A stretch of DNA of 54,860 nt from Flavobacteriaceae bacterium. Its GTDB lineage: Bacteria > Bacteroidota > Bacteroidia > Flavobacteriales > Flavobacteriaceae. Numbering within the stretch: the first letter of the stretch is position 1; the number at the start of each line of letters is the position of its first letter. Below are positions 1 to 54,860 of this stretch, piece by piece. A model generated the notes under the pieces. The model searched no databases, was not told where the DNA came from, and was given only the letters and a program-made list of their open reading frames with translations. The stretch is taken from contig JABDLA010000035.1 of assembly GCA_013001965.1 (NCBI GenBank), positions 1 through 54,860 of the forward strand, read 5' to 3'. Both the position numbers and the translations under genes were made by a program.

Positions 1-486
1 GAAAATCGTGCTGAAGCGGCTAAGGCAACTGATCTCGCCTTAAAAGTTGGAGGTGTCATTCTATTTTTACTGGTTATTTATTTCATCTTCCGAGCCATTA
101 TCAATAAAGAAGGAAACTGGATATTTGGAAAGTCGTCAGATAAAAATATCATCCCGGTTACCGACATCGAATCTAATATTCATGCGGTCGATTTTAAAGC
201 GCTGATCAAATCGGCTGAAAAGGACAATAATTATCGGTTGGCGATTCGCTATTATTATCTCTGGCTGCTAAAGGATCTCACATCGGCGGAAGTTATTGAA
301 TATGATGTTGAAAAGACCAATAGCGATTATCATAATGAAATAACATCCGAAGACCTAAAAAAAGAGTTTTCATATACCTCCTATCTTTACAATTATATTT
401 GGTATGGTGAATTCAATATTGACCAGAATGAATTTAGTCGGGCCAGGCACGCTTTTATTAACTTCTTAAAAGATATAAAAGCGTGA
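1..486 (+). CDS. DUF4129-like domain protein, C-terminal part (5'-truncated by window)
   Basis: Frame 1 is open from base 1 (ENRAEAAKATDLALKVGGVILFLLVIYFIF...) through the listed 238-486 ORF. One TM helix, then a helical domain 'AIRYYYLWLLKDL'. Lies directly upstream of DUF4350/MoxR/DUF58. Confidence 0.7.
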   Translation, partial: ENRAEAAKATDLALKVGGVILFLLVIYFIFRAIINKEGNWIFGKSSDKNIIPVTDIESNIHAVDFKALIKSAEKDNNYRLAIRYYYLWLLKDLTSAEVIEYDVEKTNSDYHNEITSEDLKKEFSYTSYLYNYIWYGEFNIDQNEFSRARHAFINFLKDIKA

Positions 487-1679
487 CAAAGACCCTTAAA
501 ATATATCTCTTTGTTTTAGTGCTGCTGTTTGCCGGAGCTATTGCTATCGAATATTCGAAACCGCGACCCATCGATTGGAATAAGACTTATAACGAAACTC
601 ATAAAATACCTTATGGGACCTATATATTTTATAATGAACTCGAACATTTGTTTCCAACGAGTAGAGTTCAAAGTATTCAGGTTTCACCCTATGAGTATTT
701 TGATGATTATTATGACTATGAAGATGGCAGCTATTTAACGACCGGGACTTATATGTATATTGATGAGTTGATGACCGTTGATCAGTTCTCTGCCAAGGAA
801 CTTCTTGATTTTGCTTCGCAAGGCAATGATATTTTCATTTCCAGCAGTTATCTTCCTGAACTATTGATGGATTCTTTAAAACTTAAAACCACCAATGATT
901 TCAGTTTCCGTGGAAGTGCAGACCTCTATTTTGCTAATCCTCAATTCAGGCGTGACTCTATCAGCATTGACCGTGGATTGAATAATATATATTTTTCCGA
1001 AGTAGATTCGGTGTCAACTACAGTTTTGGGCTATCAGCGTTTCCTCATCGATGAACGAATTAACTTCGTAAAGGTCAAATATGAATTGGGTAGTTTCTAT
1101 ATTCATTTACAACCCATCGTTTTTACGAATTATAATCTGCTGAAAAAATCAAATAAGAAGTATACCGCCGCGGTGGTGTCATATCTTTCAGACGATACCA
1201 TTTATTTCGATAGCCGGGACAAATCGAGGGATGCATTGAGCAATTCGCCACTGCGATTTATATTTAGTAAACCGGCTTTAAAATGGGCTTGGATTTTAAG
1301 TTTATTAGCCCTGATCGTCTTTGTAATATTTAACGCCAAACGCAAACAACGTGTTGTAAAAGTCATCAAACCTCTTGAAAATACAACGGTCGCATTTACA
1401 AAGACTATTGGAAACCTGTATTACGAAACCAAAGATCATAATAACATCATTGATAAAAAGATCACCTACTTTCTGGAATATATAAGGCGTGTATATTATT
1501 TAAATACCGAGATACTTGATGATAAATTTGTCAAACATTTGTCCTTGAAATCAGGTCGAAAAATTGGAACTATAAAAAAATTAATTAACACAATTGCACA
1601 TTTAAAAGCAAAAGCATTTTGTACTGAAGAGGATTTGCTTAATTTAAATCGCGCAATTGAAGATTTTCATAAAAAGTAA
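483..1679 (+). CDS. DUF4350-domain membrane protein
   Basis: 398-aa ORF with N-terminal TM, C-terminal TM (WAWILSLLALIVFVIF) and operon context. GTG start overlaps the upstream stop (GTGA). Confidence 0.75.
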   Translation: MTKTLKIYLFVLVLLFAGAIAIEYSKPRPIDWNKTYNETHKIPYGTYIFYNELEHLFPTSRVQSIQVSPYEYFDDYYDYEDGSYLTTGTYMYIDELMTVDQFSAKELLDFASQGNDIFISSSYLPELLMDSLKLKTTNDFSFRGSADLYFANPQFRRDSISIDRGLNNIYFSEVDSVSTTVLGYQRFLIDERINFVKVKYELGSFYIHLQPIVFTNYNLLKKSNKKYTAAVVSYLSDDTIYFDSRDKSRDALSNSPLRFIFSKPALKWAWILSLLALIVFVIFNAKRKQRVVKVIKPLENTTVAFTKTIGNLYYETKDHNNIIDKKITYFLEYIRRVYYLNTEILDDKFVKHLSLKSGRKIGTIKKLINTIAHLKAKAFCTEEDLLNLNRAIEDFHKK

Positions 1680-1682
1680 ACT

Positions 1683-2756
1683 ATGGATCATATTGAAGAC
1701 AACCAAAACGAGAACATCGACGATCAAAATGCTGAACAAAAGAGCGAAGAGCCCACAACCAATACTGTTGACACTTCAGAAGAAGCTATAAATTTTGAGA
1801 ACCGCATAGACCTCTCTGAACTACAAGCAGGTATCAATCTTATTAAAACCGAAATTAGCAAAGTCATTGTCGGGCAAAAACCTATGATCGATATGCTTAT
1901 TGCCTCTATTTTGGCCAATGGGCATTCCCTTATAGAGGGTGTTCCCGGGGTTGCAAAAACGATTTCTGCGAAGTTATTGGCCAGATCACTGGACATTGGT
2001 TTTAGCCGGATCCAATTTACACCAGATCTTATGCCAAGTGATATTCTGGGGACTTCGGTCTTCGATTTGAAATCTTCAGAATTTGAATTCAAAGAAGGGC
2101 CAATATTCTCGAATATGATCCTTATTGATGAGATCAATCGTGCTCCGGCCAAAACCCAGGCCGCTCTTTTTGAGGTCATGGAGGAACGGCAAATTACTAT
2201 TGACGGACATAAATATGCCATGGACCTCCCTTTTATAGTATTGGCCACCCAGAACCCTATTGAACAGGAAGGCACCTATAGATTACCTGAAGCCCAGTTG
2301 GATCGCTTTTTATTCAAAATTGATATTGATTACCCGAATTTGGATGAAGAAATAGAGATCTTAAATCGCGAACATGATCTGAAAGGCGGACTAAAGACCG
2401 ATCAAATCAAATCACATCTTTCTAAAGATCAAATCACGAAATTTCAGGGCCTGGTCAATGAGATCATTATCGAATCGCATTTGATGAAGTACATCGCCGA
2501 TATTATTGTGAGCACCAGGAACAATCCGTTTTTATATTTAGGCGCTTCACCAAGAGCATCCATCGCCATTCTTAAAGCGAGTAAAGCATTTGCCGCGATG
2601 CAGGGACGCGATTTTGTCACTCCCGAAGATATTAAGCAGGCTGCGATTCCTGTATTGCAGCATCGTGTTATTGTCACGCCCGAACGTGAAATGGAAGGTG
2701 TGACCACCAAACAGATCATTAATCAAATCATAGAAGCCGTCGAAATTCCGAGATAA
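1683..2756 (+). CDS. MoxR-family AAA+ ATPase
   Basis: Walker A-like GVPGVAKT, Walker B ILIDEINRAPAKTQAALFEVMEERQ, LATQNPIEQEGTYRLPEAQLDRF. Confidence 0.95.
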   Translation: MDHIEDNQNENIDDQNAEQKSEEPTTNTVDTSEEAINFENRIDLSELQAGINLIKTEISKVIVGQKPMIDMLIASILANGHSLIEGVPGVAKTISAKLLARSLDIGFSRIQFTPDLMPSDILGTSVFDLKSSEFEFKEGPIFSNMILIDEINRAPAKTQAALFEVMEERQITIDGHKYAMDLPFIVLATQNPIEQEGTYRLPEAQLDRFLFKIDIDYPNLDEEIEILNREHDLKGGLKTDQIKSHLSKDQITKFQGLVNEIIIESHLMKYIADIIVSTRNNPFLYLGASPRASIAILKASKAFAAMQGRDFVTPEDIKQAAIPVLQHRVIVTPEREMEGVTTKQIINQIIEAVEIPR

Positions 2757-4090
2757 TGCTGAAACGAATTAAACCATTTTATATTAAGAATAGATTTTTC
2801 TATGCCTGCCTCGGCATCATAGTCTTTTTCGTTCTTAGTTTCGTTTTTCCAAGATGGTTTAATATTGTCAAGCTCCTGCTATTGGTGTTACTGACCTTTA
2901 GTTTTTTAGATGTCCTGATCTTATTTTTTACTAAGAAAGGATTGGTCGCTGAACGAAAATTACCTGAAAAATTCTCAAATGGCGATCCAAATCAAATTGT
3001 ATTGACCCTTGAGAACTATTATGCATTTCCTGTATTTGTTCAGATCATTGATGAAATTCCGGTTCAGTTTCAAGTTCGAAACTTTAAGATAAATAGAAAG
3101 CTCGATGCTTCAAGTATAAGTTCATTGGAATATGAATTGCGTCCGGTTGAGCGCGGCGAATATCATTTTGGAAAACTTAATGTTTATGTGTCTTCCATAT
3201 TCGGATTGATCGCCAGACGATTTAGTTTTGACGATGCCGCCATGGTTCCTACCTATCCAAGTTTTATGCAACTTCGGAAATACGATTTGCTTGCGATAAG
3301 TAATAATTTACATCAATACGGGATTAAAAAAATAAGGCGAATTGGTCATACCATGGAATTCGAGCAGATCAAAGATTATGTCATAGGTGATGACCTTCGA
3401 ACGATCAACTGGAAAGCAACGGCTAAAAAAAGTCAGTTGATGGTCAACCAGTATCAGGATGAAAAGGCACAGCCCGTATATTCGGTCATTGACAAAGGCC
3501 GCGTGATGAAAATGCCTTTCGATAATTTAACCTTATTGGATTATGCCATCAACGCTGCACTTGTCATATCAAATGTTGCACTTAAAAAACAGGATAAGGC
3601 CGGTATTTTCTCCTTTTCAAAAAAGGTTGAAAATATAGTGGTTGCCGAAAGACGAACGTCCCAGATGAACCTCATCATGGAGAATTTGTATAATATCAAT
3701 ACCGATTTTTTCGAAAGTGATTTCAGTCGGTTGTACGCCGATATCAAGCGTAATATTACTCAGCGAAGCTTAATCCTGTTATATACCAATTTTGAAACGC
3801 TGGACGGACTTTATCGCCAACTCCCCTATTTAAAAGGCATCGCCAAAAATCATTTGTTGGTGGTTATTTTCTTTAAGAATACTGAGTTGAACGCCTTGAT
3901 TACGAATAAGGCTGAGACCATACAACAAGTATACGACAAGGTGATTGCAGAGAAATTTGCCTTCGAAAAACGGCTTATCGTGAATGAACTTAAAAAATAT
4001 GGTATTTATTCCATTTTAACTACTCCCGAAAATCTTACACTCGACACGATTAATAAATACCTCGAGATCAAAGCAAGAGGGCTATTGTAA
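2756..4090 (+). CDS. DUF58 domain-containing protein
   Basis: Two N-terminal TMs, 'YVIGDDLRTINWKATAKKSQLMVNQYQDE' DUF58 signature; follows MoxR with ATGA-type overlap. Confidence 0.93.
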   Translation: MLKRIKPFYIKNRFFYACLGIIVFFVLSFVFPRWFNIVKLLLLVLLTFSFLDVLILFFTKKGLVAERKLPEKFSNGDPNQIVLTLENYYAFPVFVQIIDEIPVQFQVRNFKINRKLDASSISSLEYELRPVERGEYHFGKLNVYVSSIFGLIARRFSFDDAAMVPTYPSFMQLRKYDLLAISNNLHQYGIKKIRRIGHTMEFEQIKDYVIGDDLRTINWKATAKKSQLMVNQYQDEKAQPVYSVIDKGRVMKMPFDNLTLLDYAINAALVISNVALKKQDKAGIFSFSKKVENIVVAERRTSQMNLIMENLYNINTDFFESDFSRLYADIKRNITQRSLILLYTNFETLDGLYRQLPYLKGIAKNHLLVVIFFKNTELNALITNKAETIQQVYDKVIAEKFAFEKRLIVNELKKYGIYSILTTPENLTLDTINKYLEIKARGLL

Positions 4091-4170
4091 GTACGATCAA
4101 TATGTATTTAACGGTTTGTTATAAATATTATCGATAGGTTTTTGTATTTTTATAGTCTTATTCGATTTAT

Positions 4171-5109
4171 ATGACCATTACACAATTAAATTATGTTCTG
4201 GCAGTTGCCGAACATCAAAATTTTACGAAGGCAGCAGAAAAATGTTTTGTCACTCAGCCAACCTTAAGTATGCAAATTCAAAAATTAGAAGAACAGCTGA
4301 AGGTACAGATTTTCGATAGAAGCAAGAAACCTATAGAATTAACTGATATCGGTAAAAAAATTGTGACCCAGGCCAAAAATATAGTTGATGAGGCCAATCG
4401 TATTCAGGACATAGTCGACCAGCAAAAAGGATTTATTGGTGGCGAATTCAGAATTGGTATAATTCCGACCATCATGCCTACCCTCCTTCCCATGTTCCTA
4501 AAAACATTTATCAAAAGATATCCAAAAGTTAAGTTGAAAATTGAAGAATTGGCAACCGAAGAAATTATTCAGCGCATAACAGACGGCCATCTTGATGCTG
4601 CTATAGTGGCGACACCACTAGGCAATGAGGACATCAAAGAACGTGTTTTATATTATGAACCCTTTGTCGCCTATGTTCCCAAGCATCATAGATTGCATGA
4701 TAAAAAAACAATTGATGTCGATGATTTGGAAATAGAAGATATGTTGTTGCTGGAAGATGGCCATTGTTTCAGGGAAGGTGTGATCAATTTGTGCAAAACT
4801 TTCAAAAATCATGAAGATGACAATTTTCAATTAGAAAGCGGCAGTATTGAAATGCTGGTAAAACTCTCTAATGAAGGTATGGGTATGACCATGTTACCAT
4901 ATTTGCATACTATGGATATTGGCGAAAAAGAAAAATTAAACCTGCATCACTTTAACGAGCCCTCTCCTGCCAGAGAAGTCAGTATCATCTATCACAAGAA
5001 TGAACTTAAAATGCAGATCATCGATGCATTACAAAACGTCATTTCGGGCATTATTCGCGGAGCGATCGCCTTCCAGAATGTAGAGATCATTAGTCCGAAG
5101 GCACAATAA
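4171..5109 (+). CDS. oxyR: LysR-family hydrogen-peroxide-inducible activator OxyR
   Basis: N-terminal LysR HTH (MTITQLNYVLAVAEHQNFTKAAEKCFVTQPTLSMQIQKLE). GHCFREGVINLC has a Cys pair at the same +9 spacing as OxyR Cys199/Cys208. Confidence 0.88.
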   Translation: MTITQLNYVLAVAEHQNFTKAAEKCFVTQPTLSMQIQKLEEQLKVQIFDRSKKPIELTDIGKKIVTQAKNIVDEANRIQDIVDQQKGFIGGEFRIGIIPTIMPTLLPMFLKTFIKRYPKVKLKIEELATEEIIQRITDGHLDAAIVATPLGNEDIKERVLYYEPFVAYVPKHHRLHDKKTIDVDDLEIEDMLLLEDGHCFREGVINLCKTFKNHEDDNFQLESGSIEMLVKLSNEGMGMTMLPYLHTMDIGEKEKLNLHHFNEPSPAREVSIIYHKNELKMQIIDALQNVISGIIRGAIAFQNVEIISPKAQ

Positions 5110-5111
5110 AA

Positions 5112-5133
5112 AAAGCGGTCGATAGACCGCTTT
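5112..5133 (+). terminator. Intrinsic-terminator-like hairpin between convergent oxyR and the 65-aa gene
   Basis: AAAGCGGTC-GATA-GACCGCTTT, 9-bp stem directly after the oxyR stop. Confidence 0.7.
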
Positions 5134-5137
5134 CATA

Positions 5138-5335
5138 TTAAGCTTTTAAATAAATTAAACACTGTCTTAAATCTGGATTCTGTTGGATCAAAGAATTAAT
5201 AAAAATTCTCAACTCTTCAATTTCATAAGGTAGTAATCGCTTTACCGCTTTTTGTACCTCTTTACAGAACAAAGTCGCATCAAAACTCACCTTCTTTAGG
5301 ACCGTTTTGGTGTACTCAAACATTGCTCTTGCCAT
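5138..5335 (-). CDS. Small conserved-looking hypothetical protein (65 aa)
   Basis: MARAMFEYTKTVLKKVSFDATLFCKEVQKAVKRLLPYEIEELRIFINSL...; stands alone between two terminator hairpins. Confidence 0.7.
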   Translation of the reverse strand: MARAMFEYTKTVLKKVSFDATLFCKEVQKAVKRLLPYEIEELRIFINSLIQQNPDLRQCLIYLKA

Positions 5336-5474
5336 ATGATCTTAAGGGTTTAGTTGAACAAAATGTTAAAAGTAAAACTGTTTAATAGGCAATGATTTTT
5401 TATGTTTATTCAACGCTAAATGTAAAAAAAAAATTGGCTTGATGATGAATTTAACGTATAAATTAACACAAAAT

Positions 5475-5503
5475 AAAGCCTAATTATTTGATAATTAGGC
5501 TTT
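5475..5503 (-). terminator. Intrinsic terminator of the 5528-6328 minus-strand gene
   Basis: Perfect 13-bp stem AAAGCCTAATTAT-TTG-ATAATTAGGCTTT. Confidence 0.75.
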
Positions 5504-5527
5504 TATAAAATTAAATTTAGTCCGAGA

Positions 5528-6328
5528 TTAAAATCTGTTATCACCATCCAAAATATCACCTAGTCCACCCAGGATACTACCTTCTCCCTTGTCTTTTCCA
5601 CCACCTCTCGGAGCAGAGGCCAGGACGCGTCCAGCCAATCGGCTAAACGGTAAGGACTGTGCATAAACAGTTCCAGGGCCTTGTAATCTCGCAAAAAATA
5701 ATCCCTCGCCACCAAATACTGTATTTTTGATGCCGCCAACAAATTCGATGTCATAATCAATGTCCTGTGTAAAGCCAACAATGCATCCTGTATCTACTTT
5801 TAAGGTCTCTCCTGCTTGCAGGACCTTTTTGGCCATAGTACCACCCGCATGTACGAATGCCATACCATCCCCTTCCAGTTTCTGCATGATGAATCCTTCG
5901 CCACCAAAAAGTCCACGACCAAGGCGCTTACTGAATTCTATACCTACACTTACGCCCTTCGCAGCGCATAGGAAGGCGTCCTTCTGACAAATAAATTTGC
6001 CATTAAATTCGGTGAGGTCGATAGGAATAATTTTTCCGGGATACGGCGATGCAAAGGATACATTGCGTTTACCGCTTAATTCATTATAGAAGGCGGTCAT
6101 AAACAAACTCTCCCCGGTCAATATGCGTTTCCCGGCACCCCAAACCTTACCGAGAAAACCGGTGTCTTTTTGAGATCCGTCACCAAATATCGTTTCCATT
6201 TTAATGCCGTCATCCATCATCATAAAACTTCCGGCTTCGGCAACTACGGCCTCCTGAGGATCTAATTCTATTTCTACGTATTGCATTTCTTCGCCGTAGA
6301 TGCGATAATCTATTTCATGAGATGTCAT
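5528..6328 (-). CDS. TIGR00266 / AIM24-family protein
   Basis: Glycine-rich beta-repeat protein, [16 protein letters not shown]...[30 protein letters not shown]. Confidence 0.9.
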
Positions 6329-6392
6329 AATTTTTGTTTTTAGTTGATTCGTTTATATGTTGAGAACTTCACTGATTTGTTACAAGAAGCAC

Positions 6393-6848
6393 TTAACTTT
6401 TCAGCTTTATGGTCCATTGAAAATTAAAATCGGAGACTTGGATACCTTGCGTATTAACGCCTTTTGAATTGAGCCAGACGGTCTGCCCTTCTTTAGTTCG
6501 AATAGCATCGTCAATGGCCTGATCAATCTTATGGCCTTCATTACAATTAAAGGTAATTTGGCCCACCGCTTTTTTAGAAAATGAGGCGTTATTGTTGGCT
6601 ACCAACATCGAAATATTATGTCCGCTATCTTTGATCTTACCAAGGACCAAAGCCCCGGTTGTCAATTCGGCTGCCATACCCTGAACTGCCCAAAACATCG
6701 ATTTAAACGGATTTTGATTTATCCATTTATAGGTTACAGCTACAGTACAGGAGGTATCATTAATGGCCTTGACACGTACGCCGGTAAAGTATGCGGCCGG
6801 CAATTTCAAAAGATTGAACAGGTTGATTTTAAAGGGTGTTAACATCAT
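6393..6848 (-). CDS. DUF4442 domain-containing (hotdog-fold-like) protein
   Basis: 151 aa; YKWINQNPFKSMFWAVQGMAAELTTGAL pattern typical of DUF4442 proteins. Confidence 0.75.
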   Translation of the reverse strand: MMLTPFKINLFNLLKLPAAYFTGVRVKAINDTSCTVAVTYKWINQNPFKSMFWAVQGMAAELTTGALVLGKIKDSGHNISMLVANNNASFSKKAVGQITFNCNEGHKIDQAIDDAIRTKEGQTVWLNSKGVNTQGIQVSDFNFQWTIKLKS

Positions 6849-6992
6849 AATTAGCCTTAGTTTTTATAAAAATACCTAAAATTAATGAATACATGATATG
6901 TTAAATATATGTTAAAATATACTACTATGTTTTGCATAATACCTTTTTTTAACCATATATTTGCATAAGAAACTATTATACGTTTTTAAATC

Positions 6993-7448
6993 ATGTTATC
7001 AAACAACCAAAAAAATATTGCAGCGATCATTCATTTGTCCACCTTTTCACAATTCTTTATTCCATTTGGAAATTTTATTGCCCCGCTCATTTTATGGACG
7101 TTGAACAAAGATAAATCGGATTTTGTCGATTCCCATGGAAAGCAAGCCATAAATTTTCAATTGAGTTTATTGATATATGGAATTGCTTTAGTTTGCATCG
7201 CGGCTCCAATTTTCTTTTTAAGCTTCTTTGATAGTTTTCCGGTGGAGCATATTGTGAATCACCGACATGTCTATATCGATCAACCCGATTTTCATGAGTG
7301 GTCCGGCATTATAATTTTTGGAATAATGGCAGCCATTGTTGCCCTGGCCATTTTTGTCATCGAAGTTGTACTGATTATTACAGCAACTACAAAAGCAAAT
7401 AATGGCGAACTATATAAATACCCATTTACAATACAATTTTTAAAATAA
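6993..7448 (+). CDS. DUF4870 domain-containing membrane protein
   Basis: LSTFSQFFIPFGNFIAPLILWTLNKDKSDFVDSHGKQAINFQLSLLIY is characteristic of DUF4870. Confidence 0.9.
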   Translation: MLSNNQKNIAAIIHLSTFSQFFIPFGNFIAPLILWTLNKDKSDFVDSHGKQAINFQLSLLIYGIALVCIAAPIFFLSFFDSFPVEHIVNHRHVYIDQPDFHEWSGIIIFGIMAAIVALAIFVIEVVLIITATTKANNGELYKYPFTIQFLK

Positions 7449-7568
7449 TCATCATCAATCAATCAATACATCAATCAAGAAACGAACAGTTATTATGAAC
7501 CAAAATTCTATTCAATATGAAATCGTGAGATTACATGCGACCTTTAGAAGATAAACAAATACGAACAC

Positions 7569-7910
7569 ATGAAAATAGAAAATACAAAAGCACAAATGCG
7601 AAAAGGCGTCCTGGAGTATTGCATCTTATCGATTTTAAGAGATGAAGATGCTTATGTTGCAGAGATCCTTGGCACCTTAAAAGATGCTAAGATGCTTGTG
7701 GTAGAAGGAACAATTTATCCGCTACTCACACGCCTGAAAAACGCAGGATTGCTTAATTACCGTTGGGAAGAATCGACTTCCGGACCTCCAAGAAAATATT
7801 ACGGTTTAACTGAAACAGGAAAATTATTTTTAAAGGAATTGAATACCACTTGGAGTGAATTACAAAATGCAGTTAACCTAGTAACCAGTCAAAAAACAAC
7901 AAAAAAATGA
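7569..7910 (+). CDS. PadR-family transcriptional regulator
   Basis: GVLEYCILSILRDEDAYVAEILGTL...EGTIYPLLTRLKNAGLLNYRWEES..GPPRKYYGLTETGK. Confidence 0.95.
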   Translation: MKIENTKAQMRKGVLEYCILSILRDEDAYVAEILGTLKDAKMLVVEGTIYPLLTRLKNAGLLNYRWEESTSGPPRKYYGLTETGKLFLKELNTTWSELQNAVNLVTSQKTTKK

Positions 7911-9637
7911 ATAAAACAGTCAACATAAATTTAGCAGGTATATTCTTCCATATTGACGAAGATGCATACGCCAAACTACAACGCTACCTTGACGCAATAA
8001 AACGTTCATTTACAGATTCTCAAGGCAGAAATGAGATCATAGCAGATATAGAAGCACGAATTGCTGAGCTTTTTAATGAACGCATTCAAAACGAAAAGCA
8101 AGTCGTATCGGTCAAGGAAGTTGAGGAAGTTATAACCATAATGGGTCAACCAGAAGATTATATAGTCGATGAAGAGATCTTCGAAGATGAACCTAAAAAA
8201 CAATATTCTTCTTCTCGCAGCAGTTCAAGAAAACTATTTAGAGATACCGAAAATGCTTATATAGGTGGTGTATCAGCTGGATTAGCACATTACTTTGGAA
8301 TCGATTCCTTATGGGTCAGATTAGCATGGATCGTACTGTTCTTTGGAGCAGGAACCGGACTATTACTTTATATCCTCTTGTGGATCCTTATGCCTTCAGC
8401 CGAAACGACAGCCGATAAACTGGCCATGTCGGGAAAGCCTGTTAACATTACTAATATAGAAGAAAAAGTAAAAGAAGGGTTTAGTAATGTTAAAGATAGT
8501 CTGGACGATGTCGCAGACCGCGTAAAAAATGGCGATTATGATAAAGTTGGTAACAGAGTAAAATCAACGTCGCGCTCATTTTTTGATGCCCTTGGGAACC
8601 TTATTATGTTCTTCTTCAAAGTATTTGCGAAATTCATCGGAATCATTCTTATCATCGTTGGGGCAACAACGTTATTCTCACTGATAGTAGGATTGCTTTC
8701 AGTGGGCGTGGCCGATATGTTCCATTTCGATGGCTTTAATTTTGCCGATCTTATATATGCCTCTACTTTACCTATCTGGTTGATTTCATTAATGTTGTTA
8801 TTTGCCGTGGGAATACCATTTTTCTATCTCCTTATATTAGGATTGAAAATATTAGTAAATAACCTGAACCCATTGAATAAAATGGTTAATATTACCTTAT
8901 TAGGGTTATGGTTAGCATCAATAATCACACTCGCGGTATTTGCTGCGAGAGAAGTTCAGGATTTTGCCCGTGAAGCAAGCGTTTCCGAAAAGCTGGAACT
9001 GAATATCATGGCAAATGATACGATTAACGTTAGGATGGTAGGCAATGAATATTATTCCGATTATGTGTATCGCGATTATGACTATGATGTGGTTCGAGAC
9101 GAAAATGATAATAAGGCGATCTATTCCTCTAACGTAAGGCTAATTTTCAGATCAACCCAGGATTCTATTGGTTATGTTAAAGTCGACAAAAGTGCCCGAG
9201 GACCAAATTACAGCGAAGCGAAAAGTCGAGCGAATTCAATCAACTATAACTTCGCATTTAATGGCAATAATCTTGATCTGGATGGCTTTTTTGTAATGGA
9301 TATTGATAATAAATTTAGAGATCAGGAAGTGGAAGTGATCGTTTATTTACCTGAAGGCACCATATTATATGCCGATGATAATACCTATTCTTTCCATAGA
9401 AACTCGTCTTACTATCGTGATATCCTTGACAACGGATTTGAAGAACATTATCTGAAGATTATAAAAGGCGATGTCATATGCCTGGACTGCGCTGACGATG
9501 AAAACAAAGTCAAAATCAATATCAGTGATGATGGACTAGAAATAAAGGTCAAGAAAGATAATGAACTTGATGAAAATGAAGATGTAAAGGTTGACATCGA
9601 TTCAAGTGGTATTTCAATCAAAACTGACAACAATTAA
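7907..9637 (+). CDS. PspC domain-containing protein
   Basis: RKLFRDTENAYIGGVSAGLAHYFGIDSLWVRLAWIVLFFGAGTGLLLYILLWILMP is the PspC domain; several TMs; overlaps the PadR stop. Confidence 0.93.
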   Translation: MNKTVNINLAGIFFHIDEDAYAKLQRYLDAIKRSFTDSQGRNEIIADIEARIAELFNERIQNEKQVVSVKEVEEVITIMGQPEDYIVDEEIFEDEPKKQYSSSRSSSRKLFRDTENAYIGGVSAGLAHYFGIDSLWVRLAWIVLFFGAGTGLLLYILLWILMPSAETTADKLAMSGKPVNITNIEEKVKEGFSNVKDSLDDVADRVKNGDYDKVGNRVKSTSRSFFDALGNLIMFFFKVFAKFIGIILIIVGATTLFSLIVGLLSVGVADMFHFDGFNFADLIYASTLPIWLISLMLLFAVGIPFFYLLILGLKILVNNLNPLNKMVNITLLGLWLASIITLAVFAAREVQDFAREASVSEKLELNIMANDTINVRMVGNEYYSDYVYRDYDYDVVRDENDNKAIYSSNVRLIFRSTQDSIGYVKVDKSARGPNYSEAKSRANSINYNFAFNGNNLDLDGFFVMDIDNKFRDQEVEVIVYLPEGTILYADDNTYSFHRNSSYYRDILDNGFEEHYLKIIKGDVICLDCADDENKVKINISDDGLEIKVKKDNELDENEDVKVDIDSSGISIKTDNN

Positions 9638-9738
9638 CAGTTCATCCTGAATCTATGACAATTCAGAAACAAGAATTATAAAATCAATTAAATCAAGAAT
9701 ACATTTGTACCATCAATATCAATCAAAATCAAAACATT

Positions 9739-10467
9739 ATGACAACAATAACAAAATTTATCGCAGGCCTCATCGTAAGTTTACTACTCCTATCATGTAA
9801 TTTCGACGGTGATTTCGGCTGGGGCGTGACAGGAAATGGTAATGTAGAACGAACAGACAGATCTGTATCCGGAGATTTCACCGAAATTGAAGTTAGCCGT
9901 GGGCTAGACGTTTACCTGACACAATCGGATAACTTCAATATTACCGTAGAAGCCGATGAAAATCTTCACGATATCATCATGACGGAAATTGAAAACAATA
10001 CGCTTTATATTTATGCCGATGAGAATATCAGATCTTCAAAGGCCCAGAAGGTTATGGTAAACCTAACCAATGTAAGCAGTATCTCAGCAACCAGCGGAAG
10101 TGATGTGTATTCAACCAATACCATCGAGGCCGATGATCTTGAGCTTAGAACGACCAGTGGTGCCGATATGGAACTGGAAATTAAGGCAGATGTCGTGGAA
10201 TGCAGCTCAACTAGCGGAAGTGATTTGCGTCTATCTGGCAGTGCCAATACATTATATGCCGATGCCACCAGTGGCAGCGATATTAAAGCCGGAAACTTAA
10301 AAGTGAAGACCTGTGAAGCCAAGGCAACAAGTGGAGCCGATATCACAGTTAATACCTCAGATGCCTTAATAGCAAAAGCTTCAAGCGGAGGTGATATCAA
10401 ATATTACGGCAATCCTGAAAAAGTCACCAAAAAGGACGGTGTTTCAGGAAGTGTTCGAAAACAATAA
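9739..10467 (+). CDS. DUF2807 (head GIN domain) lipoprotein
   Basis: Lipobox LLLLSC; GNVERTDRSVSGDFTEIEVSRGLDVYLTQ; repeated TSGSD/TSGAD motifs. Confidence 0.9.
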   Translation: MTTITKFIAGLIVSLLLLSCNFDGDFGWGVTGNGNVERTDRSVSGDFTEIEVSRGLDVYLTQSDNFNITVEADENLHDIIMTEIENNTLYIYADENIRSSKAQKVMVNLTNVSSISATSGSDVYSTNTIEADDLELRTTSGADMELEIKADVVECSSTSGSDLRLSGSANTLYADATSGSDIKAGNLKVKTCEAKATSGADITVNTSDALIAKASSGGDIKYYGNPEKVTKKDGVSGSVRKQ

Positions 10468-10520
10468 ACCAATCAATCAATAATTCTTTATTCTTAAAGA
10501 AAACTAATCAATCATGTTTT

Positions 10521-10558
10521 ACCATCCCAAAAATTCGTTTTTGGGATGGTTTTTTTAT
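10521..10558 (+). terminator. Intrinsic terminator
   Basis: Perfect 13-bp stem ACCATCCCAAAAA-TTCG-TTTTTGGGATGGT followed by TTTTTT; UUCG tetraloop. Confidence 0.92.
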
Positions 10559-10582
10559 ATTTGTTCGTATCTAATCGATGAA

Positions 10583-11425
10583 ATGATGATTAAGAAAGCC
10601 CTGTTTACGTTAAGTGCCATCCTTTTAATTACGACCGCCTACAGTCAGAATAATGAAAAAATTAAAGGAAGTCGAAATGTCACTACCCAAGAGACTCCTA
10701 TAAATAGTTTTAACAGAATTGTAGTGGGTGAAGATTTTAAGATCGATCTGATCGAAGGTCCGAGCGCAAGTGTTTTTGTTGAGGCAGACGATAATCTTCA
10801 TGATGTCATTAAATTTTATGTGACCGATAGTACGCTTACATTTAATACCTCAATGCGTATTACCACGAGTAAAAAGATCAGTATAAAAGTGAGTTATACT
10901 CAGGCCTTGAAATATATTGAGACTATTGAAGGTGCAGAAGTAAGTTCCCTGACTTCGATAAATTTGGATGAAGTTGTTCTGAAACATTCGGGAACCTCAA
11001 GAGCATATCTTAATATTAAAACATCAAAATTGAAGCTGATCAATAGCGAAAAGGCCAAGTTGAAGTTGAATATCAATGCCAAGTTGGCTAGTCTCGAATT
11101 AAACGAGAATAGTAAGACCGAAGCACTCATACAATCCGATTCCATTCAAGTAGACCTTTATCAACGCTCAGAAGCGAAGATTGAAGGCGATGCAGATTAT
11201 TTGAACATTAGAGCCGACAATTATTCCAATTTCGTCGGAAAAAACCTCAGCGCTAACAGCTGTGATATCATTGCCGATCTCAATTGTGATGTTTATGTGC
11301 AGGTAATTGATAATCTCAGCATTGAAGCTTCCGGTAATAGCGAAGTTTATATTTATGAAAACCCAACCATAGCCTTAAAGAAATTTTCCGACAGCGCTAA
11401 ACTCCACAAAAAGGAACTAAAATGA
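10583..11425 (+). CDS. Second DUF2807-family secreted protein (start reassigned)
   Basis: ORF track starts at 10514, inside the terminator hairpin. The plausible start is MMIKKALFTLSAILLITTAYSQ (signal peptide) at 10583/10586. Confidence 0.85.
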   Translation: MMIKKALFTLSAILLITTAYSQNNEKIKGSRNVTTQETPINSFNRIVVGEDFKIDLIEGPSASVFVEADDNLHDVIKFYVTDSTLTFNTSMRITTSKKISIKVSYTQALKYIETIEGAEVSSLTSINLDEVVLKHSGTSRAYLNIKTSKLKLINSEKAKLKLNINAKLASLELNENSKTEALIQSDSIQVDLYQRSEAKIEGDADYLNIRADNYSNFVGKNLSANSCDIIADLNCDVYVQVIDNLSIEASGNSEVYIYENPTIALKKFSDSAKLHKKELK

Positions 11426-14400
11426 ATCGCTTAGTACTTTTTTTGGTTTCACTTTGTATGATCTCATGCGAAAATGAAACCAAAACTGATGCTACTATTT
11501 CTGATCAATCTCCAAAAACGCTTTTTAGTCTCATTTCCCCTGAACAGAGTCAGATTCGATTTGCTAATCAGCTGGTCGAGACCTATGAGTTTAATTTTTT
11601 AAATTATCCATACATCTATATAGGCGGCGGTGTGGCCGTTGGTGATATCAACAATGATGGTTTACAGGATATTTATTTCACTTCCAATCAAAATTCTAAT
11701 GCACTTTACCTCAATAAAGGTGATTTTCAATTCGAAAACATCACCGAGTCCTCCAATACAACCGATGGCGATGGATGGAGTACAGGGGTTGCAATGGTCG
11801 ATATTAATAATGATGGCTATTTAGATATTTATATCTGTAAATCGGCTTCCCTCAAAAGCAATGAACTGAGGCGAAATAAACTTTATATCAACCAAAAGGA
11901 CAACAGCTTTGTAGAAAGTGCCGCTGCTTATGGCTTAGATCACCCGGGATTTTCGACCCAGTCCTATTTCCTGGATTATGATAAGGACGGTGACCTTGAT
12001 ATGTATCTGGTGAATCACAGACCTGATTTTAAAAACAACTCAAAGATCGATTCAAATATACAGAGGGCCATAACCGAAGAAAGTTCCGATCAGTTATTCA
12101 GAAATGACGGACAGACTTTTACTAAAGTCACTCGAGAGGCCGGAATGCTCAATAAGGCCTGGGGTTTGAGTGCGGTTATCGGCGATTTTAATAATGACAA
12201 TTGGCCGGATGTTTATGTGGCCAACGATTATCTCGAACCAGATATCCTGTATATAAATAATAAAGATGGCGGCTTCAGGAATGAGGTTTTGGACAGAATG
12301 AAACACATCTCATTCAATAGCATGGGCTCTGATTTTGCCGATATCAACAATGACGGTTTCCAAGATCTTATTGTACTTGATATGCTCGCCGAAGACCATA
12401 GTCGCGGGAAAGAGAATATGGCCTCGATGAGTACTGAAAATTTTAACGCTATGGTGAACGTTGGTTATCACCGTCAATACATGGCCAATATATTACAATT
12501 AAATAATGGTAATGGAGATTTTAGTGATATCGGGCAATTGTCCGGAATTACCAAAACCGATTGGAGTTGGGCACCATTGATCGCCGATTTTGATAATGAT
12601 GGATTTAAAGATCTTTTCATAACAAATGGCATTGAAAAAGATCTCGGCAATCAGGATTTCAGAAGAAATATTCAAGCACTGAACAGACAAAACAAGGCCA
12701 TGAAATTAGAGGACGTGCTCAACATGCTTCCGGCCGAAAAACTTCCTAACTATATTTTTAAAAATAACGGAGATCTTAGCTTTAGTAATAAAATTGAAGA
12801 TTGGGGACTTGATCAACCTGTCAATTCTAATGGTGCTGCCTACGCCGATTTTGACAACGACGGAGACCTGGATCTCGTGCTGAACAACGAAAATGATCTG
12901 GCATCGATATATAAAAATAATGCGTCAGGAAATTATCTCTCCTTAAAATTAAAAGGCCGTCCAGAAAATACATTCGCCATAGGATCAAAAATAAAAGTCC
13001 AAACAGACGACTTTGAACAAATTCAGGAATTATATCTAAATCGTGGATTTCAATCTTCAGTTGCTCCGGTTATAAGCTTCGGACTTGGAAATGCAACAGG
13101 AGTCCAAACTGTAGAAATAGAATGGCCTGATGGGACGTTTAGCATTCTGAAAGATGTAGGGATCAACCGGCAGATCATTTTAGATCAAAATTCGGACTCG
13201 GGGCAAGCTCGTCCATTTAATCAGGATGAAAAGGCTATAATAGAAGAAGTTACCAATGTCATATTAAATACACCTTATAAACATCAGGAAAATGACTTTA
13301 ATGATTTCTCAAAACAGTTGTTATTACCTCAAAAGCAATCGACGCAAGGCCCATGTTTGAGCGTAGCTGATGTTAATGGCGATGGACTCGATGATTTTTA
13401 TGTAGGAGGTGCATCAGGGCAGCCAGGTCATTTATATCTTCAAAATCAGGCCGCCGGCTTTAATCTGAAGCCTAATGATGCTTTCAATAAGGATGCGAAA
13501 CATGAAGATGTGGGCTCGTTGTTTTTTGATTCCGATGCAGATGGTGATCTGGATCTCTATGTAACCAGCGGTGGATATGAATTTCAGGAAAATGATCCCC
13601 TATTACAGGATCGCCTCTATACCAATGACGGACAGGGGAATTTTGTAAGAAGTCAGGGACTTCCATTAATGCTAAGCAGTACAAAAGCAGTAAAATCTCT
13701 TGATTTTGATAACGATAATGACATGGACCTCATTATTGGTGGCTATGTCATTCCGGGGAAATACCCATTATCACCAAATTCCTATTTGCTTGAGAATAAT
13801 GGTGGAATATTTACTGATGTGACTGAGAACATTGCTCCTGAATTTAGATCCTTAGGTATGATTTCCGATATCGAAATAAGCGATTATGACAGCAACGGTA
13901 GCCTTGATATCATCGCGGTTGGGCATTGGATGCCTATTTCTCTTTTTACTCTTGAAAACGGGGTATATGTTCGGAAGGAAGTACCTGAATTTAAAAATAC
14001 TAACGGATGGTATGAATCCATTAGCGCTGCCGATCTTGATAATGATGGCGATATTGATTATGTCATTGGAAATTTCGGGAAAAACAATAAATTCAAGCCA
14101 ACAATCGAAAAACCACTGCATATTTTCAGTTCTGATTTTGATATGAATGGTTCCTATGATATTGCGCTTAGTAAATACTATAAGGGTCAGTTAGTTCCGG
14201 TTCGTGGTAAGGAATGTTCGTCCGAACAAACACCATTTCTAAACGAGAAGATCGCCTCCTATAAAGAATTTGCATCCTTGAATATTGAAGGAATTTATGG
14301 TGAAAGTCGTATTCAAAGCGCAAATCAAATGCAAGCATATAAACTTGAAAGCCTTATTATCAAAAATCTTGGTAGTGGAAAATTTGCCATAAAGGAGCTT

Positions 14401-14706
14401 CCTAATTTTGCACAAATGGGGCCAACCCTTGACATCGAGATAGTGGATGTGAACAAGGACGGCATATTGGATATTATTGGTGTGGGTAACTTATATGACA
14501 CAGAAGTTGAAACCATACGATATGACGCCTCTCGTGGTTTTGTTTTGACCGGGGATAATTCAAATGGTTTTAAAGTATTTAATAATAGCGGACTGCATTG
14601 CGATAAGGACATGCGTAAAATAGCATTGATCCGAATTGCAGATCAAGTACATATCATTATCTCAAGTAATAATGACGAACTCTCGTTTTACAGTTTAAAT
14701 AATTAG
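11422..14706 (+). CDS. FG-GAP/VCBS-repeat lipoprotein with ASPIC/UnbV (CRTAC-like) domain
   Basis: Many D-x-(D/N)-x-D-G calcium-type repeats (GDINNDGLQDIYF, DFDNDGDLDLVL); UnbV-like 'VEIEWPDGTFSILKDV'; lipobox MISC. Confidence 0.93.
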   Translation: MNRLVLFLVSLCMISCENETKTDATISDQSPKTLFSLISPEQSQIRFANQLVETYEFNFLNYPYIYIGGGVAVGDINNDGLQDIYFTSNQNSNALYLNKGDFQFENITESSNTTDGDGWSTGVAMVDINNDGYLDIYICKSASLKSNELRRNKLYINQKDNSFVESAAAYGLDHPGFSTQSYFLDYDKDGDLDMYLVNHRPDFKNNSKIDSNIQRAITEESSDQLFRNDGQTFTKVTREAGMLNKAWGLSAVIGDFNNDNWPDVYVANDYLEPDILYINNKDGGFRNEVLDRMKHISFNSMGSDFADINNDGFQDLIVLDMLAEDHSRGKENMASMSTENFNAMVNVGYHRQYMANILQLNNGNGDFSDIGQLSGITKTDWSWAPLIADFDNDGFKDLFITNGIEKDLGNQDFRRNIQALNRQNKAMKLEDVLNMLPAEKLPNYIFKNNGDLSFSNKIEDWGLDQPVNSNGAAYADFDNDGDLDLVLNNENDLASIYKNNASGNYLSLKLKGRPENTFAIGSKIKVQTDDFEQIQELYLNRGFQSSVAPVISFGLGNATGVQTVEIEWPDGTFSILKDVGINRQIILDQNSDSGQARPFNQDEKAIIEEVTNVILNTPYKHQENDFNDFSKQLLLPQKQSTQGPCLSVADVNGDGLDDFYVGGASGQPGHLYLQNQAAGFNLKPNDAFNKDAKHEDVGSLFFDSDADGDLDLYVTSGGYEFQENDPLLQDRLYTNDGQGNFVRSQGLPLMLSSTKAVKSLDFDNDNDMDLIIGGYVIPGKYPLSPNSYLLENNGGIFTDVTENIAPEFRSLGMISDIEISDYDSNGSLDIIAVGHWMPISLFTLENGVYVRKEVPEFKNTNGWYESISAADLDNDGDIDYVIGNFGKNNKFKPTIEKPLHIFSSDFDMNGSYDIALSKYYKGQLVPVRGKECSSEQTPFLNEKIASYKEFASLNIEGIYGESRIQSANQMQAYKLESLIIKNLGSGKFAIKELPNFAQMGPTLDIEIVDVNKDGILDIIGVGNLYDTEVETIRYDASRGFVLTGDNSNGFKVFNNSGLHCDKDMRKIALIRIADQVHIIISSNNDELSFYSLNN

Positions 14707-15665
14707 GCTTCGACTGGGCTTTCTTTGGCCGCCAAATAGCGTTCGGCATCTAAAGCTGCCATACATCCTGTTCCGGCTGCAGTAACCGCTTGTCTGTAAA
14801 CATGATCGGCGGCATCTCCACTCACAAATACACCTTCAACATTGGTTTTTGAGGTTCCCGGTATGTTAATGATATATCCGGTTTCATCAAGTTCCAGGTA
14901 ATCCTTAAAAATAGCGGTATTTGGTATATGGCCAATAGCAACAAAAAAACCTGTTGCAGGAATCTCAAAGATTTCCCCGGTGATGTTGTTTCTGGCTTTT
15001 ACACCTGTGACTACCTGGCCGTCACCTAAAACCTCTTCGGTTTCTGTATTTAATAAGATCTCAATATTCTTGGTATTTCTTACCCTGGCTTCCATGATCT
15101 TTGAGGCTCTAAATTGATCACGTCGTACCAGCATCGTTACTTTTGTACACAATTTGGAAAGGTAGTGTGCTTCTTCACAGGCCGAATCCCCTGCTCCAAC
15201 GATAACGACTTCCTGATTCTTATAGAAAAATCCATCACAAACTGCACAGGCTGAAACACCACCACCAAGTTTTAAATACTTTTGTTCGGAAGGGAGGCCC
15301 AAATAGCGCGCAGATGCACCGGTTGAGATAATAACAGTCTCACAATGAATTTCCTTTTCATCATGCACCCAAACCTTATGGACTGGCCCCGAGAAATCTA
15401 CCTTGGTGATCCAGCCATCACGAACATCTGTATCAAATCGTTCGGCTTGCTGTTGGAACTCAATCATCATTTCGGGTCCTGTTATCCCATTGGGATATCC
15501 CGGATAATTTTCTACTTCAGTTGTCGTGGTTAACTGGCCACCGGGTTGAGTTCCCTGATATAAAACAGGATTCATATTTGCTCTGGCGGCATATATGGCT
15601 GCGGTATATCCCGCAGGTCCAGAGCCGATGATCAGACATTTTACTTTTTCAATTTGTTCAGACAT
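14703..15665 (-). CDS. trxB: Thioredoxin-disulfide reductase
   Basis: GSGPAGYTAAIYAARA, redox motif CAVCDG, GAGDSACEEAHYL, VFVSGDAADHVYRQAVTAAGTGCMAALDAERYL. Confidence 0.97.
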   Translation of the reverse strand: MSEQIEKVKCLIIGSGPAGYTAAIYAARANMNPVLYQGTQPGGQLTTTTEVENYPGYPNGITGPEMMIEFQQQAERFDTDVRDGWITKVDFSGPVHKVWVHDEKEIHCETVIISTGASARYLGLPSEQKYLKLGGGVSACAVCDGFFYKNQEVVIVGAGDSACEEAHYLSKLCTKVTMLVRRDQFRASKIMEARVRNTKNIEILLNTETEEVLGDGQVVTGVKARNNITGEIFEIPATGFFVAIGHIPNTAIFKDYLELDETGYIINIPGTSKTNVEGVFVSGDAADHVYRQAVTAAGTGCMAALDAERYLAAKESPVEA

Positions 15666-15821
15666 TTTGAATAACTTTTACGCAAACAAAAGTAGGATTT
15701 TTATAGAATTCCTTACATATAAGTTATTAACACTTCCTATTCCCCAATATTTTTAATCTATTGATCTAACTATCTATCCTTTTTTTTGTAAATTGTATGT
15801 ACACTCTAACCATTTATCATA

Positions 15822-16295
15822 ATGAAAAATCTATTGATTCTTAGCTGCATTCTAGGTTTGATATTCACCTCATGCAAGACTGACAAAAACACTGATCAAA
15901 ACGATTCCACCGAAAATTATCCGAAGGAAAAATTGACCCTTGAAGGCGCTTGGGAACTTGTCAGTTTTTATAATTATGTCGATAATGAAGTTTCTGATAC
16001 CATTTATAGGTCCGATAAATTGAAACAGATAAAAATGTATACAAAAAGTAAGGTCATGTGGAGTAAATCCTTACCCTCGGATTCATTGGAATGGTTCGGG
16101 TTTGGAAGTTATGAGTATAGTGATAGTACCTTATATGAAGCTTTGGATTACGGATCTAAAACCATGAATCAAATTCTGATGGACCAAACGGAATTTCAGT
16201 TTCTATTATATTTAGATAAAACAAGGTTTACTCAAATTGAGATCGATGCCGATGGCAATAAAATCTATGGCGAGAATTATATAAGGATTGAATAA
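15822..16295 (+). CDS. Lipocalin-like small lipoprotein, unknown function
   Basis: Lipobox LIFTSC; 'LEGAWELVSFYNY' opening resembles lipocalin-like small lipoproteins. Confidence 0.6.
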   Translation: MKNLLILSCILGLIFTSCKTDKNTDQNDSTENYPKEKLTLEGAWELVSFYNYVDNEVSDTIYRSDKLKQIKMYTKSKVMWSKSLPSDSLEWFGFGSYEYSDSTLYEALDYGSKTMNQILMDQTEFQFLLYLDKTRFTQIEIDADGNKIYGENYIRIE

Positions 16296-16356
16296 AAAAG
16301 CCTGATAATTTTCTTAAAAAAGTAAACTTTCTACAAAAATTTCAAGCTTTATTTTG

Positions 16357-16431
16357 TCGGGGTGGCAGGATTCGAACCTGCGACCTCCGCGTCCCAAACG
16401 CGGCGCGATAACCGGGCTACGCTACACCCCG
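16357..16431 (-). tRNA. tRNA-Pro (anticodon UGG)
   Basis: Reverse complement CGGGGTGTAGCGTAGCCCGGTTATCGCGCCGCGTTTGGGACGCGGAGGTCGCAGGTTCGAATCCTGCCACCCCGA folds as a cloverleaf: 7-bp acceptor CGGGGTG/CACCCCG, anticodon arm CCGCG-TTTGGGA-CGCGG, T arm GCAGG-TTCGAAT-CCTGC. Confidence 0.97.
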
Positions 16432-16670
16432 AATTGATTATCTTCTAAATATCTTTTAGCTCCTCTTTTCTTGATTTTCTTTTCCAATAGAAGAGCTTTT
16501 GAACGTGATTCCAACTCAATTTTCCAAATCAATTTCCAGGGAATCCCTGATTTTGTTGATTTTACATGACCTAAATTATGTCTATCAAGTCGTTTGCTTA
16601 TATTTTCAGTTTGTCCAACATAGTACTTTTCTCTTTTGAAACTATATAATATGTAAACAAAATATTTCAT
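16422..16670 (-). CDS. GIY-YIG nuclease family protein (82 aa); stop codon inside the tRNA-Pro
   Basis: MKYFVYILYSFKREKYYVGQTENISKRLDRHNLGHVKSTKSGIPWKLIWKIELESRSKALLLEKKIKKRGAKRYLEDNQFGV. YVYIL..YYVG motif, Arg and Glu positions of GIY-YIG/URI domains. The ORF-track start at 16772 extends into the tRNA relic; ATG at 16670 is preferred. Confidence 0.88.
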   Translation of the reverse strand: MKYFVYILYSFKREKYYVGQTENISKRLDRHNLGHVKSTKSGIPWKLIWKIELESRSKALLLEKKIKKRGAKRYLEDNQFGV

Positions 16671-16680
16671 CTTTTGGGTG

Positions 16681-16698
16681 GTCACGCCTCGGCGTGAC
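16681..16698. repeat. Palindromic hairpin replacing the T arm in the tRNA relic
   Basis: GTCACGCC-TC-GGCGTGAC, perfect 8-bp stem. Confidence 0.85.
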
Positions 16699-16727
16699 GA
16701 CCTCCGGGTCCCAAACGCGGCGCGATA

Positions 16728-16745
16728 ATAACGCCAAAGCGTTAT
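16728..16745. repeat. Palindromic hairpin inserted in the D-arm region of the relic
   Basis: ATAACGC-CAAA-GCGTTAT, perfect 7-bp stem. Confidence 0.8.
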
Positions 16746-16763
16746 AAACCGGGATGAGACCTG

Positions 16764-16780
16764 CCACGCCAATGGCGTGG
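16764..16780. repeat. Palindromic hairpin inserted near the 5' acceptor of the relic
   Basis: CCACGCC-AAT-GGCGTGG, perfect 7-bp stem. Confidence 0.85.
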
Positions 16781-16800
16781 TACAGCCCGAAAAACGACTG

Positions 16801-16829
16801 CAAATATATGGCTTTCTTTTGAATTCAAA
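16801..16829 (-). promoter_or_regulatory. Bacteroidota-type promoter upstream of tRNA relic / GIY-YIG / tRNA-Pro
   Basis: Minus strand TTTG-N17-TATATTTG, matching the Bacteroidota TTTG...TAnnTTTG consensus, about 11 nt before the relic 5' end. Confidence 0.55.
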
Positions 16830-16868
16830 CCCTTTTTATTTTGTAAATTCCATTCAAAATAATCAGTT

Positions 16869-17993
16869 ATGAAATCAACGTATTTAATAGTGCTATTGAC
16901 CTTTATTTTTGTCTTTTCATGTAAAAAAAATCCAGAGTATTCAACAGCTAAACTCGTAACTAGCCAGTTCAACTATTCGCATGAAGTGATTGTTGACGGT
17001 ATGAACATTCCCTGGGGATTCACTTTTCTGCCTGATAATTCCATGCTCATTACCGAAAAGCTCGGTGAACTTATTCATTTTAAGAATGGAAAAAAGACGC
17101 TTGTTGAAGGCTTACCAAATATTGAAGTATTGGGTCAGGGCGGACTCATGGATATTGAACTGCATCCTGATTATGAATCTAATGGATATATTTATATTTC
17201 CTATGCTTCAACCAAAGGCGAAGGAAAGGGTGCGAACACCGCCATAATGCGCTGTAAACTTGAAAACTTTAAACTGGTAGATCAAAAAGTATTGTATAAG
17301 GCAAGTCCGAATAGTAAACGCGGCCAACATTTTGGGTCACGCATTGAATTCGATAATGACGGTTACCTCTATTTTACAATTGGTGATCGGGGTAACCGCG
17401 ATATAAATCCTCAAAACATAGAGCGTGATAATGGTAAAGTATACCGATTACACGACGACGGCCGAATCCCTGCAAGCAACCCTTTTGTAAGAGATCGAAA
17501 TGCCAAAAAAGCAATATTTAGTTATGGCCATCGTAATATTCAAGGGATGATCAAACATCCTGAAACCGGGGAAATATGGACCCATGAGCATGGACCAAAG
17601 GGTGGTGATGAAATCAATATAGTTGAAGCAGGAAAGAACTATGGCTGGCCAAAAATTAGCTATGGCATTAATTATATAGGGACGAAATTCACCGATCATA
17701 CTGACTTACCGGGAATGGAACAGCCTTTGCATCATTGGACGCCTTCCATTGCCCCGAGTGGAATGGCATTTGTTACAAGTGATGTTTATCCCGGCTGGAA
17801 GGGAAATCTTCTTGTAGGCTCATTGAAATTTCAATATTTAAACCGCTGTGTTATAGAGAATAACAAAGTCGTTTCGGAAGAAAAATTGATCAAGGGGCTT
17901 GGTCGGGTAAGAAGCGTGAAACAAGGTCCAGATGGCTATATTTATGCAGGTATTGAAAATCTTGGTATAGTTAAAATAATTCCGAATAAATAA
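16869..17993 (+). CDS. PQQ-dependent sugar dehydrogenase (soluble aldose dehydrogenase family) lipoprotein
   Basis: MNIPWGFTFLPDNSMLITEKLGEL...GNRDINPQNIERDNGKVYRLHDDGRIP...YGHRNIQGMIKHPETGEIWTHEHGPKGGDEIN. Confidence 0.93.
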   Translation: MKSTYLIVLLTFIFVFSCKKNPEYSTAKLVTSQFNYSHEVIVDGMNIPWGFTFLPDNSMLITEKLGELIHFKNGKKTLVEGLPNIEVLGQGGLMDIELHPDYESNGYIYISYASTKGEGKGANTAIMRCKLENFKLVDQKVLYKASPNSKRGQHFGSRIEFDNDGYLYFTIGDRGNRDINPQNIERDNGKVYRLHDDGRIPASNPFVRDRNAKKAIFSYGHRNIQGMIKHPETGEIWTHEHGPKGGDEINIVEAGKNYGWPKISYGINYIGTKFTDHTDLPGMEQPLHHWTPSIAPSGMAFVTSDVYPGWKGNLLVGSLKFQYLNRCVIENNKVVSEEKLIKGLGRVRSVKQGPDGYIYAGIENLGIVKIIPNK

Positions 17994-18028
17994 TCTTAAA
18001 TTAGGGGCGAAATAAATTTCTTGATTTA

Positions 18029-18634
18029 ATGCTCATAATTGGAATTGCCGGAGGAACCGGTTGTGGAAAGACAACGGTTGTGAATCAAATTTTAAACGAA
18101 TTGCCTGATGGCGAGGTTGGCGTTATTTCACAGGATTCATATTATAAAGATTCGTCACATCTCAGCTATGAAGAGCGCGTTAGTACCAATTTTGATCATC
18201 CAAGATCGATAGATTTTGAACTATTGGCAGAACATCTGCAATTGCTAAAGAAAGGCGAGGTGATCAACCAGCCCATTTACTCCTTTGTTCAACATAACCG
18301 AACAGGTGATACTGTGTTAACGCAGCCCAGAAAAGTGATGATTGTTGAAGGCATTTTGATCCTGACCAATCCTGAGCTCAGAGAAATGTTTGATATTAAA
18401 ATATTTGTGCATGCCGATAGCGATGAACGCCTCATCAGGCGATTGAAACGCGATATAGCAGAGCGCGGTCGAAATATCAATGAAGTGCTGAAACGTTATC
18501 AATCGACCTTAAAACCCATGCATGAACAGTTTATTGAGCCTATGAAAGAATATGCTGATATAATAATTCCAAACAATAAATATAATACGGTTGCGATTGA
18601 TATTGTAAAGACCATTATAAACGACAGGTTGTAG
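18029..18634 (+). CDS. udk: Uridine kinase
   Basis: GIAGGTGCGKTTVVNQIL P-loop; SQDSYYKD; NFDHPRSIDFELLAEHL. Confidence 0.96.
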   Translation: MLIIGIAGGTGCGKTTVVNQILNELPDGEVGVISQDSYYKDSSHLSYEERVSTNFDHPRSIDFELLAEHLQLLKKGEVINQPIYSFVQHNRTGDTVLTQPRKVMIVEGILILTNPELREMFDIKIFVHADSDERLIRRLKRDIAERGRNINEVLKRYQSTLKPMHEQFIEPMKEYADIIIPNNKYNTVAIDIVKTIINDRL

Positions 18635-18976
18635 ATGGAAGAGCCTCAAAAGAAATATAAAAAATACCTCAAGCCCTTCAAGAATGTATTCGTTCTTATT
18701 CTCCTTATTTTTGCCATTTGGATGTTATTTTTCGATAGTAATTCATGGTTTATTCATAATGAATTGAATGAGAATATTGAAAAACTGGAAGAGGAAAAAG
18801 AGTATTATGAAGGGGAGATCGAAAAAGACCAAAAGGAGATTAAAGAATTGAGTTCGGAAGAAGGCATCGAAAAATATGGTAGAGAGCACTATAAAATGAA
18901 AAAGGAAGATGAAGAGATCTACCTTATTGAATATGAAGATAGTATAGCCAAGCAAAAGAAAAAAAAGAATGACTGA
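18635..18976 (+). CDS. Septum formation initiator family (FtsB/DivIC-like) protein
   Basis: Single TM followed by coiled coil 'EEKEYYEGEIEKDQKEIKEL' and 'EKYGREHYKMKKEDEEIYLIEY'. Confidence 0.9.
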   Translation: MEEPQKKYKKYLKPFKNVFVLILLIFAIWMLFFDSNSWFIHNELNENIEKLEEEKEYYEGEIEKDQKEIKELSSEEGIEKYGREHYKMKKEDEEIYLIEYEDSIAKQKKKKND

Positions 18977-20330
18977 TTTGTTTAATGATTTTGAAGGCGT
19001 TTCATCAAAAGCCTGGAAACAAAAAATCCAAGTCGATCTTAAAGGAGCCGATTATAATGAGACCTTAATCTGGAATTCGAATGAGGGTATCGATGTGAAG
19101 CCATTTTATCATTCCGATGATCATGGCTCGGTTATTTCAAAACTTCCTAAAGAAACATCAGAAGTAAATATTTGTCAGTCCATTTATGTTAATGATTCTG
19201 AAAAGGCAAATGCAAAAGCCATAGATGCAATTAACAAAGGGGCAACTGCCTTAATTTTTAAAATTCCTTCAGAAGAAATTGACCTCAAAAAGTTATTACA
19301 AGATCTCGACCTTTCCTCCATCCCGATTTATTTCCAGTTTCAATATTTATCTGCGGATCTAATCAAATCGTTACAATTGTTAGCGTCGGTCTCAACGATG
19401 CGTTTGAATATTGATCTGATCGGAAATTTAGCCCGATCGGGGAATTGGTTCCATAATCTAAAACAAGACCACCAGTTGCTTGAAGAGATCATGAAAAAAT
19501 CTTCATCATTCCATTCTGCTTTAAGTGTTGATATGTCCTTATATCAAAATGCCGGCGCCAATATGGTGCAGCAGCTTGCATATGGCATGGCCCATGCAAA
19601 TGAATATTTGAATCATTTTCAAAACAGGCTCGATCAGCCGATTGTATTTAATGTTGCGATTGGAACAAATTACTTCTTTGAAATAGCAAAACTTCGAGCG
19701 CTGAGGACGCTTTGGTCGACCCTGGCTTCAGAATATGAAGCCGAAACGCGTTGTGATATTGTTGTAAGGCCTACGAAACGCAATAAGACCATATATGATT
19801 ATAATACCAATCTGTTGCGTACCACAACCGAGTGCATGAGTGCTATCGTAGGTGGCGCAGATTCCATTTGCAATTTACCATACGATGCAATCTATCATAA
19901 GGACAACGAATTTGGTGAACGTATTGCCAGAAATCAGCTATTGATCTTAAAGCATGAAAGTTATTTCGATCTGGTAAATAATCCCTCTGATGGCGCTTAT
20001 TATATTGAAAGTTTGACCAATGAAATGGCTCAGAAAGCTCTTGAACTATTCAAAGATATCGAGTCAAATAATGGCTTTTTATCACAACTAAAAAATGGGA
20101 CCATTCAAAGAAAAATAAAGGAAAGTGCCTCCAGGGAACAACAACAGTTTGATGATGGGAAAAAGGTTTTATTGGGCACTAATAAACATCCAAATGCGAA
20201 AGATGTAATGACTAATGAGTTAGAGTTGTATCCTTTCGTTAAGATCAATAAACGCAAAACGCTCATTGAACCAATAATTGAAAAACGACTGGCCGAGTCT
20301 ATGGAACAAGAGCGTCTAAAATCAGAATAA
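18969..20330 (+). CDS. mutA: Methylmalonyl-CoA mutase, small/beta subunit
   Basis: Mutase-fold homology without a B12-binding domain (IGTNYFFEIAKLRALRTLWSTLA); adjacent to the large subunit. Confidence 0.9.
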   Translation: MTDLFNDFEGVSSKAWKQKIQVDLKGADYNETLIWNSNEGIDVKPFYHSDDHGSVISKLPKETSEVNICQSIYVNDSEKANAKAIDAINKGATALIFKIPSEEIDLKKLLQDLDLSSIPIYFQFQYLSADLIKSLQLLASVSTMRLNIDLIGNLARSGNWFHNLKQDHQLLEEIMKKSSSFHSALSVDMSLYQNAGANMVQQLAYGMAHANEYLNHFQNRLDQPIVFNVAIGTNYFFEIAKLRALRTLWSTLASEYEAETRCDIVVRPTKRNKTIYDYNTNLLRTTTECMSAIVGGADSICNLPYDAIYHKDNEFGERIARNQLLILKHESYFDLVNNPSDGAYYIESLTNEMAQKALELFKDIESNNGFLSQLKNGTIQRKIKESASREQQQFDDGKKVLLGTNKHPNAKDVMTNELELYPFVKINKRKTLIEPIIEKRLAESMEQERLKSE

Positions 20331-20335
20331 ATTAA

Positions 20336-20980
20336 ATGAAAATGAAATTAAAATCAGTCCTTGTAATAACTAGTGCCATACTTCTCTTTAGTTGTAATTC
20401 AGAACCAAAGTTGGCCTTTAAATATGCAGCTGAAAAGAATTTGTTTGCATGTCCCGATGTGGATATGGAACTTATTAAAGAAGCAGTCTATGCCTTTGAG
20501 GCCTTTATCTTTGAAAATTATTCTTTCAACGCCCCTGACATCGAAAAAGCGGCCTACTTTAATTATTTGAAAAATTCGGAAGCAAAACTATTACCAATGG
20601 GTGAAAAGTTTGATGATCATATTAAAAATGTCTTTTACGCCCTAAAAAGTGAAGCATCACTCTGGTCTGGAAGCGATGATCACAAGACTTTAAATTTGGA
20701 TCATGAAATCGTCAAGTGTATTTCTGATCATATTGCCATTGAAGCTGTGAAGCCGGTTTTTAAAACCCTCGTCGATTCCAAAACACTGAGAGGTGAAATT
20801 TTTGCGCCTACTTTAAGATCTCATTTTAACAGAATGAAAGAAGATCGTGCACTTGCTACCTATGTTGCACTCGATCTGTTTTATGCCAAAATATTTCAAT
20901 TTGATTTGTCTTTGACTCCAACTGAGTTAGCAAAACAAATCCGTGAGATAAATGACGAACATGTTGGACATCAACATTAA
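20336..20980 (+). CDS. Lipoprotein of unknown function between mutA and the mutase large subunit
   Basis: Lipobox ILLFSC; 214 aa helical sequence ending DEHVGHQH; only 5-8 nt from its neighbours. Confidence 0.8.
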
Positions 20981-20988
20981 AAATTAGA

Positions 20989-23112
20989 ATGAGCCGAAAA
21001 AGCCTTCAACATATTGAATTACAAACAGATCAATTTCAGCTTAGACCGAAAGAAATAAAAACCTTTCAGACTGCCGAAAATATAGAATTGCAGTCAATTT
21101 ATGGTCCCTCAGATTTAAATGAAGTTAAGCACCTAAATTTTATCGCTGGTGTCCCTCCTTATTTAAGGGGGCCATATAGTACAATGTATGTTAGACGGCC
21201 CTGGACAATTCGTCAATATGCCGGGTTTTCTACGGCCGAAGATAGTAATGCCTTCTACAGGCGCAATTTAGAGGCAGGTCAGAAGGGATTATCTGTTGCT
21301 TTCGATCTCGCGACCCATCGCGGTTATGATTCTGATCATGAACGTGTAGAAGGCGATGTTGGAAAAGCAGGGGTTGCTATAGATAGTGTTGAAGACATGA
21401 AGATCTTATTCGATCAGATCCCACTAGATAAAATGTCGGTATCCATGACGATGAATGGTGCGGTTTTACCAATTATGGCTTTCTATATTGTTGCTGCCGA
21501 AGAACAAGGTGTCAGTACCGAACAGCTATCGGGAACCATACAAAATGACATTCTGAAGGAATTCATGGTGCGCAACACTTATATTTATCCACCCTCACCT
21601 TCAATGAAGATCATTTCCGATATTTTCGAATACACCAGTAATAATATGCCCAAATTCAACAGCATCAGCATCTCCGGCTATCATATGCAGGAAGCTGGTG
21701 CTACTTGCGATATAGAGCTGGCATACACTTTGGCTGATGGCTTGGAATATATTCGGAAAGGTATTGAGGCCGGATTGGATATCGATACATTTGCACCGCG
21801 TTTGTCTTTCTTCTGGGCCATTGGAATGAATCATTTCATGGAAATTGCAAAGTTAAGGGCTGCCCGAATGCTATGGGCGAAATTGGTTAAAGGTTTTAAT
21901 CCTAAAAATCCCAAATCCCTGTCCTTACGTACCCATTGCCAAACCAGTGGCTGGAGTTTAACCGAACAGGATCCATTTAACAATGTCGCACGAACCTGCA
22001 TTGAAGCTGCTGCAGCTGCATTCGGTGGAACGCAAAGCCTGCACACAAATGCATTGGACGAGGCCATTGCCCTGCCAACAGATTTCTCGGCTCGGATAGC
22101 CAGAAATACTCAAATATTTCTTCAGGAAGAAACCTATATCACGAAAACTGTTGATCCCTGGGCCGGAAGTTATTATGTTGAAAAACTGACACATGACCTC
22201 GCCCATCAAGCCTGGACTCTCATTGAGGAAGTAGAAGATCTGGGTGGTATGACCAAAGCGATCGAAGCTGGGATTCCAAAAATACGAATTGAGGAGGCAG
22301 CCGCAAGAAAACAAGCACGCATCGATTCGGGGGAAGACATTATTGTTGGTGTGAATAAATACACCTTAGATGAAGAAGACCCATTACATATTCTTGAAGT
22401 CGATAATCAGACGGTTAGAAATGCGCAAATAGAACGATTAAATCGCATTAAAAAGGAACGAAATCCCGAGACAGTACGTTTAGCTTTATCAAATTTAGCC
22501 AAAGGGGCTCAATCAGGAGAAGAAAATTTATTAGCTTTAGCGGTAAATGCGGCCAGAGAACGGGCAACACTAGGAGAGATTAGCGAAGCTCTTGAATCTG
22601 TATTCGGTCGATATAAAGCACAAATCAAATCATTTTCAGGCGTGTATAGCAAAGAAATTAAAGGCGATAGTTCATTCCATAGAGCACAACAACTTGCAAA
22701 TTCGTTTGCCGAACAGGAAGGAAGACGACCTCGTATAATGATCGCAAAAATGGGTCAGGACGGCCATGACCGCGGTGCAAAAGTTGTGGCAACAGGCTAT
22801 GCTGATGTTGGTTTTGATGTAGACATCGGACCGTTATTTCAAACGCCAGCCGAAGCGGCAAAACAAGCTGTTGAAAATGATGTTCATATTCTCGGTGTAT
22901 CATCTCTGGCTGCGGGCCATAAAACTCTTGTCCCACAGGTCATAGAGGAGCTAAAAAAATACGGTCGCGAGGATATCATGGTCATTGTTGGTGGTGTCAT
23001 ACCGAAGCAGGATTATCAGTATTTATTTGATGCAGGTGCAGTAGCGGTATTTGGTCCCGGCACCAAAATCAGTGAGGCCGCTATTAAAATATTAGAAATT
23101 CTAATAAATTAA
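20989..23112 (+). CDS. scpA: Methylmalonyl-CoA mutase, large subunit with B12-binding domain
   Basis: [74 protein letters not shown]. Confidence 0.96.
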
Positions 23113-23228
23113 ACCGCCTAATAAATAAAGGCCAAATCGGTTAAAAACCTCCGCCTTTTGTTAACAAGTTACGTTTTTTATCCTCGTAAATAGTTGTATT
23201 TTTACGCATAATTAAACCAAATCATTTA

Positions 23229-24002
23229 ATGGGTAAAATCATAGCAATTGCCAATCAGAAAGGCGGCGTTGGAAAAACAACTACTTCAGTAAATTTAGCA
23301 GCTTCACTTGGTGTATTAGAAAAAAAGGTCCTTCTTATTGATGCCGACCCTCAGGCTAATGCGACCTCAGGGCTGGGTATTGAAGTTGAGCAAGTGGAAT
23401 TAGGAACTTACCAGTTGTTAGAGCATACCTGTTCGGCAGAGGAATGCATTTTAGATGCAAATTCTCCGAATGTCGATATTATTCCGGCGCATATCGATCT
23501 GGTTGCGATAGAGATCGAACTGGTCGATAAAGAAGATCGTGAATCGATGCTGAAAAGAGCCATCGTTCACCTTAAGGATGACTATGATTTCATTATCATT
23601 GACTGTGCGCCTTCATTGGGACTATTGACTTTAAATGCATTGACGGCAGCTGATGCGGTAATTATACCTATTCAGTGTGAGTATTTTGCCCTTGAAGGTT
23701 TAGGAAAATTGCTCAATACGATTAAGAGTGTTCAAAAAATCCATAATCAGGATCTCGATATCGAAGGGTTATTATTAACCATGTACGATTCACGCCTACG
23801 ACTGTCGAATCAGGTGGTTGAGGAAGTTCAGAAGCACTTCAATGATATGGTTTTCAAAACAATTATTCAGCGCAATGTGCGTTTAGGAGAAGCACCCAGT
23901 TTTGGAGAGAGCATCATCAATTACGATGTGAGCAGTAAGGGTGCGTCCAATTATTTGAGTTTGGCGAAGGAGATTATTACGAAAAACGAAATTGAGGCAT
24001 AA
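23229..24002 (+). CDS. parA: ParA-family chromosome-partitioning ATPase (Soj)
   Basis: MGKIIAIANQKGGVGKTTTSVNLAASLG; IDADPQANATSGLG. Confidence 0.96.
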   Translation: MGKIIAIANQKGGVGKTTTSVNLAASLGVLEKKVLLIDADPQANATSGLGIEVEQVELGTYQLLEHTCSAEECILDANSPNVDIIPAHIDLVAIEIELVDKEDRESMLKRAIVHLKDDYDFIIIDCAPSLGLLTLNALTAADAVIIPIQCEYFALEGLGKLLNTIKSVQKIHNQDLDIEGLLLTMYDSRLRLSNQVVEEVQKHFNDMVFKTIIQRNVRLGEAPSFGESIINYDVSSKGASNYLSLAKEIITKNEIEA

Positions 24003-24901
24003 TGGCGAAGGCGACGAAAAAACAAGCCCTTGGAAGAGGGTTATCTGCACTATTAAGAGACCCCGATAATGATATAAAATCGGTTGATGATAAAAATGCT
24101 GAAAAGGTAATAGGCAGCATCGTCGAACTCGATCTTGATCAAATTGAAACCAATCCGTTTCAACCGAGAACAAAATTCAACGAAGAATCGCTCCGCGAAC
24201 TTGCGTCTTCCATCAAGGAATTAGGGGTTATCCAACCGATAACCGTTAGAAAAATCGGATTTAATAAATATCAACTGGTGTCCGGCGAACGTCGTTTTAA
24301 GGCCTCTAAATTGATAGGCCTTAATTCCATCCCAGCTTACATCAGAATTGCAAATGACCAGGAATCTCTGGAAATGGCATTGGTTGAGAATATTCAACGT
24401 CAGGATCTGGATCCTATTGAAATCGCTTTGTCTTACCAACGATTGATCAGTGAGATCAAATTGACCCAGGAACAAATGAGTGAACGGGTAGGAAAAAAGC
24501 GATCGACAATAAGCAACTATCTGCGATTATTAAAACTTGACCCGATCATTCAAACAGGAATGCGTGATGGTTTCATTTCAATGGGACATGGTCGTGCACT
24601 GATCAATATTGAGGATCAAGGCACCCAATTGAACATATACGAGAAAATACTTTCAAAGAATTTATCTGTTCGTGAAACCGAACAGATGGTACGCCATTTA
24701 AAACAACCTAAAGCAATTGTCGAACCTACCAAAGAAGAATTGCCAAAATATATAAAAAAAGGCGTCAAAGAAATTTCAGAATACTTCGGACATAAAGTTG
24801 CGGTTAAAATTGCCAAAAACGGAAGTGGTAAAATTGTTATCCCTTTTCATTCGGAAGAAGATTTTAACAGGATAAAAAAATTGGTTAAAAGTGCAAAATA
24901 A
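24002..24901 (+). CDS. parB: ParB/RepB/Spo0J family partition protein
   Basis: LGRGLSALL; NPFQPRTKFNEESLRELASSIKELGVIQPITVR; GERRFKASKL; HTH MSERVGKKRSTISNYLRLLKL. Confidence 0.96.
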   Translation: MAKATKKQALGRGLSALLRDPDNDIKSVDDKNAEKVIGSIVELDLDQIETNPFQPRTKFNEESLRELASSIKELGVIQPITVRKIGFNKYQLVSGERRFKASKLIGLNSIPAYIRIANDQESLEMALVENIQRQDLDPIEIALSYQRLISEIKLTQEQMSERVGKKRSTISNYLRLLKLDPIIQTGMRDGFISMGHGRALINIEDQGTQLNIYEKILSKNLSVRETEQMVRHLKQPKAIVEPTKEELPKYIKKGVKEISEYFGHKVAVKIAKNGSGKIVIPFHSEEDFNRIKKLVKSAK

Positions 24902-25499
24902 ACTGCTCTATTGTTTAGTTTTTTTTCTTCTGCCCTTTCTTGCTGTTTGTCAGGATGAAAATGACGATCAACTCGAGGAACGAAATGTGGTCATTCAAGA
25001 TACCATATTGGCGACATCCATAGATCCGCTTTCACCATCAAGAGCGGCATTTTATTCGGCCATACTTCCCGGCTTAGGCCAGGCCTATAATAAGAAATAC
25101 TGGAAGATCCCCGTTGTATATGCAGCCCTGGGAACAGGCATCTATTTTTATATCGATAATACCAATGAATACAACCGCTATCGTGATGCCTTCAAAAGCA
25201 GATTGGCAGGCTTTGATACCGATGAATTCTGGGGGACAGATGCCAATGGCGATCCTTTGCCATCGCCAATTATTTCGGAAGACGGATTGATAAGGGCGCA
25301 ACGCACCTTAAGACGAAACCGGGAGATCTCCCTTCTGGTCACACTGGGTATCTACGTTTTAAATATTATCGATGCCAATGTTGACGCGCATCTATTGCAG
25401 TATAATGTTGATGAGAATTTAGCGGTAAAACCGCATTTTAAACTGAACGAACTCGATGCTACTACCAATTTAGGGCTCACAGTAGATTTTAAATTTTAA
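24891..25499 (+). CDS. DUF5683 domain-containing protein
   Basis: SPSRAAFYSAILPGLGQAYNKKYWKIPVVYAALGTGIYFY signature; position after parB. Confidence 0.9.
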   Translation: MQNKLLYCLVFFLLPFLAVCQDENDDQLEERNVVIQDTILATSIDPLSPSRAAFYSAILPGLGQAYNKKYWKIPVVYAALGTGIYFYIDNTNEYNRYRDAFKSRLAGFDTDEFWGTDANGDPLPSPIISEDGLIRAQRTLRRNREISLLVTLGIYVLNIIDANVDAHLLQYNVDENLAVKPHFKLNELDATTNLGLTVDFKF

Positions 25500-25502
25500 G
25501 AC

Positions 25503-26207
25503 ATGAGAATTGCATTGCTGGGCTATGGAAAAATGGGGAAGGCTATCGAAAAAATGGCCGAGTCAAGAGGGCATTCCATTGTACTTAAAGTAACCGGCAA
25601 GTCGGATGATTTTGATATTACAACCGCCGACATGGCCATTGATTTCAGTATTCCCGATGCGGCTAAGGACAATATTGCCAACTGCTTAAAAAACGGTATT
25701 CCTGTTATATCAGGTACAACAGGTTGGTTAAATGATTATGAGAATATGGTGACCCTATGTCGTGAGCGTGATGGCGCATTTATTTATGCTTCCAACTTTA
25801 GCCTTGGTGTAAACATCCTTTTTGAAATGAATAGAAAACTGGCCAAAATGATGCAGGGGCTGTCCCAATATAAGATTGATATCGAGGAAATACATCATAC
25901 ACAAAAATTGGATGCACCCAGTGGTACTGCAATTACCCTGGCGAATTGCATCATTGAAAATTCAAACTACAAAAACTGGATATTGAATGAGGAGGGTACC
26001 AAAGAATCCCTCGCTATTAAAGCGAAGCGAATGGGTAAGGTTCCGGGTACCCATATCATAAATTTCAATTCGAACGTAGATAAGATTTCAATTGCCCATG
26101 AGGCATATAATAGAGACGGATTCGCATTAGGCGCGGTAGTGGCAGCAGAATGGCTTCTTGGTAAAACAGGAATTTTTACAATGAAAGATGTGTTAAATAT
26201 TGGTTAA
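25503..26207 (+). CDS. dapB: 4-hydroxy-tetrahydrodipicolinate reductase
   Basis: MRIALLGYGKMGKAIEKMAESRGH; EEIHHTQKLDAPSGTAITLA. Confidence 0.97.
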   Translation: MRIALLGYGKMGKAIEKMAESRGHSIVLKVTGKSDDFDITTADMAIDFSIPDAAKDNIANCLKNGIPVISGTTGWLNDYENMVTLCRERDGAFIYASNFSLGVNILFEMNRKLAKMMQGLSQYKIDIEEIHHTQKLDAPSGTAITLANCIIENSNYKNWILNEEGTKESLAIKAKRMGKVPGTHIINFNSNVDKISIAHEAYNRDGFALGAVVAAEWLLGKTGIFTMKDVLNIG

Positions 26208-26268
26208 GATGTCTCATATTTGTAACAATAAAATAAAAGTCTTAACAAACTAACAAAACAGGAGGTGT

Positions 26269-27849
26269 ATGACTTGGACAGAATGGTTAATTGTCGGCTT
26301 CATAATTCAGATTATCCATGGTTTAGGCACATGGAAACTTTATATTAAAGCCGGGCGAAAAGCATGGGAAGCATTTGTACCAATTTATAATGGTGTCATT
26401 TTAATGAAAATCATTTCCCGGCCATGGTGGTGGATCATCTTAATGTTCCTTCCTATTATAAACCTGATTATGTTCCCGGTAGTTTGGGTTGAGACCGCTC
26501 GAAGTTTTGGCAAAAATACCGTTATTGATACGGCCTTAGCTGTATTGACCTTGGGATTCTATAATTTCTATCTCAATTATGTAGCCGATGTGTCTTATGT
26601 CGAAAATAGAGAACGAAATCCGAAATCCTCTTCAGGAGAATGGGTGAGTTCCATACTCTTTGCTGTGGTGGCTGCAACCCTGGTTCATACCTATTTCATG
26701 CAACCTTATGTGATCCCAACCTCCTCACTGGAAAAGTCATTGTTAGTGGGTGATTTCTTGTTTGTAAGCAAATTCCATTACGGCGCCAGAGCACCAATGA
26801 CTGCTGTTGCCGCACCTATGGTTCATGATACAATCCCTATTGCAAAGGTGAAGTCCTACATAGCCGAAGATCGGCGTGAAAAGGCCAAATCATGGAAAAA
26901 TAAGTTACAATTCCCTTATTTCAGATTACCCGGATTTCAGGACATAGAACGTAACGAAATTGTAGTATTTAACCAACCCGCCGATACAATGTACCATATG
27001 TACAAACCAGCAGATCGATACTATTATAAGCCCATAGATAAAAAAACCAATTTGGTGAAACGCTGTGTGGCCTTACCTGGAGACTCTTTAGAATTACGGG
27101 ATGGTTATGTTTATATCAATGGTGAAAAAAACGTCCTTCCTGATCGCGCACAATTGCAGTTTTCATATTATGTACAGCCGAAATCGGTTCAGTTTAATCC
27201 AAGGGTCATGGCCGATCGTTACGATATCACAGACCCGTTTGGCATCATCAACCAACAGAACACCTATAAATTTGTAGCCATAAGTGATGCTGCTTTAAAT
27301 AAATTTAAAGATCACCCTAATGTTGGATCGATCACGCCCATAAAACAGGATAAAGGTGTTCGCGGACAAGGGATTTTCCCCAATCATCCAGATTACAATT
27401 GGAATAACGATTGGTTTGGGCCACTTTATATTCCGGAAGCCGGAAAAACCATTGCGCTTAATTTGGAGGTTCTTCCCTTATACAGGCGAATCATTACCGA
27501 ATATGAAGGAAATACATTGAGTATAAAGGGCAATCAAATTTTTATCAATGATCAACTCGCTTCCAATTATACCTTCAAACAAGACTATTACTGGATGATG
27601 GGTGATAACCGGCATAATTCTTTAGATGCCCGTGTCTGGGGATTTGTCCCTTTTGATCATGTGGTTGGAAAACCCGTTTTTATCTGGATGAGTTGGAACG
27701 GAATAAAGAATCCGAGAATGGCTCGATTTTTTACAACCGTTCATGGCAGTGGCAAACCAGTGTCTTATTTAATTCCATTCCTGGCACTTATACTGGTATG
27801 GTATGGGATAAGTAAATGGAGAAAACGCAAAAAAGCCGCCTCCTCATAA
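26269..27849 (+). CDS. lepB: Signal peptidase I with N-terminal multi-TM (DUF5684-like) extension
   Basis: PYVIPTSSLEKSLLVGDFLFVSKFHYG; VKRCVALPGDSLELRDG; MMGDNRHNSLDARVWGFVPFDHVVGKP. Confidence 0.95.
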   Translation: MTWTEWLIVGFIIQIIHGLGTWKLYIKAGRKAWEAFVPIYNGVILMKIISRPWWWIILMFLPIINLIMFPVVWVETARSFGKNTVIDTALAVLTLGFYNFYLNYVADVSYVENRERNPKSSSGEWVSSILFAVVAATLVHTYFMQPYVIPTSSLEKSLLVGDFLFVSKFHYGARAPMTAVAAPMVHDTIPIAKVKSYIAEDRREKAKSWKNKLQFPYFRLPGFQDIERNEIVVFNQPADTMYHMYKPADRYYYKPIDKKTNLVKRCVALPGDSLELRDGYVYINGEKNVLPDRAQLQFSYYVQPKSVQFNPRVMADRYDITDPFGIINQQNTYKFVAISDAALNKFKDHPNVGSITPIKQDKGVRGQGIFPNHPDYNWNNDWFGPLYIPEAGKTIALNLEVLPLYRRIITEYEGNTLSIKGNQIFINDQLASNYTFKQDYYWMMGDNRHNSLDARVWGFVPFDHVVGKPVFIWMSWNGIKNPRMARFFTTVHGSGKPVSYLIPFLALILVWYGISKWRKRKKAASS

Positions 27850-27863
27850 CTTAGGTCTTTTAA

Positions 27864-28493
27864 TTGATGGATATTTTGATGCATCCCAGTTATTTCCCAA
27901 ATATTGCGAGCTGCGTCGCTATGGTCAATGCCTCTGACCTCCATCTGGAAATTCATGATACTTACCAAAAGCAGACCTACCGAAATCGTGCTCATATATA
28001 TAGTGCAAACGGCAAATTGTCCTTAAATGTTCCGGTAACATATTCTCAAAAAAACAGACAATTTTATAAAGAAGTTCAAATTGCCAATGATGGGAAATGG
28101 CAGGCTGTACATTGGAAATCTTTGCATAGTGCCTACAGCACCTCACCCTATTTTGAATTCTATGCCGATGAGCTAAAACCGTTGTTTTTAAAAGAATACA
28201 AACACATTTTTGCATTTAATATGAAGTGCTTGGAAGTCGTTTCAGAATGTTTGCAATGGAGCCTCACCTATTCCTTTACTGAGGCTTATGAGAAGTCTTC
28301 AACAAATTTAGATTTAAGGACATTGATAAAGGCCAGAAAAGAAAAAGAATTCGCACTCGATCCTTATGTCCAGGTATTCTCAAATAAACATGGATTTATC
28401 AGCAATCTAAGCATTTTGGACCTGTTGTTTAACGAAGGGCCAAACACACTCAATTATCTCAAAAATCAAGATTTTAATCAGTTCAAATTATAA
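27864..28493 (+). CDS. WbqC family protein
   Basis: MHPSYFPNIASCVAMVNASDLHLEIHDTYQKQTYRNRAHI; follows lepB. Confidence 0.9.
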   Translation: MMDILMHPSYFPNIASCVAMVNASDLHLEIHDTYQKQTYRNRAHIYSANGKLSLNVPVTYSQKNRQFYKEVQIANDGKWQAVHWKSLHSAYSTSPYFEFYADELKPLFLKEYKHIFAFNMKCLEVVSECLQWSLTYSFTEAYEKSSTNLDLRTLIKARKEKEFALDPYVQVFSNKHGFISNLSILDLLFNEGPNTLNYLKNQDFNQFKL

Positions 28494-29507
28494 ACTGATT
28501 CTGGTAAGAATTGGATAATGGTCAGATAATTTAATATCATAGGTTCTGAAATGGTTGATCTTAAATTCAGGGTCGGCTAAAATAAAATCAATTCTGACGG
28601 GGAAATATTTAAAATCATAGGTTCGTCCAAAACCATTTCCGGCATTGACAAAAGCATCGACCAGATCGCCTTTAATCAATTTATAGACATAAGAATAAGC
28701 CGTGTTATTAAAATCACCACAAATGACCATTTTATAAGGCGATTTCTCCTTATGATGAACGAATAATTCGGCCTGATCCTGCTGTAATTTGAAGGTATTT
28801 GCCGCTCTACGAATGAGCCGCTCTGATTCTTCCGATTTGAACTCATCCACATTGGCATTTATCCCGGAGGACTGCAAATGCACATTATAAATACGAATCG
28901 TATCTCCGGCTTTTACAATATCTGCAAATATCGCATTGTTGGCTGTATCCTTAAACTCAATCGAGCCTGAATTGACAATGGGGTATTTCGACCAAATTGC
29001 TTGTCCGTGTTTCATTCTAGTCCCTGAAAGTTTCTCATATTTATGGTCGTAATCAGGCAATTCCATGTCTTCATCGGGATGAAATTCCTGAAAACTTATG
29101 ACGTCCGGGTTCTCTTCTTTAATAAAGCTCGCGATCTGAGAGGCCACGTTGCTTTCTTCAATCCAGTCATAGACATTAAACAAACGAACATTGTAATTCA
29201 TTATCGATATATTTTCATCGTCCGAAATATCTTTAGATGACGAAAACTTATATAGTGACCATACATAATTGTAGCCTATCACCAGGACCAAAACAGACAC
29301 TAAAATTTGTTTTTTCACCTTGAGTAACCAATATACTCCAAAGAGTATATTTAAAATTATGAGCAAGGGAACTGCTAAACTTAAAACCGATAATAAGGCA
29401 AAATTTCTGGGAGCGACGTGAGGAAGTATGTATGAAAGCAAAAGCATGGTCGCGATGAGCGAATTCAAGAAAAAAATGATTTTATCGATGAAGCTGAGTT
29501 TCTTCAT
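28488..29507 (-). CDS. Endonuclease/exonuclease/phosphatase family protein with N-terminal TMs
   Basis: NYNVRLFNVYDW; DVISFQEFHP; VICGDFNNTAYSYVY; RIDFILAD; LSDHYPILTRISL. Confidence 0.93.
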   Translation of the reverse strand: MKKLSFIDKIIFFLNSLIATMLLLSYILPHVAPRNFALLSVLSLAVPLLIILNILFGVYWLLKVKKQILVSVLVLVIGYNYVWSLYKFSSSKDISDDENISIMNYNVRLFNVYDWIEESNVASQIASFIKEENPDVISFQEFHPDEDMELPDYDHKYEKLSGTRMKHGQAIWSKYPIVNSGSIEFKDTANNAIFADIVKAGDTIRIYNVHLQSSGINANVDEFKSEESERLIRRAANTFKLQQDQAELFVHHKEKSPYKMVICGDFNNTAYSYVYKLIKGDLVDAFVNAGNGFGRTYDFKYFPVRIDFILADPEFKINHFRTYDIKLSDHYPILTRISL

Positions 29508-30388
29508 TATTTTTTTCCGGCTTTGAACAGAAATTCTTTTTCTGCCTGACTTAAACTATCATAACCACTTTTACTTATTTTATCTAAAATGAGATCAATT
29601 TGTTTCTGTTTATTAAACTCATCAAATTCATCTTTAGTATGTCCGGCATAGTGCTTCTTTTTTTTTCTATGGACGGTTTTTAAGTTCGCTTTTTTTGAAC
29701 TTTTAAAGAGATTCGAAAGGCGATCCATGATAGCTTCAAATCCTTTACCTATATCTTTTCCGGCCTTTAAACGTGTGGCATAATAAAATCCTAATACATC
29801 ACCGCCCAAATGCGCCACATTTCCTCCTGGATTATCTCCAAATAGGCCTAAAATATCGAAAGCGACCAGGGCGATGGCAATGTATTTTAGTTTGATATTT
29901 ATCCGCACTAATCTAATTTCATAATCGGGCATGTAGCTGCTTAAAAAAATAAGGCAGGCATGAACACCTGCTGAAGCGCCTACCAAAGGCCCTGCAAATT
30001 CCAATATGCCCTTGGGCATTAGTGCAAAGACCAGCAAAAACGCCAGTCCGCCGGTTAAAATTCCGAGGAAATAAATATTCAGTGACATTTTTACCCGAAA
30101 TAAATTTGAGAATGAACGCCCAACAAAATATAGGATCATCATATTAAAGACGAGATGCCAGAATCCGAAATGGGCAAATCCATAGGTGAAAATGGACCAT
30201 GGTTTAACTATAAACTCGGAAAATTCTTTTGGTAGAGACAACCAACTTAAGCTGTCATAACGCGCATAGTCCTGAGACTTCCAAATGATCCAACCTAATA
30301 TATAAATTACAAGGTTCGCTCCAATGATCTTCTCGAAGACCGTGATCCTGCTTAACTTGTCCTTTATGTCATAGTTGAGCGACGTCAT
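29507..30388 (-). CDS. Rhomboid family intramembrane protease
   Basis: WSIFTYGFAHFGFWHLVFNMMILYFVG; GASAGVHACLIFL; NVAHLGGDVLGFYYA; cytosolic charged tail. Confidence 0.9.
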   Translation of the reverse strand: MTSLNYDIKDKLSRITVFEKIIGANLVIYILGWIIWKSQDYARYDSLSWLSLPKEFSEFIVKPWSIFTYGFAHFGFWHLVFNMMILYFVGRSFSNLFRVKMSLNIYFLGILTGGLAFLLVFALMPKGILEFAGPLVGASAGVHACLIFLSSYMPDYEIRLVRINIKLKYIAIALVAFDILGLFGDNPGGNVAHLGGDVLGFYYATRLKAGKDIGKGFEAIMDRLSNLFKSSKKANLKTVHRKKKKHYAGHTKDEFDEFNKQKQIDLILDKISKSGYDSLSQAEKEFLFKAGKK

Positions 30389-31141
30389 TTAGTTCCATCT
30401 ATACTTATCGAACTGATCTTTTTTCCAAAAGTACATCATTAAGAATCCCGTTAATGCTCCACCAACGTGTGCGACGTAGGCCGTGTTACTCGGACTAAAA
30501 AAGGACTGTCCTGTTAAGGCCGAAATAAGATCTAAAATAATGATCGCGGGGATGAAATATTTCGCTTTTATAGGAATTGGCAGGAAAATAAGCATCAGTT
30601 TACTCTCGGGAAACAGCATTCCAAAGGCTACCAGTATACCCATAATGGCTCCGGAAGCACCTACCATAGTGGTATTGAAGGCACCTACAAAACCACTCAA
30701 ATCACCGCCTAAGATCGATTCCCAACCTGTATTATACTTCCCCTGGCCAAGAACATCAAGGATCTCAGCACTGTTATAGCCACCTGCAGTGAGCGCATCA
30801 AGCCCCGAATTGAATGTGAAATACAAATAGGCCAGCTGCAAAATGGCAGCTCCAAGGCCGGCCAGAATATAAAAGAACATGAATTTTTTGGAACCGAATA
30901 CCTGCTCGACTGCAGTTCCAAACATCCATAAGGCAAACATATTAAACAAAATATGCATGAATCCGCCATGCATGAACATATGTGTCAAAATTTGCCAGGG
31001 TTGAAACAATTCGTTCTTTGGAAAATACAATCCGAAATATTCGTAAAATAATTCTCCGTTACCAATAGCCATGGTTCCAACAAACATCAAACCATTAATG
31101 ATCAACAAATGTTTAACGCTTTCGGTTATTCCTACTCTCAT
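30389..31141 (-). CDS. Rhomboid family intramembrane serine protease
   Basis: WQILTHMFMHGGFMHILFNMFALWMFG; catalytic GASGAIMGILVAFG; AYVAHVGGALTGFLM. Confidence 0.95.
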   Translation of the reverse strand: MRVGITESVKHLLIINGLMFVGTMAIGNGELFYEYFGLYFPKNELFQPWQILTHMFMHGGFMHILFNMFALWMFGTAVEQVFGSKKFMFFYILAGLGAAILQLAYLYFTFNSGLDALTAGGYNSAEILDVLGQGKYNTGWESILGGDLSGFVGAFNTTMVGASGAIMGILVAFGMLFPESKLMLIFLPIPIKAKYFIPAIIILDLISALTGQSFFSPSNTAYVAHVGGALTGFLMMYFWKKDQFDKYRWN

Positions 31142-31145
31142 ATTT

Positions 31146-32993
31146 CTATTTGAATTTCTTTTCTAAATCATCATTACTTAAAGTAACGAAGGTTGGTGTA
31201 TTCATTGGTGTAATGGAGGGTTCCTTACATGCAAACAGGCTATTGACCAAATATGCCTGCTCTTCCGAAGTCAGTTTTTGCCCTGATTTGATCGCTAAAC
31301 TTTTCGCCAGGGATTTCGCTATGAGATCACTTTGACTAAAATGACTATCAGGAACCTGGTTATCCACATCATTTATAAGCTGCTCCAATACACTTGAAAC
31401 ATTCACTTCGGCAACACTAACCGGGATTCCGGTAATTTCAATATCGTCATGATCCAGCTTCGAAAATACAAAGCCTGTTTGTTCCAATTGTTTTTGGAGT
31501 CCTTGTAATGTGGCCACTTCAATGGTCGAGAATTGTAAGCTCAAAGGAAAAAGCAACTGTTGACTTACCGCTTCTTCAATAGTTATATTTTGCAGGAAGG
31601 ATTCATATAAGATACGTTGATGTGCTCTGTGCTGATCGATAACCAATAGGCCTGATTTTATGGCGTTAACAATGTATTTGTTTTGAATTTGAAACGTTTG
31701 AAGTCCCGACTTCGTATCTTTTTCATCAAACATCGACAATAATTTATCGTCACTTTCAAATTGAACCTGACTAAACTCCTGATCTTGGCTGTTTCCCTTC
31801 GATTCTAAACCTACATACAAACTTTCCCAAGCTGCGGTCTGTTCCTTTTTAAAGGTCATTGATCTTTTTAAGGAGGCTTGCTCCTCTTTAAAGGGGTTGA
31901 ACATTTCGTCGACTTCTACATTCGGGGCAGCAGCATGTTTATCTTTAAAGGTATAAGGCGTGTCAAGATTTGCATCACGATCAAAATCTAATACCGGAGC
32001 TATACTGAATTGACCAAGGCTATGTCGAACAGCTGCTCTTAAAATCGCATACAAGGTATGTTCGTCTTCGAATTTGATTTCAGTCTTAGTAGGATGGATA
32101 TTGATGTCGATGGATTTAGCGTCGACTTCGAGATATAAGAAATAACTCGCATGGGCACCATCTCGTAACAAACCTTCAAAGGCCGCGTTAACAGCATGGT
32201 TTAAATATGAACTTTTGATAAATCGGTTATTGACAAAGAAAAATTGCTCACCTCGTGTTTTTTTCGCGAATTCAGGTTTACCAACAAAGCCTGATATTTT
32301 TACAACTTCGGTCTGTTCTTCAACCGGAACCAGTTTCTCATTGGTCTTTGGTCCAAAAATATTGACGATTCGCTGTCGGACATTTGACGCCGGCAGGCCA
32401 AACAATTCGCTACCATTGTGAAACATGGAGAAATTAATATCAGGATGAGACAGTGCAACGCGATGAAACTCATCTATGATATGTCTTAATTCGACATTAT
32501 TGGATTTCAAAAAATTACGTCGGGCCGGAACATTGTAAAATAAATTCTTCACAGAAACCGAAGTCCCTGTTGGAGTTACCACTACTTCCTGAGACTGTAT
32601 CTCACTGCCTTCAATTTTAATATGGGTTCCAGTTTCGTCCTCATCCAGTTTGGATTTTAATTCGACGTGAGAAATAGCAGCAATGCTGGCCAGGGCTTCA
32701 CCTCTAAAGCCTTTTGTATGAATGTTGAACAGATCGTCGGCCGATCTGATCTTGGATGTTGCATGGCGTTCAAAACTCAATCGGGCATCGGTAGTGCTCA
32801 TCCCAATGCCGTCGTCGATCACCTGGATCAAGGTTTTTCCCGCATCTTTTACAATGAGCTTTACCGTTGCGGCATTAGCATCTATGGCATTTTCCAATAG
32901 CTCCTTCACCACCGAAGCCGGTCGTTGCACAACTTCGCCTGCTGCGATCTGATTGGCTACATGATCTGGTAATAGTTGTATTATATCTGCCAT
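31146..32993 (-). CDS. mutL: DNA mismatch repair protein MutL
   Basis: LLPDHVANQIAAGEVVQRPASVVKELLENAIDANA; DDGIGM; RHATSKI; TKGFRGEALASIAAISHV. Confidence 0.97.
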   Translation of the reverse strand: MADIIQLLPDHVANQIAAGEVVQRPASVVKELLENAIDANAATVKLIVKDAGKTLIQVIDDGIGMSTTDARLSFERHATSKIRSADDLFNIHTKGFRGEALASIAAISHVELKSKLDEDETGTHIKIEGSEIQSQEVVVTPTGTSVSVKNLFYNVPARRNFLKSNNVELRHIIDEFHRVALSHPDINFSMFHNGSELFGLPASNVRQRIVNIFGPKTNEKLVPVEEQTEVVKISGFVGKPEFAKKTRGEQFFFVNNRFIKSSYLNHAVNAAFEGLLRDGAHASYFLYLEVDAKSIDINIHPTKTEIKFEDEHTLYAILRAAVRHSLGQFSIAPVLDFDRDANLDTPYTFKDKHAAAPNVEVDEMFNPFKEEQASLKRSMTFKKEQTAAWESLYVGLESKGNSQDQEFSQVQFESDDKLLSMFDEKDTKSGLQTFQIQNKYIVNAIKSGLLVIDQHRAHQRILYESFLQNITIEEAVSQQLLFPLSLQFSTIEVATLQGLQKQLEQTGFVFSKLDHDDIEITGIPVSVAEVNVSSVLEQLINDVDNQVPDSHFSQSDLIAKSLAKSLAIKSGQKLTSEEQAYLVNSLFACKEPSITPMNTPTFVTLSNDDLEKKFK

Positions 32994-33000
32994 TTAAATT

Positions 33001-33300
33001 TTATCCAAAGAAAATAGATAAATCGAAATCAATGATGAATAGGAAAATTAATAGTAAGGCGATTACAATATACAAAATACGGCGGTTAGCAGCTTTATCC
33101 TGTTCACCTTTAAGATCATCCAGGGCATTGTTAAAACGGGTTTTTAATCCGCCCGCACTACTAGCCGTTTTTCGAAATTCATCAAATTTATGTTTGATCT
33201 CCAATGGCCTGCCATCACCTTCTTTATCATAATATCGAGGTGTGTAATCGAATTTCTTGTTTTTACGTAATTTAAAAATTCCCATAAGCTTAAGTTTCAA
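33001..33300 (-). CDS. Small membrane protein, Bacteroidota-conserved type, unknown function
   Basis: NKKFDYTPRYYDKEGDGRPLEIKHKFDEFR; C-terminal TM ILYIVIALLLIFLFIIDF; start may be MGIFKLRK (7th codon). Confidence 0.75.
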   Translation of the reverse strand: MKLKLMGIFKLRKNKKFDYTPRYYDKEGDGRPLEIKHKFDEFRKTASSAGGLKTRFNNALDDLKGEQDKAANRRILYIVIALLLIFLFIIDFDLSIFFG

Positions 33301-33386
33301 AATTACTCAAAATCAAAAAGAAAGCCGAACTTCCTGACTTAAATTTTGTTAACAAAAACAGATTTTTAAAGTTTAGTGAAATACGA

Positions 33387-33869
33387 TCAATGGGATCTCA
33401 GATCGGCCATTTTAATGGCGGCGATAGCAGCTTCTGTACCTTTATTTCCATGTTTCCCTCCTGAACGATCAATGGCTTGTTGCATGGTGTTATCGGTTAA
33501 AACACAGAAAATCACAGGCGTATGATGTAAGACATTCAAGTCTTTTATGCCTAGTGTTACACCCTGACAAACGAAATCAAAATGCTTGGTCTCCCCCTGA
33601 ATAACACTGCCAATTGCGATAACTGCGTCAACATTTTGTGCTTGCATATGTTTGCAGCCATTGATCAATTCAAAACTGCCGGGCACATTCTGACGAAGAA
33701 TATTTTCGGCCCTGGCACCACAATCGATCAACGCATCATAAGCGCCTTGATAAAGCCCTTCAGTAATGGTAGAATTCCATTCAGAAACAACAATCCCAAA
33801 CCGAAAATCTTTCGCGCTTGGGATTGAATTTTTATCGTAATCGGATAAATTTTTATTTGCAGTTGCCAT
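33387..33869 (-). CDS. ribH: 6,7-dimethyl-8-ribityllumazine synthase
   Basis: RFGIVVSEWNSTITEGLYQGAYDAL; VPGSFEL; AVIAIGSVIQGETKHFDFVCQGVTLGI; GGKHGNKGTEAA. Confidence 0.96.
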   Translation of the reverse strand: MATANKNLSDYDKNSIPSAKDFRFGIVVSEWNSTITEGLYQGAYDALIDCGARAENILRQNVPGSFELINGCKHMQAQNVDAVIAIGSVIQGETKHFDFVCQGVTLGIKDLNVLHHTPVIFCVLTDNTMQQAIDRSGGKHGNKGTEAAIAAIKMADLRSH

Positions 33870-33871
33870 CT

Positions 33872-34627
33872 TTAGTTGCTTGCCGCTTCTGCCTTTCCTA
33901 TAAATACATCGATATTAGCAGCTTCGGTACTCTGCGGAAAATCATCCTTGATTCTCTTGAAATATTTTAAAGCCTTTGCGTTCTCATTGAGGTCTAAGGC
34001 TACTATTCCCGCCTTGTAAAGATACATTGGCGTTGTGAAATCATTGGTTTTCATTTCAGCCGCTTTCTCATAATAATCAAGGGCATCTGAAGGCTGGTTT
34101 AATTGAACGAAGGCATCTCCAATAGCGCCCTGGGCAATTGGCCCTAAAGCATCATCACCGCTTGAGAAATCATTAAGGTATGCGATCGCATTTTGATAAT
34201 CCTTCAAGTTCAAATAGGCCATTCCGGCATAATAATTCGCTAAATTTCCGGCTTTGGTGCTTCCGTGATTACTGATGATATCCAGCATACCGAATTTTCC
34301 TTCGCCTCCATTCAAAGCCAGATTAAACAACGAATCTTTTTCAACAGCGTTCACAGCCTGGTCGAAATATTGTTGTGCCTGGAACATATCATTCATGGCC
34401 TGACCTTCTTTTGGCTCCTGTATAAATTTATTATAACCCAAATAACCAAGCACCACTACAGCCACGACGCCAATAACAATAAAGATATATTTCTGGTTCT
34501 TTATAACCCATTCTTCGGTTTTAGACGCACCTTCATCAAGGGTATTAAATACCTCTGCCGTTTTCGATTGTTCTTCTATAACATCACGTTTTTTCGCTTT
34601 GTAACCCTTTTTCTTATAAGTCGCCAT
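33872..34627 (-). CDS. TPR-containing membrane protein
   Basis: MATYKKKGYKAKKRD...; TM YIFIVIGVVAVVVLGYLGY; TPR-like repeats. ORF-track start 34651 shortened to MATYKK. Confidence 0.85.
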   Translation of the reverse strand: MATYKKKGYKAKKRDVIEEQSKTAEVFNTLDEGASKTEEWVIKNQKYIFIVIGVVAVVVLGYLGYNKFIQEPKEGQAMNDMFQAQQYFDQAVNAVEKDSLFNLALNGGEGKFGMLDIISNHGSTKAGNLANYYAGMAYLNLKDYQNAIAYLNDFSSGDDALGPIAQGAIGDAFVQLNQPSDALDYYEKAAEMKTNDFTTPMYLYKAGIVALDLNENAKALKYFKRIKDDFPQSTEAANIDVFIGKAEAASN

Positions 34628-34765
34628 ATATCGTAAATTATTGCGCCGCAAAAATAAAATTTTTATTGGTAATAAAAAGCTTATTTATTTGTTATTTTTC
34701 AATAATTTGCAGCGACTTTTTTAGATTTTTAGGTTAAATTTTTTCTGTTGATCCTATATTTTCCA

Positions 34766-35848
34766 ATGGTTTTAAAAACATTGTCCTTACTGAACTACAA
34801 GAATTTTGACAATCGCACTTTTGAGTTTGATGACAAAATCAACTGCTTCGTTGGCCCAAATGGGATTGGCAAAACCAATGTTTTAGATGCCATTTATCAT
34901 CTGTCTTATGGCAAGGGCTATTTTAACCCGATCTCATCGCAGAACATCAAACATGATAGTGATTTCTTTGTGGTTGACGGGTCCTATGAAAAAGATAATC
35001 GCGAAGAAAATATTATGGTGACCCTGAAGCGCGGCCAGAAAAAGATCATCAAAAGAAACGGCAAGATCTATGAACGCTTTAGTGATCATATAGGATTCTT
35101 ACCATTGGTCATTATTTCGCCTGCAGATCGTGATTTGATCATAGAAGGCAGTGAAACACGACGTAAATTTATGGATAGCGTGATTTCTCAAAGTGACAAA
35201 CAGTATTTAAAGGATCTCATCGCCTATAGTAAGATCATATTGCAACGAAATTCCCTTCTGAAGTATTTTGCCGCCAATCGAACCTTCGACCAGGATTCAT
35301 TGGATGTTTATAATCATCAGATGGTTGAATTCGCTGACCCAATTTATAATAAACGCAAGGCCTTCATCGAGGCTTTCACGCCTATTTTTAAGGCACGCTA
35401 TAAGGCTATTAGCAATGATAATGAGAGTGTTGAGCTCATTTATAAGAGCGACCTCAGTGAAGATGATCTTTTGGCACTTTTAAAAAGCAATATAAAGCGA
35501 GATCGAGCATTGCAATATACAAGTGTTGGCATACATAAAGATGATCTTAAATTTGAAATCGAAGGTCACCCTATTAAAAAATTTGGAAGTCAAGGGCAGC
35601 AAAAATCATTTCTGATCGCCTTGAAATTAGCCCAATTTGATTTTGTGAAACAGCAATGCGGCGTTAATCCCATTTTGCTTTTGGATGATATTTTCGACAA
35701 ACTTGATGAACAACGTGTCGCACAAATTATTACCTTAGTCGATGATGAGAATTTCGGTCAATTATTTATTAGTGATACCCATCCCGAACGTACAGAAGAA
35801 GCGATTAAGAGTGTGCACCAAACCTATAAAATGTTCGAATTAAATTAA
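34766..35848 (+). CDS. recF: DNA replication/repair protein RecF
   Basis: [81 protein letters not shown]. Confidence 0.95.
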
Positions 35849-35851
35849 ATT

Positions 35852-36277
35852 ATGATGATTGGCAAGAAGATACTTTTGGTGTTCATTTTAACGGTATTGA
35901 GTTGCCGTCAGTCTGCCGAATCAATGATTCCTTATCTTGAAGGGTATTGGGAAATAAGTCATGTAGAAAAGAAGGGCAAGGTCATTAAGGAGTTCACAAT
36001 GAATACGCAAGTTGATTATTTTGAAGTGCATGATGATCTCAGTGGGTTTAGAAAAAAAGTCAATCCAACTTTAGAGGGAAAATTTATCGTTTCAAAACAC
36101 CAAACACCCTTTGCGCTCAAGATGATTGGAAATGATTTACAAATTCATTATTCTGATAATGACATTTCTTATGTCGAAACCATTTTAAAAGTGAATGCCG
36201 AAACTTTGATCATTAAAAATGAAGATGGAATCATCTATACATATACACCCTTTGAATCCTTAGATCTTAAGTTATGA
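35852..36277 (+). CDS. Lipoprotein, unknown function
   Basis: MMIGKKILLVFILTVLSCRQ lipobox, 141 aa. Confidence 0.7.
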   Translation: MMIGKKILLVFILTVLSCRQSAESMIPYLEGYWEISHVEKKGKVIKEFTMNTQVDYFEVHDDLSGFRKKVNPTLEGKFIVSKHQTPFALKMIGNDLQIHYSDNDISYVETILKVNAETLIIKNEDGIIYTYTPFESLDLKL

Positions 36278-36570
36278 CAAAGCGCCATAATGAGCATATG
36301 AAACTAAGCGAAGTGCTGAAAGAATTTGTTGAAAACAATAAACTTCAGTCGGGTCTGGATAAGGTCGATGTTCATGATGCCTGGAAACAACTCATGGGTA
36401 AGGGGGTGAACAGTTATACCACCAATATCATTTTACAAGGCCAAACGCTTCACGTCCAGTTAAGTTCTTCGGTTTTAAGAGAAGAACTAAGTTACGGCAA
36501 AGAAAAAATAATCGCGATGCTCAACGACGCTTTGGGTAAACCGCTCATTAAGAAGTTGGTTCTTAGGTAA
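36274..36570 (+). CDS. DUF721 domain-containing protein
   Basis: MKLSEVLKEFVENNKLQSGLDKVDVHDAWKQLMGKGVNSYTTNIILQGQTLHVQLSSSVLREELSYGKEKII; adjacent to recF. Confidence 0.92.
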   Translation: MTKRHNEHMKLSEVLKEFVENNKLQSGLDKVDVHDAWKQLMGKGVNSYTTNIILQGQTLHVQLSSSVLREELSYGKEKIIAMLNDALGKPLIKKLVLR

Positions 36571-36722
36571 AAATACGTGACACCACGTATTGACTTCTAT
36601 GCTTAAGAAGTTTACCTTTATGTCATAATAATAATTTTATTACAGTATTCTTTAAGTTTATTTAGTTAGTTATATATCTTAAATAGAATTTAACCTTCTG
36701 TTCTGGTGTTTGAAAAACAGAA

Positions 36723-36750
36723 AAAACGCAACCGATTCCGGTTGCGTTTT
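36723..36750 (+). terminator. Intrinsic terminator
   Basis: Perfect 12-bp stem AAAACGCAACCG-ATTC-CGGTTGCGTTTT. Confidence 0.85.
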
Positions 36751-36851
36751 ATGCATTTAAAAATGAGAGAATTTTCATATATTTTGTTAAAATATCGATT
36801 TTCCAATATATTAGTTTAACTTTGCAACTTATTAATATTTAATTTTATACA

Positions 36852-37043
36852 ATGAGCAAAGGAACAGTAAAGTTCTTTAACGAACAAAAAGGTTTCGGCT
36901 TCATCATTGAAGAAGAGACCAACAAAGAGCACTTTGTGCACTTTTCAGGATTAATCGACGAAATTCGTGAAGGAGATAATGTGGAGTTCGAATTGACCGA
37001 AGGTAAAAAAGGAATGAACGCAGTAAACGTAAAAGTATTATAA
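36852..37043 (+). CDS. Cold-shock domain protein (CspA family, 63 aa)
   Basis: MSKGTVKFFNEQKGFGFIIEEETNKEHFVHFSGL; RNP1 KGFGFI and RNP2-like FVHFS. Confidence 0.96.
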   Translation: MSKGTVKFFNEQKGFGFIIEEETNKEHFVHFSGLIDEIREGDNVEFELTEGKKGMNAVNVKVL

Positions 37044-37065
37044 TAACCGTTTTTCACTTTTAAAA

Positions 37066-37096
37066 AAAAACCACCAGTTTTCACTGGTGGTTTTTT
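37066..37096. terminator. Bidirectional intrinsic terminator between convergent csp and T9SS gene
   Basis: AAAAACCACCAGT-TTTC-ACTGGTGGTTTTT with flanking A and T tracts. Confidence 0.9.
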
Positions 37097-37118
37097 ATTG
37101 CTTATTATTAAAAATAAG

Positions 37119-39800
37119 TTATCTATTCAAAATCAATCGCTTCGCAGAACTGTGTTGGTCAGAACTCAATCGTACGAGGTACAAACCATTTTTGAGGTTT
37201 GAATGCAATTCCATTCTGTATTTCGGGTTCTGGATATCTTCCAGTCTGTGAGTAGATAATAGCTTTCCTGTAAGATCCATCACATCAATCGTCACATCAG
37301 TATCCAGGAAGTTTTGCAGATCAAGATCTACCGTTCCTCTGGATGGATTTGGCGATAAGCCCCAATCTGCTAATCCTGCCGGATCTATTGCCGGTGGAAC
37401 CGCACAACCATCCACTCTATCCAAGGTTAGGTTGAATTCTCCAGTATTTCCTAAGAATCCTGTTACAAAAATAAAATACGTTGTACCAGCAGTTGTAGGG
37501 AATTGTAAAAATGAACTAAATCCAGCGCATCCCGGACCATCATCATTGCCATCCACACAAGTTAAAAACGGGCATTCCCCGGAATACACTATAATTTTAG
37601 TATCGTAGTTAGCATTGTTGCATGTACTGGCAGTATAATCTCCACCTTCAGCAACAAATTGATACCAAAGTCCGGCATAATTACCTACAAAGGTTCCACA
37701 AGTATCCTCACCGCTATAATCATACAATGGTGCTCCATTTGTATTTCCATTTACCGTCTCACCGCATGCAATTGTAGGGGCATTATCATCACAAGGTAGT
37801 TCCGGTGGGCCAGAACAAGTAATATTCATTTCAAACACTCCTGTAGAGCTGCCATATCCAGCAACATATATCGAATATGTAGTTCCCGCTACACTAGGAA
37901 AAGTTAATTCTGATGTTAATCCAGGTCCGCTGTCATCATCACCATCGATGCATACTAGTGCACCGCAAGTACCTTCATAAACTACAACTCGCGTATCAAA
38001 ACCTGAATTACCCAAATCTAAAGTAACAAAATCTCCCGTTCCAAGGAATGAATACCACACGCCTGCTGAATTGTTATCCGGCTGGAAAGTAATTCCACAG
38101 AATGGAGAAATTTCATCAGTATCAGTTGCAAAACTGGTATCACCGGTAACTACATCACCACAGGCAATCGAAAGCGCATCACCACAAAGGTCATTGGCCG
38201 GTGTAAGATCGGTCGTAAAGCTGGTCTCCGGACAACCTATGGCACTTCCGTTATCATTATATGGTGTAATGGTCACATAATAAGTCGTGTCATTACTCAA
38301 TGGGCCAAGATCTAAGGTTGTCACATTACCAACATCCTGGTTATTGACCACATCAGAACCACCCGGGGATGTTCCTACATTAACTATATATCCTTGAACA
38401 TAACCAGGGGCTACACTCCATGAAATATCTGCATCAGGGTCTGTAACTATAGATCCATCAGCAGGATCGGTCACAGATGTACAGCCGGGACGTGTATCGC
38501 AATTGATTTGATCACAAGCTCCTATTGAATCCCCATGATTAAGGTGTGCGTTTACGGCATTCACACTTACGCAAATAGTCTCACCTCTGTGACAAATGAC
38601 CACCTTGTCATTATTTGGATTATTATCACAATCGGCATCAACAACTACCACAGTGGTTTCTGCTGTAGACGTACAGCCTTCAGCATCTGTTAGGGTTACT
38701 GTATACACCGTGGTTTCCGTTGGGCTTACTGTTACGTTAGCTCCAGAACCTGCGCCATTATCCCACTCATAAGTCAATAAACCTGTACCAAAGCCTACAG
38801 CTGAAAGATCGGCTGAATCCGGTGCAAAACCTTCAGCGCCAAGATATACCGTTTGGCAATCGTTGTCTATAGTCACATAGCAGGCGCAATCTACAGTTAA
38901 ATTGAAATTACCAGTACCCGACCCAAAGCCATGTACATAGATATAATATAAAGTACCGGCAGTACTTTCAAATTCCAAGGATGATTGGAAATTAGGTCCA
39001 CCACAAATTTGTAATCCCGAAGGATCAAAAAACGATTGATCATCATCATTAGCAGCAACACAATTCAGGTTGTTACATACACCTTCATAAACACTTAGTT
39101 TAGTATCATAATCAGAACCACAGGTGTCTAATGTTATCATGCCTCCTGTACCTTCAACGGTGTACCATACACCAGGGGCTGTAACTGATATGCCATCACA
39201 TAACCCAGGTGCTCCGGTATCTGTGGCATCTTCTGTTGATCCTGTCACAGAATCTCCACAGGCCAGGCTAATGGCGTTTGGACATTCGTCATTGACAATT
39301 GGATCTGGTGGGTCAGTACATGTAAATTGCAAGGTAAAGTTTCCTGTTGCAGTTCCAAATCCATGAACCAGAATGAAATAGGTAGTTCCGGCAACAGTAT
39401 CTAAAGGATCTGTTTGAGACGAAAAGCCACTACATCCAGCACCATCATCATTACCGGTTTCACAAACTAAGGCCCCGCAAGCACCGGAAAAAATACTAAT
39501 CTTAGTATCGTAATCTGCTTGATTACAAGTACTTGCAACGATCGTACTACCATCACTTTCCCATTTGTACCAAACGCCCGGCGCAGTATTGGATGTGCCA
39601 CAAAAACCGACATCATCAAATGTTTGCCCGACGGTAGTACCGGGATAAAGTGCAGGAATTCCGCTACTAGGCCCACATTGGATCTCAGTGGCATTATCAC
39701 AGAAATCATTGCCAATACCTCGATTTTGTGCCAGGGCTGAATAACAGCCCAGCATAAGGAATACAATTATCCCTCTAAAAAATAGTTGATTACATTTCAT
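37119..39800 (-). CDS. T9SS type A sorting domain-containing multi-domain secreted protein
   Basis: Signal peptide; four PPC-like modules (GVWY..., YDTKISIFSG.C..L.C..GNDD, AGTTYFI.V.G.G..TGNF.L); PKD/FN3-like segments; C-terminal WGLSPNPSRGTVDLDL...KNGLYLVRLSSDQHSSAKRLILNR. Confidence 0.93.
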   Translation of the reverse strand: MKCNQLFFRGIIVFLMLGCYSALAQNRGIGNDFCDNATEIQCGPSSGIPALYPGTTVGQTFDDVGFCGTSNTAPGVWYKWESDGSTIVASTCNQADYDTKISIFSGACGALVCETGNDDGAGCSGFSSQTDPLDTVAGTTYFILVHGFGTATGNFTLQFTCTDPPDPIVNDECPNAISLACGDSVTGSTEDATDTGAPGLCDGISVTAPGVWYTVEGTGGMITLDTCGSDYDTKLSVYEGVCNNLNCVAANDDDQSFFDPSGLQICGGPNFQSSLEFESTAGTLYYIYVHGFGSGTGNFNLTVDCACYVTIDNDCQTVYLGAEGFAPDSADLSAVGFGTGLLTYEWDNGAGSGANVTVSPTETTVYTVTLTDAEGCTSTAETTVVVVDADCDNNPNNDKVVICHRGETICVSVNAVNAHLNHGDSIGACDQINCDTRPGCTSVTDPADGSIVTDPDADISWSVAPGYVQGYIVNVGTSPGGSDVVNNQDVGNVTTLDLGPLSNDTTYYVTITPYNDNGSAIGCPETSFTTDLTPANDLCGDALSIACGDVVTGDTSFATDTDEISPFCGITFQPDNNSAGVWYSFLGTGDFVTLDLGNSGFDTRVVVYEGTCGALVCIDGDDDSGPGLTSELTFPSVAGTTYSIYVAGYGSSTGVFEMNITCSGPPELPCDDNAPTIACGETVNGNTNGAPLYDYSGEDTCGTFVGNYAGLWYQFVAEGGDYTASTCNNANYDTKIIVYSGECPFLTCVDGNDDGPGCAGFSSFLQFPTTAGTTYFIFVTGFLGNTGEFNLTLDRVDGCAVPPAIDPAGLADWGLSPNPSRGTVDLDLQNFLDTDVTIDVMDLTGKLLSTHRLEDIQNPKYRMELHSNLKNGLYLVRLSSDQHSSAKRLILNR

Positions 39801-39968
39801 ATTAAATATATTTAGTTGATAAATAGTTACATATTCACTATTTGGGGCGCTGGTTGAAAGATGAGGGGAGCACCAATGCAGGATATTTTAATATGAAGTT
39901 TATAGAATTTGAAGTGATTAAATATATTAAATTTAATTGAAAAACTTAAAGAATTGTTAATAACTAAA

Positions 39969-39995
39969 AAAAACGCACCCAATAGGTGCGTTTTT
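39969..39995 (-). terminator. Intrinsic terminator of ndk
   Basis: AAAAACGCACC-CAATA-GGTGCGTTTTT, 11-bp stem. Confidence 0.85.
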
Positions 39996-40020
39996 ACTTA
40001 CAATATTATGTCATTTTTTA

Positions 40021-40440
40021 CTAAAACATCTCTCTTCCGGCAAAATGAAAGGCGCCTTCAATAGCCGCGTTTTCATCGCTATCACTGCCATGAATGGCAT
40101 TTTCACCTATAGATGTTGCATATAATTTACGAATTGTCCCTTCTGCTGCTTCCTCCGGATTAGTCGCTCCTATGATCGTTCTGAAATCTTCAACGGCATT
40201 ATTCTTTTCCAAAATGGCCGCAACAATTGGTCCGCGTGTCATATACTCTACCAATTCACCATAGAAAGGACGCTCTTTATGTATGGCATAAAATTCCTTA
40301 GCATCTGCGGTAGTCATTTGAGTCAGCTTCATCGCTACGATCCGGAATCCTGAAGCCGTTATCTTATCTAATATTGCACCAATATGCCCTTTTTCCACGG
40401 CATCCGGCTTAAGCATTGTAAATGTTCTGTTTGTAACCAT
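40021..40440 (-). CDS. ndk: Nucleoside-diphosphate kinase
   Basis: [68 protein letters not shown]. Confidence 0.97.
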
Positions 40441-40461
40441 TAGTTCGTTTTAAATTGGTTG

Positions 40462-40491
40462 CAAAAATACCATTTTTATAGATATTTGCAA
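40462..40491 (-). promoter_or_regulatory. Bacteroidota-type promoter of ndk
   Basis: Minus strand TTG-N19-TATTTTTG, matching TTG-N19-TAnnTTTG, 22 nt upstream of the ndk ATG. Confidence 0.65.
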
Positions 40492-40494
40492 CTT

Positions 40495-41535
40495 TTAATA
40501 GCCTTGGATAAGTTCCTGCTGCAGCCTATTCTTGTCGCCTCTCATTTGTAAGATTAAAGTTTTGGTTTCGAACTTCACTTTAATGATCCCAAAACTTTTA
40601 TCTGAAACGACCTTGCCTACTCTGAACCTATTGGGTTCGGAGGTAAATTTATCGTAAGAATGCGTCAAACCGCTGGAAGTAAAATCAATTAAAGGATAGT
40701 CGACACCTTCAATGGTGGTCTTTGAAAATTCAGAAATATGGCGATCTCCTGACAGTACGATCACAGCCTTCGCCTTTGATGATTTCACCAGTTTTTTAAA
40801 TCTATCAACCTCATGCGGCATATTGGCCCATTTTTCATAACCGTGTTCCTCAGGCAATACCTGAATACTGCTGATGACCATATTAAAATCGGCTTGAGAT
40901 ACATTCAATTCGTTTTCAAGCCATTTCCATTGTGCCTCTCCCAACATCGAACCTTCTCCATAGGAATTCTTTTCAAACTTGGTATTGGGTTTGGTCGATT
41001 TTTGCATGGATGTTCTATGGTATCTCAAATCTAAAACAATAAGTTTCACACTGCCTTTAGCTGTGGTGATCATTTCGGAATAATACACACCTTCACGCTT
41101 TCGCCGTTGATCCTCTTTCGAAACACCCAGAAAATCAAGAAGTAACTGCTGACTGCCTTTTTTCGCCTTAAACTCTAGCCCACCATCATTAAGTCCGTAA
41201 TCATGATCATCCCAGGTACCGTGAATTTTTAGTTTTGACATGATCTCCTTATAGCCCTTTTGAGCAAGTTGTTTCTCATAATGCCTCGCCATGAGCTGCA
41301 TATCATCGGTATCTGAATAGATATTATCACCACCCCATATCCAGTAGGACGGATTATTGGCCAGAACATCATCCCATAATGGGTTTTCAAGATCCTGATC
41401 GTTACAGGAACCAAAAGCTATGATGAGATCAGCATCTATTTGCTGAGCTGTACTGGTATTGGTTTCCGGTGCCTGGGTGGATTTACAGGCGGCAAAAATC
41501 AAGAGAACAATGAGCAGTTTTGCAAGGGTTTTCAT
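40495..41535 (-). CDS. Alkaline phosphatase D (PhoD-like) family lipoprotein
   Basis: Lipobox LLIFAAC; AFGSCNDQDLENPLWDDVLANNPSYWIWGGDNIYSDTDD; GTWDDHDYGLNDGG; VIVLSGDRHISEFSK. Confidence 0.93.
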   Translation of the reverse strand: MKTLAKLLIVLLIFAACKSTQAPETNTSTAQQIDADLIIAFGSCNDQDLENPLWDDVLANNPSYWIWGGDNIYSDTDDMQLMARHYEKQLAQKGYKEIMSKLKIHGTWDDHDYGLNDGGLEFKAKKGSQQLLLDFLGVSKEDQRRKREGVYYSEMITTAKGSVKLIVLDLRYHRTSMQKSTKPNTKFEKNSYGEGSMLGEAQWKWLENELNVSQADFNMVISSIQVLPEEHGYEKWANMPHEVDRFKKLVKSSKAKAVIVLSGDRHISEFSKTTIEGVDYPLIDFTSSGLTHSYDKFTSEPNRFRVGKVVSDKSFGIIKVKFETKTLILQMRGDKNRLQQELIQGY

Positions 41536-41617
41536 TTTGATATCTTATGGATTAATTTTATACAAAAGTAGTTGAATTGATTTAATGGATACTGATTAAA
41601 TTGTATATTCGCTTTTT

Positions 41618-42634
41618 ATGACAAAAAATGAAATTTCAGAGATAAAACAACTGTTATCTTCTTCAAAAAAGATCGTAATAGTTCCTCATAAAAACCCTGA
41701 TGGCGATGCCATGGGATCGTCCTTAGGCTTGTATCACTATCTGATCAATTTAGGACATACCGTTACTGTTATTACACCTAATGATTATCCTAATTTTTTG
41801 AAATGGCTTCCCGGTGACGAATCCGTTATGATCTTTGAGGGCAATTTGTCCTATTCAAAAAAACGAATCGATGAGGCCGATCTGATTTTCACTTTGGACT
41901 TTAATGACCTCAGCCGAACTGGTGACATGGCACCATTTCTCGAACAGTCTGAGGCTATTAAAATTCTGATCGATCATCACCAAGAACCTAAAGATTATGC
42001 GACATATATCTATTCAGATGTCGCTATGTGCTCAACGAGTCAGATGATCTATCATTTTATCGAAATGCTGGATGCTACCGCTGACATTTCTAAAAATATC
42101 GCTAGCTGTCTTTACGTAGGCATAATGACAGATACAGGTTCGTTTCGGTTTCCTACAACAACCAGTTTAACGCATCGCGTGGTAGCTGATCTTATTGATA
42201 AAGGTGCTGATAATTCACAGATTCATACCAATGTGTATGATAATAACAGTTATAACCGATTGCAATTACTGGGTTGCGCTTTAAATAATTTAAAGGTTAT
42301 TCCCGAATTACATACGGCCTATATCAGCCTGTCTCAGGAAGAGTTAAATCAGTTTAATTTCAAGAAAGGTGATACCGAAGGCGTTGTAAATTACGGTCTA
42401 TCAGTTAAAGGCATTCAGTTTGCAGCTATTTTTATCGAACATAAGCAAGAAGGCATCGTAAAGGCCTCATTTCGGTCTAAAGGCAGCTTTGACGTGAATA
42501 CTTTTGCCAGAGATCATTTTAATGGTGGCGGCCATATCAATGCAGCAGGAGGACGTAGTGATTTGAACTTAAACGACACCATTGAGAAATTTATTAGTAT
42601 ATTACCACACTATAAAAATGACCTCAAATCATGA
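41618..42634 (+). CDS. DHH/DHHA1 family phosphoesterase (bifunctional oligoribonuclease/PAP phosphatase NrnA type)
   Basis: VPHKNPDGDAMGSSLGLYHYL; LDFNDLSR; LIDHHQEP; FNGGGHINAAGGRS. Confidence 0.94.
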   Translation: MTKNEISEIKQLLSSSKKIVIVPHKNPDGDAMGSSLGLYHYLINLGHTVTVITPNDYPNFLKWLPGDESVMIFEGNLSYSKKRIDEADLIFTLDFNDLSRTGDMAPFLEQSEAIKILIDHHQEPKDYATYIYSDVAMCSTSQMIYHFIEMLDATADISKNIASCLYVGIMTDTGSFRFPTTTSLTHRVVADLIDKGADNSQIHTNVYDNNSYNRLQLLGCALNNLKVIPELHTAYISLSQEELNQFNFKKGDTEGVVNYGLSVKGIQFAAIFIEHKQEGIVKASFRSKGSFDVNTFARDHFNGGGHINAAGGRSDLNLNDTIEKFISILPHYKNDLKS

Positions 42635-43173
42635 ATAGAGTAGTATTAATAGCACTTCTGGTCCTTATCTCGGCCTGTAAATCACCTGAGGCCCGCTTTC
42701 CTGTTTCTCAAACTTCAGGTTCGTTTATCAAAGAATCGGCCGAACGCAATAAAAAATTGAATGAAGCTGAGCACAACCGCATAATAAAGATTATTCAGGA
42801 ACAACCGGAACTCAGTTATAAAGCTTCAGAGAATGGCTTCTGGTACTATTACAATACCAAAAATGAAGCCGACAGCATTACACCGCAATTTGGAGATATT
42901 GTAAATTTCAATTACGATATAAAGGACCTTAACGGAAGGACCATCTATACCGAAAATGAAATTCGAACTCAAAATTATGCCATGGATCAGCAAGAATTAT
43001 TTACCGGACTAAGAGAAGGATTAAAACTGATGAAAGCCGGTGAAATTGTAACCTTTTTGTTTCCATCGCAAACCGCTTTTGGTTACTACGGCGATGAAGA
43101 CCGCATTGGCACCAATATTCCATTGATGTGTAAAGTCAAAGTCAACACCATAACTCAAAAAGAATCAAATTAA
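42631..43173 (+). CDS. gldI: Gliding motility-associated FKBP-type peptidyl-prolyl isomerase GldI
   Basis: Lipobox LISACKSPEARFPVS; FKBP domain GDIVNFNYDIKDLNGRTIYTENE...GLREGLKLMKAGEIVTFLFPSQTAFGYYGDEDRIGTNIPL. Confidence 0.9.
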   Translation: MNRVVLIALLVLISACKSPEARFPVSQTSGSFIKESAERNKKLNEAEHNRIIKIIQEQPELSYKASENGFWYYYNTKNEADSITPQFGDIVNFNYDIKDLNGRTIYTENEIRTQNYAMDQQELFTGLREGLKLMKAGEIVTFLFPSQTAFGYYGDEDRIGTNIPLMCKVKVNTITQKESN

Positions 43174-43184
43174 CTTATTATTTC

Positions 43185-44372
43185 ATGAATTTTATTAGAA
43201 CGTCCTTAGCGCTAGTTATGGCCCTGTTTATTATGGGTTCAAGCTCCTGTCAAAAAGATAAATACCCCGAATTAGGCGATGGCCTTTATGCCGAAATTGT
43301 AACTTCAAAAGGGACAATGGTCGCCAAATTAACACCTGATAAAACCCCTGTTACAGTCGCAAATTTTGTAGCACTGGCCGAAGGGACGCATCCCATGGTC
43401 TCTGATGATTTTAAAGATAAACCATTTTATAACGGACTCATATTTCATCGGGTGATGAACGATTTTATGATCCAGGGTGGATGCCCTAATGGTAATGGTT
43501 CAGGAAATCCGGGTTATAAATTTGGTGATGAATTCGATGATTCGTTAAAGCATGATAAACCGGGAATTCTGTCCATGGCCAATCCGGGTCCAAACTCCAA
43601 TGGCAGTCAGTTTTTTATCACTGAGAAACCAACGCCCTGGTTGGACAATCGACATTCGGTATTTGGTGAGCTGGTCTTAGGCATGGAAATTCAGGATACG
43701 ATCTCAAATGTGAAAGTGCTTCAGGGTAATAAGCCGGAAGTGGACGTAACTATTGATGCTATCAATATTATAAGACAAGGCTTCGATGCACGTAAGTTTG
43801 ATGCCGTTAGCGTTTGGGAAACCGAACTCCCACTTTTGGAGGAAAAACGAAAAAAGAAAGAAGAAGAAGCACGATTGAAACGGGAAGAAGAGCAACGCCT
43901 TATTAAGGAAAAATCAGAAATTGCCAAGGCCGAATTCATGAAAAACAATGCCTCTTTAAAAGGCCGTGTTGAAAATTTACCAATTGGGATTAGCATGATA
44001 TTTACAAAGGAAGGCACAGGCAAGAAACCAACTTCGGCTCAAAAAGCCTTGATCGATTATGCCGGTTATTTTGAAAACGGTGAATTATTCGATACGAGTT
44101 GGAGTGCTATTGCGAAAGAACACGGCAAGTATAATGAAACCCGGGACCAACAGGGTGGTTATGCACCATTTCCAATGATCTATAATGAAACTGCACGCTT
44201 AGTTCCCGGTTTCAGGGCAGCCATGCTTAATATGAAAGTTGGTGATAAGGCACGGGTGTTCATTCCCTCCTATCTGGGATATGGTCCGGCCGGATGGGGA
44301 AATGGGTTGATCCCACCGAATACCAATTTGATCTTCGACCTTGAACTTGTAGGTATTGAAGGTGAAAATTAA
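43185..44372 (+). CDS. Dual-family peptidyl-prolyl isomerase: cyclophilin + FKBP fusion lipoprotein
   Basis: Cyclophilin: FYNGLIFHRVMNDFMIQGGCPNGNGSGNPGYKFGDE...GSQFFIT...LDNRHSVFGEL. Charged coiled linker, then FKBP: ALIDYAGYFENGELFDTSW...GFRAAMLNMKVGDKARVFIPSYLGYGPAGWG. Confidence 0.94.
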   Translation: MNFIRTSLALVMALFIMGSSSCQKDKYPELGDGLYAEIVTSKGTMVAKLTPDKTPVTVANFVALAEGTHPMVSDDFKDKPFYNGLIFHRVMNDFMIQGGCPNGNGSGNPGYKFGDEFDDSLKHDKPGILSMANPGPNSNGSQFFITEKPTPWLDNRHSVFGELVLGMEIQDTISNVKVLQGNKPEVDVTIDAINIIRQGFDARKFDAVSVWETELPLLEEKRKKKEEEARLKREEEQRLIKEKSEIAKAEFMKNNASLKGRVENLPIGISMIFTKEGTGKKPTSAQKALIDYAGYFENGELFDTSWSAIAKEHGKYNETRDQQGGYAPFPMIYNETARLVPGFRAAMLNMKVGDKARVFIPSYLGYGPAGWGNGLIPPNTNLIFDLELVGIEGEN

Positions 44373-44380
44373 AAGATACT

Positions 44381-44404
44381 AACCGCTCTTTGAGCGGTTT
44401 TTTT
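44381..44404 (+). terminator. Intrinsic terminator after the dual PPIase gene
   Basis: AACCGCTC-TTT-GAGCGGTT then TTTTT. Confidence 0.85.
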
Positions 44405-45866
44405 ATGCCTTTTCAGGTATACGTTTTAAGATTTCCAGCACAAATTTCCAATATTTTTGAACCGAGGAAATTTGGGCGCGTTCATCGGGAGAATGTGCAC
44501 CAAGGATATTCGGACCGAAACTGATCATATCCATTTCCGGATAATTGGTCCCTAGAATACCACATTCCAAACCGGCATGACAGGCTGCCACATGAGGCGC
44601 TTCTCCATTGAGTTCAACATATAATGAGCGCATTACTTTTAATATGTCGGAATCCATATTGGGAGTCCATCCCGGGTAATTTCCTGAAAATGCGACTTCG
44701 CAACCGGCCAGTTCAAAAGTTGATTTCAGCATGTTGGCGAGATCCATTTTAGAGGATTCTACTGAAGATCGGGTGAGACAGCTTATTTTAATCTGGCCAT
44801 CCTTAACGACGACACGGGCAATATTATTAGAGGTTTCAACAAGATCAGGAATATCGGCACTCATTCTATAAACACCATTACAGGCCGCATACAGTGCTTT
44901 GATCAGGCCTTCCTGAGTGGAAACGACCATTACTTTCTGAGGAGTTGAAGTTTGTTCAACTATAATCATCAATTCGGGTTCCATTGTTCTTAATTCAAAT
45001 TTGATCGCGTTGCCCTTTTCTCTCACGGCCGATTCAAAATCTGTTTTTCTTTGCTCATCTATGACTACGGTCGCAAAACTTTCACGTGGAATTGCATTTC
45101 GTAAGCTGCCGCCATCAATTTCGGCTATTCGTAATCCGAAATGTTTATTCCCATCATACAACAACCGATTCATGATCTTATTGGCATTACCTAATCCCTT
45201 ATGAATATCCATACCCGAATGTCCGCCCTGCAAGCCTTTAACTTCAATACGATATGCAATTGCATTATCGGCAGTCTCTTCCTCAATATAATTTCGAGTT
45301 GCGGTCACATCAATACCACCGGCACAACCAACACCTATCTCATCGTCTTCCTCGGTATCAAGATTTAAAAGGATCTCACCTTTCAAAAGGCCACCCTTCA
45401 AACCCATGGCACCGGTCATTCCTGTTTCCTCATCTATAGTAAATAAGGCCTCAATTGGTGGATGTTCAATGGTATTGCTTTCTAAAATGGCCATGATCGT
45501 TGCCACGCCTAAGCCATTATCTGCACCCAAAGTAGTGCCTTTGGCTTTTACCCAATCGCCATCGATCATCATTTCAATGCCCTGCGTATCAAAATCGAAA
45601 TTCGTATCGGCGTTTTTTTGGTGAACCATATCTAAATGGGACTGTAAAACCACAGTTTTCCTATGCTCCATTCCCGGTGTAGCCGGTTTCCTTATAATCA
45701 CATTACCGACTTCATCTTCAATAGTTTCCAGCCCAAGTTCTTGTCCGAAATTTTTCATGAAAGCTATGACACGTTCTTCTTTTTTTGAAGGCCTTGGCAC
45801 AGCATTAAGGTCGGCAAAATTAGTCCATATTTCCTGAGGGGATAGTTCTCTAATTTCAGTATTCAT
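44403..45866 (-). CDS. pepD: Aminoacyl-histidine (cytosol nonspecific) dipeptidase, M20 family
   Basis: VPRPSKKEERVIAFMKNFGQELGLE; LQSHLDMVHQKN; GTTLGADNGLGVATIMAIL; NLDTEEDDEIGVGCAGGID; GLQGGHSGMDIHKGLGNANK. Confidence 0.96.
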   Translation of the reverse strand: MNTEIRELSPQEIWTNFADLNAVPRPSKKEERVIAFMKNFGQELGLETIEDEVGNVIIRKPATPGMEHRKTVVLQSHLDMVHQKNADTNFDFDTQGIEMMIDGDWVKAKGTTLGADNGLGVATIMAILESNTIEHPPIEALFTIDEETGMTGAMGLKGGLLKGEILLNLDTEEDDEIGVGCAGGIDVTATRNYIEEETADNAIAYRIEVKGLQGGHSGMDIHKGLGNANKIMNRLLYDGNKHFGLRIAEIDGGSLRNAIPRESFATVVIDEQRKTDFESAVREKGNAIKFELRTMEPELMIIVEQTSTPQKVMVVSTQEGLIKALYAACNGVYRMSADIPDLVETSNNIARVVVKDGQIKISCLTRSSVESSKMDLANMLKSTFELAGCEVAFSGNYPGWTPNMDSDILKVMRSLYVELNGEAPHVAACHAGLECGILGTNYPEMDMISFGPNILGAHSPDERAQISSVQKYWKFVLEILKRIPEKA

Positions 45867-45935
45867 GTTTAAAAAATTGATTTTTCAAAGGTAATTATTC
45901 AAACGAAACAATTAAAAACATTTATGTAATTTTGA

Positions 45936-46997
45936 ATGATGAGTGAGAGAACAAAAACTTTAATAGCCTGGAGTATCATTCCTCAGATTCTGCTTGTTAA
46001 GACGCTCTCCTTTTTTCCTGAAACTATTGAACGCCTGTATAGCAATGGCCTGTACATTTTAATTTCGAAGCTCATGCGCTTCGCTTTCGGATGGCTACCC
46101 ATATCATTTGGTGATATTGTTTATACGCTTGCCGGACTTTATGTTATCCGATGGCTGATCATTAACAGAAAACGCATCAGAAAGGATACAAAAAAATGGG
46201 TGCGAGATGTCTTTATTGTTGTATCGTTTATTTACCTTTCTTTTCACTTGTTATGGGGCATGAATTATTATAGATTGCCTCTTCATGAACAATTGAATTT
46301 AGGAAGTACTTACACAACCGAAGAATTGCTGGAAGTGATTGGGATACTTACCGAAAAATCAAATGCCATTCATTCGGGATTGGTTACCAATGATAGTTTA
46401 AAGGTTAATATGCCTTATACTAAATCTGAACTATTAGATATGAGCACAGAAGGTTATGAATCGCTAAAAGCCATTTATCCACATTTAAATCCGAGTCCGA
46501 AAAGTGTGAAACGGTCTATTTATAGTTTACCATTAACTTATATGGGGTTTAGCGGTTATTTAAATCCGTTTACCAATGAGGCTCAGATCGATGGACTCAT
46601 ACCCTTGCATAAGTATCCTACTACCGCCTGTCATGAACAGGCTCACCAATTGGGCTATGCTGCCGAAAATGAAGCCAATTTCGTTGGATATCTCGCAGCC
46701 ATTCAGAATAGCGATCCTTATTTTCAATATTCGGGCTATATATTTGCCTTAAAGTATTGTATCGTTGAATTACTGCGGCGAGATCCGGATCAGTTCGAGA
46801 TTGCCAAGGCTAATATCAATCCGGGTATCTTTAAAAATTATGATGAGGAACGCGAATTCTGGATGTCTTACCAAAATCCGTTAGAACCTATTTTCAAGGT
46901 CACCTTTAATACTTTTCTAAAAGCCAATAGCCAGGAAAAAGGCATCGAGAGCTACAGTTATGTTGTGGCTTTATTGGTCAACCATTATAAAGGTTAA
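45936..46997 (+). CDS. DUF3810 domain-containing membrane protein with HExxH motif
   Basis: TMs in the N-terminal half; PTTACHEQAHQLGYAAENEANFVGYLAA. Confidence 0.9.
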   Translation: MMSERTKTLIAWSIIPQILLVKTLSFFPETIERLYSNGLYILISKLMRFAFGWLPISFGDIVYTLAGLYVIRWLIINRKRIRKDTKKWVRDVFIVVSFIYLSFHLLWGMNYYRLPLHEQLNLGSTYTTEELLEVIGILTEKSNAIHSGLVTNDSLKVNMPYTKSELLDMSTEGYESLKAIYPHLNPSPKSVKRSIYSLPLTYMGFSGYLNPFTNEAQIDGLIPLHKYPTTACHEQAHQLGYAAENEANFVGYLAAIQNSDPYFQYSGYIFALKYCIVELLRRDPDQFEIAKANINPGIFKNYDEEREFWMSYQNPLEPIFKVTFNTFLKANSQEKGIESYSYVVALLVNHYKG

Positions 46998-47076
46998 TTG
47001 TTAAAATAATATTTAGTCTGCTTTTGATAGGTGTTATTATGTATCTTTAGGATTCTAAAATTTCTAACCAAATAAT

Positions 47077-50061
47077 ATGATTAAAAAGTATCTCATTATC
47101 ACATTGTTTTTGGGCAGTTTTTCAATCTTCGCTCAAGAACATTTTCCAAAAAATGACGGTGTCAAATCAACAAATACAAACTATACGGCTTTTACAAATG
47201 CCAGGATATTTGTTACACCATCACAAATTATAGAAAAGGGAACACTGCTCATCCAAGATGGTAAGGTAGTGTCAACCGGAGCATCGGTAAATATTCCGGC
47301 AAATGCCGTTGTAATTGATGTTTCAGGTAAAAGTATTTATCCTTCATTTATCGATCTGTATTCAGGCTTTGGTGTTGAAAAACCAAAGCGCCAAAGCGGA
47401 CAAGGGCGCTCGCCTCAATATGATGCCAGCCGGGAAGGATTCTATTGGAATGATCACATTATGCCAGAACAAAATGCGATCGATCATTTTAAATATGATG
47501 ATAAAAAGGCAAGCGAATTACGGAAAGCCGGATTTGGAGTGGTGAACACCCATATGCATGATGGAATTATTCGGGGGACAGGAAGCCTGATCGCATTGAC
47601 AGATGCCGGTGGAGATGCTGCCCGTGTTATTGATGCGAATTCTGCGCAATACGTTTCATTTTCCAAAAGTGTCAAATCACGTCAATCATATCCAGGTTCC
47701 ATAATGGGATCTATGGCCATATTAAGACAAGTAAGTCTGGATGCCGACTGGTATGCCAAAGGTGGATCGAAGGTTACAGATCGCTCCCTGGAAGCTTACA
47801 ACGCAAATAAGAATCTGGTTCAGATCGCCGAAGCTGGCAGCCGTGCCAATGCCATGCGTTTTGATAAAGTAGGTGATGAAATTGGAGTTCGGTACGTGAT
47901 CCTTGGCGGTGGTGATGAATATGAACGTATCAATGATATAAAAAGCACAGGAGCAACCTATATTATTCCACTGGATTTTCCAAAAGCATATGATGTTGAT
48001 AACAGCTTTTTGGCGAATACATTGGAATTAGAATCCATGTTAGAATGGAATCAACGGCCAACGAACCCGAAGGTTCTGGCCGAAAACAATGTGCGATTCG
48101 CACTTACACCTCATAAATTAAAAAAGCCGGGTGAATTAAAATCAAACCTGATGAAGGCTATTAAATATGGCTTGGATGAGACCAAAGCTCTTGAAGCTTT
48201 GACCACTGTTCCGGCAGCTGTTTTAGGTAAATCGAGTGAGCTTGGATCACTCAAAAAAGGTGCTTATGCCAACTTTTTAATTACTTCAGGCGATATCTTC
48301 GATAGCAAGACGACCCTCCATGAAAATTGGGTAAAGGGGAATAGAAATATCATTGAATCCATGGACGTCAAGGATATTCGTGGTGATTATTCCATGAACA
48401 TTGGAAATACAGCCTATGAACTTTCTATTTCGGGCAAGCCATCAAAACCAAGCGCAAAGGTAAAAAGCGGTGATAACGAATTGGGATCTAAAATATCCTA
48501 TTCCAATGATTGGGTGAATCTCACCATTAAAACAGCCGATTCGACCAAAAACGAATATCTCAGACTGGTGTCTAAGGTAGGTCCTTCCGATAATTTAAGC
48601 GGTAAGGTTATTTACCCCAATGGCAATGAGTCCTCCTTTATGGCAACCAAAAAACCAAAAGAAGATAAATCATCTGGTGGCATGGGGAATGGCAAGAATA
48701 ACGGCAATGGAAAAGAACCGCGCGTCATTCCGGTCTCCTATCCAAACGGCGCCTATGGTTTTTATGAATTACCAAAACAAGAGACCATTTTATTTACGAA
48801 TGCTACAGTTTGGACCAACGAGGCCGAAGGGATTTTAGAAAATACCGATGTCTTAATTAAAAACGGAAAAATTGCTGCTATTGGCAACGATTTAAGTTCA
48901 ACAGGTGCTAAGGTTATTGATGCTACTGGCAAACATGTGACTTCGGGTATCATCGATGAGCATTCGCATATTGCGGCCTCCAGTATCAATGAAGGTGGTC
49001 ATAATTCCTCTGCCGAAGTTTCAATAGAAGACGTTATCGATCCCGAAGATGTGGATATCTATCGCAATCTTGCAGGTGGTGTCACATCGATGCAAATTCT
49101 TCATGGATCTGCAAATCCAATTGGCGGCCGATCTGCAATTATAAAACTGAAGTGGGGAGAGTCAGCTCAGAACATTTTAAATAAAAATGCTAAAAAATTC
49201 ATCAAGTTTGCCCTGGGTGAGAATGTCAAACAATCGAACTGGCAAAGTTTCGGTCGCTTCCCGCAAACACGAATGGGTGTCGAGCAATTGTACATCGATT
49301 ATTTCTCAAGGGCGAAAGCTTATGATGCTCAAAAGAAGAGTGGCAAGCCGTACCGAAAGGATATTGAAATGGAAGTATTGGCTGAAATACTGAACAAGGA
49401 GCGCTTTATCAGTTGTCATTCCTACGTTCAAAGTGAGATCAATATGCTGATGAAAGTCGCTGAAAAATTTAATTTCAATATCAATACCTTCACACATATC
49501 CTGGAAGGATATAAGGTAGCGGATAAGATGAAAGACCACGGTGTAGGCGGGTCAACCTTTAGTGATTGGTGGGCCTATAAATTCGAGGTGAACGATGCCA
49601 TTCCATACAATGCAGCGATCATGCATAATGCAGGTGTTGTGACAGCCATTAATAGTGATAGTGGAGAAATGTCCAGACGCTTAAATCATGAAGCTGCAAA
49701 ATCGGTGAAGTATGGTGGCGTGAGTGAAGAAGATGCCTGGAAATTTGTCACCTTAAACCCAGCCAAATTATTGCATATCGATGATCGTGTTGGTAGTCTT
49801 AAGGTTGGAAAGGATGCCGATGTGGTTCTCTGGAACGGACATCCATTATCGATCTACAGCAAGCCAGAACGCACCATCATTGAAGGCGTTACTTATTTCG
49901 AGATAGAACGTGATAAACAATTGCGAGAAACGATCAAGCGCGATCGAAATAAGCTTATAACGATGATGCTTGAAGAAAAAAACAAAGGCATGAAAACACA
50001 GCCTGTAAAGAAGAAAGACAAACGCATGTTTGATTGTGAAACTCTTGATATAAACCACTAG
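47077..50061 (+). CDS. Double amidohydrolase-family secreted protein (994 aa)
   Basis: Two imidazolonepropionase-like amidohydrolase modules: N-terminal AFTNARIFVTPSQIIEKGTLLIQDGKVVSTG..., C-terminal FTNATVWTNEAEGILENTDVLIKNGKIAAIG...GIIDEHSHIAA. Confidence 0.93.
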   Translation: MIKKYLIITLFLGSFSIFAQEHFPKNDGVKSTNTNYTAFTNARIFVTPSQIIEKGTLLIQDGKVVSTGASVNIPANAVVIDVSGKSIYPSFIDLYSGFGVEKPKRQSGQGRSPQYDASREGFYWNDHIMPEQNAIDHFKYDDKKASELRKAGFGVVNTHMHDGIIRGTGSLIALTDAGGDAARVIDANSAQYVSFSKSVKSRQSYPGSIMGSMAILRQVSLDADWYAKGGSKVTDRSLEAYNANKNLVQIAEAGSRANAMRFDKVGDEIGVRYVILGGGDEYERINDIKSTGATYIIPLDFPKAYDVDNSFLANTLELESMLEWNQRPTNPKVLAENNVRFALTPHKLKKPGELKSNLMKAIKYGLDETKALEALTTVPAAVLGKSSELGSLKKGAYANFLITSGDIFDSKTTLHENWVKGNRNIIESMDVKDIRGDYSMNIGNTAYELSISGKPSKPSAKVKSGDNELGSKISYSNDWVNLTIKTADSTKNEYLRLVSKVGPSDNLSGKVIYPNGNESSFMATKKPKEDKSSGGMGNGKNNGNGKEPRVIPVSYPNGAYGFYELPKQETILFTNATVWTNEAEGILENTDVLIKNGKIAAIGNDLSSTGAKVIDATGKHVTSGIIDEHSHIAASSINEGGHNSSAEVSIEDVIDPEDVDIYRNLAGGVTSMQILHGSANPIGGRSAIIKLKWGESAQNILNKNAKKFIKFALGENVKQSNWQSFGRFPQTRMGVEQLYIDYFSRAKAYDAQKKSGKPYRKDIEMEVLAEILNKERFISCHSYVQSEINMLMKVAEKFNFNINTFTHILEGYKVADKMKDHGVGGSTFSDWWAYKFEVNDAIPYNAAIMHNAGVVTAINSDSGEMSRRLNHEAAKSVKYGGVSEEDAWKFVTLNPAKLLHIDDRVGSLKVGKDADVVLWNGHPLSIYSKPERTIIEGVTYFEIERDKQLRETIKRDRNKLITMMLEEKNKGMKTQPVKKKDKRMFDCETLDINH

Positions 50062-50066
50062 AAACT

Positions 50067-51368
50067 ATGAAAAACTTGAAATATATATTCGCTCTTTTGG
50101 TCTTTAGTTGTTCATTAGGATTTGCACAACAGACCCCTGCCCCAGCCCAAACCGAAGCCTTTACTATTGTTGGCGCCACTGCCCACATTGGTAATGGAGA
50201 GGTTGTTGAAAATTGCATCATCACTGTGGAAGATGGTAAGATCACTGCCTGTGTTGATGGCACGAAATCAAGAATTGCCCATATAGGCAAGGTCATTAAT
50301 GCCGAAGGCCAGCATGTATATCCGGGCTTTATCGCACCAAACAGTACCTTAGGCTTACAGGAAATCGGTGCCGTTCGGGCAACGAATGATACACGTGAAA
50401 TTGGATCTATGAATCCGCATATACGAAGTTTGATCGCCTATAACGCCGAATCCAAAATTGTGGAAAGCATGCGTCCAAATGGGGTTTTAATCGCCCAGGC
50501 AACACCTCGTGGTGGCTGGATCTCAGGAACCTCATCGATTGTTCAATTAGATGCATGGAACTGGGAAGACGCAGCTATAAAAGCCGACGATGGTATTCAT
50601 ATGAATTGGCCCAATACCTTTACGCGTGGCCGCTGGTGGCTTGGAGAACCTCCAGGAATGCGCCCTAACAAGAATTACGCTAAAAATGTTGGTGAAATTC
50701 AAATGTTCATAGCCGAAAGTAAGGCCTATTTAAATGGAGGCAAGGCCACTATGAATTTGCAATATGAAGCCATGAAGGGTCTTTTTGATGGCACACAAAA
50801 ATTATATGTCCGTGCGAGCAGTGAACAGGCGATTAGAGATGCCATTGATTTTTGTAGTGAAAACGGAATTTCTGATGTTGTCATTGTAGGTGGCTATGAA
50901 GCACATAAAGTATCCGATTTGCTTAAAGCGAAAAACATTCCTGTACTGGCTCAACGTGTTCATCGAACACCAAATAGTGACGACGATGACTATGATTATC
51001 CTTATAAACTCGCTAAGATTTTAGTCGATAAAGGAGTTTTGGTCGGACTAGAAAACAGTGGAGGCATGGAACGTGCAAACGCAAGGAATTTGCCGTTTCA
51101 GGCAGGTACAGTGGTCGCCCAGGGACTTGATAAAGAAGAAGCATTAAAGCTGATCACTTCAAATACAGCTAAGATCTTAGGTGTTGATGATCGCTTAGGC
51201 ACTTTGGAAGTTGGCAAAGATGCAACGCTATTTATCAGCAAAGGCGATGCGTTGGATATGCGCACCAATATTTTATCACATGCGTTTATCAGTGGCCGCG
51301 CCATTAGTTTGGAAAGCCATCAAACAACCTTGTGGAAACGTTATAACAAAAAGATAAACGGAAACTAA
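50067..51368 (+). CDS. Amidohydrolase-family secreted protein
   Basis: AFTIVGATAHIGNGEVVENCIITVEDGKITA...VYPGFIAPNSTLGLQEIGAV...; VDDRLGTLEVGKDATLFISKGDALDM. Confidence 0.9.
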   Translation: MKNLKYIFALLVFSCSLGFAQQTPAPAQTEAFTIVGATAHIGNGEVVENCIITVEDGKITACVDGTKSRIAHIGKVINAEGQHVYPGFIAPNSTLGLQEIGAVRATNDTREIGSMNPHIRSLIAYNAESKIVESMRPNGVLIAQATPRGGWISGTSSIVQLDAWNWEDAAIKADDGIHMNWPNTFTRGRWWLGEPPGMRPNKNYAKNVGEIQMFIAESKAYLNGGKATMNLQYEAMKGLFDGTQKLYVRASSEQAIRDAIDFCSENGISDVVIVGGYEAHKVSDLLKAKNIPVLAQRVHRTPNSDDDDYDYPYKLAKILVDKGVLVGLENSGGMERANARNLPFQAGTVVAQGLDKEEALKLITSNTAKILGVDDRLGTLEVGKDATLFISKGDALDMRTNILSHAFISGRAISLESHQTTLWKRYNKKINGN

Positions 51369-51376
51369 CATAAACC

Positions 51377-51474
51377 AAGTCATTTCGAAGGCGCACACGC
51401 CTGAGACCTCTTAGTATTCTACCACTAAACGGACTTAAGAGGTCTTATCTCCGGCCGGAGATTCGAAATGACTT
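51377..51474. repeat. Cruciform-type intergenic palindromic repeat
   Basis: Outer arms AAGTCATTTCGAA (51377-51389)/TTCGAAATGACTT (51462-51474), inner arms AGACCTCTTA (51404-51413)/TAAGAGGTCT (51436-51445), side palindrome ATCTCCGGCCGGAGAT (51447-51462), small hairpin AGGCG-CACA-CGCCT (51389-51402). Confidence 0.85.
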
Positions 51475-51616
51475 TTTTTGTTAGTTACATTTTCTACTCA
51501 GAATGACTTAAATGGGATCTAAATTTAAAAAAGAAAAGAAAATGCCGGATTGAAGTCGTTCCAACATTTTCTCTTCATAGCAATTTTAACTCAAGATAAT
51601 TAAGAGCAATATAAAA

Positions 51617-51644
51617 GAGGTAAAGCCCGACAAGAGTTTACCTT
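51617..51644 (-). terminator. Possible intrinsic terminator of the 51669-52466 gene
   Basis: GAGGTAAA...TTTACCTTTT hairpin (about 8 bp counting G-T); on the minus strand followed by a short T-rich run. Confidence 0.4.
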
Positions 51645-51668
51645 TTAATTTTACCGTTGCATTCAATT

Positions 51669-52466
51669 CTATTCTTTCGGAACTATGGTAGCGCCTTCAG
51701 CTATAGCGAACACAGCAGGATCGAATGCCTCTTCTGATAATTTTACATTAACAAATTTTACCTCGTTTCTGAAGGTCGTTGGCCGATTGTTTTCATACTT
51801 ATACCAATGCAAAGTTTCAGGTAATTGCACGCCATTGACAGTAGTCCAACTGTTATATTTTATAAAATGGAACTCCTTGCTCTTCTCTTTAGAAAAATAA
51901 GTTACTGTATAACCCAGCCAGGCCATTTGATTGGTGTCAGGATCGTAATACAGTATATATTCATCTTCCGGAGATTCCCCAATACCGGCTTCGTAGGAGA
52001 TCAAAATGCCGGGATAAGATTTTCCTTCAAAATTCAAAGGCTCAGCTTTCCCATAGTTGATCCCATCATCACCAAGAATAAACGGCATGGCATAGAAATA
52101 GAACATTAAATTGTAATAGAATCTTGGATTCGATTTAAACCCAACCGTGTCCTTTTCTTTTAACCAGACGTTCTCACCATCAAACCCGAGTTGATGGTGC
52201 TCACCGTCAATGATCGACTCCCGGCTTTTTAGATTCACCTTGTGTTTTTCATTTACTGTGGGTTTCTCAATTTCATAAGACAGTCCATGAAAGGTATTCC
52301 AGCTATCAATACCGCCATGTGTATCAAAAACTTTGGTGATCTCCTCCGGGTAAATGGAAGTGGTAACATTTAGGGTTTCATCCTGATAATTGGATTCTTT
52401 TTTTTCTTCTTTGCAGGCCAGTATTAACAGGCTAATAAAAACGAAGGAAAGTAATTTTTTCATCAA
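51669..52466 (-). CDS. DUF6503-like lipoprotein
   Basis: Lipobox LLILAC; 'VFDTHGGIDSWNTFHGLSYEIEKP...SRESIIDGEHHQLGFDGENVWLKEK' outer-membrane lipoprotein style. Confidence 0.75.
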   Translation of the reverse strand: MMKKLLSFVFISLLILACKEEKKESNYQDETLNVTTSIYPEEITKVFDTHGGIDSWNTFHGLSYEIEKPTVNEKHKVNLKSRESIIDGEHHQLGFDGENVWLKEKDTVGFKSNPRFYYNLMFYFYAMPFILGDDGINYGKAEPLNFEGKSYPGILISYEAGIGESPEDEYILYYDPDTNQMAWLGYTVTYFSKEKSKEFHFIKYNSWTTVNGVQLPETLHWYKYENNRPTTFRNEVKFVNVKLSEEAFDPAVFAIAEGATIVPKE

Positions 52467-52537
52467 ATCGTTGTTTAGTGTTTGAGTTAGTCGGAAGTTA
52501 TTAAAGGTAATAACATTTTAGTTATTTTTACCGAACA

Positions 52538-53335
52538 ATGATCAAGAACATTTCCAGTTTACAAAATCCCTTAATCAGGCAACTGCTGTTATATAAGGAA
52601 AAGTCAAGGGCCCGTAGAAGAGCCGAGTTATTTCTAATTGAAGGACAACGGGAGATATCCTTAGCAATAAGGGGAGGCTACGAAATTGATCTGGCGCTTT
52701 TTAATCCGGAGATCTGCCCTGAAACTGAAGTAAAATCCCTGATCCCTGATGCCCAAGAATACATTTCAGTTTCATCAGAGGTCTACGGGCGACTGGCCTA
52801 TCGGGAAGGTACCCAAGGTGTTATAGCCATAGCAAAATTCAAGGATTTTAATTTGGCCGATCTCAAATTTGAAACTGAAAATCCACTTATTCTTGTTGCG
52901 GAGGCACCTGAAAAACCCGGCAATATTGGCGGCCTGCTACGAACTGCAGATGCAGCCAAACTGGATGCGGTTATCATTGCAAATCCAATAACGGACCTTT
53001 TTAATCCGAATATCATACGATCGAGTGTGGGTTGCGTCTTCACCAATCAGATCGCCATGGGAAGTACTAATGAGATCATTTCGTATTTAATAGAGAATAA
53101 CATCAACATCTATTGTGCTGCTTTGCAAGCTTCAGATCTATATACCACACAAGATTATGGCTCAGCTTCCGCGATTGTGGTTGGGACAGAATCAACCGGC
53201 TTGTCTGATGAATGGCTGGATAACTCAACTCAAAATATCAAAATCCCAATGGCGGGTGAAATAGATTCGATGAATGTTTCAGTTGCCGCAGGAATTCTTA
53301 TTTTTGAAGCGGTCCGACAAAGGAATTTTGATTAA
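52538..53335 (+). CDS. TrmH/SpoU-family RNA methyltransferase
   Basis: SLQNPLIRQLLLYKEKSRARRRAELFLIEGQREISLA; PEKPGNIGGLLRTADAAKLDAVII; RSSVGCVFTNQIA; VVGTESTGLSDEW; IPMAGEIDSMNVSVAAGILIFEAVRQR. Confidence 0.96.
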   Translation: MIKNISSLQNPLIRQLLLYKEKSRARRRAELFLIEGQREISLAIRGGYEIDLALFNPEICPETEVKSLIPDAQEYISVSSEVYGRLAYREGTQGVIAIAKFKDFNLADLKFETENPLILVAEAPEKPGNIGGLLRTADAAKLDAVIIANPITDLFNPNIIRSSVGCVFTNQIAMGSTNEIISYLIENNINIYCAALQASDLYTTQDYGSASAIVVGTESTGLSDEWLDNSTQNIKIPMAGEIDSMNVSVAAGILIFEAVRQRNFD

Positions 53336-53360
53336 TAATTATTAATTAACGATTAGTAAT
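53336..53360. repeat. Left flank of imperfect inverted repeat around the four-helix-bundle ORF
   Basis: TAATTATTAATTAACGATTAGTAAT shares TTATTAATTA...ATTAGTAAT with the reverse complement of 53717-53747. Confidence 0.6.
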
Positions 53361-53367
53361 ATACCTG

Positions 53368-53712
53368 ATGAAAGAGAATATCATAGCAACTAAAACATAT
53401 GCATTCTCAGTTAGCGTGGTTGAATTAAGTAAACGATTAATTTCTAAAAATGAATTTGTTCTTTCTAAACAATTATTGAAATCTGGCACATCAATTGGTG
53501 CGAATGTTGAGGAAGCTATTGGAGGAATATCCAAAAGGGATTTTCGGGCAAAAATGTCAATTTCATATAAAGAAGCAAGAGAAACTCACTACTGGCTACG
53601 ATTATTAAAAGATACTGACTATATTTCCCAAAACGAATTTAATGACTATGAAAAAGAATTGTCAAGCATTCTCAAAATATTATATAAGATTATTGAATCA
53701 TCTAAAGAGTAA
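53368..53712 (+). CDS. Four helix bundle protein (23S rRNA intervening-sequence protein family)
   Basis: AFSVSVVELSKRLISKNEFVLSKQLLKSGTSIGANVEEAIGGISKRDFRAKMSISYKEARETHYWLRLLKDTDYI is diagnostic of the family. Confidence 0.95.
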   Translation: MKENIIATKTYAFSVSVVELSKRLISKNEFVLSKQLLKSGTSIGANVEEAIGGISKRDFRAKMSISYKEARETHYWLRLLKDTDYISQNEFNDYEKELSSILKILYKIIESSKE

Positions 53713-53716
53713 TTTT

Positions 53717-53747
53717 TCATTACTAATTATTCATTACTAATTAATAA
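53717..53747. repeat. Right flank: tandem TCATTACTAATTA repeat, inverted relative to the left flank
   Basis: TCATTACTAATTA at 53717-53729 and again at 53731-53743, immediately before the M48 ATG. Confidence 0.7.
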
Positions 53748-54860
53748 ATGACAGCGACCATCTTATTTTATATAATCATTGCCATCCTGGTCATTAATTT
53801 TATTGTTGATAAAATCCTTGATGCCCTAAATGCCAAACATTATAAGGATAAATTACCACTGGAATTGCAGGATGTTTATGACGAAGCTGAATACAAAAAA
53901 TCTCAAGCATATAAATCAACCAACTATAGATTTAGGATTATTACCTCTAGTTTTTCGCTGATTCTAACATTGGCATTTCTGATCTTCGACGGTTTTGAAT
54001 ATGTCGATAATATTGCGCGCTCCTACTCTGATCATCCTGTCATCATCGCGCTTATATTCTTTGGGATCATTATGCTTGGAAGTGATCTCATTTCAACACC
54101 CTTTTCATACTATAGCACCTTTGTCATTGAAGAAAAATTTGGTTTTAATAAAACCACAAAAAAAACATTCCTGCTGGATAAGCTCAAAGGCTGGATCATG
54201 CTGGCTATTCTTGGCGGTGGACTCCTGGCATTAATCATCTGGTTCTATCAGGTCACAGGGGAAAATTTCTGGCTCTATACATGGGGACTTGTCATCATAT
54301 TTACCGTCTTTATGAATATGTTCTATTCCAGGCTCATCGTTCCTATATTCAATAAACAAACCCCCTTGGAAATGGGTGAACTACGGGATAAGATCTCTAA
54401 TTATGCGCAGACAGTCGGGTTTAAACTGAACAAGATCTTTGTCATTGACGGGTCAAAACGCAGTACAAAAGCCAACGCCTATTTCTCAGGCTTTGGAAGT
54501 GAAAAAAGAGTAACCCTTTATGATACCTTGATCAATGACCTTGAGGACGAAGAGATCGTTGCCGTGCTGGCTCATGAAGTTGGCCATTATAAAAGAAAGC
54601 ATATCATCTTTAATTTGATCTCATCCATAGTGTTAACCGGGTTGACCCTCTTTATCCTGTCCTTATTCATTTCGAAACCTGTACTGTCGCTGGCCTTGGG
54701 TGTTGCGATCCCAAGTTTTCATATTGGCCTTGTAGCCTTCGGAATTTTATATAGTCCCTTCTCTGAAATTACCGGCTTGATCATGAATTTATTTTCAAGA
54801 AAATTTGAATACCAGGCCGATAATTATGCCAAATCCACCTATAAAGCCGAGCCGCTTATC
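53748..54860 (+). CDS. M48 (Ste24/CAAX prenyl protease-like) metallopeptidase, 3'-truncated by window
   Basis: MTATILFYIIIAILVINFIVDKILDALNAKHYKDKLP...; VIDGSKRSTKANAYFSGFGSEKRVTLYDTLINDL; zinc motif VLAHEVGHYKRKH. Open to the window end, hence missing from the ORF track. Confidence 0.95.
   Translation, partial: MTATILFYIIIAILVINFIVDKILDALNAKHYKDKLPLELQDVYDEAEYKKSQAYKSTNYRFRIITSSFSLILTLAFLIFDGFEYVDNIARSYSDHPVIIALIFFGIIMLGSDLISTPFSYYSTFVIEEKFGFNKTTKKTFLLDKLKGWIMLAILGGGLLALIIWFYQVTGENFWLYTWGLVIIFTVFMNMFYSRLIVPIFNKQTPLEMGELRDKISNYAQTVGFKLNKIFVIDGSKRSTKANAYFSGFGSEKRVTLYDTLINDLEDEEIVAVLAHEVGHYKRKHIIFNLISSIVLTGLTLFILSLFISKPVLSLALGVAIPSFHIGLVAFGILYSPFSEITGLIMNLFSRKFEYQADNYAKSTYKAEPLI

Follow-up and report, generated by a model that had tools for sequence, protein, structure and literature searches.

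A small GIY-YIG nuclease gene of a Flavobacteriaceae bacterium, set between a tRNA-Pro relic and an intact tRNA-Pro(UGG), is on balance probably part of a selfish, homing-like cassette that lives on tRNA genes by means of homologous recombination and without an integrase. By analogy, the cassette is best read as a chromosomal and minimal functional counterpart of the phage enzyme SegB. The locus lies in the stretch of 54,860 nucleotides that was analyzed (the window). A promoter-like motif, the relic, the ORF, and the intact tRNA follow one another on the minus strand, at the coordinates and in the order that the original prediction had given for a nuclease gene bracketed by two tRNA-Pro copies behind a tRNA-style promoter. 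The parts are the following.

16801..16829, minus strand: promoter-like motif TTTG-N17-TATATTTG of the Bacteroidota -33/-7 type (motif match)
16676..16789, minus strand: tRNA-Pro relic with arms swapped or interrupted (first base 16789, last 16676; alignment)
16764..16780, minus strand: palindrome CCACGCC-ATT-GGCGTGG, replacing the D stem of the relic
16729..16744, minus strand: palindrome TAACGC-TTTG-GCGTTA, after t22 (end of the D loop; fold z -6.9)
16704..16720, minus strand: kept tRNA-Pro anticodon arm of the relic, CCGCG-TTTGGGA-CCCGG
16682..16697, minus strand: hairpin TCACGCC-GA-GGCGTGA, taking the place of the T arm of the relic
16422..16670, minus strand: GIY-YIG ORF of 82 aa, Pro lineage (ATG 16670, stop TAG 16424-16422; Pfam PF01541, 6.4e-15; catalytic residues kept)
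16422..16431, minus strand: overlap of ORF and tRNA, the last 10 nt of the ORF being nt 1-10 of the tRNA
16431-16356/16357, minus strand: intact tRNA-Pro(UGG) (ARAGORN; Rfam 67.8 bits against a 29-bit cut-off)
16309..16355, minus strand: tRNA 3' flank common to the copy on contig C141, and the 3' end of the duplicated cassette (sequence comparison)

The ORF begins 5 nt beyond the last base of the relic, and its stop codon is T8-A9-G10 of the intact tRNA-Pro. The relic aligns with t1-51 of tRNA-Pro at a score of 31.6, compared to 11.1 for the best of eight other tRNAs; its 31-nt stretch t21-51 is 97% identical to tRNA-Pro, and the anticodon arm is preserved but for one change. It differs from a tRNA decayed in the usual sense: clean palindromes stand where the D stem and the T arm should be, and a third palindrome follows t22. 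Chance is excluded as the source of this layout because the same layout is found at a tRNA-Ser of the same genome and in dozens of other genera. In that second case (locus L001, at tRNA-Ser(UGA)), a promoter, a hairpin-bearing tRNA-Ser relic, a GIY-YIG ORF, and an intact tRNA-Ser follow one another.

A 12-sequence GIY-YIG profile, used for genome scans at a threshold of E<=1e-8, finds matches in 114 of 151 genomes of the family, 68 of 146 in the order, and 92 of 149 across the phylum. A tRNA lies within 250 bp of 96 of the 176 distinct ORFs, where random placement would lead one to expect ~1% (a rough figure that takes about 45 tRNA genes in 3.5 Mb), and it is on the same strand in all 96 cases. 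That small Bacteroidota GIY-YIG ORFs often adjoin tRNAs is also stated in the original prediction. The proximity declines with falling similarity, from 74/100 among the closest relatives to 20/49, 2/21, and 0/6, a gradient that is partly circular since the profile was built from tRNA-linked copies. The tRNAs that carry cassettes include those for Pro, Arg, Val, Leu, Ser, Ala, Met, Asp, Asn, His, Cys, and Phe. A GIY-YIG mini-element tied to tRNA genes, with a functional tRNA at one end, was what had been proposed for the window, and such elements recur throughout the phylum. They come in two layouts. Type A, to which the window belongs, runs from a relic of the 5' part through the ORF to the intact tRNA, as predicted, but its mirror image, Type B (intact tRNA, terminator, ORF, and relic of the 3' part), is about as common. 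Units also form tandem arrays of 2-8, with periods of about 300-400 bp, and presence across genomes is patchy, with stops in some of the family ORFs. An assembly artefact was considered and rejected, the layout being present in single-contig genomes (e.g., G027 and G144) and in many independent named assemblies. One array (L072 512-850, G082:C3) has five tandem relic-only units of tRNA-Arg(UCU), each ~78 nt long, ORF-less, and altered by a swap of the anticodon arm; they lie upstream of an intact tRNA-Arg(UCU), and nuclease-bearing units lie downstream of it. The relic-only units are possibly non-autonomous derivatives.

To test the relics themselves, the sequence beyond the ORF end that faces away from the tRNA was aligned to that neighboring tRNA in a scheme that tolerates long inserts. 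The cognate tRNA outscores the best of eight unrelated tRNAs in 89 of 96 alignments, and a score of >=22 is reached by 71 of the 96 cognate comparisons against 0.9% of the non-cognate ones. Type A relics mostly start at nt 1 and Type B relics mostly finish at the last nt. The inserts of Type A are palindromes after t22/23, often CCTGCCTGCCGGCAGGCAGG or near variants of it; palindromes are also found in the anticodon loop or the T loop of relics, and in Type B TCCCGA..TCGGGA replaces the anticodon arm. Hairpins of the kinds in the window recur in other relics and other genomes, so the relic-plus-palindrome architecture, which had been taken for something unusual, is not unique to the window. 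The 20-mer palindrome CCTGCCTGCCGGCAGGCAGG is present in 16 of 81 family genomes, with 12 copies in one of them (G083), and a reversed control gave none. Its copies outside ORF-bearing units lie within other tRNA relics or other inverted repeats, as if the palindromes insert into hairpin loops generally. Among the copies at L186-L201, for example, several are close to tRNAs or, as in L188 and L191, sit within the loop that a different inverted repeat forms. Random decay of the relics was rejected on two grounds: the inserts are palindromes at fixed loop sites of the tRNA, and the remainder is often identical to the tRNA.

Two further relics, L118 and L128, are long copies of tRNA-Ser in which the aligned stretch departs from the intact gene only by palindromes placed exactly in the anticodon loop and/or the T loop (GTTC|GAATC); judging by their sequences, these appear to be very recent, clean insertions. 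Such sites bear on a different and rather unlikely explanation, in which the protein would be a structure-selective nuclease resembling Ssn or Slx1 that recognizes tRNA-shaped hairpins in single-stranded DNA during replication or DNA uptake. Relics and palindromes would then be the footprints of hairpin-loop cuts repaired by insertion or swap of a hairpin, and movement by homing would be secondary. In favor of this explanation are tRNA copies that differ only by palindromes in the D, anticodon, and T loops, the dispersed 20-mer, some of whose copies occupy the loop of another hairpin, and a protein fold nearest to UPF0213 and Slx1 and not to I-TevI. However, palindromes also occur without a nearby GIY-YIG gene, and shape alone hardly explains why each lineage keeps to its own tRNA.

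That specificity is visible in the ORF tree, which tracks the neighboring tRNA: the amino-acid label changes 31 times on a tree of few columns and many weak forks, compared to a minimum of 60 changes in 300 shuffles, and the result holds when the labels are shuffled within layout. In a forward test, a profile of the Pro lineage was used to scan named genomes by protein pattern alone, with no tRNA information in the search, a design that for Pro is not free of the circularity of a tRNA-linked profile. A tRNA-Pro lies within 250 bp on the same strand in 63 of the 80 loci found. Among the remainder, four have a tRNA-Pro within 700 bp, eight are at contig ends, three are nearest to a tRNA-Ser(GCU), one has none, and one is unscored. 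In many genera (Arenibacter, Gelidibacter, Winogradskyella, Algibacter, and Aquimarina) the relic of this lineage is t1-51 of tRNA-Pro exactly, followed by TCACGC-loop-GCGTGA at the position of the T arm, then CCACCC, and then an ORF that terminates in ..FGV-stop within the tRNA. The TCACGC..GCGTGA hairpin type, to which the T-arm replacement in the window belongs, precedes the ORF in 52 of 77 loci of the lineage and is kept across genera. Of 11 loci that are informative on the anticodon arm, 10 have a relic whose arm agrees with the tRNA variant of the host itself, and one is unreadable; the relic is therefore either kept in step with the resident tRNA or made from it. Recent movement between genera was sought in the Pro lineage and not found. 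Very similar ORFs of the lineage are confined to near relatives, so recent intergenus transfer is not evident and long vertical persistence also fits.

One could consider that this family of ~80-residue GIY-YIG proteins has diverged into lineages, each of which reads a single tRNA gene. The arm-swapped copy would be a conserved working part (a recognition handle or an immunity copy), made anew again and again from the host tRNA, and the palindromes would be interchangeable arms. We regard this as possible, at somewhat less than an even chance. A domesticated host function seems improbable. The relic would here act as RNA, a tRNA-like leader or trailer by which the nuclease is controlled or the state of the tRNA sensed, as in a defense or stress device, and arrays would raise the dosage. 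The median dN/dS of 0.21, which points to purifying selection on the ORF, would suit such a function, and so would the retention of a relic concerted with the host tRNA, the hairpin conserved across genera, and the ability of several relics to form a cloverleaf in which the T arm is the swapped one. It is difficult to reconcile, however, with the patchy presence and the empty sites, with a relic found on either side of the ORF (5' or 3'), with the many relic units that have no ORF, and with the stops in some ORFs. In annotation, arm-swapped relics have a practical consequence. ARAGORN labels the Type B relics L010, L030, L033, and L049 tRNA-SeC(tca) or tRNA-Stop(tta), and false selenocysteine or suppressor tRNAs of this origin may stand in public Bacteroidota annotations.

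Selfish cassettes that home on tRNA genes should leave sites with and without the gene, and the place downstream of yqeY, where a tRNA-Arg is found in 28 of 30 loci, has both when compared between genera. There is no ORF at 26 of these 28 (three of them with short relics), while one holds a Type A unit and one a Type B unit; Type A also occupies the site in two further genera (L011 and L068). Empty sites with a single tRNA therefore exist, as the original prediction had anticipated, and the presence of both layouts at one place in different genera indicates that one tRNA can be occupied in different ways.

The genome of the window has further traces. An identical second tRNA-Pro(UGG) gene stands on another contig (G000:C141:17312-17387) and adjoins tRNA-Ser(GCT). 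It is preceded by two relic units, 96% and 89% identical to window positions 16791-16675, whose ORF is deleted save for its C-terminal tail. The stretches common to the two loci are 16791-16675 and 16448-16309 (89-96% identity), and the promoter region is not among them. Since other genera have Ser(GCT)-Pro(UGG)-Arg(UCT) clusters, the window locus is read as a dispersed extra copy of the cassette together with its tRNA, as the sequences suggest. The idea that relic and tRNA are repeats left by insertion or duplication is borne out insofar as nuclease-less relic units exist on C141, but with the ORF tail kept these look like deletion products and not like a duplication that came first. Relics without an ORF are also present elsewhere in the genome, clear for Thr(GGU) and Gly(GCC) and weaker for Leu(UAG), Ala(GGC), and Pro(GGG). 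The relic units on C141, and ORF-less arrays such as the five units of L072, speak for passive duplication, in which tRNA genes and palindromes make unstable tandem duplications unaided and the GIY-YIG gene has no part in this but is carried along. This is a very improbable account given the tight pairing of ORF and tRNA, the match of lineage to tRNA, the selection on the ORF, and the ORF tail retained in deleted units.

Two other observations concern C141 and its ends. A GIY-YIG gene of another subfamily (L002 1380-1960) lies there without a tRNA, flanked by repeated CCCTGAAACRAGTTCAGGG palindromes, possibly a parallel pairing of nuclease and palindrome. Tandem repeats of ~50 bp (TTATCAGGATCACCGAGTGAAGCGAGGTAATCCAAAGCGTTTTTTTGAAAA) extend from the tRNA-Pro at the end of C141 (L290 1200-1459) and recur before the tRNA-Arg(UCU) at the end of C129 (L292 1-170); they probably mark an assembly break within a Ser-Pro-Arg cluster.

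The protein has the domain with the catalytic Tyr, Tyr, Arg, and Glu by which the GIY-YIG superfamily is defined. Residues Y6, Y17, G19, R27, H31, and E63 are invariant in 12 sequences, with G19 at 90% or more in a further comparison. Its AlphaFold2 model (pLDDT 92.5) is closest among solved folds to UPF0213 BH0048 and then to Slx1, with I-TevI weaker, and a profile search agrees (best PDB match 1zg2 UPF0213, 2.8e-8). Its 82 aa make up the catalytic domain and leave no space for a DNA-binding domain apart from it. A search for phage or plasmid relatives at 1e-5 found none; the sole phage-family match is a weak homing-endonuclease profile (phrog_314, E 7.9e-4), and an approximate, consensus-like family query against phage proteins gave distant matches only. 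Three other types of element were rejected. An endonuclease of a group I intron in a tRNA does not fit a continuous tRNA, and in the window Rfam sees the tRNA alone and no intron family, with TIGR01453 well below its cut-off. As the only gene-like ORF of the cassette is the GIY-YIG one, there is neither the tyrosine integrase of a tRNA island nor the Y1 tyrosine transposase of a REP/RAYT system.

In the homing-like reading, the nuclease would cut or nick its cognate tRNA gene, or the hairpin of that gene when single-stranded. Repair from a cassette-bearing copy could set relic and ORF before the intact tRNA, or ORF and relic behind it, and with the unit placed beside the intact gene the host would keep its tRNA. 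Through the direct tRNA repeats, arrays could then gain or lose units, shed the ORF, or be excised, and gene conversion would hold the tRNA sequence of the relic like that of the host. With its palindromes the relic would no longer work as a tRNA and may also withstand the nuclease. The intact neighboring tRNA is also a candidate target, which would have to escape cutting, and this counts against the homing model. As for expression, the tRNA-type promoter could drive a transcript of relic, ORF, and tRNA from which RNase P would free the tRNA. The pattern TTTG-N16-20-TAnnTTTG has just two matches in the window on both strands, one of them the promoter-like motif, and no TAnnTTTG stands between the relic and the intact tRNA-Pro. 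There is thus no second motif to suggest a separate promoter for the tRNA, in keeping with its proposed dependence on transcription through the nuclease ORF. However, an identical tRNA-Pro(UGG) elsewhere means that the cell need not rely on this read-through.

SegB of phage T6, a homing endonuclease of the GIY-YIG type, cuts inside tRNA genes with the motif RAWTSGAAC, and its nuclease activity is required for tandem repeats of tRNA-Tyr and segB, which arise through microhomology between the tRNA 5' end and the segB 3' end (PMC13096335). SegB of T4 and T6 is a free-standing homing endonuclease of the tRNA region (PMC13096335, citing Brok-Volchanskaya 2008). The motif is the reverse complement of the T-loop sequence GTTCSAWTY. 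A T-loop-only immunity model based on it is not general, as many Type B relics have an intact T loop. The cassettes have the elements of SegB in the same relation, which is why nuclease-stimulated recombination at the cognate tRNA gene is proposed for them: a GIY-YIG enzyme adjoins tRNA genes, the tRNA 5' end and the nuclease 3' end have sequence in common, and tRNA and nuclease form tandem units, with cutting and amplification known for SegB and presumed for the cassettes. They differ in that they lie on bacterial chromosomes and encode a catalytic domain of 82 aa in which no DNA-binding domain is visible, where SegB has about 220 aa. Their lineages are each tied to one tRNA, their relics are arm-swapped and palindromic, and no close sequence relationship to SegB was detected. 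Like other free-standing homing endonuclease genes, the ORF stands outside introns and inteins beside its target, here presumably the tRNA, and there are sites without the gene (26/28 at yqeY-tRNA-Arg, between genera). The cassettes are best taken as a variant of free-standing GIY-YIG homing systems and not as a wholly new kind. A search of the open-licence literature for bacterial tRNA/GIY-YIG relics found none, and within that literature the tRNA-specific class is apparently undescribed.

If the homing-like reading is true, one phylum carries throughout a chromosomal, integrase-free class of tRNA-anchored mobile cassettes, and the SegB result, that a GIY-YIG enzyme amplifies tRNA genes, would reach from phages to bacteria. 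Very small nucleases that are apparently split by target tRNA make the rules of target choice testable. The cassettes would also explain where false tRNA-SeC and suppressor-tRNA calls and broken assemblies at Bacteroidota tRNA arrays come from.

Three other systems invite comparison. The Ssn family comprises site-specific single-strand GIY-YIG nucleases with dispersed target repeats; the window protein is likewise a small one-domain, UPF0213-type GIY-YIG protein, and hairpin-like repeats lie around its gene and are dispersed. The cognate repeat of the cassettes is a tRNA gene, however, they form arrays and duplicate the tRNA, and they are known from sequence, whereas cutting of single-stranded DNA is known for Ssn. 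Integrative elements anchored at tRNAs land in a tRNA gene by means of tyrosine integrases, and the tRNA is still functional afterwards. The cassettes also use a tRNA gene and leave it functional, but without an integrase, in a unit of about 0.3-0.4 kb, and with a relic that is a long arm-swapped copy at either end. In REP/RAYT systems, short dispersed palindromes are linked to a small nuclease gene, a Y1 transposase. The cassettes pair dispersed palindromes with a small nuclease gene as well, but theirs is a GIY-YIG gene, and it is tied to tRNA genes.

Follow-up and report, generated by a model that had tools for sequence, protein, structure and literature searches.

Hairpin-armed copies of tRNA genes beside GIY-YIG nuclease genes in Flavobacteriaceae: a candidate tRNA-specific cassette

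Directly upstream of an intact tRNA-Pro gene and a short nuclease ORF, a flavobacterial contig carries a second, damaged tRNA-Pro copy with three different hairpins in or beside its arms. How did hairpins come to occupy the arms of a tRNA gene copy, and what is the unit to which they belong? We analysed the 54,860-nt stretch that contains this locus (the window), contig JABDLA010000035.1 of Flavobacteriaceae bacterium assembly GCA_013001965.1, a genome that is 87% complete. A sequence-only reading had suggested repeated insertion or spread of a family of mini-palindromes rather than simple decay. The locus contains the following features.

16356..16431, minus strand: intact tRNA-Pro(TGG) gene (ARAGORN; Rfam RF00005, 67.8 bits)
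16422..16670, minus strand: GIY-YIG nuclease ORF, 82 aa, ATG at 16670 (ORF list; Pfam PF01541, 6.4e-15)
16676..16681, minus strand: remnant of the acceptor 3' strand, CCACCC (sequence)
16682..16697, minus strand: hairpin TCACGCC-GA-GGCGTGA in place of the T arm (sequence; equivalent replacement in many genera)
16698..16727, minus strand: anticodon arm and variable loop of the tRNA-Pro copy (repeat D1, one mismatch against the native gene)
16728..16745, minus strand: hairpin B, ATAACGC-TTTG-GCGTTAT, an insertion in the D-loop region (sequence; compensatory changes across species)
16747..16753, minus strand: D-loop remnant CCCGGTT (sequence)
16754..16763, minus strand: non-native segment CAGGTCTCAT after hairpin A, similar in related copies (CAGGTC) (sequence, alignment)
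16764..16780, minus strand: hairpin A, CCACGCC-ATT-GGCGTGG, on the 5' side of the D arm (sequence)
16781..16789, minus strand: acceptor 5' strand and nt 8-9 of the tRNA copy, CGGGCTGTA (sequence; alignment)

Read from 16789 to 16676, the copy consists of CGGGCTGTA, hairpin A, CAGGTCTCAT, CCCGGTT, hairpin B, the anticodon and variable segment, the T hairpin, and CCACCC. The minus-strand sequence confirms the three hairpins at the places given in the sequence-only reading and the general arrangement, but that reading had left out CAGGTCTCAT between hairpin A and CCCGGTT. It is also correct that a hairpin of almost the length of the T arm stands in its place, whereas the two hairpins of the D region are insertions. 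The anticodon and variable segment matches the intact tRNA-Pro over 31 nt (97%), and the acceptor 5' strand is mutated. The ORF list has only the 82-aa ORF between copy and intact gene, and no integrase-like ORF adjoins them. This ORF lies directly downstream of the copy and ends inside the intact tRNA-Pro, whose nt 8-10 form its TAG stop codon; the sequence-only reading had missed it. The layout is thus [tRNA-Pro copy with hairpin arms]-[82-aa GIY-YIG]-[intact tRNA-Pro]. In ARAGORN and Rfam searches only the intact tRNA was detected, and the copy had no tRNA match even at E<=5 and no match to any Rfam family. The copy is a dead tRNA-Pro gene, not a functional one.

The three-hairpin copy was found twice more in the same genome, in tandem beside a second tRNA-Pro gene; the order on that contig (C141) is tRNA-Ser, two tandem hairpin-bearing tRNA-Pro copies, intact tRNA-Pro. 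The hairpins occupy identical positions in all three copies, hairpin B being eroded in the first C141 copy, and the set was therefore inherited as a module, which contradicts repeated independent insertion into the window copy. Downstream of the C141 tRNA-Pro, an approximately 50-bp tandem array of CAGGATCACCGAGTGAAGCGAGGTAATCC runs to the contig end (L048, 3390-3659); it resembles a 3' fragment of the T arm with a palindrome instead of the T loop, and similar pieces follow tRNA-Arg at three other loci (L243, L247, L264).

Other tRNA genes of this genome have similar copies. Contig C114 contains two 3'-half copies of tRNA-Gly, in which TCACGCCCCGGCGTGA takes the place of the T arm, as well as a 3' copy of tRNA-Thr(GGT) with the perfect palindrome CCTGCCTGCCGGCAGGCAGG inserted at the T arm (L049, 1880-1899). 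Other genera have the latter palindrome in their D-loop copies of tRNA-Arg(TCG). Contig C100 carries T-arm copies of tRNA-Gly(GCC) with TCCCGTTTTACGGGA; the half-flank scan of the genome's own tRNAs was too noisy and was used for these copies only. On contig C31 a second GIY-YIG gene, 41% identical, stands between a hairpin-filled 5' copy of tRNA-Ser and, directly downstream, tRNA-Ser(TGA).

The window contains two ACGCC..GGCGT palindromes against 0.11 expected. In pattern searches of the whole genome TCACGCN{0,6}GCGTGA occurred 10 times and the reversed control not once. These searches and the copies of other tRNAs bear out the suggestion that the hairpins belong to recurring families with genomic paralogs. 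A partial copy of the 5S rRNA 3' end (GAATAGGTCACCGCCTTTCTCG) directly followed by TCACGCTACAGGCGTGA was observed on contig C120 (L062, 600-700).

When the GIY-YIG protein instead of the hairpin served as the query, 115 of 201 genomes of the family proved to contain relatives, in many cases in tandem; about 90 of the loci found in this way were read individually. About 12 tRNA isotypes, in dozens of Flavobacteriaceae genera, show the order [tRNA copy with hairpin arm(s)]-[GIY-YIG]-[intact tRNA] or the mirrored order. The units are often tandem, 2-8 per locus; Altibacter has four tandem 349-bp units that include the GIY ORF. The nearest tRNA within 1.5 kb is on the same strand for 137 of 170 GIY copies and on the opposite strand for none, the 170 including tandem copies and a few loci fetched twice, so that the counts are not independent. 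For each isotype the GIY gene mostly keeps to one side: it precedes Pro, Arg(ACG/TCG/CCT) and Ala, and it follows Val, Arg(TCT), His and Phe (nearest-tRNA entries 'Ser(GCT)' belong to tRNA-Pro arrays). Six and eight tandem GIY-YIG units were seen at two loci (L231, L239), with no tRNA detected in the fetched 4.5-4.7 kb.

A pattern scan revealed tRNA-Pro copies with a replaced T arm in Winogradskyella, Arenibacter, Eudoraea, Altibacter, Flavivirga, Algibacter, Galbibacter, Gelidibacter, Robertkochia, Aquimarina and others. They range from copies with the T arm alone replaced (L104, L105, L067) to those with three or four altered arms (the window, L112, L122). Hairpin-armed tandem tRNA copies lacking a GIY gene also exist, namely those of tRNA-Gly in L049 and tRNA-Leu in L073 and the mini-units in L100 and L129. 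In L073, tRNA-Leu(TAG) precedes three units of about 118 bp in tandem; each has TCACGCTTT(A)GGGCGTGA in place of the anticodon arm, and a T arm that is kept or nearly so. Two Balneolaceae loci (L121, L135) contain tRNA-Ile-like copies with the T arm replaced by TCACGC..GCGTGA, apparently lacking a GIY ORF and, in L121, tandem at 122 bp. Arm replacement is thus not confined to Flavobacteriaceae.

To characterise the replacements, we searched every locus, outside the intact tRNAs, for the 9-nt native flanks of the arms, allowing any sequence in between. This yielded 23 distinct non-native sequences between the flanks of the anticodon or T arm. Perfect stems of at least 6 bp are formed by 17 of them, against 0.14 expected from shuffles, and 21 have a length of 15-19 nt (native 17). 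The tRNA-Pro T-arm cases derive partly from loci found by the hairpin; the anticodon-arm cases have such stems in 11 of 14 sequences, also in loci found by GIY alone. The anticodon and T arms are replaced at native length, not interrupted. Regardless of the tRNA, most replacing stems are TCACGC/GCGTGA or TCCCG/CGGGA, with variable loops. The D arms mostly have insertions (CCTGCC.., CCCGCC.., TCCGCC..), in similar places in different isotypes.

Replacement affects the arm nearest to the GIY gene. In tRNA-Pro(TGG) this means the T arm for a GIY gene located before the tRNA, and the anticodon arm for one located after it (L211, L223). Counting one locus per row, a GC-rich perfect hairpin within 110 nt was found on the copy side of the GIY gene in 40/54 and 18/23 loci, while random windows have one in 11-12% of cases. 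Rates of 59% and 43% were obtained on the native side as well, because tRNA arms and terminators themselves form hairpins. A gradual origin of the hairpins from native arms by point changes was rejected for the tRNA-Pro T arm. It is possible for a few anticodon arms, given the loop remnants in tRNA-Val and the CCACG-type stems in L138.

REP and CGTC-REP palindromes and RPE are likewise short, GC-rich stem-loops whose stems are conserved and whose loops vary, and they have been reported in Bacteroidetes; REP and CGTC-REP elements have a terminal GTAG/CGTC tag and form dispersed insertions (PMC3733652). One possibility, which comes near to the sequence-only reading, is that REP-like mobile palindromes spread alone into tRNA arms, the GIY gene being a bystander. 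Insertion into a single essential tRNA would be lethal, and so only spare tandem copies would show palindromes. The same palindromes occur in different tRNA genes and genera, and the perfect palindrome CCCGATAGCTATCGGG has 40 copies in one relative (G101); three other relatives have 0-2 copies, and in two of these it is still present beside a GIY/tRNA cassette. The hairpin-armed copies without GIY fit this explanation, as do the TCACGC hairpins beside the 5S rRNA relic, between 23S and 5S and at three further sites of our genome. However, most of the 10 TCACGC sites of this genome are in tRNA or rRNA loci, the anticodon and T arms keep their length, and no constant GTAG/CGTC end tag lies beside the hairpins across arms and isotypes (the CGTC before the tRNA-Pro T hairpin stems partly from the tRNA's own GGTCG). 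Y1/RAYT transposases are the usual mobilisers of REPs. A RAYT transposase was rejected as the mover of the hairpins, as the 87%-complete genome has no PF01797 match while the controls were positive. Independent REP-like mobility explains the D-arm insertions and the GIY-less copies, but not replacement at constant length; it may apply to the D arms, which show plain insertions. As an account of the whole locus we consider it unlikely, although the best placed of the alternatives. The free palindrome family of the sequence-only reading is also not the unit: the unit is a tRNA copy with its GIY-YIG cassette, and T and anticodon arms are replaced one for one across species.

Standard pairing in 18 aligned tRNA-Pro copies is higher in hairpins A (98%) and B (93%) than in the anticodon (88%) and acceptor (83%) stems; the 100% of the T hairpin is fixed by the search pattern. 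Hairpin B changes on both sides across copies, T-A to C-G, and A-T to G-C and C-G. Judging by this alignment, the hairpins outlast the cloverleaf. A cloverleaf kept as a functional RNA was rejected, given the decay of the acceptor stem and the absence of a tRNA score for the copy.

A different role at the RNA level would be that the copy is co-transcribed with the intact tRNA, and that the exchanged arm prevents mispairing with this essential tRNA or competition with it in processing, or that a structured leader controls GIY translation. GIY copies with a nearby tRNA are all on its strand, shuffled sequences fold less well than the RNA of the window copy (z -4.0), and the D-region hairpins are paired in 93-98% of alignment cells against 83% for the acceptor stem. 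In silico folding gave the native tRNA more cloverleaf pairing with an exchanged in place of a native arm in 7 of 15 cases and less in one, mainly for T arms. However, a scrambled arm is nearly as good (mean 0.48 vs 0.51), so the hairpin is not needed, and anticodon-arm exchanges are mostly without effect. An RNA insulator model based on partition-function folding was rejected, its effect being partial for T arms and about equal with scrambled arms, though an insulating role agrees with these results in part. The acceptor stem decays, the copy is recognised neither as a tRNA nor as an Rfam family, and in its minimum-energy fold hairpin A is paired with the T hairpin, so that three separate hairpins are not assured at the RNA level. 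We regard such a role as improbable. Finally, although the acceptor 5' strand of the window copy is mutated, an ordinary decayed pseudogene with chance palindromes is hardly credible, being refuted by the threefold module in this genome, homologous hairpin-armed copies in many genera, the 10 hairpins against none in the control and the 17 stem-forming replacements against 0.14 expected; on this point the sequence-only reading was right.

The GIY-YIG domain (PF01541) covers residues 2-72 of the ORF of about 82 aa. Residues Y17, G19, R27, H31, E63 and K67 are invariant in 19 diverse relatives. The dN/dS ratio is about 0.06-0.3 among GIY pairs of the tRNA-Pro family, with saturated distant pairs left out, which indicates purifying selection. 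The best matches of the GIY profile are UPF0213 structures and SLX1 (PDB 1zg2, 1ywl, 7cq2). Phage homing endonucleases are matched weakly. SLX1, which cuts branched DNA, is larger and works with SLX4, and to our knowledge UPF0213 and SLX1 nucleases do not occur as tRNA-linked tandem cassettes. The GIY tree (one row per locus) has 23 isotype changes compared with 47 when shuffled, although it is built on about 80 columns and many forks are unresolved. By this tree, GIY-YIG subfamilies track the tRNA isotype; the clustering could partly reflect vertical inheritance at fixed loci.

As in homing endonuclease cassettes, the catalytic Tyr, Arg and Glu of the GIY-YIG domain are present, and each subfamily has one conserved type of target gene, as seen from the isotype clustering and same-strand linkage. 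However, the domain search revealed no DNA-binding domain beyond the nuclease core in the ORF of about 82 aa, and we therefore do not class the unit as a free-standing GIY-YIG homing endonuclease cassette, but only as one that would work like it.

The closest parallel is SegB, a GIY-YIG endonuclease of phages T4 and T6. The T6 enzyme cuts inside tRNA genes at sites sharing the motif RAWTSGAAC; SegB drives tandem amplification of tRNA and segB, and is tRNA-linked across phages (PMC13096335). We read this motif as the reverse complement of the T-loop sequence GTTCSAWTY. Both systems combine a GIY-YIG catalytic domain, a position beside tRNA genes of many isotypes, and tandem units of tRNA and nuclease gene. 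SegB is phage-encoded and larger, and no hairpin-armed tRNA copies have been described for it, whereas the flavobacterial cassette is chromosomal, encodes about 82 aa, has one tRNA per cassette, and its ORF often stops inside the tRNA. Integrative elements likewise leave a partial tRNA duplication beside the intact tRNA at insertion (PMC9897764), but here there is no integrase, the cargo is one 250-bp ORF, and the tRNA fragments have hairpins for arms.

Since the flavobacterial cassettes have the ingredients of SegB and, in addition, a copy with the nearest arm destroyed, we favour a homing-like or amplifying cassette, and give about an even chance to the reading that the window feature is the left end of a minimal, tRNA-specific, homing-like GIY-YIG cassette. 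It builds on the observed anatomy, the recurrence at many isotypes and in many genera, the catalytic residues, the isotype-tracking subfamilies and the tandem amplification of units. By analogy with SegB, the nuclease would cut the cognate tRNA gene or a cruciform formed by the tRNA arms, and repair from a cassette-bearing copy would insert or amplify the unit beside the tRNA. The intact tRNA would be retained because it is essential. Conversion of the arm nearest to the nuclease gene into a hairpin would remove the native arm sequence, the probable recognition site, and would disable the copy as a tRNA; the hairpin-armed copy may thus be a cut-resistant or inactivated remnant. The T arm is intact in mirror-layout copies, so a T-loop target cannot be general, and as GIY-less hairpin-armed tandem copies exist, the hairpin exchange may not depend on the nuclease. 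The GIY arrays in which no tRNA was detected (L231, L239) also speak against this reading. A plausible source of the arm-replacing hairpins is the capture of REP-like palindromes circulating in the genomes, which would be tolerated only in a spare copy.

A bolder version, which we consider rather doubtful, is that of a putative new class of bacterial selfish element: a single-gene, Slx1-like, isotype-specialised GIY-YIG nuclease acting on tRNA-arm cruciforms and leaving cut-resistant copies with the nearest arm swapped for a standard hairpin, so that stem-loop swapping would be a mutational process.

Literature searches on these palindromes found no description, and the accessible literature, with most subscription journals outside its coverage, has none of hairpin-armed tRNA copies or of chromosomal tRNA/GIY arrays in Flavobacteriaceae. 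This looks like an apparently undescribed selfish or homing-like element at tRNA genes of the family: a variant of tRNA-linked GIY-YIG elements, with an arm exchange for which no counterpart was found in the accessible literature. If this is true, tRNA genes across a major bacterial family carry an undescribed tandem nuclease cassette, which would explain many 'GIY-YIG nuclease' annotations that run into tRNA genes. The copies would also form a natural data set on the exchange of whole stem-loops with the surrounding tRNA sequence intact, and one could test if tRNA arms serve a minimal GIY-YIG nuclease in cutting and amplification, either by their sequence or by forming cruciforms, as in the case of SegB.
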